The position numbers and the translations under genes were made by a program. From NCBI GenBank assembly GCA_030248295.1, contig JASANH010000695.1:62001-126000 (forward strand): a stretch of 64,000 bases of DNA, in the 5' to 3' direction. The notes beneath the pieces were generated by a model. The model did no database searches. It saw only the letters and a list, made by a program, of their open reading frames with translations, and was not told the origin of the DNA. Below, piece after piece: positions 1 to 64,000 of this stretch. Positions within the stretch are counted from its first letter, which is position 1. Each line of letters begins with the position of its first letter. The stretch comes from Mesodorylaimus sp. YZB2_4 (taxonomy: Eukaryota > Nematoda > Enoplea > Dorylaimida > Dorylaimidae).

Positions 1-56
1 GATAATCAGAAAAATTAATAAAAGGATAAAAATATTTTTAATGTGACGTGACTCAC

Positions 57-272
57 CTCGGAATCAACATTTGGTTGGTTGTGATTCTGTTTCGGGCGCA
101 AACTCAGATCTTGTGGTGCCAGTTCGGACTCGACATCGGCCTGTGGACTGGTCGAGGAGAGGGGAGGGGACAGGTTGGTCGGGCAATAGTCACTGCTGCC
201 ACTCGATCGAGTCAGATCGGTTCGTTCATCGGTCGATGACTGATCGTGGCGATGGAACATGCTGAGCATCAT
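57..272 (-). CDS. First coding exon of an unidentified gene (runs off left edge)
   Basis: The exon opens with two consecutive ATG codons in a good context (AAAATGATG) and encodes 72 residues, phase 0, up to a strong donor (GAG|GTGAGT). An in-frame stop lies just upstream, and a TTTTTAG acceptor-like site further up could be an intron end or a trans-splice site. The peptide is rich in Ser, Thr, Pro and Gln with no hydrophobic leader, so it looks like a disordered N-terminus. Near residues 53-56 it carries PQDLS, which fits the PxDLS motif that recruits CtBP corepressors in many transcription factors. That would suit a nuclear regulator, but no folded domain is visible, so the function is open. 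The rest of the gene lies left of the window. Confidence 0.45.
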
Positions 273-3200
273 TTTCCACTCACCCACAATCCAAATGATT
301 TATTCCTTTTATCTAAAAATATGACTGATCTAAAACTATTTTAGTTTTTTGTACATTTTAGTTACAAATGACACAGCTAAACTTTTTAGTGATTTCCAGA
401 AAAACAGGTTGAAAATAAATTAAATGTTACATAAATCGCCGAAATTGGAAAAAGTTGGAGTTGGACAGAATTTATTCTCCAGAAATTTTAGAATTTCTTA
501 CGATTAGCTAGCGCACACGTAGAAAAGTCGAAAAAGGTGATATTTTCCGAGCAAACTAGAAAATAAAAGCTAGAAACCAACGAAATTCAATTTAGTCCGC
601 ATCGAAAGCAAGGATTCAATTTTGAGTTATTAGTTGAGAAAAAAACTTTGAAGCCAAACGTGGCGAAAATGCTTATTGGAAAATGGGATGTGATAAGCTA
701 TCAGTCTTCAACAAAACATTCTGCAAAGGGCGAGTCGAACATTTTATGCAAGCTATGGTTTAAAAATATTGAAAAAAGTATAAGCAAGAATGAATAAAAG
801 CGCCTCGAGTTCGTCTAGTTCGCCAAAAGCATTCCCATTCGAAATACGAAAATGACATTTTTATAGATTTTTATTCGAATAAGACAATAAAATGACCAGA
901 ACCATTGTTCTTGAAGAATTAGCCCCGTTAATGACAGAAGCTTCGCAGAAATGTGCAGCTACACAACGGAGGTGCAGTCGTGGTGGGCAGAGCAGGCAGT
1001 CACTGCTCGAGAGCCAACACATTTCCGAGCTATGTTGGGCAGTAGTGGCCAATCGAAGCTTAGGACGAGAGCAATAATTCAAGTTTCGTTAAGCGCATTT
1101 GAAAATGAAAATATACATATTGGGGGGGGGGGGGGGCGGTTAGCTCACTCGGACTCGGGCGAGGAAGGATACCGGCGTTTTTGTGGTGGTACATATGCAC
1201 TGGCCGTGGCCATATATGGACTAGGAGGGGGCGAGCGCCTCAAGTAAATTATGGCGGCGACCGGCGAGTCGATATTAATTGAATTGAAATACCTGCATAT
1301 ATGTAGTAGGGCGGAACGGGGACGCCGGTGGCTAACACGCTGGCTAGCCATCAAATACAACACGCGCAAAATATATTTCTAAACTCGCCAACTCCTTGTA
1401 TCAGTCAGAAGCAGACTCGAATATTGGACAAACGTGTTTTTCAATAAAAAAAACTCAAAGTGCGGCTATTTAAAATTTTAATAAAGGCTTGCGCTAGCGA
1501 TGGACGAAGCCTAGTTTCCATGTCCGGCGGCCTGGGCTCGGATGCAGTGCAGTCGGGCGCCGAATCGAAGCTAAGAACTGAACTTTTCCTGAACATAGGC
1601 AACGAAAGATAGCAATTTCGAGGAAAGAGGAGGAGGCAAATTTTCTAACTCGATTGCCGATTCATTCGACCCTTTTTAAAGCATAAAATATAAAAACAAT
1701 TTTAGCTGTAGACGCGGCCTCGAAACGGTCAAACGAGCGGAATGGGTTCCATGAAACGGAAGGCAACATAGGTTCTTCGCCTAGTTTCCTTTTTCCTCTT
1801 GTTCTAATATAAAACATTGACAAACGTCATACATTTGGCCACCGTGAACACGCATTGATTGGCCTTCATATTAGCCAGTAAAGTTTTCATGAAAATTACA
1901 TCGAAAAAGAAAATTAGTCCGGGCCACGACTTCGTGCCAGTCAACCAAATTGACTGAGTACCATATATTTCGAAATCATAAAAACACTATCCGCTTCGAG
2001 CTGCCCAGAGCAGGTGCAGTCGATCCTACGCTTAACTAAGCCAAATTATGTTTTATATTGAAAATTTTTTGATAAAAATTTTCTATTTACACACAAGCCC
2101 TCTCTTTTACACACAGATATTGAAAGTACGCGTTGATTTGGGGGGGGGGGGGGGCTAGTCAAGCCTAGTCAACCATCTTCTACCTATCAAAAATTTTATC
2201 CCGTTACACGCAACTCACCACGAGCGAAGCAAAATTCCAAAATGATGCTAGGGGAAGGCAAAAAAACGAACCAGTATCCAGCAGCTGCTCGGGACAAGAC
2301 CACGCTCCCCAACACCAACTAACAACAAAATTTATCTCGTTTACACGGCCCACAAGCGGAACCTTGTTTGTTAGAATGGTTTAGAAAAAAAGGTCGTTGA
2401 AAAATTATTCGCTTCGACCTCGTCCTAGAGATTGCATGGCGGCAGTCTAGCAACCGCACCCCGCCACAAACAGCCTTGCAACTGACCGCCCCACCTAATG
2501 GCTCTGCGGGGAAAGACAGTGTCCAAAAAATTATAACTACGCCCGCTGACCACTGGTCACGTGGTCAGAGTGACCATCGATCACAGCGCCACCTGTCGGA
2601 TAGAAAGAGCGAGGTAAAAAATGGACTGGATTTTCAAACTAAGTAGATGAATTATAATAAATAAGAAATTGAAGGAGCAGAAGAATGCGAAAAGTGCCAT
2701 TTCTTATGAATTGTTCTTGAAACGCCTACAAAGTTTAGAAAAACGTGTTCGCCCGTTCTAGAAGACATTCTTTTCGATTTTTTTGAACGTCTTAGTCGAA
2801 GACATTTTGAAAGCTGTGGAGGAAAAGCGAAATAGAAAGAAAGCGCCTTTTCAATTTAAAATATTATGGGCCAACGAGACATTTTCCCATTCGCATACTC
2901 ATTTTAGAAGCAGGCTTGGACAAAATGCGCGAAAACCTTGGTCTAACTAAACTAAAAAAGAATTGGCAACCTAGTATTTTCCCACACCTAACTTTTTCTT
3001 CGCTTTTTGAAATGTGATTCAACTCCCGTCTCGAGCTACGGCTTCGACTGGAACCCGCTTTTCAACACAAAAACTACTTCGCCTCGCCATCGCCATTTAG
3101 ACCCTTTTCATAGAAAATCCTTATCCGTAAATGACGAACGAGATTTGGTTTTTAAGTTTTCGAAAGTTTACCACAAGTATGAAAAGTTGGATTCACGTCA

Positions 3201-4161
3201 CACGAAAATTTAATGCATAGCTCCGAAGTTCAATGCAAAAAATATTGATCAGAGAGGCAATTTTTGATAAAAGAAAAATTACTTGTAGAGTAAGCTTAAG
3301 CAGTGATTGGAAAATAAGAGATCAAGAGCAGCGAGAAAACTTTGCAATTCTGCGAGAGTCACGAAAAATAGTTTACTTTCTCGCTCTCTCACTTCCCGCC
3401 GTTTTATTTGAAATCTTCGAATGTTTACATCAAAAAAGCGGTGTGCGCAGATATTGTCTGCAAAGAGGAGGGAAATCAACAATTTTGCACGATGCACAAG
3501 CTTTTCAGCTACATATATTACGCAAAAGAAATTTTGAAGAAATTTGAAGGTGATGAAAAGTTGGACGAGTATCACTGATTTTTAGAAGAGTTTACGTCAT
3601 TGCTCACAGGTAAAAAAAAATTTTCAATATTTGTTTTTTGTACAGTTAGTAGAATATCCGAAAATCGCTTTTAGTTTTTCCTTTACTCTAAAAAATCTAG
3701 CTAACTCTGAAACGAACCCACCGTCCGCCTGGCCAAACAGAAGGATTAAAAATCCAATTTAACTTCGCTCAATACATAACTTTTTTAAAGTGTGGTAGAA
3801 ACGCGGTTGTAGAAAAGCACATTTTTCTTTTCACGCAATATGAGTGAAAAAGAATCTGATTTGAATAATTTATTTGTAATTTGATTCCGACTATGCTAGC
3901 CTAGTAACCGTCGACGACATTGGCACGCGTTTGAGTATCGGCTAGCCGCGAAGTTGACTAGTCGAACGCGAATATGGACACGTAAGAAACTGGCTTCGTT
4001 TTTCTCGCGCTTAATTCTTGTTGAAGGCGCGCAGTTGGAGCCAACGAGCGGTCAAGTAGGAGAGTAAAAAAAAAGAAAAAGGCGTATATTCTTTCCCAGC
4101 GAACACCACAACTAACATGACACAGTCGATTCGTATAGCTTTAATTAAATTTTCCATTTAC
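273..4161. other. Non-coding stretch with no supported gene
   Basis: No open frame here has both credible splice sites and protein-like composition. It contains two 15-nt poly(G) tracts at 1122-1136 and 2140-2154 and otherwise AT-rich sequence. The few 60-100-codon frames (around 890-1370 and 3007-3575) lack family resemblance and overlap on opposite strands, so I treat them as chance. Confidence 0.6.
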
Positions 4162-4261
4162 CTCGAATTTCATTGTCGCCATTTTCAATTCGTTTCACAA
4201 TCGACCCCCAGAATGCCAGCACCAACACTAGGCCAAGCTTGACATCATACGTCAGGTCCAT
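4162..4261 (-). CDS. Possible first exon encoding a signal peptide or signal anchor
   Basis: On the minus strand an ATG at 4261 opens 33 codons containing a hydrophobic run (LGLVLVLAFWGSIV) followed by charged residues (KRIENGDNEIR), ending at a credible donor (CGAG|GTAAATGG, phase 1). The sequence just before the ATG (TTATTCAAG) resembles a short acceptor. This is how a first exon of a secreted or membrane protein would look. I could not find the next exon: the exon at 57-272 does not join in frame. It may be a chance frame or a short exon of an unrecognised gene. Confidence 0.3.
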
Positions 4262-5493
4262 CTTGAATAATTAATTTTCAAATTTAATCTCCTTCGTCAA
4301 TTAGGTTATCTTAGAATGCTGTCCAAGGTTTTTCCTTTCAAATGGAAAAAATATTTTTAATGCAATGTAATACTGGCGCTGACACGAAAACAAAAATTAT
4401 AGTTCAAATTTTTCGCATGAAATTTTAAAAAATTCAGAGACTTCACTTTTACCAGAAATTTTTTCTGACAATATTGTTCTTTAAAGTTTAAATTTTTAAA
4501 AAAATTTCAATTCATGAATAGAATGAAATTACAAACTAAAGAAACCAAATCGATGTCTCTTAATTCTTGGCACTGATCATTTTTTTTCGGGGTTCTTTTA
4601 GTTAAATAAGCATTTTTCTTTTGGAAAAACGATCTTCATTTATTACGGCAGCAATGGTCCATCGAGGAATCCATTCATCGAAAACTCATTTTTAACCTTT
4701 CGACGATGCTTTTTTTGCTAGCAAACTGACATTCCACTCGCTGACTAGCCTAACAAGGCCGACATTTTGTCCTTTTTTAGCTTAGAAATATTCGCATCGG
4801 TGGACGAAGAGCTTTGGCCGCTTTTAGTTTCACATTGAACAGAGAGACTATTTTTCAAATTGATAGAAGGCGTCGCGATGTTTTTTTTTCGTTCTTTCAC
4901 TTCCTAACATGGCTATAGCCTTGGTTTAGAAAAAAAGAAATTTTTCAAGACGCTTTTGCTCATGTTTTGTTGGCTGAGCTAATATATTGAACGAAACGTA
5001 AAAAAATGCCAATTCTCGGCTGGCCGACGGACGAATAAAAAATCAATTTTAAATTCTCGTCTGCCTCGCTCGGCTTTGATGCCTGTTGTTATAGTTGGGA
5101 AAATGGAGGCGATTGGCCGAACCCCCCACGTTTCCTATTCAAGATTGGTCATTACAAAAAAAAGTTACGTTTCGATCGAAAATGGAAGCTTCGCATTAAA
5201 AACTCGTTCACACAATTTTAGCACAACAAGAGAAAATATTTTTTGCTTTTAAAATGGCAAAGAAGGTTTTTATGTCGACAGGTTTCAAAAAAAGCTCTAA
5301 AATAGATTTGTAGAAAATTGAAAAGATAAGATTAGGATTGGAGAAATGGCATTCCGAAAAAGGAATTACATAAGTTAGCTAATGCGATGAAAAGAAATGA
5401 GGAAATGGCGGAGAGTGCACTTGAGTATTTTATGCATATTTGAGGGGTTTATTAGCTGGAAAAACGCATATTTTAGGTTGAAAAAGAAGGAAG
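4262..5493. other. Upstream region of the CAAP1-like gene
   Basis: No coding signal is seen. Immediately before the CAAP1 start there is an acceptor-like CATATTTTAG ending at 5476, 17 nt upstream of the ATG at 5494. It could be the end of a 5'-UTR intron or a spliced-leader acceptor; sequence alone cannot tell. Confidence 0.4.
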
Positions 5494-8400
5494 ATGGGGA
5501 AAGAGAAGAAAATGAAAAAGAAGCATCGATCTAGAAAAAGGTAATAATTGTATTTTTGGGGGAACAAAATTGGCTGAGGAAATGTATTTTGATGTAGGCA
5601 TGAAGGAAATTGGGAGGACGAGAATTCGTCGTTATCTTCGTCGGATTTTGATGAGGATCAGTTCGGCAAGTTGAAGCCGATGGGGGCCTACATGAATGAC
5701 CGGGCGCAAATGGTCGAGCAAATGTTCGAGACCTTGCGCCACGGGGCTCATCTCAAATCGCTGATGCCCGATGTGCTGAAGGTGAGTATTTGAGGGAGGG
5801 ACTGGCGTCGATTTGGTCCCTCCCTGCTCTGTGCCTGAAACATCACCGTGACGGGGTGAAGCACAGTATCTGCTGCAGGCTCTGTCAGACGAGCCTCTTC
5901 ATGTGTGTTGGTCGCGTGCTGTGATGACACCTGCTGGCAGATTTGCGTAGGGTCTAGAGCGAAGATAATTAGCAAATGGTTTGTGAAGACAGATTGTGGT
6001 GTCCAGTCACACCTTCTGATTGCACTTTGGGTTCCACTATCAGGGCTGGTTTGGGATGTTGTGTGCTGGATTCATGCAAGGTTGGACAACCCGGGAAACT
6101 CATGCGAATGCGAAGTTTGGAGCTAAATTCAGGGAACTTTGGGGGAAATTGCGTTCCAAGTTACAAATTTTGAATCACCCGCCTTTTCTAAGAACATGTT
6201 GAAAATTAGTTAAAATTGTTTCAGTTGTGCTGCGACAAATGAGCAGGAAAAATCTGAAAATAATCAGGGAAGATTGTAATTTTTATCTGGGATGCTGGAA
6301 AAATCAGGGAAATCCTTTTTCGCGCCTGTTATGATTCTGTTTGACCCTGGCAGGGTCTTGTGCACACTGGGGATACTGGCAGGCTCAGAGCATCCTGTCC
6401 TTTTGGAGGCTGGTGGTCGCCTTGGTATCGAACCATGTAAGGAAGGGAGGTTTCGACTGCGTCATCGTAATGACATGTCTGAACAGAGCGCAGACGAGTG
6501 TATTGCTACTGCATGCTCAGGAAACATCTGTTGCAGTGGTGGCTAGGGTGTGCTCTAATGCTCTAACGATCAGGGTGGGAGTTTTTCGGGGTCAGGGCCG
6601 AATAAGGTTTGTGAGGGGAAGAAAACTTGCTGCGGAAGAATTTTTTGGTACACCAGAGGGAAACCATGAGAATATTCTGTAGAGTGAATTCCGCAGACTC
6701 GGTCAATCAACCCCTTCATAGAGCCGCGGTGGCTCACGATCAGTTGATTAAGGCGTTGGTCCCGCATTGCTTGGGCCAGCAACCCTGACCGGGAGGCCGC
6801 AGTTCTGTTCCGCCTGAGGACGGCAGTTTAGTAAGTCCGTTCTCAGAGTGGGAACCGGTCTTCGACGACAGTTTATTGAGGGGCCATCCATAAAAGTCGA
6901 GCGCGCAAAATCTCGACTTTTTGACCCCCTCCCTTGACCGCATGCCGACCACTTCTCATCTGCTTTCTTGAGCTCGACAAGATGCCATCTCCTTCGAAGA
7001 CAAATCTATTTTTGATTTATGGAGCCGATTTCTATTTCGTAAAAGCCTCAGCAAACTTTTCCTACAACTTTTCCCCATATTTTTTTAAAAGTTTTGCGCA
7101 TGGGCCGCCCCAGCCCAATTCTCTACGGGACTTCCAATCATATTAGCTGGTCAGCAGTCATGATTTGATAAGCGAGGCTGTGAGGTGACTAGGGATAGGT
7201 TGGATCATAATCCCGGCGGGATTTGACCCCTCCCAGTCCCGATCCTGATCCTGACATTAAGGCATCGGGATTCTGCATGTAATTATGATATGCATAAGCA
7301 TGGCACACTCTGATCCATCATATCTTCCATGAAGCAGTAGCGATGAAGAGACAACATCAACATGGACTCGAATCGATAATGATAGCAACACTGATTTCAC
7401 TTAACCTAGGCTGACCTTGCTGGGGGCGCATAGAAACTGCGAATGTGCCCATCAATTTAAGCTTATTTAAAATGACTGAAAGTCGACCTGAAAAAACCTT
7501 GAAGAAACCTGGATGACTAAAGTGTGCTTTAGTGAGGAAAATAGACTCATGTCCTTCGTGTGTGCAAACAAGGTATACGACCTGAAACAAAAAATCCCGA
7601 TCCCGATCGGGCTTGGCCTGATCCTGATCCCAGAAAAAGGTGATCCCGACCTGTCCCTAGAGGTGACCAGCTCTCACGGCAGGTTCACTGTGTCTTCACT
7701 GGGAGCACCTCAACACGAGGGCATACTGAGTGAGAAGGGGCTTGGGCTTATCGTAAGCTTAGGGACCATCTCGACTGGTGTTCGAGGACAGTTTCCCAAT
7801 GCTCTGCTCCTTGGGTGGGCGGCCGCCATTCGACAGTAGCAGGGGTGTCGCCCGGAGCCAGGTGTCCAAAGCCAGCGACTCTACTAAACTGCCGTCCTCC
7901 GTCGGAATAGAACCTCGGCCTCCCAATCAGGGTTGCGGGCCAGAAAGGCGGATCAACGCCTTAACCAGCTAAGCCATCGCCTCCCAACTTTTTCCTTTCG
8001 GATAAGATATCATTCCAGTTGAGAATGAAAGTCCTGATGAAGCCGAAATTGCATTATCGAGAATGAACGACCAAAAAGAAGAGAAGACAAAAAGTTTCGA
8101 AGGTTTGAACGGCGCACTACTGGTGAAGATAAAAGTTGTGTTTTATCATCAAAAATTAAAATTTGCTGTGGTCGACCATTGGCCGCGACCCCTCCGTTTC
8201 CCCCGACCGCACCTGACCACTTTTTGCTGACTCTCTCCCCCACAGGCTGCAGTCGACCTTTATGGATGGCCCCTAAGTCCGTCGCTGGCCTTGCACACCT
8301 GGCTGTGGGCGACTCACCTGGCACCGTCATGTGGCGGACGCCAAACGAGTAGAGAATCAGGTAACTGGTTCCCGACTGGTATCGGGAACCAGTTACCTTC

Positions 8401-11400
8401 TCGCTCACTATCATCCTGGGACGCTGGTGCTGGCACAGGATGCCCTCGTGTGGAGGTGCTCCTAGAGGAGACACACGCAGGGAAGCTGCCTTGAGAGCTG
8501 GTCACCTCGGCCTCGCCTATCATGTCATGACTGCTGGCCGGCTATAAGCAAAACGGGTTGGAAGTCCCGTTGGGGGGAACTGAGGCGGCATGCAACCCAA
8601 CCCACAAAAATTAAAAAAACAATTCGACCGCCTGCCCTCCCGTGGTGTATAGCGGATCCCGATCCCGGTCGGGATTGCCCCTCCCGAACCCGATCCCGAT
8701 AAAAAGTGTTCGGGATTGGGGACTGAATATTGTGGTGATAGAATGTTTTTATTGCAACAGGGAATGGGGCTGGTGTATGGGAAACGAGCTGTAGGGGTGA
8801 TAATGGCATGATCGGATGAAACTACTCCCATAAAATGCACAAGTCCTGCTTTTTCTGATGTACGATTTGCGCCCAGTTGGATACAGTAACAGCCCGCATT
8901 TGCCATCATTAGATGGTGGGCCTGCTGCAGAAGCTGGCGACATTCTGCTTGACACTGACTCAGATGGTCATGGCCATCAAAATATTTCAGAAGGGGAAAT
9001 ATAGAGACCTTGGCGGATGATTGAATTGATAGAGGAGAAGGAAGGATTTGTTTGCTGATTTGTAACTGATTCATCGCTTGCCTGATTTTGAATGCAATGA
9101 TAAATACTGCACTAAAAATTATCCAAGGAAAGGGAATCTGTGGCTTTTTATTTGCCGGCTACTATTTGCTGAATGATAAGCGCTATCTTAGCATTCCGAT
9201 CCCGGTCGGGATAAAGCGAGTCCCGATTCCAATCCCAAAGAAAGTGACCCCGAGCGGACGCTACTTTAGACTACTCTGTTTTGGGGAGGGAGGGAGGATG
9301 AGAAGGAAGGGAGGGTTTAACTAGTGACTATATCCGGGATTGTTGTCAGGATCATGGTTAAACTCTGCACTAATGGTTCCCTAATCCTAGCGTGGTCTGG
9401 TGCACTCTGATGACATTGATCGCGAGCTGTGACGCAACCTACAGAAGAGCGTCCTGGTGATACTGGCGTCCGTGTCAGTGTGGTTTACTGAAGTGGCTGC
9501 GTGGTGGGCCCCGGCAAAGTCTGGTGCTTCCTGATGACATTCTGCCTTGCCGGTGAACCTTCATGCTACCCTACCCTGTGCAGCTGACAGTGTGCACCAT
9601 CATGACACTGGTGCACGCTAGTCTATCATGGTAGGACCCTAGCGAGCTCTGACTGGTGCTGCCTGATGGGGTGTGCACCAGGTAGGTGAGATTTCCCTGG
9701 CGGTATAGAAATGCAGAGAAATGTGCTGAATTTCGGAAAAATGCTGAAGGTTGAACGCTGGCTCCACTAGCGTGCGCCAGTGTCTTATCGTACTGGTGCA
9801 TACTGATTGTCAGATGCACGGGGCAGCATAGCATCGATGTTCACCTGGGCACGCCAGAATGCCATCAGGAAACACTTGACCCCGCCAGGCCAAGCAGCCA
9901 TTACGGTAGACCGCAACGACATGGAGCAGGGAGCTCTAGGCTGCCCCGCTGTAGTGCCGTCAGAGAGCACCAGACCACGCCAGGATATGCGTACGGCCAT
10001 TGTAACAGGCGTGTTTGGCCTGTGGGGATGGTTGTGCATTTGGTTGCCTTGTGCACGGAGCAGCCCTTCGTTGGCCGCTCGATACACCCCTCCAGGCGAG
10101 GCTGAAACTCGTCGGGTTGATGTCTCTGGCTCGCACGACTAGGTGGCCTGCCTGGAGTGTATTTGAGCCATCCGCTTTCCGCGGCATCTTCTCCGATGTA
10201 CATTTATTCAGCATGTCGCACCATGTTTGATGCATTTTTTGGCGCAAAACCAACCTATTTCCGCTGATTACGTTAACGATAGCTGAAAACTTTCCAAAAT
10301 ATGAGCATCCTGTGTACTATGCGCATTCGAATGCAAAGTCAGAGGACAAGACAGCTGTAGACGGGCAGTGCATTATTTGTGTTGTGAGGTGAACCAAGTT
10401 CTAGTAGCTGGCATTGTGTGCAAAGCAGCATCTCGATCCTTACAAAGGGCCATGGTGTGCAAATGTGATTTCAAACTAAAAGAAAATTGTAGTTCGCTGT
10501 TTTTTTTTTGTTTTAGTCATTGCCCTTGGATGAATTAAAGCGAATGTGCGTGAACGAATTGGAAGGAATGTCGAAAAAACGGATACGATATATTTTAAAC
10601 GGTAAGGAAAGAGATGATAGACTGCGCTATTTACACGATTTTCATGTTTGTAGGTGAAGAAATGACGAGCAGTTCGGGAACTGAGGACTCGTCGAGCGAA
10701 GACGAGCCTGAGGCCAGTGTGGCTGATAAGGCCTCTCGGAAAGAAGAAGGGGGACACGAAGGCAGTGCCGAGTGTCAGCAACCCGATTCAACTAGTGTCG
10801 AGGTCGAGCCGAGCGAGGAGCAAGTGCGAGGGGAGAAGATAGCAGATGTGGATGAAAATTTGGGATTAGAAGAGCCTTTCGTGGATATTATTTTGGAGGA
10901 ACCGAGTCCAGTCAGTACACCGAAGATGGAGGACGAGATTGAGAAGGCAAGCCACGGAAACGAATTGTCGCTGGGATCGAGTGATGGTGAGAAAGATGAG
11001 GAAAAAGTGCTGGGCGACGAGGATGAGCTTAGAAGTGAGTCTGAAGATTCGGATGTAGAAGAAGGTGAAATCGAAGAGGAATCACCAGCACCTAAGTGTC
11101 GATGGAGACGTGATGAAGAGGTGGTTGACAAAGAGTCAGCTAGTCGTGATGTGCCAGAGTGCACCAATTCTAACGAGCCAGCGCAAGAAAGTCAGAATAT
11201 CAATGATGGGAATTTGGAGCAAGGCGAGGAACAGGAACGCAGTCAGCATGGGAGCCTTGATGTGGAAGATTTGGACGATGACGCGGATTTGATTGCGGAA
11301 GTGCGAGCACAAGATGAAATGCTATTTGGCGAAGTATCGTCAGCAAAAGTGAAGGAACCAGAGAATACTGAAAAAGATGACCAACGGCTGGAATTTGTGG

Positions 11401-14400
11401 AAGAACCGATTTCGAGTGCTGTTGAGTCGGGGAGTAGAGATGAGGATGCTTGGCCTAGCTTCACTTGGTGTCAGCAGGCTGTCTCGAAGCCAAGAATGGT
11501 CGAGGAAAATGAAGGGGCGGGAGTGTCGGGCAGTCATGAAGGGAACGAAGACGAAGATGGTGCCGCTGTAGAACCGTATGACGACGACGGGTGTCATCAG
11601 GGTAAGTCCCGTGGGAAGTGGTCTGGGGTGGTCTCTCCGAGATGGTATCTTATCCCCGTACAATATGGGTATAGGAGGTAGGCCCTAGCCTGGTCAGTTT
11701 TATGAGATGTCATGGAAAATAAATACTAGCTACCCTGCCCCTGAAGTCTGACAAGGAAATCTAAAAATGTCAGGGAGTCCAAAACATGTCTGGAAAAAGT
11801 AGATTTTTGAGGCAAAACGAGGAAAACTGTGGGAGCTTGCATGTTGAGATTTCGAATTTCGAATGACCCTTTTTTGTGTATCTCTTGATCGTGCTCCGTA
11901 CAGCACGCCTATAACTAGCTAATGGGCTATCTTAAACACAGTGTATGAGATTTCAGGATTTATTTCATGCACTGTACTATAGGCATGGGCCATCTGGCTA
12001 AAGTCAACCTACATAGGCCTTACCCGCTGTTTTTGTTATACGTTATTGTTGGTCTGTTTTAGTCAGTCAAAAGTTTGAATGCTTATATTTTCAAGTATAT
12101 CCGATTTTAGGCGTGGCATCATGCACACAAATTTTGTTCCCTCCTGGATTCGAACCCCCTGCTTCCTCGAAGAGACCAGACAAGTGTCCAGAGGAATCGA
12201 TTGTCGCAAATGCCGAATGCTCAGTGTCGAGTGGAGCGAGTTCAGAAGTTCGAAAACCAAAAACGATTTTACCGATTCGTACACTTTTTAATCAATTAAA
12301 ACAACATCGAATAGCGGCAGCCAAGAAACCAGTTGCCAAACCGAAAGTTTACGGGCCATCACCTTGGAAGCGGCAAGAGCCAGAAGTGAAACCGGCGGGT
12401 CCCGAATTGCCACCAGTCGTATCATCAAATGAAGCAGCGGCGATAGCGGAATCGAATGAAAGTGAAATGAAGAAACCAGTCAAAAAAACCAAAAAGAAAT
12501 CGTCGCCAAGTGAAATGTTAACGCCAGAATTTTTAGCCGAATTGGAGCGAAAAAAATTAGAGCACGAGAAAGAAATGAAAGAAAAAATAGTAATACTGGA
12601 AAATTTGAAAGCGAAAAGGCAAAAAGTTGCTGATCGAGAGCGTGATATTGGATTGGATTTGAAGAAGAAATTAGAATTGGGTTTGTTTGATGTGGCGGGC
12701 GATGAAAAAGAGAAGGTCAGGAAGAAATCTATTGAAAATTGGCAAGGAATTGCGGAGGAGGGAGGTTCGATCAGTGGCGAGGACGTGGAGGACCTGTTAT
12801 TGATTATGGCGGACGAAGAAGAAGAATCTGAGACGGCAATGGGATCGCCAGTGGTCAGACCTGAAGCGAGTGGACGTACAACTGGGGCCAATCCAGAGAA
12901 TTTGAAATTTTCGTCGATGAGAATATGCGTTTCGAAGTCAACTGATGGCAAAGTGGTCAGAAGTTTGGTTGGAGAAGAAAATAAATGTGAGGAAATTGAA
13001 GAAGTTGAAAGAATTGAAAGGAAGGAGATGTGTCGTGGAAGTGTTCGATCGAGTGTGGGAGTGGTTGAGAAACGGTCACCGAAAGGACGAGTCAAGTCGA
13101 ATTACAGCGCGAGTAGGAGCCGAAGCCGGAGTCAGAGTAAGAGTCGGGAGAAGAGAAGGTAAGGCGCACTGTTGTATTAGTCTATAGTGTTGGGCGGGGG
13201 AAGCTGACCCCAAATGGGTCATTGAATATTTGCAACAGCTGCTGTGCTAACTATACAGCACTTCTAAACATCACCGTTGCGTGTGTTTGACAGCAAACGA
13301 AAGAGGAGCCTATTGGATGCGATTGATTGACTTATTGCTTATCTAAGCATCAAAGCAGTGACAAAAGAAGTTCTCAAAAATAAGGCGCAAAGATAGAAAG
13401 ATGTCATAGAAACTGGATTTAGGTGAAACTGTGTGGCTGGAAGATAACAGCGAAGCATTTTAGTTGAAAAGTGTTAATACAAGATATAAGAGGAAGAAGA
13501 GAGGATTACTTTTAAGTTTCTTTGAGGGGACCGAGGGAGAATCGGGTGGTGTTGAAATACGACTGGTTCCATATTACTGGAGGGCGCGTCTGATGCAGCT
13601 TTTGCACCGCGCCAAAAACCCAGGGCAGCCAATCAAGTCTTCCGACCTAGTCCATGGCTGAAACATCACTCTGACGGGTGACGATCCCAGCTCCATGCAG
13701 GGTATCGATTGCCAGTCGAGCCTGTACGTGCAGTGTGGTGAGGTTCCACCAGACCAGACTTATGTGTAGCGGAAATCACATGCATGAGCAGCGATCCTAG
13801 TCCTTTGCAAAACTCTGGTATCACTTGCACCTTCACGTACCACATGCCCGTGATCTAAGAAAACACTGTTTTGTCGGCTTCAACTTTGTATAACTGTTTT
13901 CGCTGCTGCCTCTGATCCTAGTTAGCGTTTGTTCAGAATCGGCACTGGGATTTGGTCAATCCTGGTCGAGATCAGGACTAGAACTGTATTAAGGCTCTTT
14001 AGCAGTTTTAAGAATGATCTGCAGGTTATTTGATGATACTAGCAAGCTAATACCAGCAACCTACTGGTATTGTAGTAGTGAGCAAGGTTAGAGAAATCCC
14101 TTTAGCCTACAGAGCACAAAGTCAGCTCGAGGATATTCAAGATATCTCTCATCGTTAGTTTAAAGCTGGCGTAGCGGCAGGTAGCCATTCGGCCAAAAAC
14201 ACGCAAGCTCCCTTCGGTTTGGACTTGCGGGCTTATACTTATCGACCTGGGAAATACTCCAGTTTTTTTGCGCAGAATGAGTCGAGAATTTTGAGCTACT
14301 GCTGAGCCGGTTTCTATGCCACTGTTTCACAGTAGAATCAACTTGCACGACCTTAATGCTGGTGTCAAACTTTTTTTGAGCCCTTCATGCATCTATGGAA

Positions 14401-15186
14401 CTTTTCTTCCATCCACAGTCACAGTCCATCGACGTGGCATGATCTGCTTGTGTTCCACGTTTTGGGGTACGCACATGGTTAGCGTCGACCATCCGCTCCA
14501 GTCCGACTTCTAGATCGGCATTTAATTTTTCTCATCATCTGCTAGGAATGATGTGTGACATAATGAACAGGTCTCTTTTTCTATAAAATCTTCATAATCT
14601 TTTTTTATGGTTCTCCTGTGTCAATTTTGAACGAGGAAACAAACCAGTTTGGGGAGGACATGGTTCCAGTTTTAAAAAAATCCTCTTGATCAAAGCGGAT
14701 CCAGCCTCTAGGTGGGATCGATCGATGCTTGCTCTCGGGTGTTATCATGCTTGGATGTGGTTGAATCGAATCCAGACCTATTGTGCGTGCATTGACGACC
14801 TGATACTAGTTCATTGTTTTAGGCACGAATATCGTCACGAAAAGCGGCGCTGTGCACGTGCGCACGAGCATTCGACTCATCGTCATCGATCTCCTTTGTC
14901 GCCACCGCGAATCTACCAGTCGGAATATCGAAGATCGAAGAATGTGCACACTGAACGAGGTCATTATCGACGATCGAGTCGTGATCGTTGTCAGTCGAGC
15001 GATAAGCAGCGGCATCACGATCCAGATAGGCGAGCAGTACAAGGACAAGGGTCTCAGCCACCGGCAGCTGATCCAGAGCCAGCGATCGATGACGGCTTTC
15101 AACGCCAGGCCGAACTACTCGAATTAGAATTGAGAGCCAAGGCGATAAGATCGTTGATGAAAGTGCAGGATGCAGAGGATTTGTGA
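5494..15186 (+). CDS. CAAP1: Caspase activity and apoptosis inhibitor 1 (CAAP1) orthologue, six exons
   Basis: Exons 5494-5540, 5598-5781, 10517-10601, 10654-11601, 12111-13158 and 14823-15186 join in frame with GT-AG ends to give 891 aa. Two blocks identify the family. Residues about 41-106 contain LKPMGAYMNDRAQMVEQMF, then LMPDVLK across the exon 2/3 junction, then LDELKRMCVNELEGMSKKRI, matching the CAAP1 core (LKP..YI.D, MLPDVLKNCS, EIKKLC). The extreme C-terminus, AELLELELRAKAIRSLMK, matches the family's conserved C-terminal helix. Between them lie a very acidic Ser/Glu region (exon 4), a Lys/Glu coiled-coil-like stretch (exon 5) and an Arg/Ser/His-rich segment. Human CAAP1 is about 360 aa, so the middle is greatly expanded. 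The human protein is reported to modulate caspase-dependent apoptosis; the role here is inferred from orthology. Intron 3 is 52 nt, intron 2 is 4.7 kb. Confidence 0.9.
5837..5925 (+). repeat. Diverged copy of the GGCTGAAACATCA foldback repeat
   Basis: It begins CTGAAACATCACCGTGACGG and resembles the copy at 13656. It lies in CAAP1 intron 2, just after exon 2. Confidence 0.45.
6719..6878 (+). repeat. tRNA-derived SINE, 5' (head) part
   Basis: It starts AGAGCCGCGGTGGCTCA, has a tRNA-like A-box region (TGGCTCA...GTTGATTAAGGCG) and a B-box-like GCAGTTCTGTTCCG, then GAGGACGGCAGTTTAGTAAG. The same head occurs at 51779 (+) and at 7984 reading leftward. The matching SINE body resumes at 8275 after an inverted-repeat element, so this copy looks split. 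Confidence 0.65.
7100..7984 (-). repeat. Reverse-oriented SINE interrupted by a hAT-type MITE
   Basis: Read on the minus strand, it starts with a tRNA-like head (GATGGCTTAGCTGGTTAAGG as A box, GAGGTTCTATTCC as B box), passes through GACGGCAGTTTAGTAGAG and GTCGCTGGCTTTGGACACC, and ends with the 3' body (GGAAGTCCCGT) near 7125. The stretch 7190-7659 is a separate insertion. Confidence 0.65.
7190..7659. mobile_element. hAT-like MITE with exact 8-bp target-site duplication
   Basis: A 470-bp element begins TAGGGATAGGT and ends ACCTGTCCCTA, which are near-perfect inverted termini. It is flanked on both sides by GAGGTGAC (7182-7189 and 7660-7667). An 8-bp duplication with TAGGG-type termini is the hallmark of the hAT superfamily. 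The inside is rich in GATCCCGATC-type sequence and has no transposase, so it is non-autonomous. Confidence 0.75.
8275..8610 (+). repeat. SINE body (continuation of the copy starting at 6719)
   Basis: Landmarks shared with the other copies are GTCGCTGGCCTTGCACACC, GCACAGGATGCCCTCG, GAAGCTGCCTTGAGAG, GTCATGACTGCTGG and GGGTTGGAAGTCCCGTTGG, ending in CCCACAAAAATT. An internal 40-nt perfect hairpin (8359-8398) is absent from the other copies. Confidence 0.6.
8359..8398. repeat. Perfect 17-bp hairpin with 6-nt loop
   Basis: Arms 8359-8375 (AGGTAACTGGTTCCCGA) and 8382-8398 are exact reverse complements around the loop CTGGTA. The hairpin lies inside a SINE body in CAAP1 intron 2. Confidence 0.8.
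8640..9250. repeat. GATCCCGATC-rich element, probably another MITE
   Basis: Both ends carry GATCCCGGTCGGGAT (about 8658 and 9199) with further CCCGATC/GATCGGG words, resembling the interior of the hAT MITE at 7190. Clear terminal repeats or a target duplication were not found. Confidence 0.4.
10080..10203 (+). repeat. Dispersed repeat shared with 25140-25268
   Basis: The blocks GGCGAGGCTGAAACTCGTCG, TTGATGTCTC and ACGACTAGGTGGCC, followed by CCATCCGCT and ATCTTCTCC, recur in the same order near 25155-25268. It looks like a diverged member of the GGCTGAAAC foldback family. The preceding stretch 9380-10080 has repeated CTGGTGC/TGATGACATT words but no gene. Confidence 0.5.
13656..13760 (+). repeat. 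Foldback repeat copy
   Basis: The GGCTGAAACATCACTCTGAC motif is followed by CCCAGC, GTATCGATT and CCAGTCGAGCC. It lies in CAAP1 intron 5. Confidence 0.5.
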
Positions 15187-15451
15187 GTGGTGGTGAAAGA
15201 TGTAATTATTTGTGTTATGGACTGTAAAAGTACGCTTTGTCAAATCAGCCATCAGTCTGCTCTCATGGGAATAGGGGCCATACAAACAGCTCTGTACGAC
15301 GGGGAGCACAATAGGCCGTCAAGAATTCTGGTTATTCTGGGGATGATTGCTACTTTTTGGCATATGTAGCTTGGCTAGGAGTTGGTGAGAATGTGGCCGA
15401 CCACAGCGGGCGGGACAAAGTCCGACTTGGGCAAGGCACTTTTTCAAGTGC

Positions 15452-15590
15452 GGCTGAAACATAACCCTGGCGGGCTGATGTTTCCCAGCTGGCTAGATGG
15501 ATCACACTCTCCCACTCGTCATCACACGGGCACGAGGGTCACAGTTGGCTTTCGCAGCCTCTGTGCAGTAGTCACCTCGACTTGCTAGTT
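15452..15590 (+). repeat. Foldback repeat copy downstream of CAAP1
   Basis: GGCTGAAACATAACCCTGGC is followed by GGGCTGATGTTTCCCAGC, giving the AAACATAA/TGATGTTT-type stem typical of this family, then a pyrimidine-rich CACTCTCCCACTCG segment. Confidence 0.55.
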
Positions 15591-15799
15591 GAGGCATGGT
15601 TTGGCAAGGGGTACCCAATCAGAGTGGAGCGTCACGACTATAGCATGACACTCGTGCAAGGCAGAGCAGCGAAAGCACATAGCGTAGCACCTTGTCTTAA
15701 GTCTTTGGGGAATACCTTGATTCCTGCCTCGATTTGTGAAAAGCCGCATAGGTAAGTACCTATCGTTTCTGGGGTAGACCATGCGCATCCGCCAAGGAA

Positions 15800-15990
15800 G
15801 TGGCCGATTACCAAACTCTTAAGGGCAGAACCTCACAGCCTGGCTTATGCGTGTGCAGGTGCTCCAAGTGGAGACGCAGAGAAAAGCTGCCGTGAGAGCT
15901 GGTCACCTCACGGCCTAGCCATGACTGCTGGTCGTCTTTGGAAGTCCCGTTGGGGAACTGAGGCGGCGAGGAGGCTAAACCAACAAAAAA
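15800..15990 (+). repeat. SINE body fragment
   Basis: It shares GCAGGTGCTCC, AAGCTGCCGTGAGAGCTGG, CATGACTGCTGG and GGAAGTCCCGTTGGGG with the other SINE copies and ends CCAACAAAAAA. The tRNA-like head is missing. Confidence 0.6.
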
Positions 15991-16428
15991 CGCTAGGTTA
16001 TTAAGTTTGGGACGTGATAAGACTAATTTATGTAGATGCAGACCGTGCAGGGTGGGCACTGCATGGGACCTCAGCCTGTCGATCATTAGCAAAATCTTTT
16101 ACTACAGGAGAATCGCCTAGCCAAGGGTGGGCCTGGCCATACGACGTCGCTGAAGGGGGGGGGGGGGGGGAATTGCTCATTTGCATACGACGTCATATTT
16201 GCATGGTCGGCCTCATACCAGTATGATATGAAGAATGAGGGGACAGAAAATTGAGCACACAAATTTTGGGTGCAAATAAACCCAAAATAAAGTGGAAAAA
16301 AGCTTTGCCGTGCTTCTGAGATTATTTCGACACAGGATGGGCGAGTTCGATTCACGTTACACCAAGTTTTTGAAATCGCTTTAATTTTTTAACTTATTAT
16401 TAACTCAAAATCCAAAAACTTATCGAAT

Positions 16429-16899
16429 TTACAGGTAATCAGTATCGAATTCGAGGCCATCGCGACACGTGGTTGCATCGCAGATAGGGACACTTAATGG
16501 GGCCATATGGGAGCAAAGATGGGGACGGATAGCCGCCGTCAATAAGCAGGCAGTAGCTGCATAATCAATTTTCAAAAACGGAGTCCATGAGATGCGCCAA
16601 GTTTGAAACAGAATATCCATCACTGAGTCACTGCTTTTGCATCGATCACATAATTTTTTTGAATTAATAAAAACATTCAATTCGCCGAAAAAAGTTTGAT
16701 GTTTTCGACGCCATTTGCAAATTTCAGTTTGAACTTGATTGCAATACCAATTTATTGTTTTGCAAATTAGAGGGCACGGTAAAGGTAGATTTTGTAAATA
16801 AGTCAGGGTGGGGACAGCAATTTTAGGCGAGAGAGCGTGAATACATAAAATATGGCAGCAAATTTCTTCTAACTTTGGTAATTTTGAAGATGAATTCAT
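16429..16899 (-). CDS. Hypothetical protein, single open frame of 156 codons
   Basis: The frame starts with ATG in TTAAAATAATGAATTC and runs 156 codons with 13 Cys and no low-complexity bias. It contains LPKLEEICCHILCIH near the N-terminus and CDRCKSS in the middle. No signal peptide, transmembrane segment or domain that I can name is present. The stop overlaps a possible donor (CCT|GTAAAT), so it could instead be an exon. Length is the main argument for coding; lack of a recognisable family and of neighbouring exons argues against it. Confidence 0.3.
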   Translation of the reverse strand: MNSSSKLPKLEEICCHILCIHALSPKIAVPTLTYLQNLPLPCPLICKTINWYCNQVQTEICKWRRKHQTFFGELNVFINSKKLCDRCKSSDSVMDILFQTWRISWTPFLKIDYAATACLLTAAIRPHLCSHMAPLSVPICDATTCRDGLEFDTDYL

Positions 16900-17333
16900 T
16901 ATTTTAAGGTTAGCAAAATGGAATAATTCAAAGCTTATTTAGCTTTGTGAGGGAGACACCATCTTGGCATTGCGCCTGTTGGAACAGGGCCAGGCGACTC
17001 GCTTGTTGAAGCCAGTGCGCGCGCTTGCTTGAAAAATTATACGATGCGCCGCCAGAGTTGGATCGAGAAGAAAATCGGGGTTATATCAAAAGCAAAATAA
17101 AACTTCTTCTTTTTTCATCGACGGAGTAACTGCAAATTTTTGTTGCTTATTACACCGTATGTAGAATGCAAATCAATATGACTGTATTTGATAGCTAAGC
17201 ATTTGTGCAGTCCTCCATCAGGGCCCTAAAATTTGATTTGCCTCTGAGTCGGGGCCAGTGTAACTTGCCTGGTAGGCGCAGGAGAGAAAAACGCTCATCA
17301 GACTGGGTCAAGGCAAGTCCCGCGGCTGCCTGT

Positions 17334-17425
17334 GGCTGAAACATCAACCCGACGGGCTGATGTTTCCCAGCCAGTGGAAGTCGATTACTCTCTCCCCTCG
17401 CCATGGCCTACCAGGCGCCGTGGTT
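17334..17425 (+). repeat. Foldback repeat copy with the best-preserved stem
   Basis: GGCTG-AAACATCA pairs with TGATGTTT-(CC)-CAGCC (17334-17372). It is followed by GTCGATTACTCTCTCCCCTCG and CCATGGCCTACCAGGC, an arrangement repeated at 62971. Confidence 0.7.
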
Positions 17426-18615
17426 TTAGCTGGTTCGATCGAATCGGCTTTGTAGCCAAACTGGTCAAGGTGGCTAGTTTTACTGCACTGAGCCGAGGCT
17501 GAAATAAAGAACTGTTTTGGTCAGTGATTCTATGCCAAAAGTTCGCAAAACGTGGTACTTAAAAATTAAAAAACCATTGAGGTTTTTTCTTGGCGAGACA
17601 TTGCCTGGCCACCAGCGGCATCACTTCTATAAAAACAAGGACCCCTACCGAAAAAGTCCAGAAAAAGTGCATGACTACTGCTACCCGCACTGCATGCTTA
17701 TTGTAACTTCTCCCCGAGGACTCACGAGCATAAAGGTGTTATGAGACATATTTTGACTTTTTTAGCAATGTTCAGACTCTTAGGTTTCCGACCAGGGTCT
17801 TTCCATGCAAAAAAGCTATTTGTGCGGCAGACTCACCGTTAGTGAGACAGCCAGAGCATAAAGGTGTTATGTGACCAAAATACTTGGAATTCCTGGGCAT
17901 AAATGTGTTTCTTGCTCTATTACCCCCCACTAACTTGTTGCCAGGGGGCAATTTCGCCCTTCGGCAGCAAGTTAACTTTTATAAATTTTTCTCGGAAATA
18001 GGTTTTTGTCACCTTGCGCCTTTATGCTAGAGTGTCCCCCCCCCCAGTGACTACTTCATGCTCTGGAATTTAGTGTGTTCACGTTCACTTTGACGAGTTG
18101 TCGCATGAATTCTGTAACTAAATAGCTCAGTGCATCAGTGGCGCGGTGATTTCTGAAAGCAGTCCTTTGCTGAGGCGGTCTTTTGCACACGGCTTTATGG
18201 CCTGTTGCTGGCTCTTTCGGCAGTCATTTTTCGTGCTGCGAAGCACACCAGCGTTTCGTTTTTGAATGCGATTGGCTCGATTCGCAATCGTATCCCATAA
18301 TAACATTGGAAATTTAGGAGTTCCAAATGATCCCTCTGGTGGGTGTCAGCTGTGCTTGGCCAATTGCATTCTAAAAGGCAGTTTATATACTGCTTGCGTG
18401 CAGCAAAGTGATGCAATTTAATATTATGTACAACCAGTGCTTTTTTGTAACAAAAGCAAAAGGGACTAGCAGTTTTTTTGACAATGTTGTATGACAACCG
18501 ATATATGGGAATGTTCAAGCACACAAAGGTTGCTAGATAAAGTTTCCTTTCCGTGCTTGTTGTGGCTTGTTCCGCAATGCAATCAAGGTCGGTGGGATGA
18601 ATAAGTTGCTATTTG

Positions 18616-19812
18616 CTAGGTGTACAAGGCGTCAATTTCCGGCTTCACGCGAATCTATATCAGAAAGAGCTTAATTTTGAATGGTCTTACAGGCTGGTCC
18701 GTTGTGCGCCTTACCATGCAGCATATATTGTGTGGCATGACGCAAGTGTAATGCGGAGGGCAACTACCAGCCCTTGAGTAACCTTGCCATCGGATGCAAG
18801 GAGGTCCAACGATCCAGCCCTTTACGCACCAGCTTAGGGCGGCCCCCGGGTACATCGATCCCCAAACAAGCATTATTATGACACCGATTTAGGAGGGCCG
18901 TACTGAAAGCCAGTCATATACAATAGTTGAGCAAGAAGATGCAGATTTACCAACGGACAGCATGCGCCAGTGTCCGGGTGGCAGGCGTGGTACGGCCTCG
19001 GGCAATCAGATCGATCGTCCGGCTTTTGGCGGTCGCAATTTGATGCGTCAAAGTCAAATCGAGGCTCAAAGCATTTTCCAAGTCGCTAAATCTCATAATA
19101 GTACTCGATCAATTATGCGCTCGTTGGACCCCTGTCTTGTAGGCCACCCTGGTTGCAGGCCCCTCAAAGGCCTCCTGTTCAGGGGCAATCGGTTATTATA
19201 CCCCCTCATTCATGCAGTAGGCCCTACTGCCAGTTTCGTGTGGTCATAGGCCAAGAAAACCAAGTATCTGGGCTGTGGCAGTTGGCCAGTTAGGGAAACA
19301 TTGGGAGGGTGGAATCATACAAATTCATCAAATAAAGGAAAATTCAGTCAACAATTAAAAATTGATTTTTAAACCTCAGACAAACCATATTTAAAAATAT
19401 CTTGAAATTGAATGGTGCTGTTTTCAGAAAGAAGCATTGGAATTTCAATAACCCTCTCAAAACCTTTAGCCTGGGCCTACAAGAGCGCAAAGTTAGCAGC
19501 TCTCAAAATATTGTTAGTACCTTTTGTCTGCAGCACAAGTTGTCTTTATTACATTCGAATCCATAAGGGCAGCGTGGTTTCTCGTCATCATAGTCCGAGC
19601 AGGGGTGGCTATGACCAGAGACATCCGCCGTGCCTTCAGGGCATTTGGGCTAAACGCAATTTTGTCAGCTTAGATCGCCAGCCGCAGAGAGGACAGATAT
19701 ATTGGCAAATTACCAAATCTTTTACCCGGTGCCCATCGCGTTTTGCGATAATCGATTTGTTGTGTCCGTACACCAATTTGATGAAAACAAATAACGTTAT
19801 TATAGGTTTCAT
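18616..19812 (-). CDS. Secreted cysteine-rich protein, paralogue A (five exons)
   Basis: Exons run 19812-19726, 19649-19521, 19085-18951, 18861-18715 and 18654-18616, all phase 0, giving 178 aa. Exon 1 encodes a signal peptide (MKPIITLFVFIKLVYG). Exons 2, 3 and 4 are exactly 129, 135 and 147 nt, as in paralogues B and C. Each encodes one module ending in Cys-Cys: CPEGTADVSGHSHPC...CPYGFEC...CC; GKCFEPRFDFDASNC...HACHPDTGACC; YPGAALSWC...GWIVGPPC...CC. The CPxG..C..CC pattern resembles lustrin-type Cys-rich repeats; function is unknown but extracellular. The base pair before exon 4 is GG where B has AG, so the acceptor is not canonical. The last exon (12 codons) is the weakest part. It may be a decaying copy. 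Confidence 0.7.
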
Positions 19813-20460
19813 CGTTTCGCTTTCCAGCGTTTGACGCGCTTTGGAAGATACTTGCACTTGTATAGCCTCGTTTTGCAGGCGCCTTGGACTCCCCTGATGT
19901 CACTTGATATGCCCAGCCAACACCTGAGCATATCCCATTACAGTACAGTCCTTCGCCGACCTCTGCCTGATTGCAGTCTCTGCTTGACGGCTTATGCCTA
20001 CAGTATTTTTCAAAAGCTGCATTTTTCTCCTGGATTCTGACTTTAAGGTGATGCTTGATTTATAATTTACGGATAACAACCAATTCTTCGGCACGAATAA
20101 CTGCTATTATCCACTACGGTTATCCATGGAAGGCAAGTTTCCAAACACCGATCTCATTGATCACTGGAAAAAGAGTCAAAATTATCTCGATTTGTTTTGG
20201 CAATACCTGACATCTAGCATGGAAAGGTTGGGCCAGCCTCGGACTCGGTCATCTAGCACCCACGACTCGCAAAGTTTCCAGTCCCACGAATGCAATGGCC
20301 TCTTGGCAAGATCATCAAACTCTGTACGGGAAGAGATGGATTTGACCGAAAAACATTCCCAACTGCCTTCCAGGCGACCTTTCAAAACTTGGCTCCGCTT
20401 GAAGCACAACTCACAGCCTGAGCATACGTTGAGGCAGCGATGCATGCTCTACTTGTAATG

Positions 20461-21524
20461 TACACGGACTCTCACTGGCGCATTATGTTTCACGATCATT
20501 TTGATCAGATCCAGGATATTCAGTACTTGATTCCCCCTGCTCCTATTTTCTTCCACCCCACTTCCTCTTCTTATAAGCCATTATCAGGCTCTCGTAGTAA
20601 GATTTTCTATTCCCTACTCTCTAGTTCCGTGTATTCTCCTCCTACCTCTGAACGCTCATGGATACGAGATCTTGGTATTTCTGAAATATTGCCCTTCTTT
20701 CGGCTATTACCTCGACTAAAATTACCCTCCTGGCACATAAATTTCCAATGGAAAGTTTTGCATAGGCTGATTCCCACAAGTCGATTTTTATTCTTAAGGA
20801 AAATACAACCATCTGAAACTTGTCCTCTGTGTGACGAGTCACCTGATGATTTCGAGCATTATTTCTTCTACTGTGTTTTCTCACGTGCATTGTGGGCAGA
20901 TTTAGAAGATAAGTTACAGAGCGTAGAAGTAGATTTTTTTTTGACCAAAGTGAATAGTCTCTTAGGCGCGCCAGATCAAAATATCCCTGTGAATTTATTG
21001 TTGTTATGGACGAGAATCTTTATTTATAAGTGCCGCATGAAGAGTGTCATTCCATCGAGTCATGCACTTTTTGCTTTCATACGATCTGAATTTTTCTTGT
21101 TTAGAGCTTTACAACGTAATCATCCAAATTTTGAGAATATGTTCAGGATACTTTTTGACATGATGGACATATAAGGCCTGATGTTGAGCTCGACGATCTG
21201 ACATGAACCAATCTGAGCTAACATCCCGGGTGCATGCGATCATGGAAAGCAGTGAAGTGCACTGTCTATTGCAGTCAACGCTTCGGCTAACCCACGATAT
21301 ATCCTCTCCTAGATGATAACCGGTGCGCTCAGAAAGGGGATTGGACTGTAAATCGGGTTTGGCAGACGGTCCTTTTTTTATGTTCCTTTTTGCTCAACAG
21401 TGCTTCGATTCGTGATTGTTCGGTTCACATCTCTAGCTTTTTTGCCTTGTTGTACTCCTGCCGCCAATGCACTTTTTTTTTCTTGGGAAATAAAACTTGA
21501 TATAAAAAAAATACACGGACTCTC
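20461..21524 (+). mobile_element. 5'-truncated LINE (non-LTR retrotransposon) with 13-bp target-site duplication
   Basis: The element body (20474-21511) ends in an A-rich tail (AAATAAAACTTGATATAAAAAAAA) and is flanked by the exact duplication TACACGGACTCTC at 20461-20473 and 21512-21524. It encodes the C-terminal end of a LINE ORF2. Truncation at the 5' end, A-tail and duplication are standard for target-primed reverse transcription. Confidence 0.85.
20474..21174 (+). pseudogene. C-terminal fragment of LINE ORF2 (zf-RVT region)
   Basis: The frame encodes about 232 residues read through from the truncated 5' end. The segment WKVLHRLIPTSRFLFLR, then CPLCDESPDDFEHYFFYC, then FSRALW is the CPLC...EH..F.C zinc-binding region found after the reverse transcriptase in L1/Tx1-type LINEs. 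The reverse transcriptase itself is absent because of 5' truncation. The frame is intact to its stop, which suggests a fairly recent insertion. Confidence 0.75.
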
Positions 21525-21589
21525 GGTATAAGCCCCTTGTACTATCCCAGAATCTGCGTCAACCAGAGGTCTGCAGTCGACGTCGTCAA

Positions 21590-21660
21590 TGTAATGTACA
21601 TGGACTCTCGGTATAGGCGACCGTTTTACTAGCCCGCTACATTATGAGTGTATAAGCCTC
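21590..21660 (+). repeat. Second copy of the LINE target-site region
   Basis: GTAATGTACATGGACTCTCG followed by GTATAGGCGACC closely matches the flanks of the LINE (GTAATGTACACGGACTCTC and then CGGTATAAGCC). The LINE therefore inserted into a locally repeated sequence. Confidence 0.6.
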
Positions 21661-24600
21661 CTACTAAAGCTCACGTACCAAGCTGGCCTGTGATTCAGCC
21701 TTCTAACTACTGACAGAAGACTAAACAATGTACCGTGCAAACGCATAGCTGACAGTGTACTCATATGCGTGTAGTTGAAACCTAAATATATCACAACTGT
21801 ATTCTCCTCCTACGGGTGAAGAGGTACATATTACACACAAAAGCTTACCTGGGCCGCGAGTCGCACATTCGCCTAGCGCACCTGGCGACAGAGGCAGACA
21901 CCTGCCTAACACGCCACGAGCCTGGTTCCAACAAAGCCACCTGATCCTCTCGCGGTCACTCAGGGAAGCTTACAAGCTAAAGACGTCCACCAGATGTCAA
22001 CCTCCCATTTCCCTCCACTCGACTGCATTTCCCGCATCTTCTGCAGCCAAAGTTGTAATTTTATTCCAAGCCTGCGTCGCTGGAGGTAACGGAGGCAGCT
22101 TGTATACTGTAAAGGTGCTAGAATATTTGACCAAATATAGTCAAGTAATATGGTCGTCGGGTCTCCCCGTAACATTTTTCAATCGTTAGAGAGAAAAAAT
22201 CGGGCCAGTTTTTAAAAGTTTTTATGATTTTTGGTTTTCAATATTACTATTTTATTAATATTTATTGATAATATCTCCGAGATTTAGATAAGGATATTGA
22301 TAACTATATCTATTTCTATATCTTTGTGAGATATTGATGGCATAATTCCTCTTGCTGAAGCACTTGTACTTATGCGACCCTACAATCAGCTTTCTATGAC
22401 GCATAATCGCCGAGTCGATTATATCACGTATTGACGAATGTCGAGAAGGTCAGTGTGACATATTATCCTACCCTAATTCATCAAGGATGATGTATTTTTT
22501 GCTTCAACCGCATATGATCGCACACTGCTAGCTTTGCTTTTGCAGCATACATTGTGTAGTCTCTTGTCACTAGCTGGGAGACTGAATCATAGGCCAGCTT
22601 GGTAGGTGAGCTAGTCAGCAAGGTAATTCTCACAAATGTAGCAGGCTAGTAAAACGGTCGTGGGAGTCCATGTCATTGCAAAGGCAGAAAAACTTGGCTA
22701 CTAATGCGAGCAGATCGCTTTTTGGACGGAGCTGGAGGGGGTGTCGCGATCATACCGTATATGTATTTAGGTTCCGCCATGCCTTCATTAAAGAGAGTAC
22801 GACGTCGTTTGATGGGGTCAGGAACTACGATTCTTCACGACATGCTGGGGCGGGGAGGGGGAGTCAAAAGTACTGTGATCATCTGCATACGGTCGTATCT
22901 GTATGTCCCCAAATGCGCTTTGATGCCACGTTCTGTGTGCCTTTAGGGTCACACTTTTAGAAGCAGAATTTGCAGATTTGATTTCGGGATGCGTAATGCA
23001 AATGGGAATGCGCTGACAAGGTGTTCGTGGACAGTACGAGTGCATAAATGAGCCCGTCGTGTTCAAGAATGACCGGAGCGACAGAGTGAGCATAATAGGC
23101 TTCGGGTAGGTGTTCCTTAAGCCCGTTCGGTGCCTTCGAGAAACACTCTTGGCACCAAGGTGCCAATTTTCGACGTTCTATCTTGGTAAACACGTCTCTA
23201 ATAAGAGCTTTTCAAGCAGTCATGTGAGGCGGCGCCTTCATCCTGGGTGGAAAGGGTACACAGACAATGACTATGAGCGTACATTGAAACGAAACACCGA
23301 AACAAAACCCATCTTCACGATTTCACAATGCTGGGTTTTGAAAAATTAGGGTTCAAGGAGGACAGAATATTTTCTAAAGGCGACATGCCGTCAAGATAAA
23401 ACGGCCATCGCTTAAGAGCCACCCTCAAAATCCTGAAAAATGACGAGATGGAACGGCCACGGGCATGAACGAGGGTCTGACATCATTAACATGGCAGTAG
23501 GCAAGTCTGAAATTCCCATCAGCCCTTTTTGCTAAGCACAAGCAGCCACCACCCCTCCTCTGAGTTGGATTCGTCTGATCTATGGATATGGACACTCGCA
23601 ACGGAAGAAATATGCCCTCATTGAACACTGCTCATTTGGCCGAGTCTCGAGTCAAGTTAGGTGCGGGCGTGATCAACTGCCCAGCCCCAGATCGGGACGG
23701 GGATCAGGAGTACCAGCCCAAGTAAGAATTTACGGTTAAGACGAGACGAGAGAAATCGAAATGACTGAGCCACAGTCAACTTTTCTATTAATTAATAGGC
23801 CAATGAGGAGTCGGCACAGCGCACAGTTTATCCAAGTTCAACTTTTCAGTTTCTCTCACTAGTAATTGTTTTGTGAAACAAGAATGCAATGAAGAGGGGA
23901 TGGACTAACTGCGCTAGGATGCATTCAAGCAGTACAGTCACAAAACATAGGCTCTTCCATCAATTTAGTCCTGTACCACCCCATGCCGTAATGGAAGAGC
24001 TGTGATCTGGGATTCAGTGCTCTGTCGACGTGTCGGCGGCGTTCTGTCTAGTTTCTTTTTGTCAGCTGACGATGAGTCTCTGGCCAGCCTCTGGCAGCAT
24101 TCAGAGCCTCTGTTCACAAAGCAATTTAGGCTCCGACCTTGCGCGGCGGGGTCTGCTGCCAATAATACTGGAAGATGGTAAGCTGGTCTGGCTACTGTGT
24201 GATGGTCATGGTTTGCGATAAGATTCAATTCACGCTCGATCGGAGTTTTCCCTTTAGTGTAACTGACATTGCGACTCTTTTGTATTTTGTATGTGCATCA
24301 TCCTGAAATGGTAAGGCTCCTCTGTTTTATTGTTACCCCTGATAGAGAAATCAATAGCCAAGCTAATGAAGAGTCGGCAAGTTGCACGGTTCTTCCAACT
24401 TCCTGTCAGACTCGGGAAGGAGTCAGAGAACGTGCGTCAAAGGGTTCCGCCCCGAACATGTCAGCTCTGTCACCTGACTCTCGGACACGCCCCGATGCAT
24501 CCTCGCGAATTATAAATAAACCAGCGGAGGCGGGGAGCTTCCTGAGGCCTGCTACCGGCAAGCATCAGGTGATAGTTAGATTCGTGTTAATCTGCCAGAA

Positions 24601-25139
24601 GGAGATGTGCTCGACAAAGAGAGGCATGTCCTGTTGACAAGCGCCATCGATCCTAACAACCCAGGATTAGGCGGTATTAGGTTCCCACTAAATTGTGTGC
24701 GACAGGGCAAGGGGCTGGCCATCTGGGCGTCGTAGAGATCGTGATGTCAATTTTATTTAAAAGAATCGTGAAGCAGTACATAAACATCGAAAACAACGCT
24801 GTTTTTGGTAACAAGAAGCATTGAAATTGCATTGACCATTATCTCAATTTACAGCCGCACAGTAGATTTTGTGAAGAAGTCGCTTTATCAAACCCACTTA
24901 GCAAGTCTGCAGCAACTGGTGCTGTCGAAATTAGTCAATCTAAACGTCCAAGAACATCAGTCGGAAAGGTCTCCTTATAGTGACGATGCTACGTTGGTGC
25001 TGGTACCAGCTATTGTATGGTAGGTGTGTCTGGTCTGCGGAGAAGGTAGTGTATCATATTGCCTTAACAGGCCGCCTTACACTCGCAGCAGTATGTGGTT
25101 GGCTTGACTGGACGCTGCATACAGCGTATCAGTTGCCTT

Positions 25140-25268
25140 CGCTGGCCACTCGATTCGCTCCAGGCGTGGCAGAAACTCGTCGGCTTGATGTCTCAGGCAC
25201 CTACGACTAGGTGGCCCGCCTGAAGAGTTCTTGAAACCATCCGCTCCCCGCGTTATCTTCTCCAAAGT
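25140..25268 (+). repeat. Dispersed repeat shared with 10080-10203
   Basis: It contains GGCAGAAACTCGTCGGCTTG, ATGTCTCAGGCAC and ACGACTAGGTGGCCCGCC, collinear with the copy in CAAP1 intron 2. Confidence 0.5.
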
Positions 25269-26586
25269 AGGGCTATTCCGCCTATTACCTTGTTCTCAAA
25301 GACGATGCTCCTCAAGACGAGGCCCACTAAATGTGTGTGCGGTCGTTCCAGGGGCCGTCAAAAAAAACAGAACTGTTTTTGGCAGGAACTGGCAGGAAAA
25401 TGAGCATGTCGAGACTTCTGTACACCTTGTACAGCGATGTAAGTCTCTCGTCTAAAAACCATCTGACGACAATCCTGTTTATGGCGCGAGCATTCCTTCC
25501 CCACGCTGACACAACAGTTTCAGCTGGTCGCTTTTGCTCCATACCACGGGCCGTGTTGCATAGTTTCTGAATGTGTACTGTACTGCTGTATTTAGCCATG
25601 CCACTGGTTACTCGCGCCAAGTAGGACTTGTGTAGTCGTTGGCTACGATGCCGCTCGAATTTTCCCATTGACGTTGGCTCCCGACGTGAGCTCAGAAGTT
25701 CGTCAGATCATGTTTGAACCTAATTTCTACACTTGTCTCGAGATGATGACGTGATCACATCATTTCCCCCGGCGACTTTGACCCATTATTAGAAATTCTC
25801 GAACGTTATGCCTTTGCCCACGTAGGGTGAGATGGTGATAATTATATTTTGCCACTCCTCGCGAGGATATTTGGGAGCTTTGCTGGAATATATAATTATA
25901 AACTGGCAAGCGCGTCGACTTCGGCACTCAAGTGCCGCCCACGGGTCATGCGACACGGATGCCCAGGTTCCTGATGTGAGGTAAACAACTATCGTAACCA
26001 ATGGAGACATGTACGGATGCGACTGCTGGCCGATCGATTCCCTGATACTCGAAATATCGCATATTTTCGCAAGTCAGGCCGAGTATCCCAGTGCCCTGAA
26101 CATCAACTCGCTAAAATTAGTTGTCGAATGCGCATTCCTACGCGGTGACCAGACATACCGTACATCAGGTTACAGAAAAACACACACCGATCCGATGTAA
26201 AAATCTGATCTGTAACAAGTAAAGAGGCCGATAGCACAGTCCTGTCATGGTAAGATCGATAACAAGCTGACTCGGGATTGAGCCCTCGAATACGTTTCAG
26301 GCATACTGTAACTTCATACTGTAAAAACATTGATAGCAGCATCGAGTGCACGGTGGCTAATAACCAGGCATTCTCCCTGGCGAAATAGAGGCCATGCTAG
26401 TACCTTGTGACACGGCTGAGTGACATGGCAGCGCACCTATTATGGGAAATGTATGACTGTATACATTCACGCCAAGTCATTTCAACCGCTGACGTCGAGC
26501 AGGAGACGTGAAGGCAGAGCTTCTCTCACCTATTCCCACACTTACCGTACGCTTCGCTCATCTCCGCGTTCATCCTCGCTCTAGCA

Positions 26587-29500
26587 ATGTTCAACAACTC
26601 GCAGCCAGACTTCGAGGCATTGTCTGCCACTGATCGAACGATCAGTCCGCAAGGCACTTTTAAAAGTGAGAAAATGACGGGCAGTGAAAGAAATTTTCAG
26701 TCTTTAGAAACTTTTCCAATTTCTGCCCGCCCAAACTTTCCTGTCACTCCTCCTTCCGTGCCGGTCACCAACGGTCACTTTGATGGGCTGGGAACATTTT
26801 TTCAAGTGCCGTATTATCAATCGAATTACGGCGCTACCAGCGCTGCGGTGGAGCCATTGGCACCTGCATCGATCAGGCAGCTGCCAAGATTGGGTGAGTA
26901 ATGACACCATGCACGACTGGGTGCAGGTATGTCATGATTTCCCTATGGTTTTGTGGAATACTGTTGACAGAGTATATTCAAAACGTGAGAAGTTTTCGAT
27001 TATGGGATCGACACTTCTGTGCCATTTTACCTGTCGCAGCTATCTTCTCACGATTCGACTTACGTCTGTCCTTGATTTCTGCATGCTACACGAGGACCTA
27101 AGGCTCGCCATGGCCACGAAATTGTCTTGTACCATCGAAAAATTTGCACACGTACGCTCCTGATCGTGAAAACTGGCGACTGGTACTGTAGCATCAAATT
27201 AGCTGAACTCCTTCCTGGAAGCCGTTTTTGAATGCCCAATATGACGCACCCAAGGGCTGCGGAAAAAATTTTAATGACTTCCCCCGCGGATGCTGTCAAA
27301 ACGATTTTCATAAAGCTGCTAGATAATTTTTTTAAATCAATTTTGTCCTTTTATTTTAGTCGGTTGACTAGAATGAAAACATTTTCTTGGCAGGCTTCCA
27401 GAAAAAGTTTAACTTTTTTCTCTAAGCTCATCCCTTTTTTAACAATATTTCTCTCTCAAAGCCATTTCCACCAAAAATTAATTAATAATAATTTCCACTC
27501 ACTATCACCCTAAGCGAACTGAGGAGATATTGCAAGAACTTTAAAATTAGCGGTGAGTGAAAAATACTGACGTGGTACGCTCGTACATGATAAAATCACC
27601 ATGAAGTCCACATTTTCTCTCGATTAGCGGCCCCTCCTCGGCTCGTTCGGCTGTGTGATCAACCATGCACCTGGTGATTTATCTGGGCCAGTCTGGAGGC
27701 CATATGACCTTCTGAATCACCTAAAAGGGATCTCTTGGCTCTAGAGTTGCTGCAAGCAATACATGCCGCTCGCCTGTCTACGATTGTTTCTTACAGTTTC
27801 TTTGCCACCATTCAAAATTTGGATAAGCCTACTGCAATGTGGATTTTAACGAAAATTAACCGTTCGAAATAAAAAAACACGCCCTGCTTGGTTCTAGCTG
27901 GCGCGAAAAATAATAACACTAATTAACCGTAATAAAATACTAGAGTCCTCGATTACTTTATTAAAAAGTTTCCTCTTGAATATTTGCAACCTCCCAGCCA
28001 CTTTTTAAATCATAGCCTGGATATTTTAAGGTCTTTTAGCATAGATTCTCCTCTTTTGGCTCTCCTGAAAACGTTTGTTGTCTAGAACCCATTCGATCAG
28101 ATACATACTCCCATAAAATATGTGTCTTCTTGGCGCTCGTATTCAAAAGGCAACCATACTGTACCTTTTTAAATGAGCTCGTGCAATGATTAACTGTGAA
28201 TGGGCTATCTCTTTTGATGAAGTTTAGAAAGAAATTAAAAACTCTTTTGATTAAATTATTTTGTTTTACACCATTGTTTGACTTTTAGGTAATATCTTCG
28301 TTTTTTTCCTCTTCTTACTCAGCTTGCTCCTTATCTCAAACGAACTCCTCAAGCGGTTTCCTCAAATAGACCCTGGTCGGTAGCCTTTAAAAGGTGGACT
28401 GGAACAGTTCCTTTGGCTCACCATCAAACAGGGGTGCAAAACGCACCCCTGTTTTATATCTTCACAATTTTTTTCAATAGAGTGAGAAGGAATCGAGGTG
28501 TTTTCCCTCTTGATTCATGTAGTACTCTTCCCCCTTTTCTACCGCTCTGTCTTTCCAAAACTGCTCAAAATACTTCCCTAATTAGTTTCTTCCCATGCGC
28601 GCCCCTCGCTTAGACGGCCAGCACCTGGTTCCCTGGCAACTGTTATCACTGGCACGTTTTTGGCGACTTTATGTAATGAGCAACCAATGTGTACACCGAT
28701 GTGGTTGCTTGTCAGACGCATTATAAATAATATTTTAAATTTCCTATTTGGAAAATTAAATTTAAAAAAATAATTAGTTCCATTCTTCCATGCTTGCAAA
28801 CTTCGACTTCCATGGCTGGAAAACTTTTAAGCGGGACTTCCCTGAAACAGTTTCCCAAATATGCGCTGTTTGATGAGTCGATCACACTACGATCAATCTT
28901 TTGAGTCAAAAAATTGTGAGCTCAGAATGAAGATCTGGGATTTTTGTATTTTAAAAATTGAGTATACCATATTGACAACAAAGACGGCGAATTGATAAAT
29001 TCGCTGAGGGAATTTTCCTTAAAATATTATTTCAAACAGGTTTGCTTATCGACTATCACTCACGTCAGTCAATTGGTCAAAGCTGCTTCATTTTTTGGAT
29101 TTTTTATGCAACAGCACACAAATCATTACATCATCGTCTTCTGTACTGTTGTAAAGAATTATGTAGGAAGATTAGAAATGTTCAGGAAATTTTTCTCAAG
29201 CAGTCACCTAATCAGCACAGTCGGTTTTTATGGCAGCTGTCCAAAAAAATTTCCCTCAAATATTTCCCGCGGCACGTGATGTTAAAATTCAACGATCACA
29301 ACTCACATACTGCGCGGCCATCGTTGTTACATTCATGCTTTTTGGAGATCTTGTTGACTCATTGGTACGCGTTTTCAGGGTTTAGGAGGCATTTACTGCA
29401 TAAGATAATAGCAATTTTGCTTTCTACATAAATCTGTAAATAGGTCGTCATTGGTAAGAGTTGGCCCCCACTCTCTTGAATTTCCCTCAAATAGTTTCCC

Positions 29501-32500
29501 TTACATTGACCCTTTTGGTCAGGTTTCTTGAATCAAGACTGCCGCGAACAAATTTTCCAATACTGCGGGGTAGTCTTTTCCATATAATATACGCTATATT
29601 CTTCAACCATTTCCTATAAGGGGGATCAAGAATTATTGAAATCTTGCCGTTTTATTTCGATGAATCAGGAATTAAGATTTTTTTAAGTATCAAGGATTAA
29701 TGAAATCTTGCATAAATTTTCTGTTCCGCAGTCCTTCTAAAGGCAGAAAAAAACATGCAAAAAATTTTGGAAAGCCTTTTTTTTCCATCAGCCAGTTTTG
29801 TACCATTCCAAACTGGTCCGCTGATTCATGAGTCACCCTTCAAGAAAAAATTTTTTATACTGCGTGGAAAAACCTACAAATTTTTTGTGTCATGATGCTC
29901 TCTTTTGACTAAGAGGTTGACTAGTTTGGATATTTCTCAATTAAAAACGTCGATTTTTCAAAATCCAATTATTTATCCCTCTTGCAGCTTCCGTTTTAAG
30001 AACAAATTCTCAAACGGATGTTTCGAACTGTTAGGAACTGCAAATGGTCACAATGGGTGAAGTGTCGAGTGGCAAGAATTTCCGTTTTTAAATAAAGAAG
30101 AGCTATTTGTTATTTCTCTGTTAAAACTTGGAAAAATGGTCAAACGAATTTCCCTCAAACACGTCCCCCTGCTACGCCGGTTGGTTAAACTCAGTTCAGA
30201 TTTTTATTTCCCTGGGCCCCCAGTTTTTTTCTATCGCTCACAATCTTTTGGAGGCAGTGCGTGATGGGCCACCTCATTTTGATGCATCCCCAGGAAAGTT
30301 TTTGAGTAATGGAATAATGTAATACTAACTATTTATGAAACCAGTTCAGTTTACTATTAATACACGATTCGTTCCTCCTCTTCCAGCTTCCCTGGCTGAT
30401 ACTCCCCTCAAATAGGTGTCATTAGAATGGTTTCATAATGATCCCCGCTCAACTTGTTGGGTCACGTGACTTGTTGTCATGCTCGCGTATCCCCTTCTCC
30501 AACTCTCCAACTGCAATAGATCTGTGAGCAACTGTGATCTGTAACTTTTCTGATAAATACCGCGTGATTGACTCGAAATGCCTTGATTCGTGTAAGTAAT
30601 TTGACTGCGAGGCCTCTCCAACAAATGCAGCACTGCACTCTTGCTCAGGTTTCAGGAGAAGTGGGAAACATCTCAACCAATGCTCTCAGACAACGACTAG
30701 GAATTCTTGAGATTTTGAAAAATGCTTATAAGAATATAAAAATTTAATTTAATACAACAAAAACATTTTTGTATTTTTCGTTGGCCCCGTTATTTCAGCA
30801 TTTCCTTTCAAAGTTATGGCAAAATAAATTTTTCCGAAATAGTCTTTCCCAGAAGTAATACATTGGGTCAAAAAAGCTCGCATTTAGCTTTTCTGAGTCA
30901 TCACGCTCTGTTATCCCATACTGGTGAAAATGGTAAACAATAACTTAAATTTCGCTTCCTATTACTTATTTCATATAATTTTTTTACTTTTTGCTCCAGC
31001 TTTAATCCAACTTCTCAGGACGACTGACGAAAAAATTTCCCTCAAACATTGTCCTCCAGCTCCTCCATTTGGCGAAACGACCCGCTCTCATTTTCCCCTG
31101 ACCAATGTGTCGCTCTCAGACTTTTGGAGGAAGCAACACGATCCAGCGGTGTCATCTGAATTTTCATTGTGTCGCCTTATCCTCAAAACGAATATGGCGA
31201 CAAAATGAAATGGAAATTATCTGGAATCAAAAAATATTTGGGAATCCAAGAAACCTTTGTGCAATCTGTTGAATTTACGACTCTTTTTGTATATAAATTC
31301 CCAGTATAGGATTCTACTTCCCCCCACCCCACCCCGCAGACAATTATGATGATGTGAGTGAATGGTTTTAATAGTAATAGAATCACGTTAATTGAATGAA
31401 TTTCATGTCTACAACAGTTTCCATGCAGAAAATTCCAGACCAGCGTGCCAATTAAGATTCCGAAGACACGTTTTATAATTTTTAGCTTTCTCATTAAGTT
31501 GCATTCAGTAGGTTTTAGGTCTGAAACTAATTTCAAAAAAACGCATCCATAAAATAAACTTCTTTACAAAAAGTATCTTTCAGAGGATACTGAAAAACAA
31601 ACGAATAAAAATTCAAGATGTAAGTAAATCAGGCAAAAATTTTTTTTCTCTAAAATTATTTCTTCTAGGACACCTTTCTCATTACCCCTCGCCTTTTGCA
31701 TTAATCGCTGCCAAAAAGTACTTTAAGCTAAGCAACGGGCGAATCGGAGTTCAAAACATTAAAAATTTGGCCATGAAGAGGAGTTCGAAACGATTTCAGG
31801 AAACAAAATACAATTCTGATTACTCAGCGAGTAAACCTTTTATCTCTTCCCTTCAAAAATTTTATCCCTTGGAGCAATATGGTGTAAGTCTCGCTAGAGA
31901 AGTTACGGGGTCCGCTTTTCCTTGACTATCAATGATCCAGTGTCACTTTGGCAGGACTTGAATTTAGATTTCCTACTTGAAATCTGTTTTTGATGACCAG
32001 GTAACAGGCGGTAAAAATATATTATGCGAAATGCACTTGAAAAAAGGGACTTGAAAAAGTTAGAGAAAGAGATTTCAAATAATTTTTCATTGGATAAGTA
32101 AGCCATCCTTCGCTCGATAATTTGGGTGAAAAAATTCTCAGCCGTTTTTCATGTATTTAATAGATTCAAAGTAACCGTTTTGCCATGTATGGTATTATCT
32201 AAAAAAAATACCCCGTCCACGTATCCACCACGAATAATGCCTAAACCTTTTATACCATAGGAAAACGATAATGTAAAACGGAACTTAATTTATTTTCTGT
32301 GAATAATAAGTTTGATTTCGCTTTTTTTCACGATATTTGCTCGAAAATAATAACCCTCAAAGTTTTGCCTGTTTTGGTTTGTTTTGCAAAAAAGTTGCGA
32401 TTCGTTTTACCCTTTCCCTAAAGTTTTTAACTTGACAATAGTTTTAAAATAAGTTTAAAGAGTCCAGGCTCACGGTACATGGTCGTCGTTTTTTGCAAGA

Positions 32501-35500
32501 ATAAAAAATATTTTACAAAAATTTTAATTCATTCACGTTCAATTGAAATTCATTTTGTCTTCTTTGTAGCCTCCCGCCCTGCAGAATAAATTGAAATGAA
32601 CTCACCTCAAATAGTCTCCCCTACAATGACATCCATTTGATCATTTATTGGAGAGTAATTTTCGTGAAGACAGCTCGTGCCATGCCCGTTCTCCCGCCTT
32701 TCAAATTAAGACGAATCAAGATTTTTGTTATTTCACTTCATTAACTAGCACACAATTTATTTATTTATTCAAGTTTTAAAGCGCTTTTTGAGAAAAATTA
32801 CATAAATTTATCACCAAAGACTCGCCCAACCCGAGCCCCAGAACGCGTCCAGCTTACTATTTATGACGATCATCACCCAGTTCTTATGATAAAAGTTATT
32901 ACAACTTGTATTTGGGGACGAACACACCACGTTTATCACAGTTCTTCAAGAACATTTGTCGTGTAGCTTACTTTAGGCAACTGGAACTTCCCTGAAATAG
33001 TTTCCCCATCCGTTTTGTTCTGATCGCACTGGCCATCACTTCCTTGTATCATGAGCACTTGCATAAGGACAGACAGAATCTTTTTTACGAATTTTGAATA
33101 TACTATGAGCACAGGCTTTTTGTTTGCCGCTTTAGTCGTAGCTTGATTAACTCACCAAAAATTTTCTTCAAAGTTTTCGCTCAATAAATTCCGTTTCGTT
33201 TTCGATCATTAGCCAGTTTCTATGGGTCACAGTCACATTTTTGGGGAGCTTGCGGAATGACCCAGGCAATGCTTAGATCATCGCGTTCTTTTTTTCATAG
33301 AAGCGGAGAATCTACTGCAGTAATCTTGCTTTACATAATTCTTACTTCTAATAAACAGGAACCCATTTTAATTACTTTTAATGTTCAAGCCTTTTAAACG
33401 GCAACTGGTCAACAGGTTCCCAAATGGTGCCCTCCAACATGTCCTCTTTAGTTGAACAACGACCACGTAGCCTCATTTTCCGCCATTATCAGCCGTAGAT
33501 TTTTGGAAGACCCACTCCACATTTCACACTTGTGATAAAGAGTTTAGATACTATAGAAAAATTCCAACGACGCTAATTTATTTGCGTCCTCTGCTCCAGG
33601 TTTTTGTTTTAGGCTAGTTGCTCAGAAGAATTTTGCCCTCAAGGTTCCACTAAACTCGCTGGTTGGTTTTGACGACTACCATTCATCTCTCTGAGTAATT
33701 ACTCCAATGTCATGCTTCTGGAGATTCGGCGAAAAGAGTCGATTTACATCGTCGTGCTCTTTTTAGAAGGAAAGTAAAAACATCAGGTGTTTCGAATCAA
33801 ATTTAAAAATTTCCAGCATTTATTTCTTCGCTGCTTTATTTTTTTTAAGGACGGCTTATATGAAAAAAGTTTGCCCACATAGCTCTTCGAGTAAGAGTTG
33901 TTCGGTTGAACAATGACTATTTCACCACAGCATACCCGCGCACCCCAATTTTAGAGTATCGATGGAGCGGGCCCCTCACTTACTCATGAAGTTCCTGCTG
34001 CTGAGTTTTCCTTCCTCTGTGCTTTTTGTGGAAGAGAATGAAGATGATGGAGATTTCCCATTTAAATTACTTCCGAAACTACAATTTTCTCTCAACTATG
34101 TTCCTATAATACAGTTTTTGTTCATTGAACCAAATCATATTTTGGGGCTTGCGGGGCATAACCCACTCCATGTATGCGCTGTTATGATCTTTATTTATAA
34201 AGAGGATAAAACATCGGTAAAATATGAAAAGCAACTTTTTCAACACCAAAAATATTCATTTAGTTTTCGATGTTCTAAATATTTCCGCCTTCCAAGATTT
34301 CTTCAAAACCAGTCGTATTTATCACTATTCAGTCTGCCTACTGCATTGCCGTTTTTAAAATTCCTGGAACTATCCGTCCTTTGTTTTCCCAGAAGAGTGT
34401 TAGCACATCATAAATACTATGTATCTCACTTTTTCCTCTTTTACTTTCTATCCTAAGAGAGTAATAAGTATAGATCATGGATCATGTCTTCTAAGATTTT
34501 TTCTAGGAATGGTCTCCGCGCAGATCCGCTTGCTTACTACGGGGAGCTCAAATGTATAATCACCCATCGATCACTTCCAATTTTTTTCGCCATATCGCCG
34601 TTCGATTTTTGGTGGGTGCGTAATGAGTCCACTATACTCACAGATACCAAATGGGCATGTATCGTCTTTACCTTTTCACCAGGGAAACAGCACCAGGGAT
34701 AAGTGAAATCTTGTGGAACTAAGTTGCTGAATATTTTTTGCTTTCCTTCTGTTTTCCACAATTCTCCTTCTTCCTCAAATGGTTTCCTCATGATTAAGCA
34801 CTGTTCTCATTTTCGTTCGACCGAGATTTAATGTCAATTCCATTGGCACAGCGTCAACAACCTCTGCAGAAATGGGCGACAAAGGAGAGACGGCAACTTG
34901 TAAATACTCGGGACTCTTTGTTGCAAAATTCGCTTAGTAAACAAAATCGTCATTTTCTTGGCAGTGACTTGGATCCTGCAACGTGCCAGAATTTTTAAAT
35001 CCTGTCGTAAACTTACCCGGAATGTTCAAATAATACTTTCCCCACTTCAGTATTTATAAAAGAGTAACCGCAGAGATTCACAGATCAGCGCGCTCCTAAG
35101 TTCGAGAATACCTGCAGAAAATTTTAATTTTGTCGCCTCGATGCAATCCTGATTTGGAGTATTTGAAACAAATAACACATAGTTTTCATTAATTTTGACA
35201 GGAAGAATCAATATTTTGCAGTTCCGAGACAAGAGCTGACAACAGCCAATAAGCTAAAAAACAATCAGCAAAATAAACGATCTCAATCCGGCTTCAAAGT
35301 ATTCTTAAAGCCATAACTTTTTACCCCTAAAATGTCGCTTTATTTACATTACATATTTTTCCTGCCAAAATCCTAGCATTTTCACTGAAACCAGAGGTTT
35401 ATGGACTGAAGACAGAAGGTTCCAGGGATCAACTCTCTTAAAAAATAATTTTTAAGTTTGGAAAGCTTAGAAACTGCGGCACCATCGCTCCTCTGCTTTT

Positions 35501-37274
35501 TTTGAGATCCCGCGCTGCCATTTCAGGCAGTCTCCCGGCAACCCAAAACGCGCGGCGATCACTTCAAGTAACGCCGACGACTCAGGTTCCCGGCGACCCG
35601 ATTCAATCAATTGCTGGCAGAACGTGTAGTCCTCAAAGCCTAGTGGCGTCCCCTCGAATTCCACACTCTCACCATTCGTTCCCATCGTCCACTCTACCAA
35701 ATTTGGTCCACTTTGGATTTCAAACATCGCCCGCGGTCGCCAAAAACTCGATTCGAAGCGTGAGAGCCCCACCGCTCGTTGGATATGGCTTTCTAGCGCC
35801 TTCGCCCGATGGCAGCAGCGCACAGTCGAGCAGCGGCGTCAAATTTCGTTCGAATGCGCCCGCTTATCGATTGGCCCACAACGGTATCCCGCAACAGCAC
35901 CATCCCCCGGGTCCTCAGGCAGGACTCGAGCCATGCTCGTCAGCTAGTTGCTTAGCCGTTGGTGGAGTGCCTGGTGAGCAACAAGGGCCTGCCAGCCCCA
36001 ATTACAGCTCGAATAGTTCGATCCTCAAACATCAGCCGAGTAAGTTTGCCGGATTATTGGCTTGGTGATTATGAGAGAAAGGCGTTGCCATAAAAATTAA
36101 TTATCCCTAACCTACTTTTGTTTGGCAGCTAATCCGATTCAATTGTGGAAGTTTCTCCTTGAATTACTGATGGTCGAGGAGTACAAAGGCATAATCGCGT
36201 GGACAGGTCGAGCCTGGGAATTCAGACTCATCGACAAGCACGAAGTCGCCAGATTGTGGGGCATAAGGAAGAATAAACCCATGGTGAGCGCGGCAGGTTG
36301 CATCATTCTTTTACTACGGAATATGTCGAAGGCGATATTGGCTCAAAGTCTTAGAGGTCCCCTGCGTCACGGCACCCTTGTTGTCCTCTGCTGGCTTCCT
36401 GTCGCGTTGAAGACAGTTTCTCGAAATAAGTTGTACCCAATTAGGGGCTAGCAGGCCAAGCAGCTTCCAATTCCACAGGACGGCCTACCTTGTGTACTTC
36501 GGGAAGATACGTATGACGGGGGATGTGTTGCTCACGGGGTCAAAATTGCCCTCATTAGAGAGGCAGAGATGACGTGGCCATGCAGGTTAGATGTGTCGGG
36601 AAGGTGCTGGATTCTAGTCTTGTTTACAGCTAGGAAGTTGCAGACGTCAGCGTTCGGCTGAACCTAGGGTTCTTACGATTAGCCAGAGGACTCGTGTCGA
36701 TTTCGAAAGATTGAGAAAGCGGGAAAAGAATAGCAAGCAAGAGTCGTAAAGTTCTACCCTTCTAGTGGTGATTTACAAGGTTTTACTTCGAGCAGGCTTT
36801 AAAAAACCGGCTTGCCAAAGGGAACAGATGAAAGCATACTCACTAAGCTTAGCCCATGTTCTATGCCCATAGAGGCTGCTTATACCAGATTAGGATTGTG
36901 AAGAACATGGTCCCTCCCAGGCAAGATTCGTGCCTAGGGCTGATTAGAGACTGAGTCAGTCATCAAGTGCCTGTTCTCAAACTGCGGTGCGTTCCAATTG
37001 GCTGTGAGAGGACTAGCAGTGTGCACACACAAAACTTCACACACGAAGCTGCCGCATAGAGAAATTTTTCTTTCAGATGAATTATGAGAAATTATCGCGA
37101 GGACTGCGTTATTACTACGACAAGAATATTATCCAAAAGTCCTTTGACAGAAAGTTCACCTATCGCTTCGTCTGCGACTTAGGAGCTGTAATTGGCAAGT
37201 CGTTCGAGCAGGTGCATGCCGAAATGGGGATCGTACCAGACAAGCGTGGCTATGACGGGAGGAATGCGGACTGA
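26587..37274 (+). CDS. ETS-domain transcription factor, ETS1/2-like, four exons
   Basis: Exons 26587-26893, 35527-36039, 36129-36283 and 37077-37274 join with matching phases (1, 1, 0) into 390 aa. The C-terminal ETS DNA-binding domain spans about residues 276-360: [36 protein letters not shown], then [19 protein letters not shown] and TYRFVCDL. The recognition-helix arginines (LSRGLRYYY) are kept. FVCDL and the short tail resemble ETS1/2 (Pointed group) more than ERG/FLI or GABPA. The first two exons encode a long Ser/Pro/Gln-rich linker, and no pointed (PNT) domain is visible, although ETS1/2 proteins normally have one. It would bind GGAA sites and regulate transcription. Intron 1 is 8.6 kb and repeat-filled; intron 2 is 89 nt. 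A missed PNT exon or an alternative promoter is possible. Confidence 0.88.
27700..34900. repeat. Degenerate tandem array, period near 225 bp, in ETS intron 1
   Basis: The core TTCCCTCAAATAGTTTCCC and variants occur near 28357, 28572, 28838, 29011, 29250, 29481, 30149, 30402, 31036, 32601, 32988, 33429, 33635, 34089 and 34774. Gaps are close to multiples of about 225 bp. A second landmark, TTTTTGGAG followed by TGA-GACCCAC-like sequence, lies 80-120 bp after many cores (29338, 30243, 31122, 33500, 33717). Monomers are strongly diverged, so this looks like an old array. Confidence 0.6.
28426..28454. repeat. Perfect 12-bp hairpin
   Basis: AAACAGGGGTGC (28426-28437) and GCACCCCTGTTT (28443-28454) are exact reverse complements with a 5-nt loop, at the left end of the degenerate array. 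Confidence 0.75.
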
Positions 37275-38255
37275 AGATCGCATTCTGCGCTGCAGAAATT
37301 ATCGTCTTTGTCAGTGTCTCGATTCGTGCATTAGCGCAGCCTTGCCGAGTTTTAATTTTATCTGCTTTTTCCATGGTCTTGCTATAATTTTACGTCCATG
37401 GTGCCTCGTTTGTTAGTACTCGAATCTGACTCTCTTTTCACTGGAGTGAATTTTTAGAGTGGTGACTGTAAAATGTATGTAGCACCAAGAAAGTCTGGAG
37501 TAAAGCAGTGTTTCAAGAGAGTTCACCTTTGCCCATCTTTTCTACTAAGGCGAGGTGCATTGGGTGGGTCATGGTGGACACATACTGTCGCAAGACCATA
37601 TTGAACGTGCCTGGGTGAAATATTCGAGATTGCCTTAGGCTTGCTGAACAAGTGCTCTCGAATCTCGTAATGAAGTAGCCGGCTAAAGTTTAACTTTCCT
37701 GACGTTTCCTATTTTGCACTTTGACACGCCAAAAAGGGACTTGATTTTAATGGAAAGACCAAATTAGCTTGCAAGAATTTCTTTGCTCGTGCGTTGGTGA
37801 AAGAGGTGACCTGCTGGTTGGTGTGCGTCTAAAACATAGTATACTCTTTTTTATTGCTTTCTTTAGCTCATGCAATTTGAACGTTTTGCAGGCTACCAAA
37901 TTAGCGTGACCCTCAAAGTGATTTTGCGCGAGTTCCCCATTCAATGGTGAGTTTGCCCAAATACGATAGAGTAGCTGATGCACAGCCATGTTATGCCATG
38001 CCATATACTCTAACTAAGCATTGTGGAACGCACTCAGGGGTGGAGCACACAAATACTACATATGCATACATGCAAAAACCCTAACGATATCGAGATCAAA
38101 GGCAGTCAGTTATGATTAAAAACACCGCATGCAAGGATTTCTTAAAGGTATCGTTCATTGTGGAGCGACCACTTTCACTCTTTGCTGATTTTCACGGTCA
38201 GGGAAGAAAGAAACACAGCGAATCTGACAAAACCGATCATTTTCATCGATATAGA

Positions 38256-38356
38256 GCCCCTAATTGACCAGCGGCCAATATTTTTACAAGTCCGAGTCCC
38301 GATTCTTATTGCAATGCGAAATCGAGTTAAGCCAGTGCCCCTAATTGACCAGCGGC
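38256..38356 (+). repeat. Exact 20-bp direct repeat pair
   Basis: GCCCCTAATTGACCAGCGGC occurs at 38256-38275 and 38337-38356, 81 bp apart. A related CCCTAATTGACCGAC is at 44523, next to GTCAGG repeats, so it may mark a dispersed element family. Confidence 0.65.
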
Positions 38357-38937
38357 TCGGCCAGGTACTGATCGGGCTCGACAGGTCTAATCTTCGAAAT
38401 GCAATATGCAATATGCAAACAACACGGTTCTCGCTTATTTGTTAACGCAGATTTTTTTAGCCAAGTTGTCCGCCGCTTGTCGTCCTTTAGCAATGAAAAA
38501 ATCCGATAGAAGACGGTTTTTTCCCAAAATTGCAAATACCGAACTAAACACCTTTGCGGCCTATCGAATATGAAACAAATACACAAAATGTAAACGATGA
38601 CAATAAACGAAACAATCAGATTTCAAAGGTTAGAATAATTAAACAAAGTTGGTACCAATAACAAACAGTCCGGTGGTTTGTTACTACTAAAAAATGTGGC
38701 TCAATGACGGATCGCGCACTTCTGCGCTGACCAGCATCTGACTGATGCTTAACATGGAGACTGGGATACGCCATGTGGCCGTTGTAGATTTTGTAGAAAA
38801 AAAGTCCCTGAAGTAGCTTCGACGCTTTTGTAAAGTAGGCAGATGAAGCTGAAGCAATGTGTCTTCATATGAAAAGATCCGATTTGCTGAGAACGTATAT
38901 ATCGTTACTCAGCAAATAGGCTCATAGCACAATACTG

Positions 38938-38952
38938 TATATATATATATAT
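38938..38952 (+). repeat. (TA)n microsatellite
   Basis: A TATATATATATATA tract is flanked on both sides by the direct repeat GCTCATAGCACAA (38920 and 38957). Confidence 0.7.
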
Positions 38953-38999
38953 CTCGCTCATAGCACAAAGTCGCTGGGGCGACTTGATAGCAAGTGGGT

Positions 39000-40010
39000 T
39001 TTTTGTGTAAAGCTCATAAAAGAGAGATTGACGCAGAAAACAGGAAAAGGCGTCTAGGATTAGAAAACGAGCTCGAAGTTGTTAAAAAACGTTTGACCCT
39101 GCATCCAAAGAGTGATATTTTGAAAGCGGAATACTTGGATACCGCCACGGTATTCAAGTATCCGGTATCCAAGTATCCAAGTACTCACGGGGTGGCTGAT
39201 AGTGTAAAAAGGGAGGCGCTGGGAGAAGATGTTGGAGTAGAAGAGATACGAACGTTCATCCTTTCATTTCAAAAGAAGGAGACTCCGGGCAGTGATGGGC
39301 TGCCCATTAAGTTATACCTTTTCTTTCTGGGAGACCTTAGGGATATTTTAAGAAGGGTATATGCAGCATCTTTCAAGCTGGGGCATCTTCCAGGGTCTTG
39401 CTATTATGGAATTATCTCGCAGCTTTACAAAGGAGAAGGAGCTAAACCTTTGAGGTCCAGCTGGAGGCCTCTGACAATGCTGAATGTGGACTATAAGATA
39501 TTGGCAAAGGTGCTAGTTATGCGATCGAGAAAAGTGATGGGAAAAATAGTGCACCCAGATCAGACTTGCTCTGTACCTGGGAGAGACATTCGAGATGGGG
39601 TTCTCACCGTGTACAATGCTGTGGAGTATATAAGCGAGATGGAGATGGACGCACTAATTCTATCAGTAGACCACATGACTGCTTCCGATATTGTTTAGTG
39701 GGAGTACTTGCATCGGGTCTTGGAGTATTTTAACTTAGAGGGAGGCCTTAGAAAATGGATCCGAATTATTTATAAGAAGGGATTGGTGACATCGTCAGTC
39801 CAGGTTAGCGGTTATATTTCTTAATCCTTCCACCAAACCAGGGGTATCAGGCAAGGATGTCCTTTATCAGCTTTGTTGCACGTTTTGGTGTCCGAGACAG
39901 TGACTAACTTTATTAGAAGGGCTGTCGACCTTCTAGACACTCCAGTAATGCAGGTGCTTTCTGACGCCGCGTCTGGTACAGTTTTAAGATTGGGAAAAAT
40001 GTGAGTGTTA
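39000..40010 (+). pseudogene. Decayed LINE reverse-transcriptase fragment (L1/Tx1-like)
   Basis: The open part encodes LGHLPGSCYYGIISQLYK, SWRPLTMLNVDYKILAKVL, then IVHPDQTCSVPGRDIRDG, the usual order of RT motifs in L1/Tx1-type LINEs. The block that should read S-DQ-KAFD-V is degraded to SVDHMTASDIV followed by a TAG stop at 39696-39698, after which WEYLHRVLEYF and, in another frame, GIRQGCPLSALL continue. A stop and at least one frameshift therefore inactivate it, and the F/YADD segment is not recognisable. An imperfect inverted repeat (ATACTTGGATACC...GGTATCCAAGTAT) lies at 39130-39175. Confidence 0.75.
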
Positions 40011-40120
40011 TAGGAGACTGATGCAGCGTTCATTCACCAACACTTGCATCCTGTGATCGTGGTATACCATCCCTTAAAGCGCGTGAGCTTGAAACTTTGA
40101 AACTAAGAACTAACGGTATA

Positions 40121-40275
40121 AATAATGATATCATATCTTTTTTTGGAAGAATATCGTTATCGCTGCCGTTATTTAAAAAAATATCGTTATCGTAATCGTT
40201 TCGTTAACGACGTCGGAAAGATGCCATTAAGGGCGTGATATCGTTATCGTTATCGTTTACGCTATATACGCTATT
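40121..40275 (+). repeat. (ATCGTT)-rich simple repeat
   Basis: Blocks of TATCGTTATCG occur at 40153, 40182 and 40238, interspersed with AT-rich sequence. Confidence 0.7.
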
Positions 40276-41924
40276 GCTAAGTATTAACCGAACGGCAAAG
40301 TTCTGTGCTCGCTCAATATCTTTGATTAGAGACTTTTGAATTGGCGACCAAGCCATACATCCATAGTTTACTGTATGTTAGAACACATTGCAAAACGGAT
40401 AATTTGAAGAATGGGTGAGGACAATTTTCCAAAACGATGCCTCGAACTGCCCATCATTGATCTCGCTTTTTTCGGTATAATACTGCAATGCTCGGTGACC
40501 TGCAAGTTCGATGGCAGCAGTACTCCAAGATATTTTACAACATTCTCGAAACGGAAATGTCGGCGGATTTCTTTTTTGGTTCTCTTGCAAAGAAAGGCTT
40601 AAAACTTGGTGCTGCGATCAAATGGGGGCCGAATCGCTTAGAATGGTTTTACTTGCCCTCAATTTTCAAATCGTAGGCCACGCTAGTTTTGAATATCCAG
40701 TAGCTAATTGTCAAAGGCTTGGAACGACATTTTTTTGAATTTTTCATGTTTTGTCAGATGCGTTGCAGTTTTTCATGCCTATAACAAAACATTTGAGTTG
40801 GATATAGGGCCATCGTCGAAGAATTTTCCTCACAGCATAGTCCATGATGAAAAACTAGCGCCATTCGCGGAACGGGCATCACGGTCAAAAGGAGAAGTCG
40901 TCCGATATTTTTATAAGGACAAAATTTTGATAGCCACTGTTCTAAAAGTCTGCAAGTTCCATTTTTGTTACCAAATGTTTTCCTCCCTTCTTTTATCTTC
41001 AACTTCTTTCGGTAAGATTCTGTGCCACTTCTTTATTGCGCTCTTTCCGAAATTCCCATGAATTTTGCATGCTTGCGTGTTAAATTTAATTTAGGCCGCG
41101 CTCGTTTCTGAGAGGGATCGAATTCATCAGGGGCCAAGCGACAGGAATCAGAGATGCTTCTAGATCTACACGTGTTTTGTTCCATCCACCCTGGTTTTTC
41201 TTTTATGACATTGTTTGTCTAAACTTGCACCCTGTAGGCTATTAAGGCGCATTTATAGTCGACAAAATTTCTGGTCCTACCAATGGCCATATACTTGAGC
41301 GCATGCTATTACTTTTGTCGGCTATAAATGCAATTTTAGGAAACATTTATTGTATAAGAAGACGCTTTTTCTTGTGCAAGTCCAAGTTCAATTTCGTTCA
41401 GCATTTGTGCGGCATTATTCAGTAAACGTTTCGACGATCGGCCATGGTTGTGCCATTCAAGCGCTCATTCAAACGATACCATTTGTATCAACGACAAGTT
41501 ACTGGTGAGCAATAGATTGTATATTTGGTGCGGTGATCAATAAGGCAAACCCATAGACGTTCTCAATCCAAGCTATGTCACAGATGATTTATATCCGCTT
41601 GCAAGGCTTCGATTTTCATTTGGTCAAACGCGTATATGAGACCATCGAGCAGAACTGGCAAGTCGTACGAGTGGACAGGCACACAAGGCAGGTGATCAGC
41701 AGTCTTATTTAGTTATTCTGGTCATTTAAGATCCCGGTAATAACGCTGTTGCTTGTCCCGATGTGAAGTTTCTCGATTCGACGTACAGGTCTCCCATGTC
41801 TGGGTGCATAAGCTTATTTCCAATGTGCACTTGCAATTTTTCGTACACGATTATTGAACATACAAAGTGAAGTTTATTTGCATTTTTTTAAAATTTATGT
41901 TGGCCGAAGCCCGTTTTTGCCTCT

Positions 41925-42320
41925 AGCCGGCCAGCAGTTAAATCTCCTAAGCAGGGCTGTGCGGGGACCGCACACACAGCAGCTTCCCATTGCGTGTCTC
42001 CACTTGGAGCACCTTCACGCGAGGGCATCCTGGACTGGACACCGGCTTCCTTGGACGATGGTGGGCGGGCCTTGAACCCTGTCGGTGTTGGACAGCCGAG
42101 ACTAACAGGGTCCACTCGTTTTGCGTACGTCTCTTTACTTAGAGCCCCTCGGCGGTACCGGGTGAGTCACCCACGGCCTGGCGCACAAGGTCAGCGAGGG
42201 TTTATGGTTCGCAAACCGACCTCCATCACCTCGCACCTGGGACGAGTCCCCCCCAGTCGCTCCCAAGCAATACAGAGAGACGAATACCAAACCACTGCAC
42301 CACCTCGGCCATTAAAAGTA
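41925..42320 (-). repeat. SINE copy with a different tRNA-like head
   Basis: Read leftward, it begins GGCCGAGGTGGTGCAGTGG (A-box-like), then GGTTTGCGAACC (B-box-like), and continues into the shared body: CTTGTGCGCCAGGCCGTGG, GACTCACCCGGTACCG, CAGGATGCCCTCGCG. The body matches the 8275 and 51779 copies while the head does not, so heads have been exchanged or two subfamilies exist. Confidence 0.6.
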
Positions 42321-43193
42321 AATTTGCTCTAATGCGTAAATGGTCTATACCTATTTTGTAAGTGCACACGTTGAAGTCCAAATTTATTTGTTTACCAGCA
42401 CACGTTGGTGGCTGACACAAGTAGCTTCAAGAAAGATTTCTTGAACAAATTCATGAATCCTGCGCTTGTGGCCAGAATTTTCAAACCCTCTTGCAAATCA
42501 AGCCCCATCTTAGGTGTGCCTTCCATGCTTGGTGCTGCTGTGGTTTCGCAAATGAGTTGGTGGATGAATATGTAACTGTTGTGGTATTTGCCAGGTGTAA
42601 TTACCATCAACATCGGGATTGTGGCGAACCTGAATAAGAAGCAAAAACAGAACCTTCTTCCTATGCTGCCTTTTGTGAACGGCTTTTCAAGTAAAACCTA
42701 GGGCTGAGTGAATAATGCGTTGGGTGAGTCCGAAATCTCACGTCTAGTTCTATCCAACACCGTGGGGATATAAGGCCTCTAATTGAATACATGGCCAAAA
42801 TGATTGTGAACATGGTCCTTGAAGTGTTGGCGAACAACAGTTTGGCGCGCGCTGCCCGAGGACTACCTGTTACCGTGTTAGCGCGTCAGCACATTAAACT
42901 TTCTCCTCTTTACTGACAAAAAACAGCGCGCTCACAGGAAGATAGCATGGTAGTAGACTATTTTTCTCACACAGCAGACAGGCTTCCCATTTCTCCTGCG
43001 CGCCTAACTGTTGTTCGCCATCCCATAACTAATTTGCGCTGCGATAGTATGTACTGCCCCAAACACATATAGCTCTCATGAGTCAAGAGGGTTCGAATTT
43101 TCGCACTCACTGGCACACGCTGTATCTCATTTTCAAGAATTAAAAATGTACCCCGCGAGAGGCTTTGGTAAAAAAGGCATATATTAGGCTTAC

Positions 43194-43919
43194 CATACAG
43201 CAAACATGGTATGTCACCACACACGAATAATGCGGAGGACAAACGTCACTGTGGGGATAGCCAGGCCAATCGATGCAAGGAGGTCCCACGATCCAACCTT
43301 TCGGACACCAGTTCAGTGCAGCCCCCGGATGCATCGATCCCTAAACACTGTATGTCATTCATACGCTCAGTCCAACCTCTAGGGTCTCTAATGTGTTGGG
43401 CTCTTACCAATGGACAGCAGCCGCCTGTGTCTGGGTGACAAGCGTGGAAAGCTCTAGGACAATCGGCCCGGTCGTCGGGTTTTGTGCGGTCGCATTCCGA
43501 CGCTTCAAAGTCAAATCGCGGTTCGTAACATTTTCCAAGTTGCTAAATCCATCATTACTGCCACAGCTATGTTTTTTATTTAAGGAAGATCTTACCTTTT
43601 GTTTGCAGCATATGCTCTCATTGGTGCATTCATATCCGTACGGGCACAGTGGTTTCTCATCTTCAAATCTGCTGCACGCGTGGCTATAACCAGAAATGTC
43701 AGCCATTCCTTCGGGGCACTGAGGCTGAAAAAGTTTTATCTCTCTCATCGTTCACTTAACTTATTTGTTTTAATAATATGTTCTGCTAATCGCAGAGAGA
43801 CTACAGTCGACAGACGACAGAGAGTTTTATGCGAGCTGAAAACATACTGGCTTCCATTCTCGCTTCAGGCTGGATCCCCAGCTCGCAGACACCAGGCACA
43901 AGAATATTACAAACCCCAT
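43194..43919 (-). CDS. Secreted cysteine-rich protein, paralogue B (four exons found)
   Basis: Exons run 43919-43848 (24 codons, signal peptide MGFVIFLCLVSASWG), 43724-43596, 43542-43408 and 43340-43194, all phase 0. The last three are 129, 135 and 147 nt, identical to paralogues A and C. Modules are CPEGMADISGYSHAC...CPYGYEC...CC; GKCYEPRFDFEASEC...HACHPDTGGCC; HPGAALNWCPKGWIVGPPC...CC. All acceptors are canonical. Exon 4 ends at a good donor (ATG|GTAAGCC), but the final exon is uncertain: a CAG acceptor at about 43125 would give a short tail or an immediate stop. It probably acts outside the cell (matrix, cuticle or defence); no family function can be named with confidence. Confidence 0.75.
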
Positions 43920-46516
43920 CCCTTTTTATTTCGATGTCAAAGCGAACACAGCTTGACTTTTGCCGTTTCTTCTCTTGCTCGCTTCACGTCAAAGTGAATT
44001 ACTAACTTTGCACATTAATTCACCCGCCTATAAAGCCATTTACACGCACATAATTCGTAAGGCGCCCTAAAATTCTCTTTTACTTTTTCTAAAGCGTTTT
44101 TATCTCGAGCAACGAAAGTGCTGGTTCTGACGCAGACAGCTTTAAGCAAATCAAAGCCTGTTCTGCAATCTTCACGAATTGATGTATGCCCCTGGCAAAA
44201 AGAGTCTAAAAAAGGAGCTGCTCGTCACTATTAAACACCAAGATTCATTATCTGGGTGGAAACTAAAAACTGTAGTTCCAAATGTCAGATTGCAGAAAAA
44301 CTACTGTGCGGGTCACAGCTGGGCGATAAACAGGCCATAAACCTTACTGACAGAAAAATTTAATCACCGCAGCGTATTCTTTGGCTGATGTGAATGAAAA
44401 CCTTAAAATCATCAAAGTCTCTTTGCAGTGATATTTTCGACCTGAAACTACATTCTAACAGTATAGTAGTGTTAGAAATGACCTCATTAAGTCAAGGTCA
44501 GAATTCCGTCAAAACCCTCCCTGCCCTAATTGACCGACCTTTAGAGTCAGGGTCAGGGTCAGAAAAGTTTTTGGGGCCCGTTCAAGGTCAGGGTCAGGTC
44601 AGCATTTTTTGCACCCGATCAGAGTAGTCTGACAGCGAAAGAAAGTAAATTTAGTGAAATGTTGGTCAAAAACGTTTCAAGCTCCCGCCTTCCTGCGTGG
44701 TGATTTGGAGGCAGTTACACAGCTCTAAATCCCAAGGCGTGTCCTAAATTCTAGGACAGTCCTGAGTCATTTCACAATCAGCTTGGTGACCCACCCAAGG
44801 ACACCAAGCTGTCTTAAGTTCGGGACGACTTCGATCATGTCCTGAGATGCACTTTTTCTGGTGTCTTTATTTCCCAGCAGCGCTGCCACGCTGCCACGCT
44901 GTCACTGCTTTGAGGGCAGGGTTTTTGGGCAGTGGTCTGTCTAGGGCAATCTTGGAGGGCCCTGAGATTGTGGCACTTTGCTTTAGCTCTCTCGACCTGC
45001 AATTAAAGTTCTTTTTTAGCCGAAAACAAAACTCTGTGGACTAAAAATTATGACTTGGAAAAACCAGATGGTGTGGTTCACACAGTCGCCTACCAACATT
45101 ACGTTCAGATTTTGTGTATAAAACGAGAATTCCCAAATAATAAAACCCACGGCAAAGCTTATAAACCAAACCCAATTTGGCACGTTCACAGAGCTCATAT
45201 GATGTGGACCAGCATTCCTTAGCCAGGGCGTCCTCGTGGCATAGTAAAATTATTCAGATACAATCGCTCAGCAAACTTCGACTAGTAATGGGTGCCCAGC
45301 GTACACGTACAGCGTGTATTTCCCGCATTAAATTTTGTGGTCTGCTAAAATGCCTCAAGTCATTCTTTTTTAAATGTGAACCAAGATGAGACCTGTCTTC
45401 GGGCGCGCCCAAATCTAAGGATAAGACACCTCCAGGACAGCTTTTGTGAAACGTCTTAAATTGGTGTCTCAGCGTTGACCCTAGTTGCTGTCCTAAATAG
45501 TGCTCTGAATTCGAACCGGTCCTGAAACTAGGATCGCACTGTGCAACTGGCCCCTTCTGACTGTGAGGTGCTATTGCAGTTATCTTATTCGTCCAGTAAC
45601 CTACCACCCCAGCTGCATGAACTACCGTGTGCCAGCGTAGTGCTTGCTTGCGTATGCCATCCATCCATGCCAGTCACTCTCTCGTCCCAGATGTTCATAT
45701 TCAAACTTGGCTTCATTGGCGCAAGATATTCTGGCTGTACCAGCCACTACCAGCCTGGTATGGCGCCTTTTATCGGATTGGTGGGAACAGTAGATAGTAA
45801 CTTGAAAAGACCCATAAAACGAGAGATTGGTTGTGCATGAGATGTTTGCTGTATGTTCATTCATTTATTCATTCATGCTTTATTCGTTATGAAACACAGG
45901 ATTGTGCATCAGAACATTACGAACCACCAAACAAAAAGTGACGGTTAAAAAAAGATTATACGAAATTCGTCTGTCTCAGAAATTTGCGAAAACTTTAATG
46001 TCGACAAATTCAAAGCTACGCCCGCATCCAAATTGTTTCACAGGACGAAGGAGTACAGAAAACTTTGTTCAAAAGATTCACGACCAAAAGATTTTGAAAT
46101 ATTAAGTTTGATACCTGCAGACTTTATCCAAACTGCTATGAAATTCACGGCAGGTTGAGTTAATTGGACAATGTCATCGAGCCACTTTACGAGAGCAAAG
46201 AGAGAAGATAATTCAGTTAATAAAGTCTTCTGCCCCCCCCCCCCCCCGAAGCATACAAGCACAATGTCTTCAGGCGCGCGCTTATTAGTAGTTTTGTGTT
46301 TCCCCGCCAGCCTGGCGCCGTGCATCGTAGTGCGTCTAGAGTGACGAGTAATCCAAGTGTATATGTGGTTTGTCTGTCATGAAGACCCATCCCAGCGTCC
46401 TTGAGTGAGTGGGGTTTTGCGTGATGGAAGCAGTTCATAAGTTTTATTGACAAGCGAAGTGTGGTCATTTCGATGCGCTATTTGTGCACGGGCTCACACT
46501 CGGCAAGTATGTTTGA
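43920..46516. other. Intergenic between Cys-rich paralogues B and C
   Basis: A GTCAGG-rich block lies at 44537-44602 and a 15-nt poly(C) run at 46233-46247. No coding sequence is supported; overlapping short frames lack splice signals and family features. Confidence 0.55.
44537..44602 (+). repeat. GTCAGG short tandem repeats
   Basis: GAGTCAGGGTCAGGGTCAG and, 30 bp on, AAGGTCAGGGTCAGGTCAG. The word resembles the GATCCTGATC/GATCCCGATC interiors of the MITEs in CAAP1 intron 2. Confidence 0.65.
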
Positions 46517-47571
46517 TCAATTTCCTTTCATGGTAGATTTTCTGGGTGCTTTTGGCAATTTATGGAGCTGGTGATGACGAAAGTGAGATGGATTTTGCCA
46601 CGAATAGTTTGCATCGACCTCGTGGTTTTCACGCCACTGGCAGAAAATGACGATGTAAAATAATAAAAATTTGGTCAAGTTTACTTACCATGCAGCAAAC
46701 ACGACTTCGAACATTACAAATGTAGTGCTGAGGACATTTGTCAGCGGTGGAGTAGCCTGAATAATAAATACAAGGAGGTCCCACGATCCAACCATAGGGG
46801 CACCAGCTTAACGCAGCTCCGGGGTACATTGATCCCTGAAAAGTGGCATCTTATAAAACACTGCAAAGATAGGAAGTAAAATTCTTTAATCTATCATAGT
46901 TATCCATTTTTTATGCTTCTCAATAACCAGAGCAAACCGGGCCTAAGGGGAATAAGACACCACCATTGTGGGGGATTGTACTCTACTCGGGGACCATTTA
47001 ATGAGTACCCTCCTTTAGTAATCAGATTGCAGAGCTTGGTCTCTCGTGCAAGAGAATTCTTACATTTTGCAACCTGGCCGTTTAAAGATCACGAAAGGAA
47101 AGCTTAAGGAAATTTTAGCTTTTACCAATGGGCAGCACCCGCCTGTGTCTGGATGGCAAGCGTGGAATGCCCTGTGGCACTCAGCCCGGTCGTCTTCTTT
47201 ATGGGGGTCGCATTCTGCCGCTTCAAAGTCGTATCGGGGTTCAAAGCATTTTCCGAGGCGCTGAAAAGAAAAGCATATTTATTGTTTACGTTGTTTTGTA
47301 GGCAACAGTGTCCTACCGCTTGTTTGCAACACACGTTTTGTGAGGTGCATTCGAATCCATACGGGCATGGGGGCTTCTCGTTGTCATCATAATTGCACGG
47401 GTGAGCACGACCAAAAACGTCTCCCGTTCCGTTGGGACACACACCCTAAATTAGGTATTTCAGGCGAGCGACGTAGGTACAAGTGGTTTTTACCAGTTTC
47501 CAATCGGGCTGCACGATTTGGGATTGGCCCACAGCAATGAAGCCAATGCATAATAATATTACTGCTTTCAT
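46517..47571 (-). CDS. Secreted cysteine-rich protein, paralogue C (five exons)
   Basis: Exons run 47571-47494, 47445-47317, 47260-47126, 46835-46689 and 46636-46517, all phase 0, giving 202 aa. The leader MKAVILLCIGFIAVGQS is a clear signal peptide. Modules match A and B: CPNGTGDVFGRAHPC...CPYGFEC...CC; GKCFEPRYDFEAAEC...HACHPDTGGCC; YPGAALSWCPYGWIVGPPC...CC. The last exon adds 39 residues (WRENHEVDANYSWQNPS..., ending KSTMKGN) after a 52-nt intron with a CTGCCAG acceptor; this tail is Cys-free and His/Lys-rich and has no counterpart that I can see in A or B. Splice sites are all canonical, so this is the best-preserved copy. Role unknown, extracellular. Confidence 0.8.
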
Positions 47572-49610
47572 TAGTTCTTCTTTTTCACGTTTATCGCACG
47601 TATTGTCAGAAGCTCTAGTTAAATTTTTTCTTGGCTGTTTTGTCTCATATAAGTGCCTCGCAATCAACACCAGATGTCCAATTATAATTTACTGCCAGCA
47701 CCCTTTAATGTTTTGTGTGTGAAAAAAGCCCTTAGGTTTTTGCAATCATTCAGAGCACAACTCGTGGAATAAACAATTTGCAACGCAGAAAATATGATGA
47801 TAGGAGACTTTTTCTAAATTGCATTATATTTCTGAATATTAGACAAGGCAAGAGCTTGCTGTTTGTTCTTACTGTATTTGACGTTGATGTGCGCAAAGTG
47901 CTGTCGAGTTGCCGTTGACACACCTTTAGAAAACAGATCCAGTTGGTAGGTTTTAACGTAAGCAGCGCGTTGTGGGCTACCAAAGGTGCTGCAGAATCTG
48001 GCTAAAAATGCTTAGTTTTCATGCAGTTGCAACATTTATGGTCGATTTTTTCGATGCTGTATTATGTATTATAGGATGGTGGCTTTTGATATGGCTTCAA
48101 TTCGATTGGACCTGGCCTGGAAATATCGTTTCTCCTCTCTTATTTGTTCTTTTAGACTCAGTGATGGCTAGGCCTTGTGTGTATTGGTGTTTTGCATGAT
48201 GTATTATGTCTAATCTTCTCCTGACAACCAGTGTAATAATTGTCCTGCCATGATCAGTTCTTGTTCCTGAACCAGTTTTTCTTGAATTGTCAATTATGTG
48301 TTCCTTAGCCCTCGAGTGCGCCTTATGGTGCTTGGCTATGGATAAAGTATGACATGACATGACATGACAATTTTCAAGGCGGGATTGGGTATGTAAGGAG
48401 CTGACTCTTTCGTGTAGACAGAGTTGCCTATATCGCGTTTATCCTCGGTGGTCTTCATCCTGTAAAATACGTTTTATAAGTGTATCAAGGCAGTTTCGCG
48501 GCCGGGAATTGCGCTTCCATCCATAGAGACGCTCCACGTTGGATAGGAAGTAAATTTGGTGTGGCGGAGTTGGAGGGACTGAATCAGAGTGATGATCGTT
48601 TCCCAGGCAGGCTGAAGTCTCGAGCAATCTCATTGTAGAAGCTTTATGATACTGTGATAAATATCGAGTAAAGTATCTTATTCGGCCAATAATTTTATTC
48701 GCGCGCCAAGCTTTTTATGAAAAACCAGTGCAAAGGGACTCGGTTGTAAAAAGCGGCGTAAGTTGTGGATTTAGTACATACTGTATATATACTACTGTAA
48801 ATTCAAGTGCATTTCATCATTAGTAAGATGTCGCTTTACACAAAATCAGTACCAGAATGGCCACCCATCAAGCGTAACACCTGTGATTTCTGTCCCCAGT
48901 GTAGACTGGGGTAGCCTGCAGGTCCGAATCACTCACTATAGACAGACAGTAACGTTAGGAACGTATTGACGATGAGTGAGTGTACTATTCCGACTAGCGG
49001 ATAACTTCGACGATTTGATCGTACACTAATGCACAGGCAGGGAAGATCGAAAGGCGAAGGGCAAAGTCATTCCAGTAGGCTGATCGCGGCCGTACTAGGA
49101 GCAATTGACAAATTTTGCGTGAAAAAAGAAGCATGTCAAAATTGCAAGAAGCCAAGGCACAAACAGCGGACTCGTGTCACTTAGAAAAAGAAAGCCTGAA
49201 GCACGTCGCCAGAAAAACAAGCGTGCCACCTCATTTGGTCAATCGGATGTTTGGCATGTTTAAATTACGGCCCAGAGCCATGAATCGTCGCAGATACACT
49301 CCATGACCGCGAAAGCGATCTTTTCTCGACTATTTTCTTCCAGTTTTGCGTGCTGCATTCAGTGCATACTGCCCCCTTACCCTCTATTGGACTGACCTCC
49401 AAAAAGGTATGGAAAAACTACAGAAAGTTCAGACTCGAATTTGGCCTCTCGAATCTGGGATAATATAAAATGGATCATTCCTCTCTCGGCGCAACAAAAG
49501 TAAACGTAAAGTGCCCATTCTCGGTTATAGAATAAACTAATGATTTCTCGGTCCTTCTCAAATAGCACGGCACGGCAGAATGCCTTCACATAACAAACAC
49601 TTTTAGACAA
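47572..49610. other. Intergenic region
   Basis: A small ATGAC microsatellite lies at 48349-48369. A 63-codon plus-strand frame at 49115-49306 is Lys/Arg-rich but has no recognisable domain. Nothing else is supported. Confidence 0.55.
48349..48369 (+). repeat. (ATGAC)4 microsatellite
   Basis: Four tandem ATGAC units. Confidence 0.8.
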
Positions 49611-50792
49611 TCAGGTTTTATTTCTGCTGGGCACTACACTACAATTTGAGCTAGTCATTAATTCCACTGGACAAGCCACTGGGCGAAATAAAATGGAAGG
49701 ACTATCAGCATTTATGAGCCAATCAAATCGCCAGTAGCATCCTGCCCTCAACTTAGGTTCTAGCTCGTCGCAACCCAGTCTGCTACCAACTTCACCACTG
49801 GACATCGCAACAGTCATTGCTGGCGAGCCTGGACTCGGGCAATCACTTAGAAGACCAATACCAGATCCAGGAATTAGCAAGTCGAAATGGTTTTTGCCAA
49901 TATCGCAGCCAGTTTTAAGAGCTCGCACAATCATAATTTTTCCATTCGCTGGTCGACTGGTAAATTTCAATTCGAAACACGAGCACAACCAATCGTGCTC
50001 TAATCGACCTGGCAAATGAACTGAAGCGAAGCCATAGGATAATTTCTGACTAACGTCCCAAGGCTGGATATTATGATGACAATCACAATCATTCGATTCA
50101 TGGTCGATATTGCAGCAATTCCAGTACTTACTGGTTTTTGCTGGCGTAGGTGCAGATCTCATCACCCCACATATGGAATATCCATAATAAGGCATAACAT
50201 CATCGAGTGTGACTGGATTTCTTTTCAAGAAGCACGTCCCACCGCTGTACTTATTCCAGGTGAAATGGGTGCAACCGACAGTCCGCGAGCATTCCACACC
50301 GCACTGATCACTGAATGGGGCACTGACTGAACTCATGTCGTCATTATTCCAATCACAAAAATGAGCCCAATAAAAATCATTCTCTGCTTTCCAGTTGATT
50401 TTATTTCTCATCACTGCATTTTGATCGATACCATTATTTTCAGGAATCTTGTTTCTCGATTTCATCATGCCACAAACCGAATATTGTTTGGTGGCCACAG
50501 CATTGTCCAGACTGGTATCATTTCCTTTCAACCAGCAAGTCCCTTTCTCAAAGTCATTCCATGTGAAGTGAGTACAATCAGGTGATTTAGAGCATTCGCC
50601 TCCACAAAGCTCTCCAAGAACTTTCACCGACCCCAAGTCATTGCCAATCCAGTCGCAGTATTCAGCCCAATAAAGGTTCACTTCCTCGCGCCATTTCAAA
50701 GAATCCTTCGAATTATCGTTTTGATTACCTTGCGCCCAAACAATCGTTGCTAAAGAAACTGTCAAGACTGACAATATTTTCATATAGAACAT
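49611..50792 (-). CDS. Secreted PAN-PAN-GH45 fusion protein (cellulase-like, catalytic base altered)
   Basis: A 393-aa intronless frame. Residues 1-20 are a signal peptide (cleavage near VWA|Q). Two PAN/apple-like domains follow, about 33-110 and 133-211, each with YWA-[YF]-CDW, CG-EC, CTHFTWN, GTC-LK and CG motifs. Residues 222-388 are a glycoside hydrolase family 45 domain of fungal subfamily-A type: KYWNCC, PWDVSQKLSYGFASV, FELKFTS, GKIMIV, GCDIGKNHFDLLIPG, AGCYWRFDWLINAD, ACPVEL. The acid Asp of NHFD (D304) and the auxiliary Asp (D297) are present, but the base, normally Asp in YWDCC, is Asn225 (codon AAT). GH45 enzymes cut beta-1,4-glucan by inversion using both acids, so activity may be lost or altered. 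A TTTTTTTCTTGCAG acceptor ends at 50812, 20 nt before the ATG. PAN modules may take the place of a cellulose-binding domain. Confidence 0.9.
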   Translation of the reverse strand: MFYMKILSVLTVSLATIVWAQGNQNDNSKDSLKWREEVNLYWAEYCDWIGNDLGSVKVLGELCGGECSKSPDCTHFTWNDFEKGTCWLKGNDTSLDNAVATKQYSVCGMMKSRNKIPENNGIDQNAVMRNKINWKAENDFYWAHFCDWNNDDMSSVSAPFSDQCGVECSRTVGCTHFTWNKYSGGTCFLKRNPVTLDDVMPYYGYSICGVMRSAPTPAKTSKYWNCCNIDHESNDCDCHHNIQPWDVSQKLSYGFASVHLPGRLEHDWLCSCFELKFTSRPANGKIMIVRALKTGCDIGKNHFDLLIPGSGIGLLSDCPSPGSPAMTVAMSSGEVGSRLGCDELEPKLRAGCYWRFDWLINADSPSILFRPVACPVELMTSSNCSVVPSRNKT

Positions 50793-50830
50793 TGTCCGTG
50801 CAGTCAGGAATCTGCAAGAAAAAAAGATGT
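50793..50830 (-). promoter_or_regulatory. 5'-UTR splice (or trans-splice) acceptor of the PAN-GH45 gene
   Basis: TTTTTTTCTTGCAG, with its AG at 50812-50813 on the minus strand, precedes a 19-nt leader and then the ATG. It is a strong acceptor: either a 5'-UTR intron ends here or a spliced leader is added. Confidence 0.5.
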
Positions 50831-53597
50831 GCTAAAGTGTACGATTAGCATCGTTGAGTTAGCGTTACCGTGGCTTAAATTTCCTTAGCATCATTGTCTT
50901 TAGCCCACAGTATCTTCAAGCTTAAATACACACATAGATAGGCTAGTTTCACATAGCTAAAAATATCGAGGAGCAAGCACTAGGAACATCATGCTTTTGC
51001 TCATTTTTCAGCAAACCCGCACTCAGAGGAGCTTTTCTGGCACAAATCACACTGCTTGTGGGCATGGTTAGCGGAGCAAGAGGAAAAAGGGTATGCTTCG
51101 CGGACCTTGCCATGATTCTGCCAAGCTTTGCCACTCTCATGTGAATCGCCAAGATCTTGCCCTTTTTCTCGGCAAGATATTTAGCATACGCTTACAAAGA
51201 AAATCGAGATTAGGCTTGCAGGCCTGCAAAACGTAGCCGCAATTTATTGTGATGAAGGTGCAGCATAAAGCAGTAGGGACAATCGCACAGGTTTAATCGC
51301 TGGGTCAAAACCACTCAAACCGCAGGGAACTTTTCCAAAACTTTTCGAATTTCTTTTTTGAGGTAGTAGATCGGTCATACAAAAGAGTAGAAAGATATTG
51401 GTATTTCCGGCAGTGGAGCACTTAAGCGCACTGAACTGGGTTACTTCAAAAAAATGACTGGAAACGCCACGATTGGTTTTCCTGTGAAAACTTCAGTTTT
51501 CTAAATAAGATTCTGCGACTTCAAACTCATGAATTTGGGGGAGCGCTTTCCGCTGATCGTTTGTAATCAGTGTTCTACACAGTAAATATTTAGCTACAAT
51601 TGTTACTAGAGCGAAAAGTAAGCTTATTTTTCAAGCGATTCCATGGCATCTTTGTTCTACTTCTATTTAGATCCTACTGTTTATCTAAAGCATAGAGGGC
51701 GTATCCAGTATGATCCCAAATCTGCTTTTCCTAGCAGCCGTATTCAGGATCGGCGAAGGTACGTATCAAAGGTCCTAGCAGAGCCGCGGTGCTCAGTCGT
51801 GCATTGCTTGGGGCAGCAGCACTGACTGGGAGGCCGCAGTTCACTTCTATCTGAGGACGGCAGTTTATTAGTAAGCCCGTTCTCAGAGAAAAATCTGTTG
51901 GTTGACTGCTTTTCAGCCTGGCTGGGCTTGCATACCTGGTTCTGGGCGGCTCACAGGATGCCCTCGAGTGAAGGTGCTGCGAGTTGAGAAGCACAGAGGG
52001 AAGCTGCCGTGAGCGCGCCATCTCCCAGTCTCGCTAATAATGTCATGACTGTTGGTCCAATAAGTGCTCTTGCTGCTTTGGGTCGCAGTAAAGCTTGAAC
52101 TTGATGACTGCTACCCGGCTGTAGGCAAAAACGGGTTGGAAGTCCTGGGGCGGAGCGGACCACAAATCCACAAAAATCCTTTCTTTGAATAGGTCCAAGT
52201 TACAACAAAACAAACCAGGATGAGGTCAAGTGAAAGACGAAATCTAAAAACAGCTTTTCAGGAATTAGAAATACAACTGCAATATCAAACCGAATTATTT
52301 TATTTCTGCATAAAACCTGCGAGTCTCTCAGACAAAAATATCTGCGATTAGTTTATAATCGAGTTCGTCCAAGGAAATTCATGAGTCGCACAACCTTCAC
52401 TGTACTTAGAACCGTGACCGAATCGATCCATTTCAAAAACTTCTTCTAACGCAAAGACATTCTAACTTTTGAAAATCAACTGAAGTTGTAGATGACGAGA
52501 TATGGCAAATGCTAACTTCACGGGCAGAATAGTTCATAAATTCACTAAAATAAATTTACGCAAGAAACGGCAATTGCAAAAAATTTCTCACTTTGGGCGC
52601 GTTTCACTCAAATAACGTAACTTTTTTCAAGTAGGTGCATAAAAATGACAACACTGACGACGTGTCGTTGACAAGGATTGCACAGTTCATAAGACCGTAC
52701 ACAGAGGCAGTGACCTCTCATAACAGACACGAACTACATGGCAAGCGAAACACTTGGACCGTAAATATTTTACAAGTACAGACAACGCGACTATGTGCAA
52801 GTCTAGTTTCTGAACATACGAGTTCTGCCTGAGGTGTGTTTGTGTCCACAAAAACAGGAACACGTAGGTGTGTTGACGCAAAATAAGCAGTCATATGTTA
52901 AATGTTGTGTCGAGGTGCTAAAAAAATTAGCCTAAGTAAATGCGCTTGTTTTAAAAATTGTTGAAGCTGTGACTCATCAGAGGAAGTTAGTCATTATGAT
53001 TATGAGTGAAAGAATCAACATTTTTGTGAAGAATTTTATTTGCTAGAAAAATATTCTTGCTTCTTAATTATGCGCTGACTACGGACACTGAATTATGCCA
53101 ATATGATTACAACACGCTACCTACTTAAAAAAATATACTCTGCTCCGAACTAACAAAATAAAAACGCTGATGAAAAAATGTTTCTTCGACCATTAAAAAG
53201 AGTAAATGCGAAAAGTTTTATTTCCCAGAAAAACCGAACCTAAAAAACCTAAAAAACTTCAATTGTTTTTTAAACCAACTTTTCTGAGAAAATTTTTGAC
53301 ATCTCAGTCAACTACAGTAGACCAACATCACTTCGCAATTAGCCTCACAAAGATGATACTTTATATTCTCCGTGAAAAGCTTTTTTAGTTTCCAAACTCC
53401 TATCGCAGTTGTTTACAAGATCAAGTTCGCTGAATGTTGATGGTGGAGATATCTTTTACAAGTGATAGGAGAGAGCAGGAGGCTTTAAACAACAATGCCC
53501 AGCTACCCTTTCGGCGGGCCACTGGACGTGCTGATAAATCTGGGCTGAAACGTTTAGTTTTCATAAAACTGGAACATTTGAGGCGATTCTTGTGCAG
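50831..53597. other. Intergenic region upstream of the receptor kinase
   Basis: It contains one full SINE (51779-52175) and otherwise AT-rich sequence. The first exon(s) of the receptor kinase, with its signal peptide, should lie here but I could not place them. Confidence 0.5.
51779..52175 (+). repeat. Most complete SINE copy (head plus body)
   Basis: AGAGCCGCGGTGCTCAGTCG (A-box region), GGCCGCAGTTCACTTC (B-box-like) and GAGGACGGCAGTTTATTAG are followed by the body landmarks CAGGATGCCCTCGAGTG, AAGCTGCCGTGAG, GTCATGACTGTTGG and GGGTTGGAAGTCC, ending CCACAAAAATCC. It provides the head-to-body order used to join the split copies in CAAP1 intron 2. Confidence 0.7.
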
Positions 53598-56500
53598 TAC
53601 ATATTATGAATAGGCGAGTGGCATTTGATATGGCTTCGATTGAGTGGACGTACATTTCGGCCCGAGCACCGACCGTACAAGCCTTCGTTATTACTTCATC
53701 TTGGAATTTGAATACAGAAACTGGAACAAACGCCAGTATCAGCGTCCTTGAAAATTCGATGCTCATATTGGCCTGCTTGGCCAGTTATCCAGTGATTTGG
53801 CAGAAGGACGAAGTACATTCAGCTTTGTACTTTTTAGATTCGCCGCACCATTGTGTTTTTTTTAGCAATTTATTAAGCAAAGTCGTACATTTAATCCGAG
53901 TCTAGAAAAACAGGGCTTATATGAAAATAACCCGAGAAACTATGAGTTAGACGATGAGCTATTAATTATAGCAATTGACAATTATCGGTCATTGCTGATG
54001 TTTCGAAACATATCTTCTGACTCGATTGGCGAGTATGTGTGCACAGAATATGGCAACAATGACACACATTTGATCACAACAGTTCAGTTGAACGTGCATT
54101 CAATGCCAGGTGAGACGTTCCCCGCTGGGTCCTCTCCCATTATTCATATGGCTCACACATCTCACTGTCAGTGCGTCGCTTTGTGTGTGTCCACAGCAAT
54201 GACTAATCGTGAGTAGGTAGAACTTCAATATCATGGACACAGCCACTTGCGACCACCGGCCCCTGACGACGTTTTGCGAACGCAACGGAAGCATGTACCC
54301 GATGCGCTGTCTTTACAGTACCATGAGCAAAAAATTTTGTAGTCTGCATCATCTGAATATTTTGCCGTCAGAAAGATGTCACACCTTTGATCTGGGTATC
54401 CGTTCGGGCAACTGCTAACTTATGAATAGTCCGAGTGACAAAAACGGATGACAAGCTGTGTGACGACCTTACATAGCTCCAAATTTTCCGGAGTTTATCT
54501 CCTTTAGCAGGAATTCCGCTGCAAGCAGCATAAGTTATCAAGTTTCTGCAAAAACTTTCTTTTCTGCTGCCTTATAAAACCTGATCAGTGCACAAAGTAT
54601 ATATTTCACTTGCTTTCAATGACCGCCTGGACACCCCGCGCTTCTTGTTTATTATATCACAAAAACTGGCACGTGCCCATTTTTATGTTTAGATCCGAAA
54701 CCCTTTGCTCAAATAGTGCAAGCTGGTTTCGATATAATTGACACACCCGATCCGACGCCATATCACGGTTATTGGAAAGAAGTGATTGATATCCCAATTA
54801 TTTTCTCACTACCTGAAGATGGTGATCTGACACAAGAAATAACTACACCAAATTACGTCTTACTTCTCACATCTAATATGTCTGTTGTGTATGCGCCGGA
54901 CAGAAGCGTGGGAGCGGGAACAAAGACGATTGATGCTAATCTGGGCCAGACGACCTTGCGAATGACCAAAGATGGGCGAGAATTATTGTTTTTGGATAAA
55001 GGAACGCTTACAATTAATTTAATCACCACTTTGGCAAACGCCACGAATATATCTCGCCAATGGGCTCCAAAAGTACAGAAAAGTGAATTCGCACTTGCGA
55101 CTGAGCTAGCCAATTCCTACACAAGTGCTGCCACACTTTTGAATGGGAAACCGTACTCGCTTCAGTTACATTTCTATACAGACGCTGTCATAAGAAGAGC
55201 GAGACTTCGCGTGCAGGAATTGATTCCTGGTGAGAACACTGATAAATGTGCAGCCGAGATCGTTTCTCCCGATCAAGCCTCAAACATTTGCGGAGTTCGC
55301 GGTTTTAGTTTGGTAAAAAGAATTGGAGCACAAATATTTCTTTACTCAAAACGTCCCTGCTCATTTTCGGTTCTTATAGCAGCGACAATTGATAACAAAG
55401 ACGAGCGCTTAGCTTCTATGATATCTGCCCCAACCGATACAATGATATCAGGGGGATCGACTGATTTTTATCAAGATGTACTTGGACCAATTAAAAAGAA
55501 AAGGCAAACATTGATGACCGAATATGTCAATGAAACACTCACATTGAACTGCGTCGTACCAGCCTGCCAACTGTTCGTGGTGGTCGGCTGGTGCAGTGCT
55601 GATCAGAGAATGATTCCAACCGGCTGCGCCTGGCTTCCATTAGAAACCAGGACCCGTCTGAATGCAATAAAAAGAGAGAAAAAGCTCACTGACGATCCAT
55701 CAGTGGCTTTCTCCATTCGAAATGTGAACAATAGTTTGGTTAGTTATGACATGACCATCGCGCCTTTGTCCCTCAATCATGCTGGATCATTCGCCTGCGT
55801 GATTGCGAAAACGATTTTGAATCAGCCTCATAGGTTGACTATTGATCGCCAATATGATTACCATGTAACTGTCCAGGAGCCCTTGGCACCCACTTTCTCT
55901 GACAAACAAAGGTTTGGCGTGGAAGTGAAAGTTCTTGAACGTGGAAGTAGACTACCACTGACCTGCGACGTGGAGGGACGCCCGCGGCCAGATATCACTT
56001 GGACGTGGAATAATCGACCAGTGGACAACCACACTGCTGGGTTCCGTCTTTTGAGTTCTGCTACGCTGGAGATTGATAGAAGTGGACGATTCACGTGTTA
56101 TGCTTCCAATAAATATGACAATAATGGTCGAATATTTGACGTTCGGTACGAAAACGAAAAGCGGTATTTGCCATTTGCGATCGCCATATCCTGTGTTCTG
56201 ATTATTCTGGTGGTGGCAGCGTTGTTCATCTTCTTGCTATGGCGTAGAGCCCTGAAAGTAATTGACATAACTTGGAGACAAATTTCTCTCGTGTGAGCTC
56301 TTATGTGATTTAAGGCTTCTTTCAAACAACTGGCGAAAAAGCTAAAACGTTCGGTGGACTGTGGTGAATTGAACCCGTATTTATTTCTGAACGATCAACT
56401 TGATCAACTGCAATATAATCGAGAATATGAGGTTGAACGCCATCGATTTACAATTCGTGAGGATATCGTGCTTGGCGAAGGCGAATATGGAATTGTCTAC

Positions 56501-59500
56501 GCAGGTACACTGGATGAGGAGCAAGTGGCTGTCAAAGTTCCGCGAAGTAATCTTTTTAACAGCGAAGTATTTAAAAATACAGGTTTTTAAACGTTGTTAT
56601 TTCACGAAGGTAAAGTCAATGTGGCGCATTTCCAAGCACTAAAAGATGAGCTGACATTAATGAGCAATATTGCGTTCCACGTGAACATTTTGAATTTATT
56701 GGGTGGTTTCACAGAAGAGATTGAAAACCGAACGCTTCTCGTTTTCACGGAATACTGTAAAAACAAATCATTGAAAGATTATTTAAGCAATAATTCGCTG
56801 CTGTTTAAAAGTTGTTCAGTCAATGAACAAGGACAATTTGTGGTAAGCGAGACAAATCAGCATCTTACACTCTCCCACCATTGGGAGGACCACCTCGTTC
56901 TGTAGCTAGGCTGGTCGGCAGTTAATGCCGGCCTATGTCTGGTCCGACATCCATGCCGTTCAGCAAACTACCGTATCCCCAGCATGCTTGAAAACCCAGA
57001 TTTCAGAACCCAAACGCACCAAAATCCTCAAAATGTGATAAGTGGCTCACTTAGATGATTCGCAATCTATTAGCACGATGACGCATGAAAGCGAGCGCTT
57101 AGCTTGCTAATTTAAAAACTTTCTTATCGTCACTAAAACAAATCAGAGCGTTTTTGGAACTATTGCCGTCCCAACCGCCTCCTCCTCGACTCCCGCTCAA
57201 ATACTATCTGTTTTCTTTTGGAATGTACACGCGCCACTATGCCACAACGTGGCGGGCGTGTATATTCCCGAAGAAAACAGGTTAGAACTCATTCGAATCG
57301 GGCAAGGTAGAAATATGCTATTCCCTCTTTTCAAACTTCCCATCAAGGTCCAAGAAAAAAATGCGACCATGGCGCAGAGTCGATAGCTTCAATCGCCACA
57401 TGCATGGAACTAGTCGCCTTAGCTTCCACATGATTCCATCTTGTGCCACTCATGATTTGGTGGCCCCCTCTATAAATTGTTCACATCTCGCCTTGTTCGA
57501 TCAGGCCGTCTTTACCCGCGTGTCCGCCAGTGTCACTTGACCAAGAGTACACGAGTAACGGCTTGTCGGTCGCCGCTGCCTTTGCCGGGATGTGAACCTT
57601 GGCTCCCATGCAACACTAAGGACTTGTTGGGCTTGTTTTCTGGGATATAGGTAGGCCAGGCCAAATACCGAACCTATCTTCTTGTGTTTTAGGGTTAGGC
57701 TGGGCCGGGATTTTAGACAGGGTGGTTTTGGGTTGTGGAGGGAACTTTTTTTCGAGCTCAATCCAAAACACCACTTTTCCTCGGGGTCAGCCGTATTCGT
57801 CAGCATGAGTATGTGGTCGGCCTGCATAGCGTTCTGAAGCCATTGCGACATGATGTCTGTTGGTTTCGAATCGACAGATCATGATGCTTCAAAAACGTAC
57901 CCAGTGCCCCAGCTAGTCTACATCGACACACGATTTGTCAGTCTGACTGTCGACGGACCTGACAAATCGTGTGTCAGCAGATGACATCGAGCTCTGACCC
58001 GATCTCTTGTCGACTCGCAGTCAGAGATCAGGTCAGTCGGGCCCTAAGTGATTTTGAAAGTTTGAAAGTTTGGTCAGTCAGAATCCATATGAAGAAACCG
58101 CTTGCTATTTGGCAGGGGTGAGCTTGAGTTTTTAAGAGTGTGATTTCTTGCCTTGAAACAGATATTTCTTGCAAATTTATTCATAGACTAGTAAGAAATC
58201 ATGTTTGCGAGAGGCCAATTTTGCAGAAAGTTTGCCTCTGGCAATTTTTCCTTTGTTGTCCCCTTACAACCCCAAACTGACGTGAGCCACTGCGGCTCGA
58301 TTGGCGGGTGGATATGATGACAGGAGACCAGCATCTCCTTGTTGGAGGAACAGGGCTTGTAAGATTTATTAGTGACCTGGTGAAAATGGCCCCTGAGCTG
58401 GGGTTATGTTATTTGAAGCTTGCAGCTCGAAAAGGAAATGGTCGTTGAGATATGAGCAGGATACTACTCAGGTCTGGCTGTTTTTGGAGGAGTCCAAAAA
58501 CCGAATTCGGGTGCAGTCGAATTTGCTCATGCCAGTTTATCCCTTGCTAGATGAGTTTCTTTTGCTATCATTTGAGGCAGATGAAGATGCGAGTGAGCAC
58601 GACTCACTCAAGTGGTCAAAAATATGTTCATCATAAGGTCAGCTTTAGTCAGAGTTATGTGCGCAACCATCGGGTGCTCTACGTAGCCCTTGGGAGGCCA
58701 GGGGAGACTCTTCTAGCACCTCGCAACTTTAATCTCAGAGGAGACTTCCGAGTAAAGCCGGTACGCCAAGATTGCTTTGCCTAAGGTCGCTTAGAAAAGA
58801 ATGATGGCATTTTTACAAGAAATGTGCGTCATACTGATAATATACTTCACTAAACAGAAGTGACTTCACTCATTTTTTGGTTTTAGTCAATTAAAAAAAA
58901 TATGTCATTATGGGTTGGGTTTGGGCTCACCAGCTAATGAGTGGGGTTTGACTTTTCAAAAAAAAGTTTGAGTTCGTTTTGGGCTGGGTTCGACTTGAAA
59001 ATTTTTGGGTTGGGTTTGGGTCGAACTGCGAACCCATTGTCGGACCTGGTCCACCAGGGTGGATGCTCGCTGAGGGATAGGCCCTCTAAGTGGCTCGTTA
59101 TGCAATAATTCTGACTTCAGGGACAGCCAGGCGCCGAAGAAAAATTACTCAGCTTTGTTTATCAAGCTGCGAGTGGAATGCAATATTTGGCGGCCCAAAA
59201 TGTAGATTTTATTTTTATAGTACACAGTATAAATAAATAAAATTTTATTAACACCATTTTTAGATAACGCATCGTGATTTGGCTTTACGAAATTTACTTC
59301 TTGCTGAGAACGACATCGTCAAAATATCCGACTTTGGTTTGTCGCTCCGACAAAAATCAGTTCAGAGGAAAAAAGCTGGTGAAGTCTTGGCTTTCAGATG
59401 GATGGCGCCTGAATCTCTAAAAGAGGGTATATTCAACGAAAAATCGGACATGTAAGGTTTTTACATGTGTTTGCTCTCATAGCACCCCCCCCCCCCCCCC

Positions 59501-60185
59501 AAAGAAATGCGACCACGATGCAGCAAACATGGGTCAGACATTCATACATTTTAGATGGTCGTTTGGGATTGTATGCTGGGAAATCTTCGGGTGCGGAGAA
59601 GATCATCCGTATTCAAACCAAAACTTTGGCATCGACGACCTTCGCTTTTGGTTGAACGAAAAGGAAGCGAATCGGATGGGTGCTCCAAAAATTGCGTGTG
59701 TTGAATTGTAAGAGATGCACATACAGTGTTTATGAAAATCCTGTTTTGTATCAGGTAAAACTGATCTTAATTTCAGGTATCAGATTATGCGCAAGTGCTG
59801 GCTAGGTAATCCCGAAGCACGTCCGACATTCAGCAAATGTAAACGGGAAATTGGAAATCTTCTGGAAAGAAAATCAATCACGCAATACAAATCCCTATTT
59901 TTGATTTTGCATAAAGCATCGCGTAAAGTTTCCAAGTCACCAATTTCTGTTCCGCCCATCGTGTCTGTTGCAAATCAAAACAGCGAAACCCCTCCTGCCA
60001 TAGAAGCAATGTGCTCCCTCAAGGAATGCCCAGTGCAAGAATATAATCAGACCTTGAATGAGGAAATGAAGCTGCTTCAGGTGCCGGAAAAGTGTAGTTC
60101 TTCAAAGAAAACTATTGCGCAATCAGATTATGTTCAAGCAGAAGCAAATATTGTGAAAACAGAAATCGCAATATTGGAAGATTAG
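53598..60185 (+). CDS. Ig-domain receptor tyrosine kinase, VEGFR/PDGFR-like (5' end incomplete)
   Basis: Exons 53598-53812, 53866-54109, 54693-56257, 56315-56582, 56637-56842, 59121-59201, 59264-59451, 59555-59707 and 59777-60185 join in frame to about 1,108 aa. The ectodomain has an N-terminal Ig-like domain (LILACLA...IWQ...GEYVCTEY), a long middle, and membrane-proximal Ig domains (LNCVV...SFACVI; LPLTCDVEGRPRPDITW...RFTCYAS). One transmembrane helix (FAIAISCVLIILVVAALFIF) is followed by a kinase domain with GEGEYG, VAVK, LNLLGG, HRDLALRN, DFG, WMAPE and DIWSFGIVCWEIF. ALKDELTLMSNI...VNILNLLGG is closest to VEGFR/PDGFR/FGFR. All catalytic residues are present, but the activation loop (RQKSVQRKKAGEVLAFRW) has no tyrosine, and the kinase insert is short. 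The tail has Tyr in EYNQT and DYVQA. Signal-peptide exon not found. An AATAAA lies at 60207. Confidence 0.87.
57925..57975. repeat. Perfect 17-bp inverted repeat with 17-nt spacer
   Basis: GACACACGATTTGTCAG (57925-57941) and its exact reverse complement (57959-57975). It lies in the large intron of the receptor kinase and is followed by further GTCAGAG/CTCTGAC words. Confidence 0.8.
58905..59035 (+). repeat. GGGTTNGGGTT-rich intronic stretch
   Basis: It contains several short words such as TGGGTTGGGTTTGGG, GGGCTGGGTTCGAC and GGGTTGGGTTTGGG. It is not a regular telomere array. Confidence 0.5.
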
Positions 60186-60206
60186 CTTTATCTCAAGCAC
60201 AGTGCA

Positions 60207-60212
60207 AATAAA
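60207..60212 (+). terminator. Polyadenylation signal of the receptor kinase
   Basis: AATAAA lies 22 nt after the stop codon (60183-60185), so the 3' UTR is probably very short. Confidence 0.55.
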
Positions 60213-61100
60213 CCGTGATCAAAATTTTCTTGCTTAATTTGTTCTTCTATTTGTGTGCAGACAACAGATTTCACCTCTGTGTTTTACCGTTGTTAGATTT
60301 CTGTAAGTCGATCATAAGAAGAAGAAGCGAACGCTCTTTTTTCAAAGCTGAAGCTCGTTCTTAGACTTTGCTCTAGCTAGGTATGCAGAAGGACTTCTTT
60401 AGGCACCACAGGAAGTCGTACCAGACCAGGCAGCTTCGCTGGCCCCGCCTTACTCCTGACGAAAGATAAACAATGTTTGTTCTTAGCAGATGCTAACTTG
60501 CTTTAAGCGAGTTCCATGTGCCACTTAACTACCCTTTGTATTGCGGCTACATAAATGAATATAATTTTGCACTTGTTTAGGCCCCTGACCCCGTCAGTGC
60601 TGGCGAGATTTCTTAATCTTATCACCGAAGTGGTCCTAAGCTTATCGACTTGCCTTTTAAAGATTCTGTCTGTTACTTTGACAGCGGCAACTCAGTTTCT
60701 CAACTCATTGAGAAGAATTGAGGTGGGGTGACAAACGTTTCTGACTGACGCCTTACTACCGACTCTAGGCGCCACCGCTGAGAAGCTGTAAAGGAGGGAT
60801 TAAACGACACACGAGAGGCGCTCTTACAGCCGACTAGTCGCAGTCTCTCTCGCTAGCAGCAATGAACGTGAGAGATAGTCCACGATGTAATGTACCCACC
60901 AGCTCGCTAATTAGCCGACTGCGGCTGACTTTACACTGCATCTTTCGAGCAACATGGCCGGAATATCTACTGACTGATCTGTTTAAAAAAGCTGTCTTTT
61001 TCCAGTGCAACCGAGGCTAGAGGGCGTTTGAGAGAGTACGACCGACTACTGTAGTTTGCGAGACAGCTGCTCACTAAAGCAAGACAATTCTTGGGACCCG

Positions 61101-61190
61101 CGGCTGAAACATTAACCCGATATGTTGATGTCTCCCAGCCAGAGGAGGTCAACAGCTCTCTCCCACCAGCCATGGGTCGCTAACCGTGGG
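61101..61190 (+). repeat. Foldback repeat copy
   Basis: GGCTGAAACATTAACCCG pairs imperfectly with GTTGATGTCTCCCAGCC. A CTCTCTCCCACCAGCCATGG tail follows, as at 17334. Confidence 0.6.
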
Positions 61191-61249
61191 TTGCAACAGT
61201 CACCTGGAAATCCTGCACAATTGTAACTAGCATTCCTGGATCTGGTGAT

Positions 61250-61310
61250 CGATACCTCCCCGGGCTGGGAGACATCAACCTCTTTGGTCGATGTTTCTAT
61301 GGCAGGGCAG
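61250..61310 (-). repeat. Foldback repeat copy, reverse orientation
   Basis: GGGCTGGGAGACATCAACC and GTCGATGTTTCTATGGC correspond to the reverse of the family core. With the copy at 61101 it forms a head-to-head pair. Confidence 0.45.
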
Positions 61311-62342
61311 GGAAAACTCCAGTACTTGACGGGTTTTTCAGATGTTTTTGCCCAAGAGACCTCGCACTCTACTAACGTTATCTCCCGCCGCTTGGATGCG
61401 CTGTTACATAAGTCGCACACACTCTCACTCTGACCATAAGATCGGCCCTGACTGCTGTGACTGCCCTAGCTACTCCACCATCACCTGCGACTGAGGCGAG
61501 AGGCTCGTCAATGAAAGACGACTGTGAGACGTTCCACCCACTGTGTCGTTTTCCCAACCGTCAGTGTAGATGCTGAGCTATTTAAATTTTGAGCCCTTGT
61601 CGAGGAACAAGTACTCATGGACAAATTGCACAACTCCATTTCTCCATTTACAAATGCGGCAGATCGCTTTTATTTTTTGTTGAAGTGCCAATATTTGAAT
61701 TTGCATGTAGAATTTGCCCAGAAAGTTTAGTCCTTGTATGAGTAGCCCTTCTGTAGCCTCTGACGATCATCGGCGCAAAAAGTTGTCATCCAAAAATACT
61801 TGAAACGATTGCACGGACATCTTTGCCGTTTTGTCATTTTTCATCTATTACATTACTTCAAGCAGTCTATGATTTTCCTCAGTGGGAAAGGAACTGTCAA
61901 GTTTCTGCTAAGAGCTTATTTCCTATGTCATGCTTCTCCAATGATTTAGGCACTGTGCTTACCGACTGACTGGCGCCTTGCAATTTTGCTTTGCTTCTGT
62001 TGCACATACGGAGTACTTCAACGGACAAGCAAGGAACAAGGCAGCTCTACAAGCACAGTGCTAGGAAGCAAGACTTTCGACAAAAGAAACACAGTTTCAT
62101 CAAACAAATTGGTGTGAACTCTTAAATTGGTGAGTACACCTACTATATGTATAAGCTTACCTGCAGTGCTTGCCCATTATGTGCCATCGTGCAATGTCGG
62201 TTCCTTGCGCTACGTCAGTGGATATTTTGGTGTGGGGGCAAGGTCCAATCAGGATAGGATATGACGGAACCACGCTCGTAATTCGAGTCAGTAGAGGGCA
62301 CTTTGCATAATGCGGTAGGACCTGATTTAGGTGTGCACAAAC

Positions 62343-62790
62343 ATGTTGTTCGTGAGGCAAGGGGATCCAACCCCCCTATGGTTAGTATGTAAGTGTGATT
62401 TGCATATCGCCCAACTTGCTGGGCGACCTAGGAATTTCTAGGGTGTGTAAGATCAGGTCGTTTGTGTTAGGTTAGGAAACTGGTTGCGCCCTATACCCAT
62501 GTGTATTAGAAATGTATATAAGGAGCCCATTCTGCCATGCTCAGTCAGTAGTAGAGTTGCAGTCACTCGCTGGTACGTCGTAGTCATTCGTGATCTTCGT
62601 ATTTCTCACTTGTGCGTCGGCCGTAGTAAAAGATTTCGTGTGATTGCCCGTTGTCGGTTTGGACCATGTTCCGTGCCTCGAGTGGACGCCGATTCCGTCC
62701 TTATCCAACTCGGTCTTTGGGTAAGCAGTCTTGTTGAGTGTAACCGTTTACTGTGTCCATATTAGGCTGGGCCAGTAAACTACGTTACAA
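62343..62790 (+). mobile_element. Possible solo LTR or promoter-like element
   Basis: It begins TGTTGTTCGTG and ends ACGTTACA, with a TATA box (TATATAAGG at about 62516) and an initiator-like CTCAGTCAGTAGTAG 25 nt further. A TATA-Inr layout in a repeat-rich, gene-free region suggests an LTR. No target duplication or internal retroelement sequence is visible, so this is tentative. Confidence 0.3.
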
Positions 62791-62970
62791 TCGGTACTGA
62801 CGTGAGTACGCGCTTGTCTACTGTAGTCTACGTGTCAGCGTCTGCTTTGTGCCATATAGCAGATACTCAAAAATATATTCAAAGCAACTGGCCTCCATGA
62901 GCGTATCGGCTCCATGTTGGCAGTTATCGAAGTCGACTGGAAATTAATTCCGACCGGAGCTAAACGTACG

Positions 62971-63075
62971 GCTGAAACATCAACCCGAGGGGTTGACGTC
63001 TACCAGCCAGGGTAGAGTATCGATTACTCTCTCTCTCACTTGCCATGGCTTACCAGGCACGAGGATTACATGTTG
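62971..63075 (+). repeat. Foldback repeat copy
   Basis: GGCTGAAACATCAACCCGAG with GGTTGACGTCTACCAGCC, then TATCGATTACTCTCTCTC and GCCATGGCTTACCAGGC, collinear with the 17334 copy. Confidence 0.65.
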
Positions 63076-63317
63076 AGCAGAGCATTAAATTTCCCAAATA
63101 ATGTCAACTTGCACACTGCTGGCGCTTAATTAAATTTATATTCTTAATGGATGAAAGAAATACTATTCTGGATTCTGGAATTCCAGAGACTAGGCTATAA
63201 TTTTTGATTGAATGACTACGTGCTTCGTTAGCTTCATACAGAAGCGGACTAAAGTAGAGCATTTTGGAAAACAGCTTCGGACCAGGGTACCCTGAAACCG
63301 ACGGAAATTTTTTTGAA

Positions 63318-63407
63318 CCAGAGAGTGGGCTCGAACACGCAACCTGGCCTGCAACATTATACGTGGTCAACAATTAAAAACTTGCTTCGACTAGACATCG
63401 AGGCGCC
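63318..63407 (-). repeat. tRNA-like sequence, probably a second SINE head or decayed tRNA
   Basis: On the minus strand, GCGCCTCGATGTCTAGTCG (A-box-like) is followed, after about 40 nt, by GGTTGCGTGTTCGAGCCC (good B box). The acceptor and anticodon arms do not fold convincingly, so I do not call a functional tRNA gene. Confidence 0.4.
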
Positions 63408-63697
63408 AGTCGCTTCATCATTCAGTCGACGGCAATAAACAGTTCTGAAACACTCGTATATAGACTTAGGCGCTCGACCACTCTGATTTCTCTAGACGCC
63501 TTCTACGATTAGATCACCATGCTGGGGCCTGTTTGCTGCTAAGATACAACACGACGCAGCCAGAGCGTTTACTTGCCTCACGAATGGAAACACCTCGCAG
63601 TCAAGTGCATAACTCAAAAAATTTACTCTCATCGAGATCTGCCACAATCTGAATTTCATATAATTGTCTGCTGATAACGAATTAGACACATGGCGTT

Positions 63698-63966
63698 CTA
63701 TGGAACGTAGTTGTAGTGGATGCACTCGGCATCGATCGGCTTAGTGCTTGGGCAGGTGGTACAGCCGATTTTAATGTCCAAGACTGACCACGAAAAAAGC
63801 TGGCATGAAGACCCATTGTTGCTCCGAATAAAATTGAAACTTCGACACCACGCTTTCTCGAAGCATATTTTTGCGCAGTCCTCTGGCTGATTGTGAATAG
63901 CGGGCGCGGTTTCGATGGGACTTTCTGTTATGCAAACGCTGGACATGGTGTAGTTTTCCGAACGGG
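63698..63966 (-). CDS. Last exon of a PAN/apple-domain protein (continues past right edge)
   Basis: After a TTTTAG acceptor the exon reads about 88 codons to TAG at 63698. Cys spacing and motifs (CITESP, DCAKICFEKAWCRSFNF, SSCQLFSW, then a Cys-rich end) fit a PAN/apple domain, which usually has DC...C...C.SF.F...C.L. PAN domains mediate protein or carbohydrate binding in secreted proteins. The sequence is unlike the two PAN modules of the GH45 fusion, so it is not a recent copy. The upstream exons and any catalytic partner lie outside the window. Confidence 0.65.
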
Positions 63967-64000
63967 CTAAAAGTTAAAATTTCAAACAAAACTAGTTACC

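Follow-up and report, generated by a model that had tools for sequence, protein, structure and literature searches.

The locus lies within a 64,000-nucleotide stretch of contig JASANH010000695.1 (positions 62,001 to 126,000, hereafter the window) from the nematode Mesodorylaimus sp. YZB2_4 and consists of a single open frame on the minus strand (49611..50792), running from position 50792 down to 49611 with 393 codons followed by TGA. The deduced protein of 393 aa starts with a hydrophobic N-terminus that was judged by eye to resemble a signal peptide (residues 1-20, 50733..50792) and continues with a first PAN module (residues 32-112, 50457..50699), a second PAN module (residues 132-213, 50154..50399) and a GH45 domain (residues 219-385, 49638..50138), all on the minus strand, the GH45 domain being shortened by about 30 residues in its N-terminal third. 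In the Pfam scan the GH45 family PF02015 was found at residues 225-384 with 111.4 bits (cut-off 27), the match spanning just profile positions 48-213 of 214, while PAN_1 (33.8 bits, cut-off 21.4) and PAN_4 (27.6 bits, cut-off 27) each matched in two stretches. The sequence-only reading, which had described a signal peptide, two PAN modules and a GH45 domain in one frame, is thus confirmed by scores over the cut-offs for the domains and by eye for the signal peptide. Both PAN modules show the pattern CDW..CG..C..CTHFTW..GTC.LK..CG with conserved cysteines, share 46% identity with each other (37/81, pairwise) and resemble, at the sequence level, the apple domains of Toxoplasma MIC4 (E 7.9e-5). 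Because of these Pfam scores, and because the same PAN-then-GH45 order is present in a second gene of the genome (L001 on contig C56), chance can be excluded for this frame. An assembly chimera as the source of the fusion was set aside, as L001 has this order in one frame.

Upstream of the gene the sequence TTTTTTTCTTGCAG (50812..50825, minus strand) resembles a 3' splice site and ends 19 nt before the ATG, and therefore a putative 5' leader intron or trans-splice acceptor is possible. At the other end AATAAA is found at 49617-49622 on the minus strand within the last codons before the stop, which suggests a very short 3' UTR, if it is used. Neither Rfam matches at gathering scores nor tRNAs were found within the window. 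An Ig-domain frame (54623-56293, Ig_3 46 bits) and a weak kinase-domain tail (frame 59736-60182, 17.5 bits vs a cut-off of 23.1) are located nearby, so that the contig is animal in character and the proposed occurrence of a PAN-PAN-GH45 fusion in an animal genome holds. The minus strand also carries two small, mutually similar Cys-rich frames without a Pfam match (47122-47442 and 43407-43751; CPYGFECTSQNVCC and CPYGYECTNESICC), the former beside a frame (47446-47670) that appears by eye to start with a signal peptide. Remnants of reverse transcriptases are present on the plus strand at 38991-39695 and 20422-21171, with RVT_1 at 26.6 bits (cut-off 29.6) and zf-RVT at 42.5 bits (over the cut-off).

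To take a look at the active site, the GH45 domain was aligned with four other copies from the same genome (5 own-genome rows in total), 2 PDB rows and 80 bacterial rows. The position of the catalytic base Asp10 (Humicola numbering) is occupied by Asn225 (codon AAT, 50118..50120, minus strand) in the window copy, which is the sole such row, as Asp is present in the other 4/4 own-genome rows, in both PDB rows and in 80/80 bacterial rows, the last count being biased because the bacterial rows were fetched with peptide patterns including TRYWDCCK. Including the copy on C66, which reads YWDCC, all five of the other own-genome GH45 copies reaching the site show Asp there; the match L007 covers only profile positions 170-214 and is therefore uninformative on Asp10. 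Tyr8, Ala74, Asp114 (Asp297) and the proton donor Asp121 (Asp304 in the motif HFDL, codon 49881..49883, minus strand) are all kept, and a Ser replaces the Thr two residues before Tyr8. The stretch from the YWxCC motif to QPW counts 15 residues in the window copy vs 46 in C56, and both the Pfam start at profile position 48 and a gap in the alignment show that the N-terminal third is incomplete. Eleven of the 14 cysteines of the 1l8f row match Cys in the window copy, the exceptions being row positions 15, 54 and 84. Positions 15 and 84 are presumably a disulfide pair in Humicola-type enzymes, and the absence of both would then be a matched loss. The chains closest to the domain in sequence are of the subfamily A type, among them 1l8f and 2eng; an expansin family or CBM63 match was not found in the protein with Pfam up to E 1, nor was CBM1 in the Pfam scan. 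It does fit the pattern of expansins and loosenins, namely a GH45-like barrel with the acid Asp present and the base Asp absent. With the base replaced by Asn and an N-terminal block missing, the earlier description of a working cellulase is probably wrong for this copy.

An AlphaFold model, built with 21 bacterial rows, was poor overall (mean pLDDT 56.3, pTM 0.48) and contained a confident GH45 core, with block pLDDT values of 73-95 over residues 241-310 and 331-380 and low blocks of 44-58 at residues 221-240 and 311-330. The PAN modules were unfolded and unusable as homologous rows were wanting, and therefore the model gives no structural support for sugar binding by PAN. A Foldseek search gave 10 matches at E <= 0.001, all of them GH45 chains, and the first match after these was the fungal expansin 7wvr (E 2.9e-3).

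A profile search of the genome (145 Mb in 1067 contigs) identified 7 GH45 matches. The PAN-then-GH45 order was found again at L001 and L006. L001 on C56 encodes 325 aa in one frame with a signal-peptide-like start, one PAN module and a complete GH45 domain including the catalytic residues, and L006 on C84 encodes a PAN module and the first part of a GH45 domain, whose second half was not detected by a motif search of 10 kb there. The copies on C364 and C127 are GH45 domains without a PAN match, and that on C66 is broken by an internal TAA. The window gene had been taken for an isolated oddity, which no longer applies given one intact (C56) and one truncated (C84) PAN-GH45 gene and PAN modules in front of other wall-active domains. 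It is also true that its coding frame is unbroken, as had been noted, but this does not mark it as acquired or retro-copied DNA, since the frames of the GH45 copies on C56, C364 and C127, of a PAN-thaumatin gene and of 3/4 PAN-PAN-X genes are uninterrupted as well. A retro-copy or lone acquisition was set aside in view of these uninterrupted GH45 and PAN frames on other contigs.

The springtail cellulase 5h4u (Cryptopygus antarcticus) was the best PDB match for both L001 (298 bits) and L003 (311 bits). A GH45 tree was built from 4 own-genome copies, 4 of the 10 PDB hits and 26 of the 80 bacterial loci, the truncated C84 and the stop-bearing C66 copies being left out. The own-genome copies group next to the springtail row in this tree, weakly supported (73/80), and this thin sample of rows is also why the donor of the GH45 domain cannot be judged from the tree. 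The branch of the window copy is long (1.99), those of the remaining three rows from this genome measuring 0 to 0.16. Two bacterial GH45s (L046 from Myxococcus and L047 from Corallococcus) show 60% identity to the C56 copy and the other 78 listed show 49% or less; a transfer between bacteria and eukaryotes is possible from this identity.

The window protein as query against the genome gave 23 listed places, one being the gene itself, with 5 matching the GH45 part and 17 the PAN part. In L014 a PAN module precedes a thaumatin domain, and in L018 on C66 it precedes the start of a GH18 domain, where the first exon alone is below the Pfam threshold (19.5 vs 29.6 bits) and the next frame matches GH18 with 217.7 bits; we infer that both exons form one PAN-GH18 gene. 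On C84 PAN modules are found before GH16 β-1,3-glucanases, the joined pieces of one gene matching PDB laminarinases (best E 1.3e-16), while neither the 5 single-exon pieces nor the joined pieces gave a match to GH16 in Pfam, and NCBIfam gave no match. Four further loci, of which one contains two stops, encode a PAN pair followed by a conserved C-terminal domain of ~200 residues, here called domain X (L027, 1417-2601; L015, 886-2145; L019, 886-2250; L020, 1735-2544). A PDB search up to E 5 gave no match for domain X, and Pfam gave two weak ones, each in 1/4 members (E 0.078 and 0.15); with such results a by-eye reading of domain X as expansin-like was dropped. NCBIfam gave no match for four proteins. 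PAN-GH45, PAN-GH16, PAN-thaumatin and PAN-PAN-X loci are all present within ~95 kb of C84. On C66 the stop-bearing GH45 copy (C66:290465-291061) lies ~6 kb from a PAN exon (C66:297145-297420) whose continuation in frame resembles the beginning of the GH18 gene.

A phylogenetic tree of 20 PAN modules, without the PAN of C625 (L024) and the partial L029, was mostly unresolved, with 3/17 inner branches starred. The row nearest to PAN module 1 of the window protein by path is the PAN of the C84 GH45 gene (60% identity), and the PAN of the C56 GH45 gene forms a pair with that of the thaumatin gene (84/94); in this mostly unresolved tree, such placements hint at an exchange of modules. Upstream of L014, L022 and L027 (3/13 genes examined) two elements precede the ATG, GCGTGGGAA at a distance of 77-105 nt and TATAAAA at 51-58 nt, possibly representing a shared promoter of some PAN genes. 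A shared promoter including the window gene was dropped, as the gene is not among these three. Taken as a family, these genes are best read as a PAN-tagged wall-degrading secretome, of which the window gene is probably a non-hydrolytic member.

In order to analyze whether the protein is still constrained, a branch codon model with four sequences, 163 codons and three topologies was used for the GH45 part. The window branch had an omega of 0.15-0.19 and the other branches one of about 0.05, these values being rough as synonymous sites are saturated, and omega 1 was rejected for the window branch in 3/3 topologies (2dlnL 8.6, 9.5 and 9.7). It was also rejected for PAN module 1 (omega 0.033, 2dlnL 9.1) and PAN module 2 (omega 0.047, 2dlnL 14.2). 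Among the control foreground branches C364 (28.6) and C56 (17.4) rejected omega 1, and C127 did not (0.01), which we took as uninformative because the GH45 tree gives this branch a length of 0. The rate on the window branch was not significantly above the background (2dlnL 0.5-1.6), and as dS is saturated too, a relaxed constraint on this GH45 domain is unsupported. With neutrality rejected for the GH45 part and for both PAN modules, the PAN-PAN-GH45 protein looks constrained and is still kept as a protein, though dS is saturated.

From the sequences compared here, we consider it probable that the window protein binds cell walls without hydrolysing them, as a partner of the intact PAN-GH45 enzyme and its sister enzymes. 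The family follows one design, in which a putative signal peptide and one kind of PAN/apple module are followed by varied domains acting on cell walls, namely GH45, GH16 β-1,3-glucanase, GH18 chitinase, thaumatin-like and the unnamed domain X. The window protein would be secreted, its PAN pair might dock on glycans of plant, algal or fungal walls or of secreted glycoproteins, and its GH45 part would retain the β-barrel and the groove and bind β-glucan, without hydrolysis by the usual inverting mechanism of Asp10 and Asp121. PAN as the putative anchoring part, which had been proposed from the sequence, is plausible. For the oomycete protein CBEL, binding of galactose or GalNAc is described, which its authors hypothetically assign to PAN, and the same authors noted a Toxoplasma PAN protein binding chondroitin sulfate (PMC3532174). 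As for catalysis, simulations of a Humicola D10N mutant have been cited as indicating a possible non-hydrolytic reaction (PMC9888185), and for the beetle GH45 LDE9 from Leptinotarsa, in which Asp10 is replaced by Asn, no activity was seen with the substrates tested (PMC6509783); LDE9 is altered at Tyr8 as well, so that Asn10 is not the sole difference. Enzymes of subfamily C are described as active without Asp10 (PMC5829257), and therefore the loss of Asp10 alone is not proof of inactivity.

These subfamily C enzymes are also the model for an active endoglucanase in which an amide, Asp297 (Asp114) or a repositioned water would take the role of the base. Asp114, Asp121, Tyr8 and Ala74 are all retained, and one group of subfamily C uses Asn as the base (PMC5829257), but this Asn is at a different site from Asn225 and the window sequence is closest to subfamily A-type chains. 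As the stretch following the base is lost, as are the cysteines at row positions 15 and 84, and the beetle copy with Asn10 is inactive (PMC6509783), we regard such activity as quite unlikely. A higher, although still low, probability is given to an expansin-like function, in which a GH45 fold with the acid and without the base loosens cellulose or chitin networks with no cleavage and the PAN pair replaces the expansin binding domain. The combination of Asn10, the retained Asp121 and the Ser two residues before Tyr8 points in this direction, since expansins and loosenins are described as GH45 barrels with an Asp121 equivalent and no Asp10 base (PMC9888185, PMC5829257), and 7wvr was the first structure beyond the GH45 chains. 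However, the 7wvr match is a weak one, of the kind that any GH45 would be expected to give, and the protein has neither a CBM63-like second domain nor an expansin family match.

The long branch of 1.99, the internal deletion and the lost base could also be those of a decaying duplicate, a pseudogene in progress whose frame is open by chance, and a plainly broken GH45 copy is indeed present on C66 of the same genome. Such decay appears unlikely to us, as 393 codons are open, both PAN modules are intact and omega 1 was rejected in the GH45 part as in each PAN module. The picture drawn by the sequence-only reading, in which this gene alone would encode an active cellulase with PAN anchors and would stem from recent acquisition or retro-copying, agrees with the intron-free coding frame and with the widely held view that animal GH45 genes were acquired horizontally (PMC6509783, PMC13084967). 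We nevertheless consider it very improbable: Asp10 is lost, the L001 paralogue of like architecture contradicts its uniqueness, PAN is common to other enzymes of the genome and the splice-acceptor-like leader TTTTTTTCTTGCAG is located upstream.

The preferred reading of a non-hydrolytic partner within a PAN-tagged family would have consequences beyond this gene, as such a family would show an animal-built targeting of wall-degrading enzymes made from PAN, where microbes use CBMs. A bolder and rather doubtful version is that in this animal lineage a GH45 domain joined to lectin-type PAN modules lost its base and turned into an expansin-like loosener within the PAN-tagged secretome; if true, expansin-like loosening would have arisen from a hydrolase a second time. 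The gene offers a natural Asp10-to-Asn GH45 under constraint, and with the intact PAN-GH45 paralogue from the same genome as a control, the proposed transition of a GH45 hydrolase to an expansin-like protein can be tested directly.

GH45 proteins have been described in springtails, mites, beetles, nematodes, tardigrades and rotifers, and their repeated acquisition has been proposed (PMC6509783, PMC13084967). The fusion with paired PAN modules had been said to have no known precedent, and this stands for a full-text literature search whose scope excluded preprints and most subscription papers: no animal PAN-GH45 was found among the matches listed. A further full-text search gave, among the matches listed, no paper combining GH45 with 'PAN domain' or 'apple domain', and no GH45-PAN fusion is mentioned in the available parts of the two fungal-secretome papers that contain both GH45 and a PAN term (PMC4480369, PMC11609419). 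Agreeing architectures reported in PMC13084967 are those of one springtail and two fungal proteins, the word PAN being absent from its main text. The invertebrate GH45 endoglucanases (5h4u from the springtail and those of beetles, mites and nematodes) are like the window protein in having a GH45 domain and in being of the secreted type, whereas the window copy has Asn for Asp10, an N-terminal loss and two PAN modules. LDE9 shares the change of Asp10 to Asn in an animal GH45 and has been expressed and tested, but it differs in that neither PAN modules nor a large deletion are mentioned in the available part of its report (PMC6509783). Expansins and loosenins have the GH45-related barrel and the acid without the base Asp in common with the window protein, which in contrast is clearly a GH45 by sequence and has PAN modules instead of CBM63. 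Among PAN proteins, the PAN-subtilases of Aphanomyces are likewise secreted hydrolases with PAN in an accessory role, although these are oomycete proteases with PAN at the C-terminus (PMC10084794). CBEL with its CBM1-PAN repeats is similar in its two PAN/apple modules, in being secreted and interacting with cellulose and, as far as its report is available, in having no proven catalysis; it binds cellulose via CBM1, whereas the window protein pairs its PAN modules with a GH45 fold, and does so in an animal (PMC3532174).
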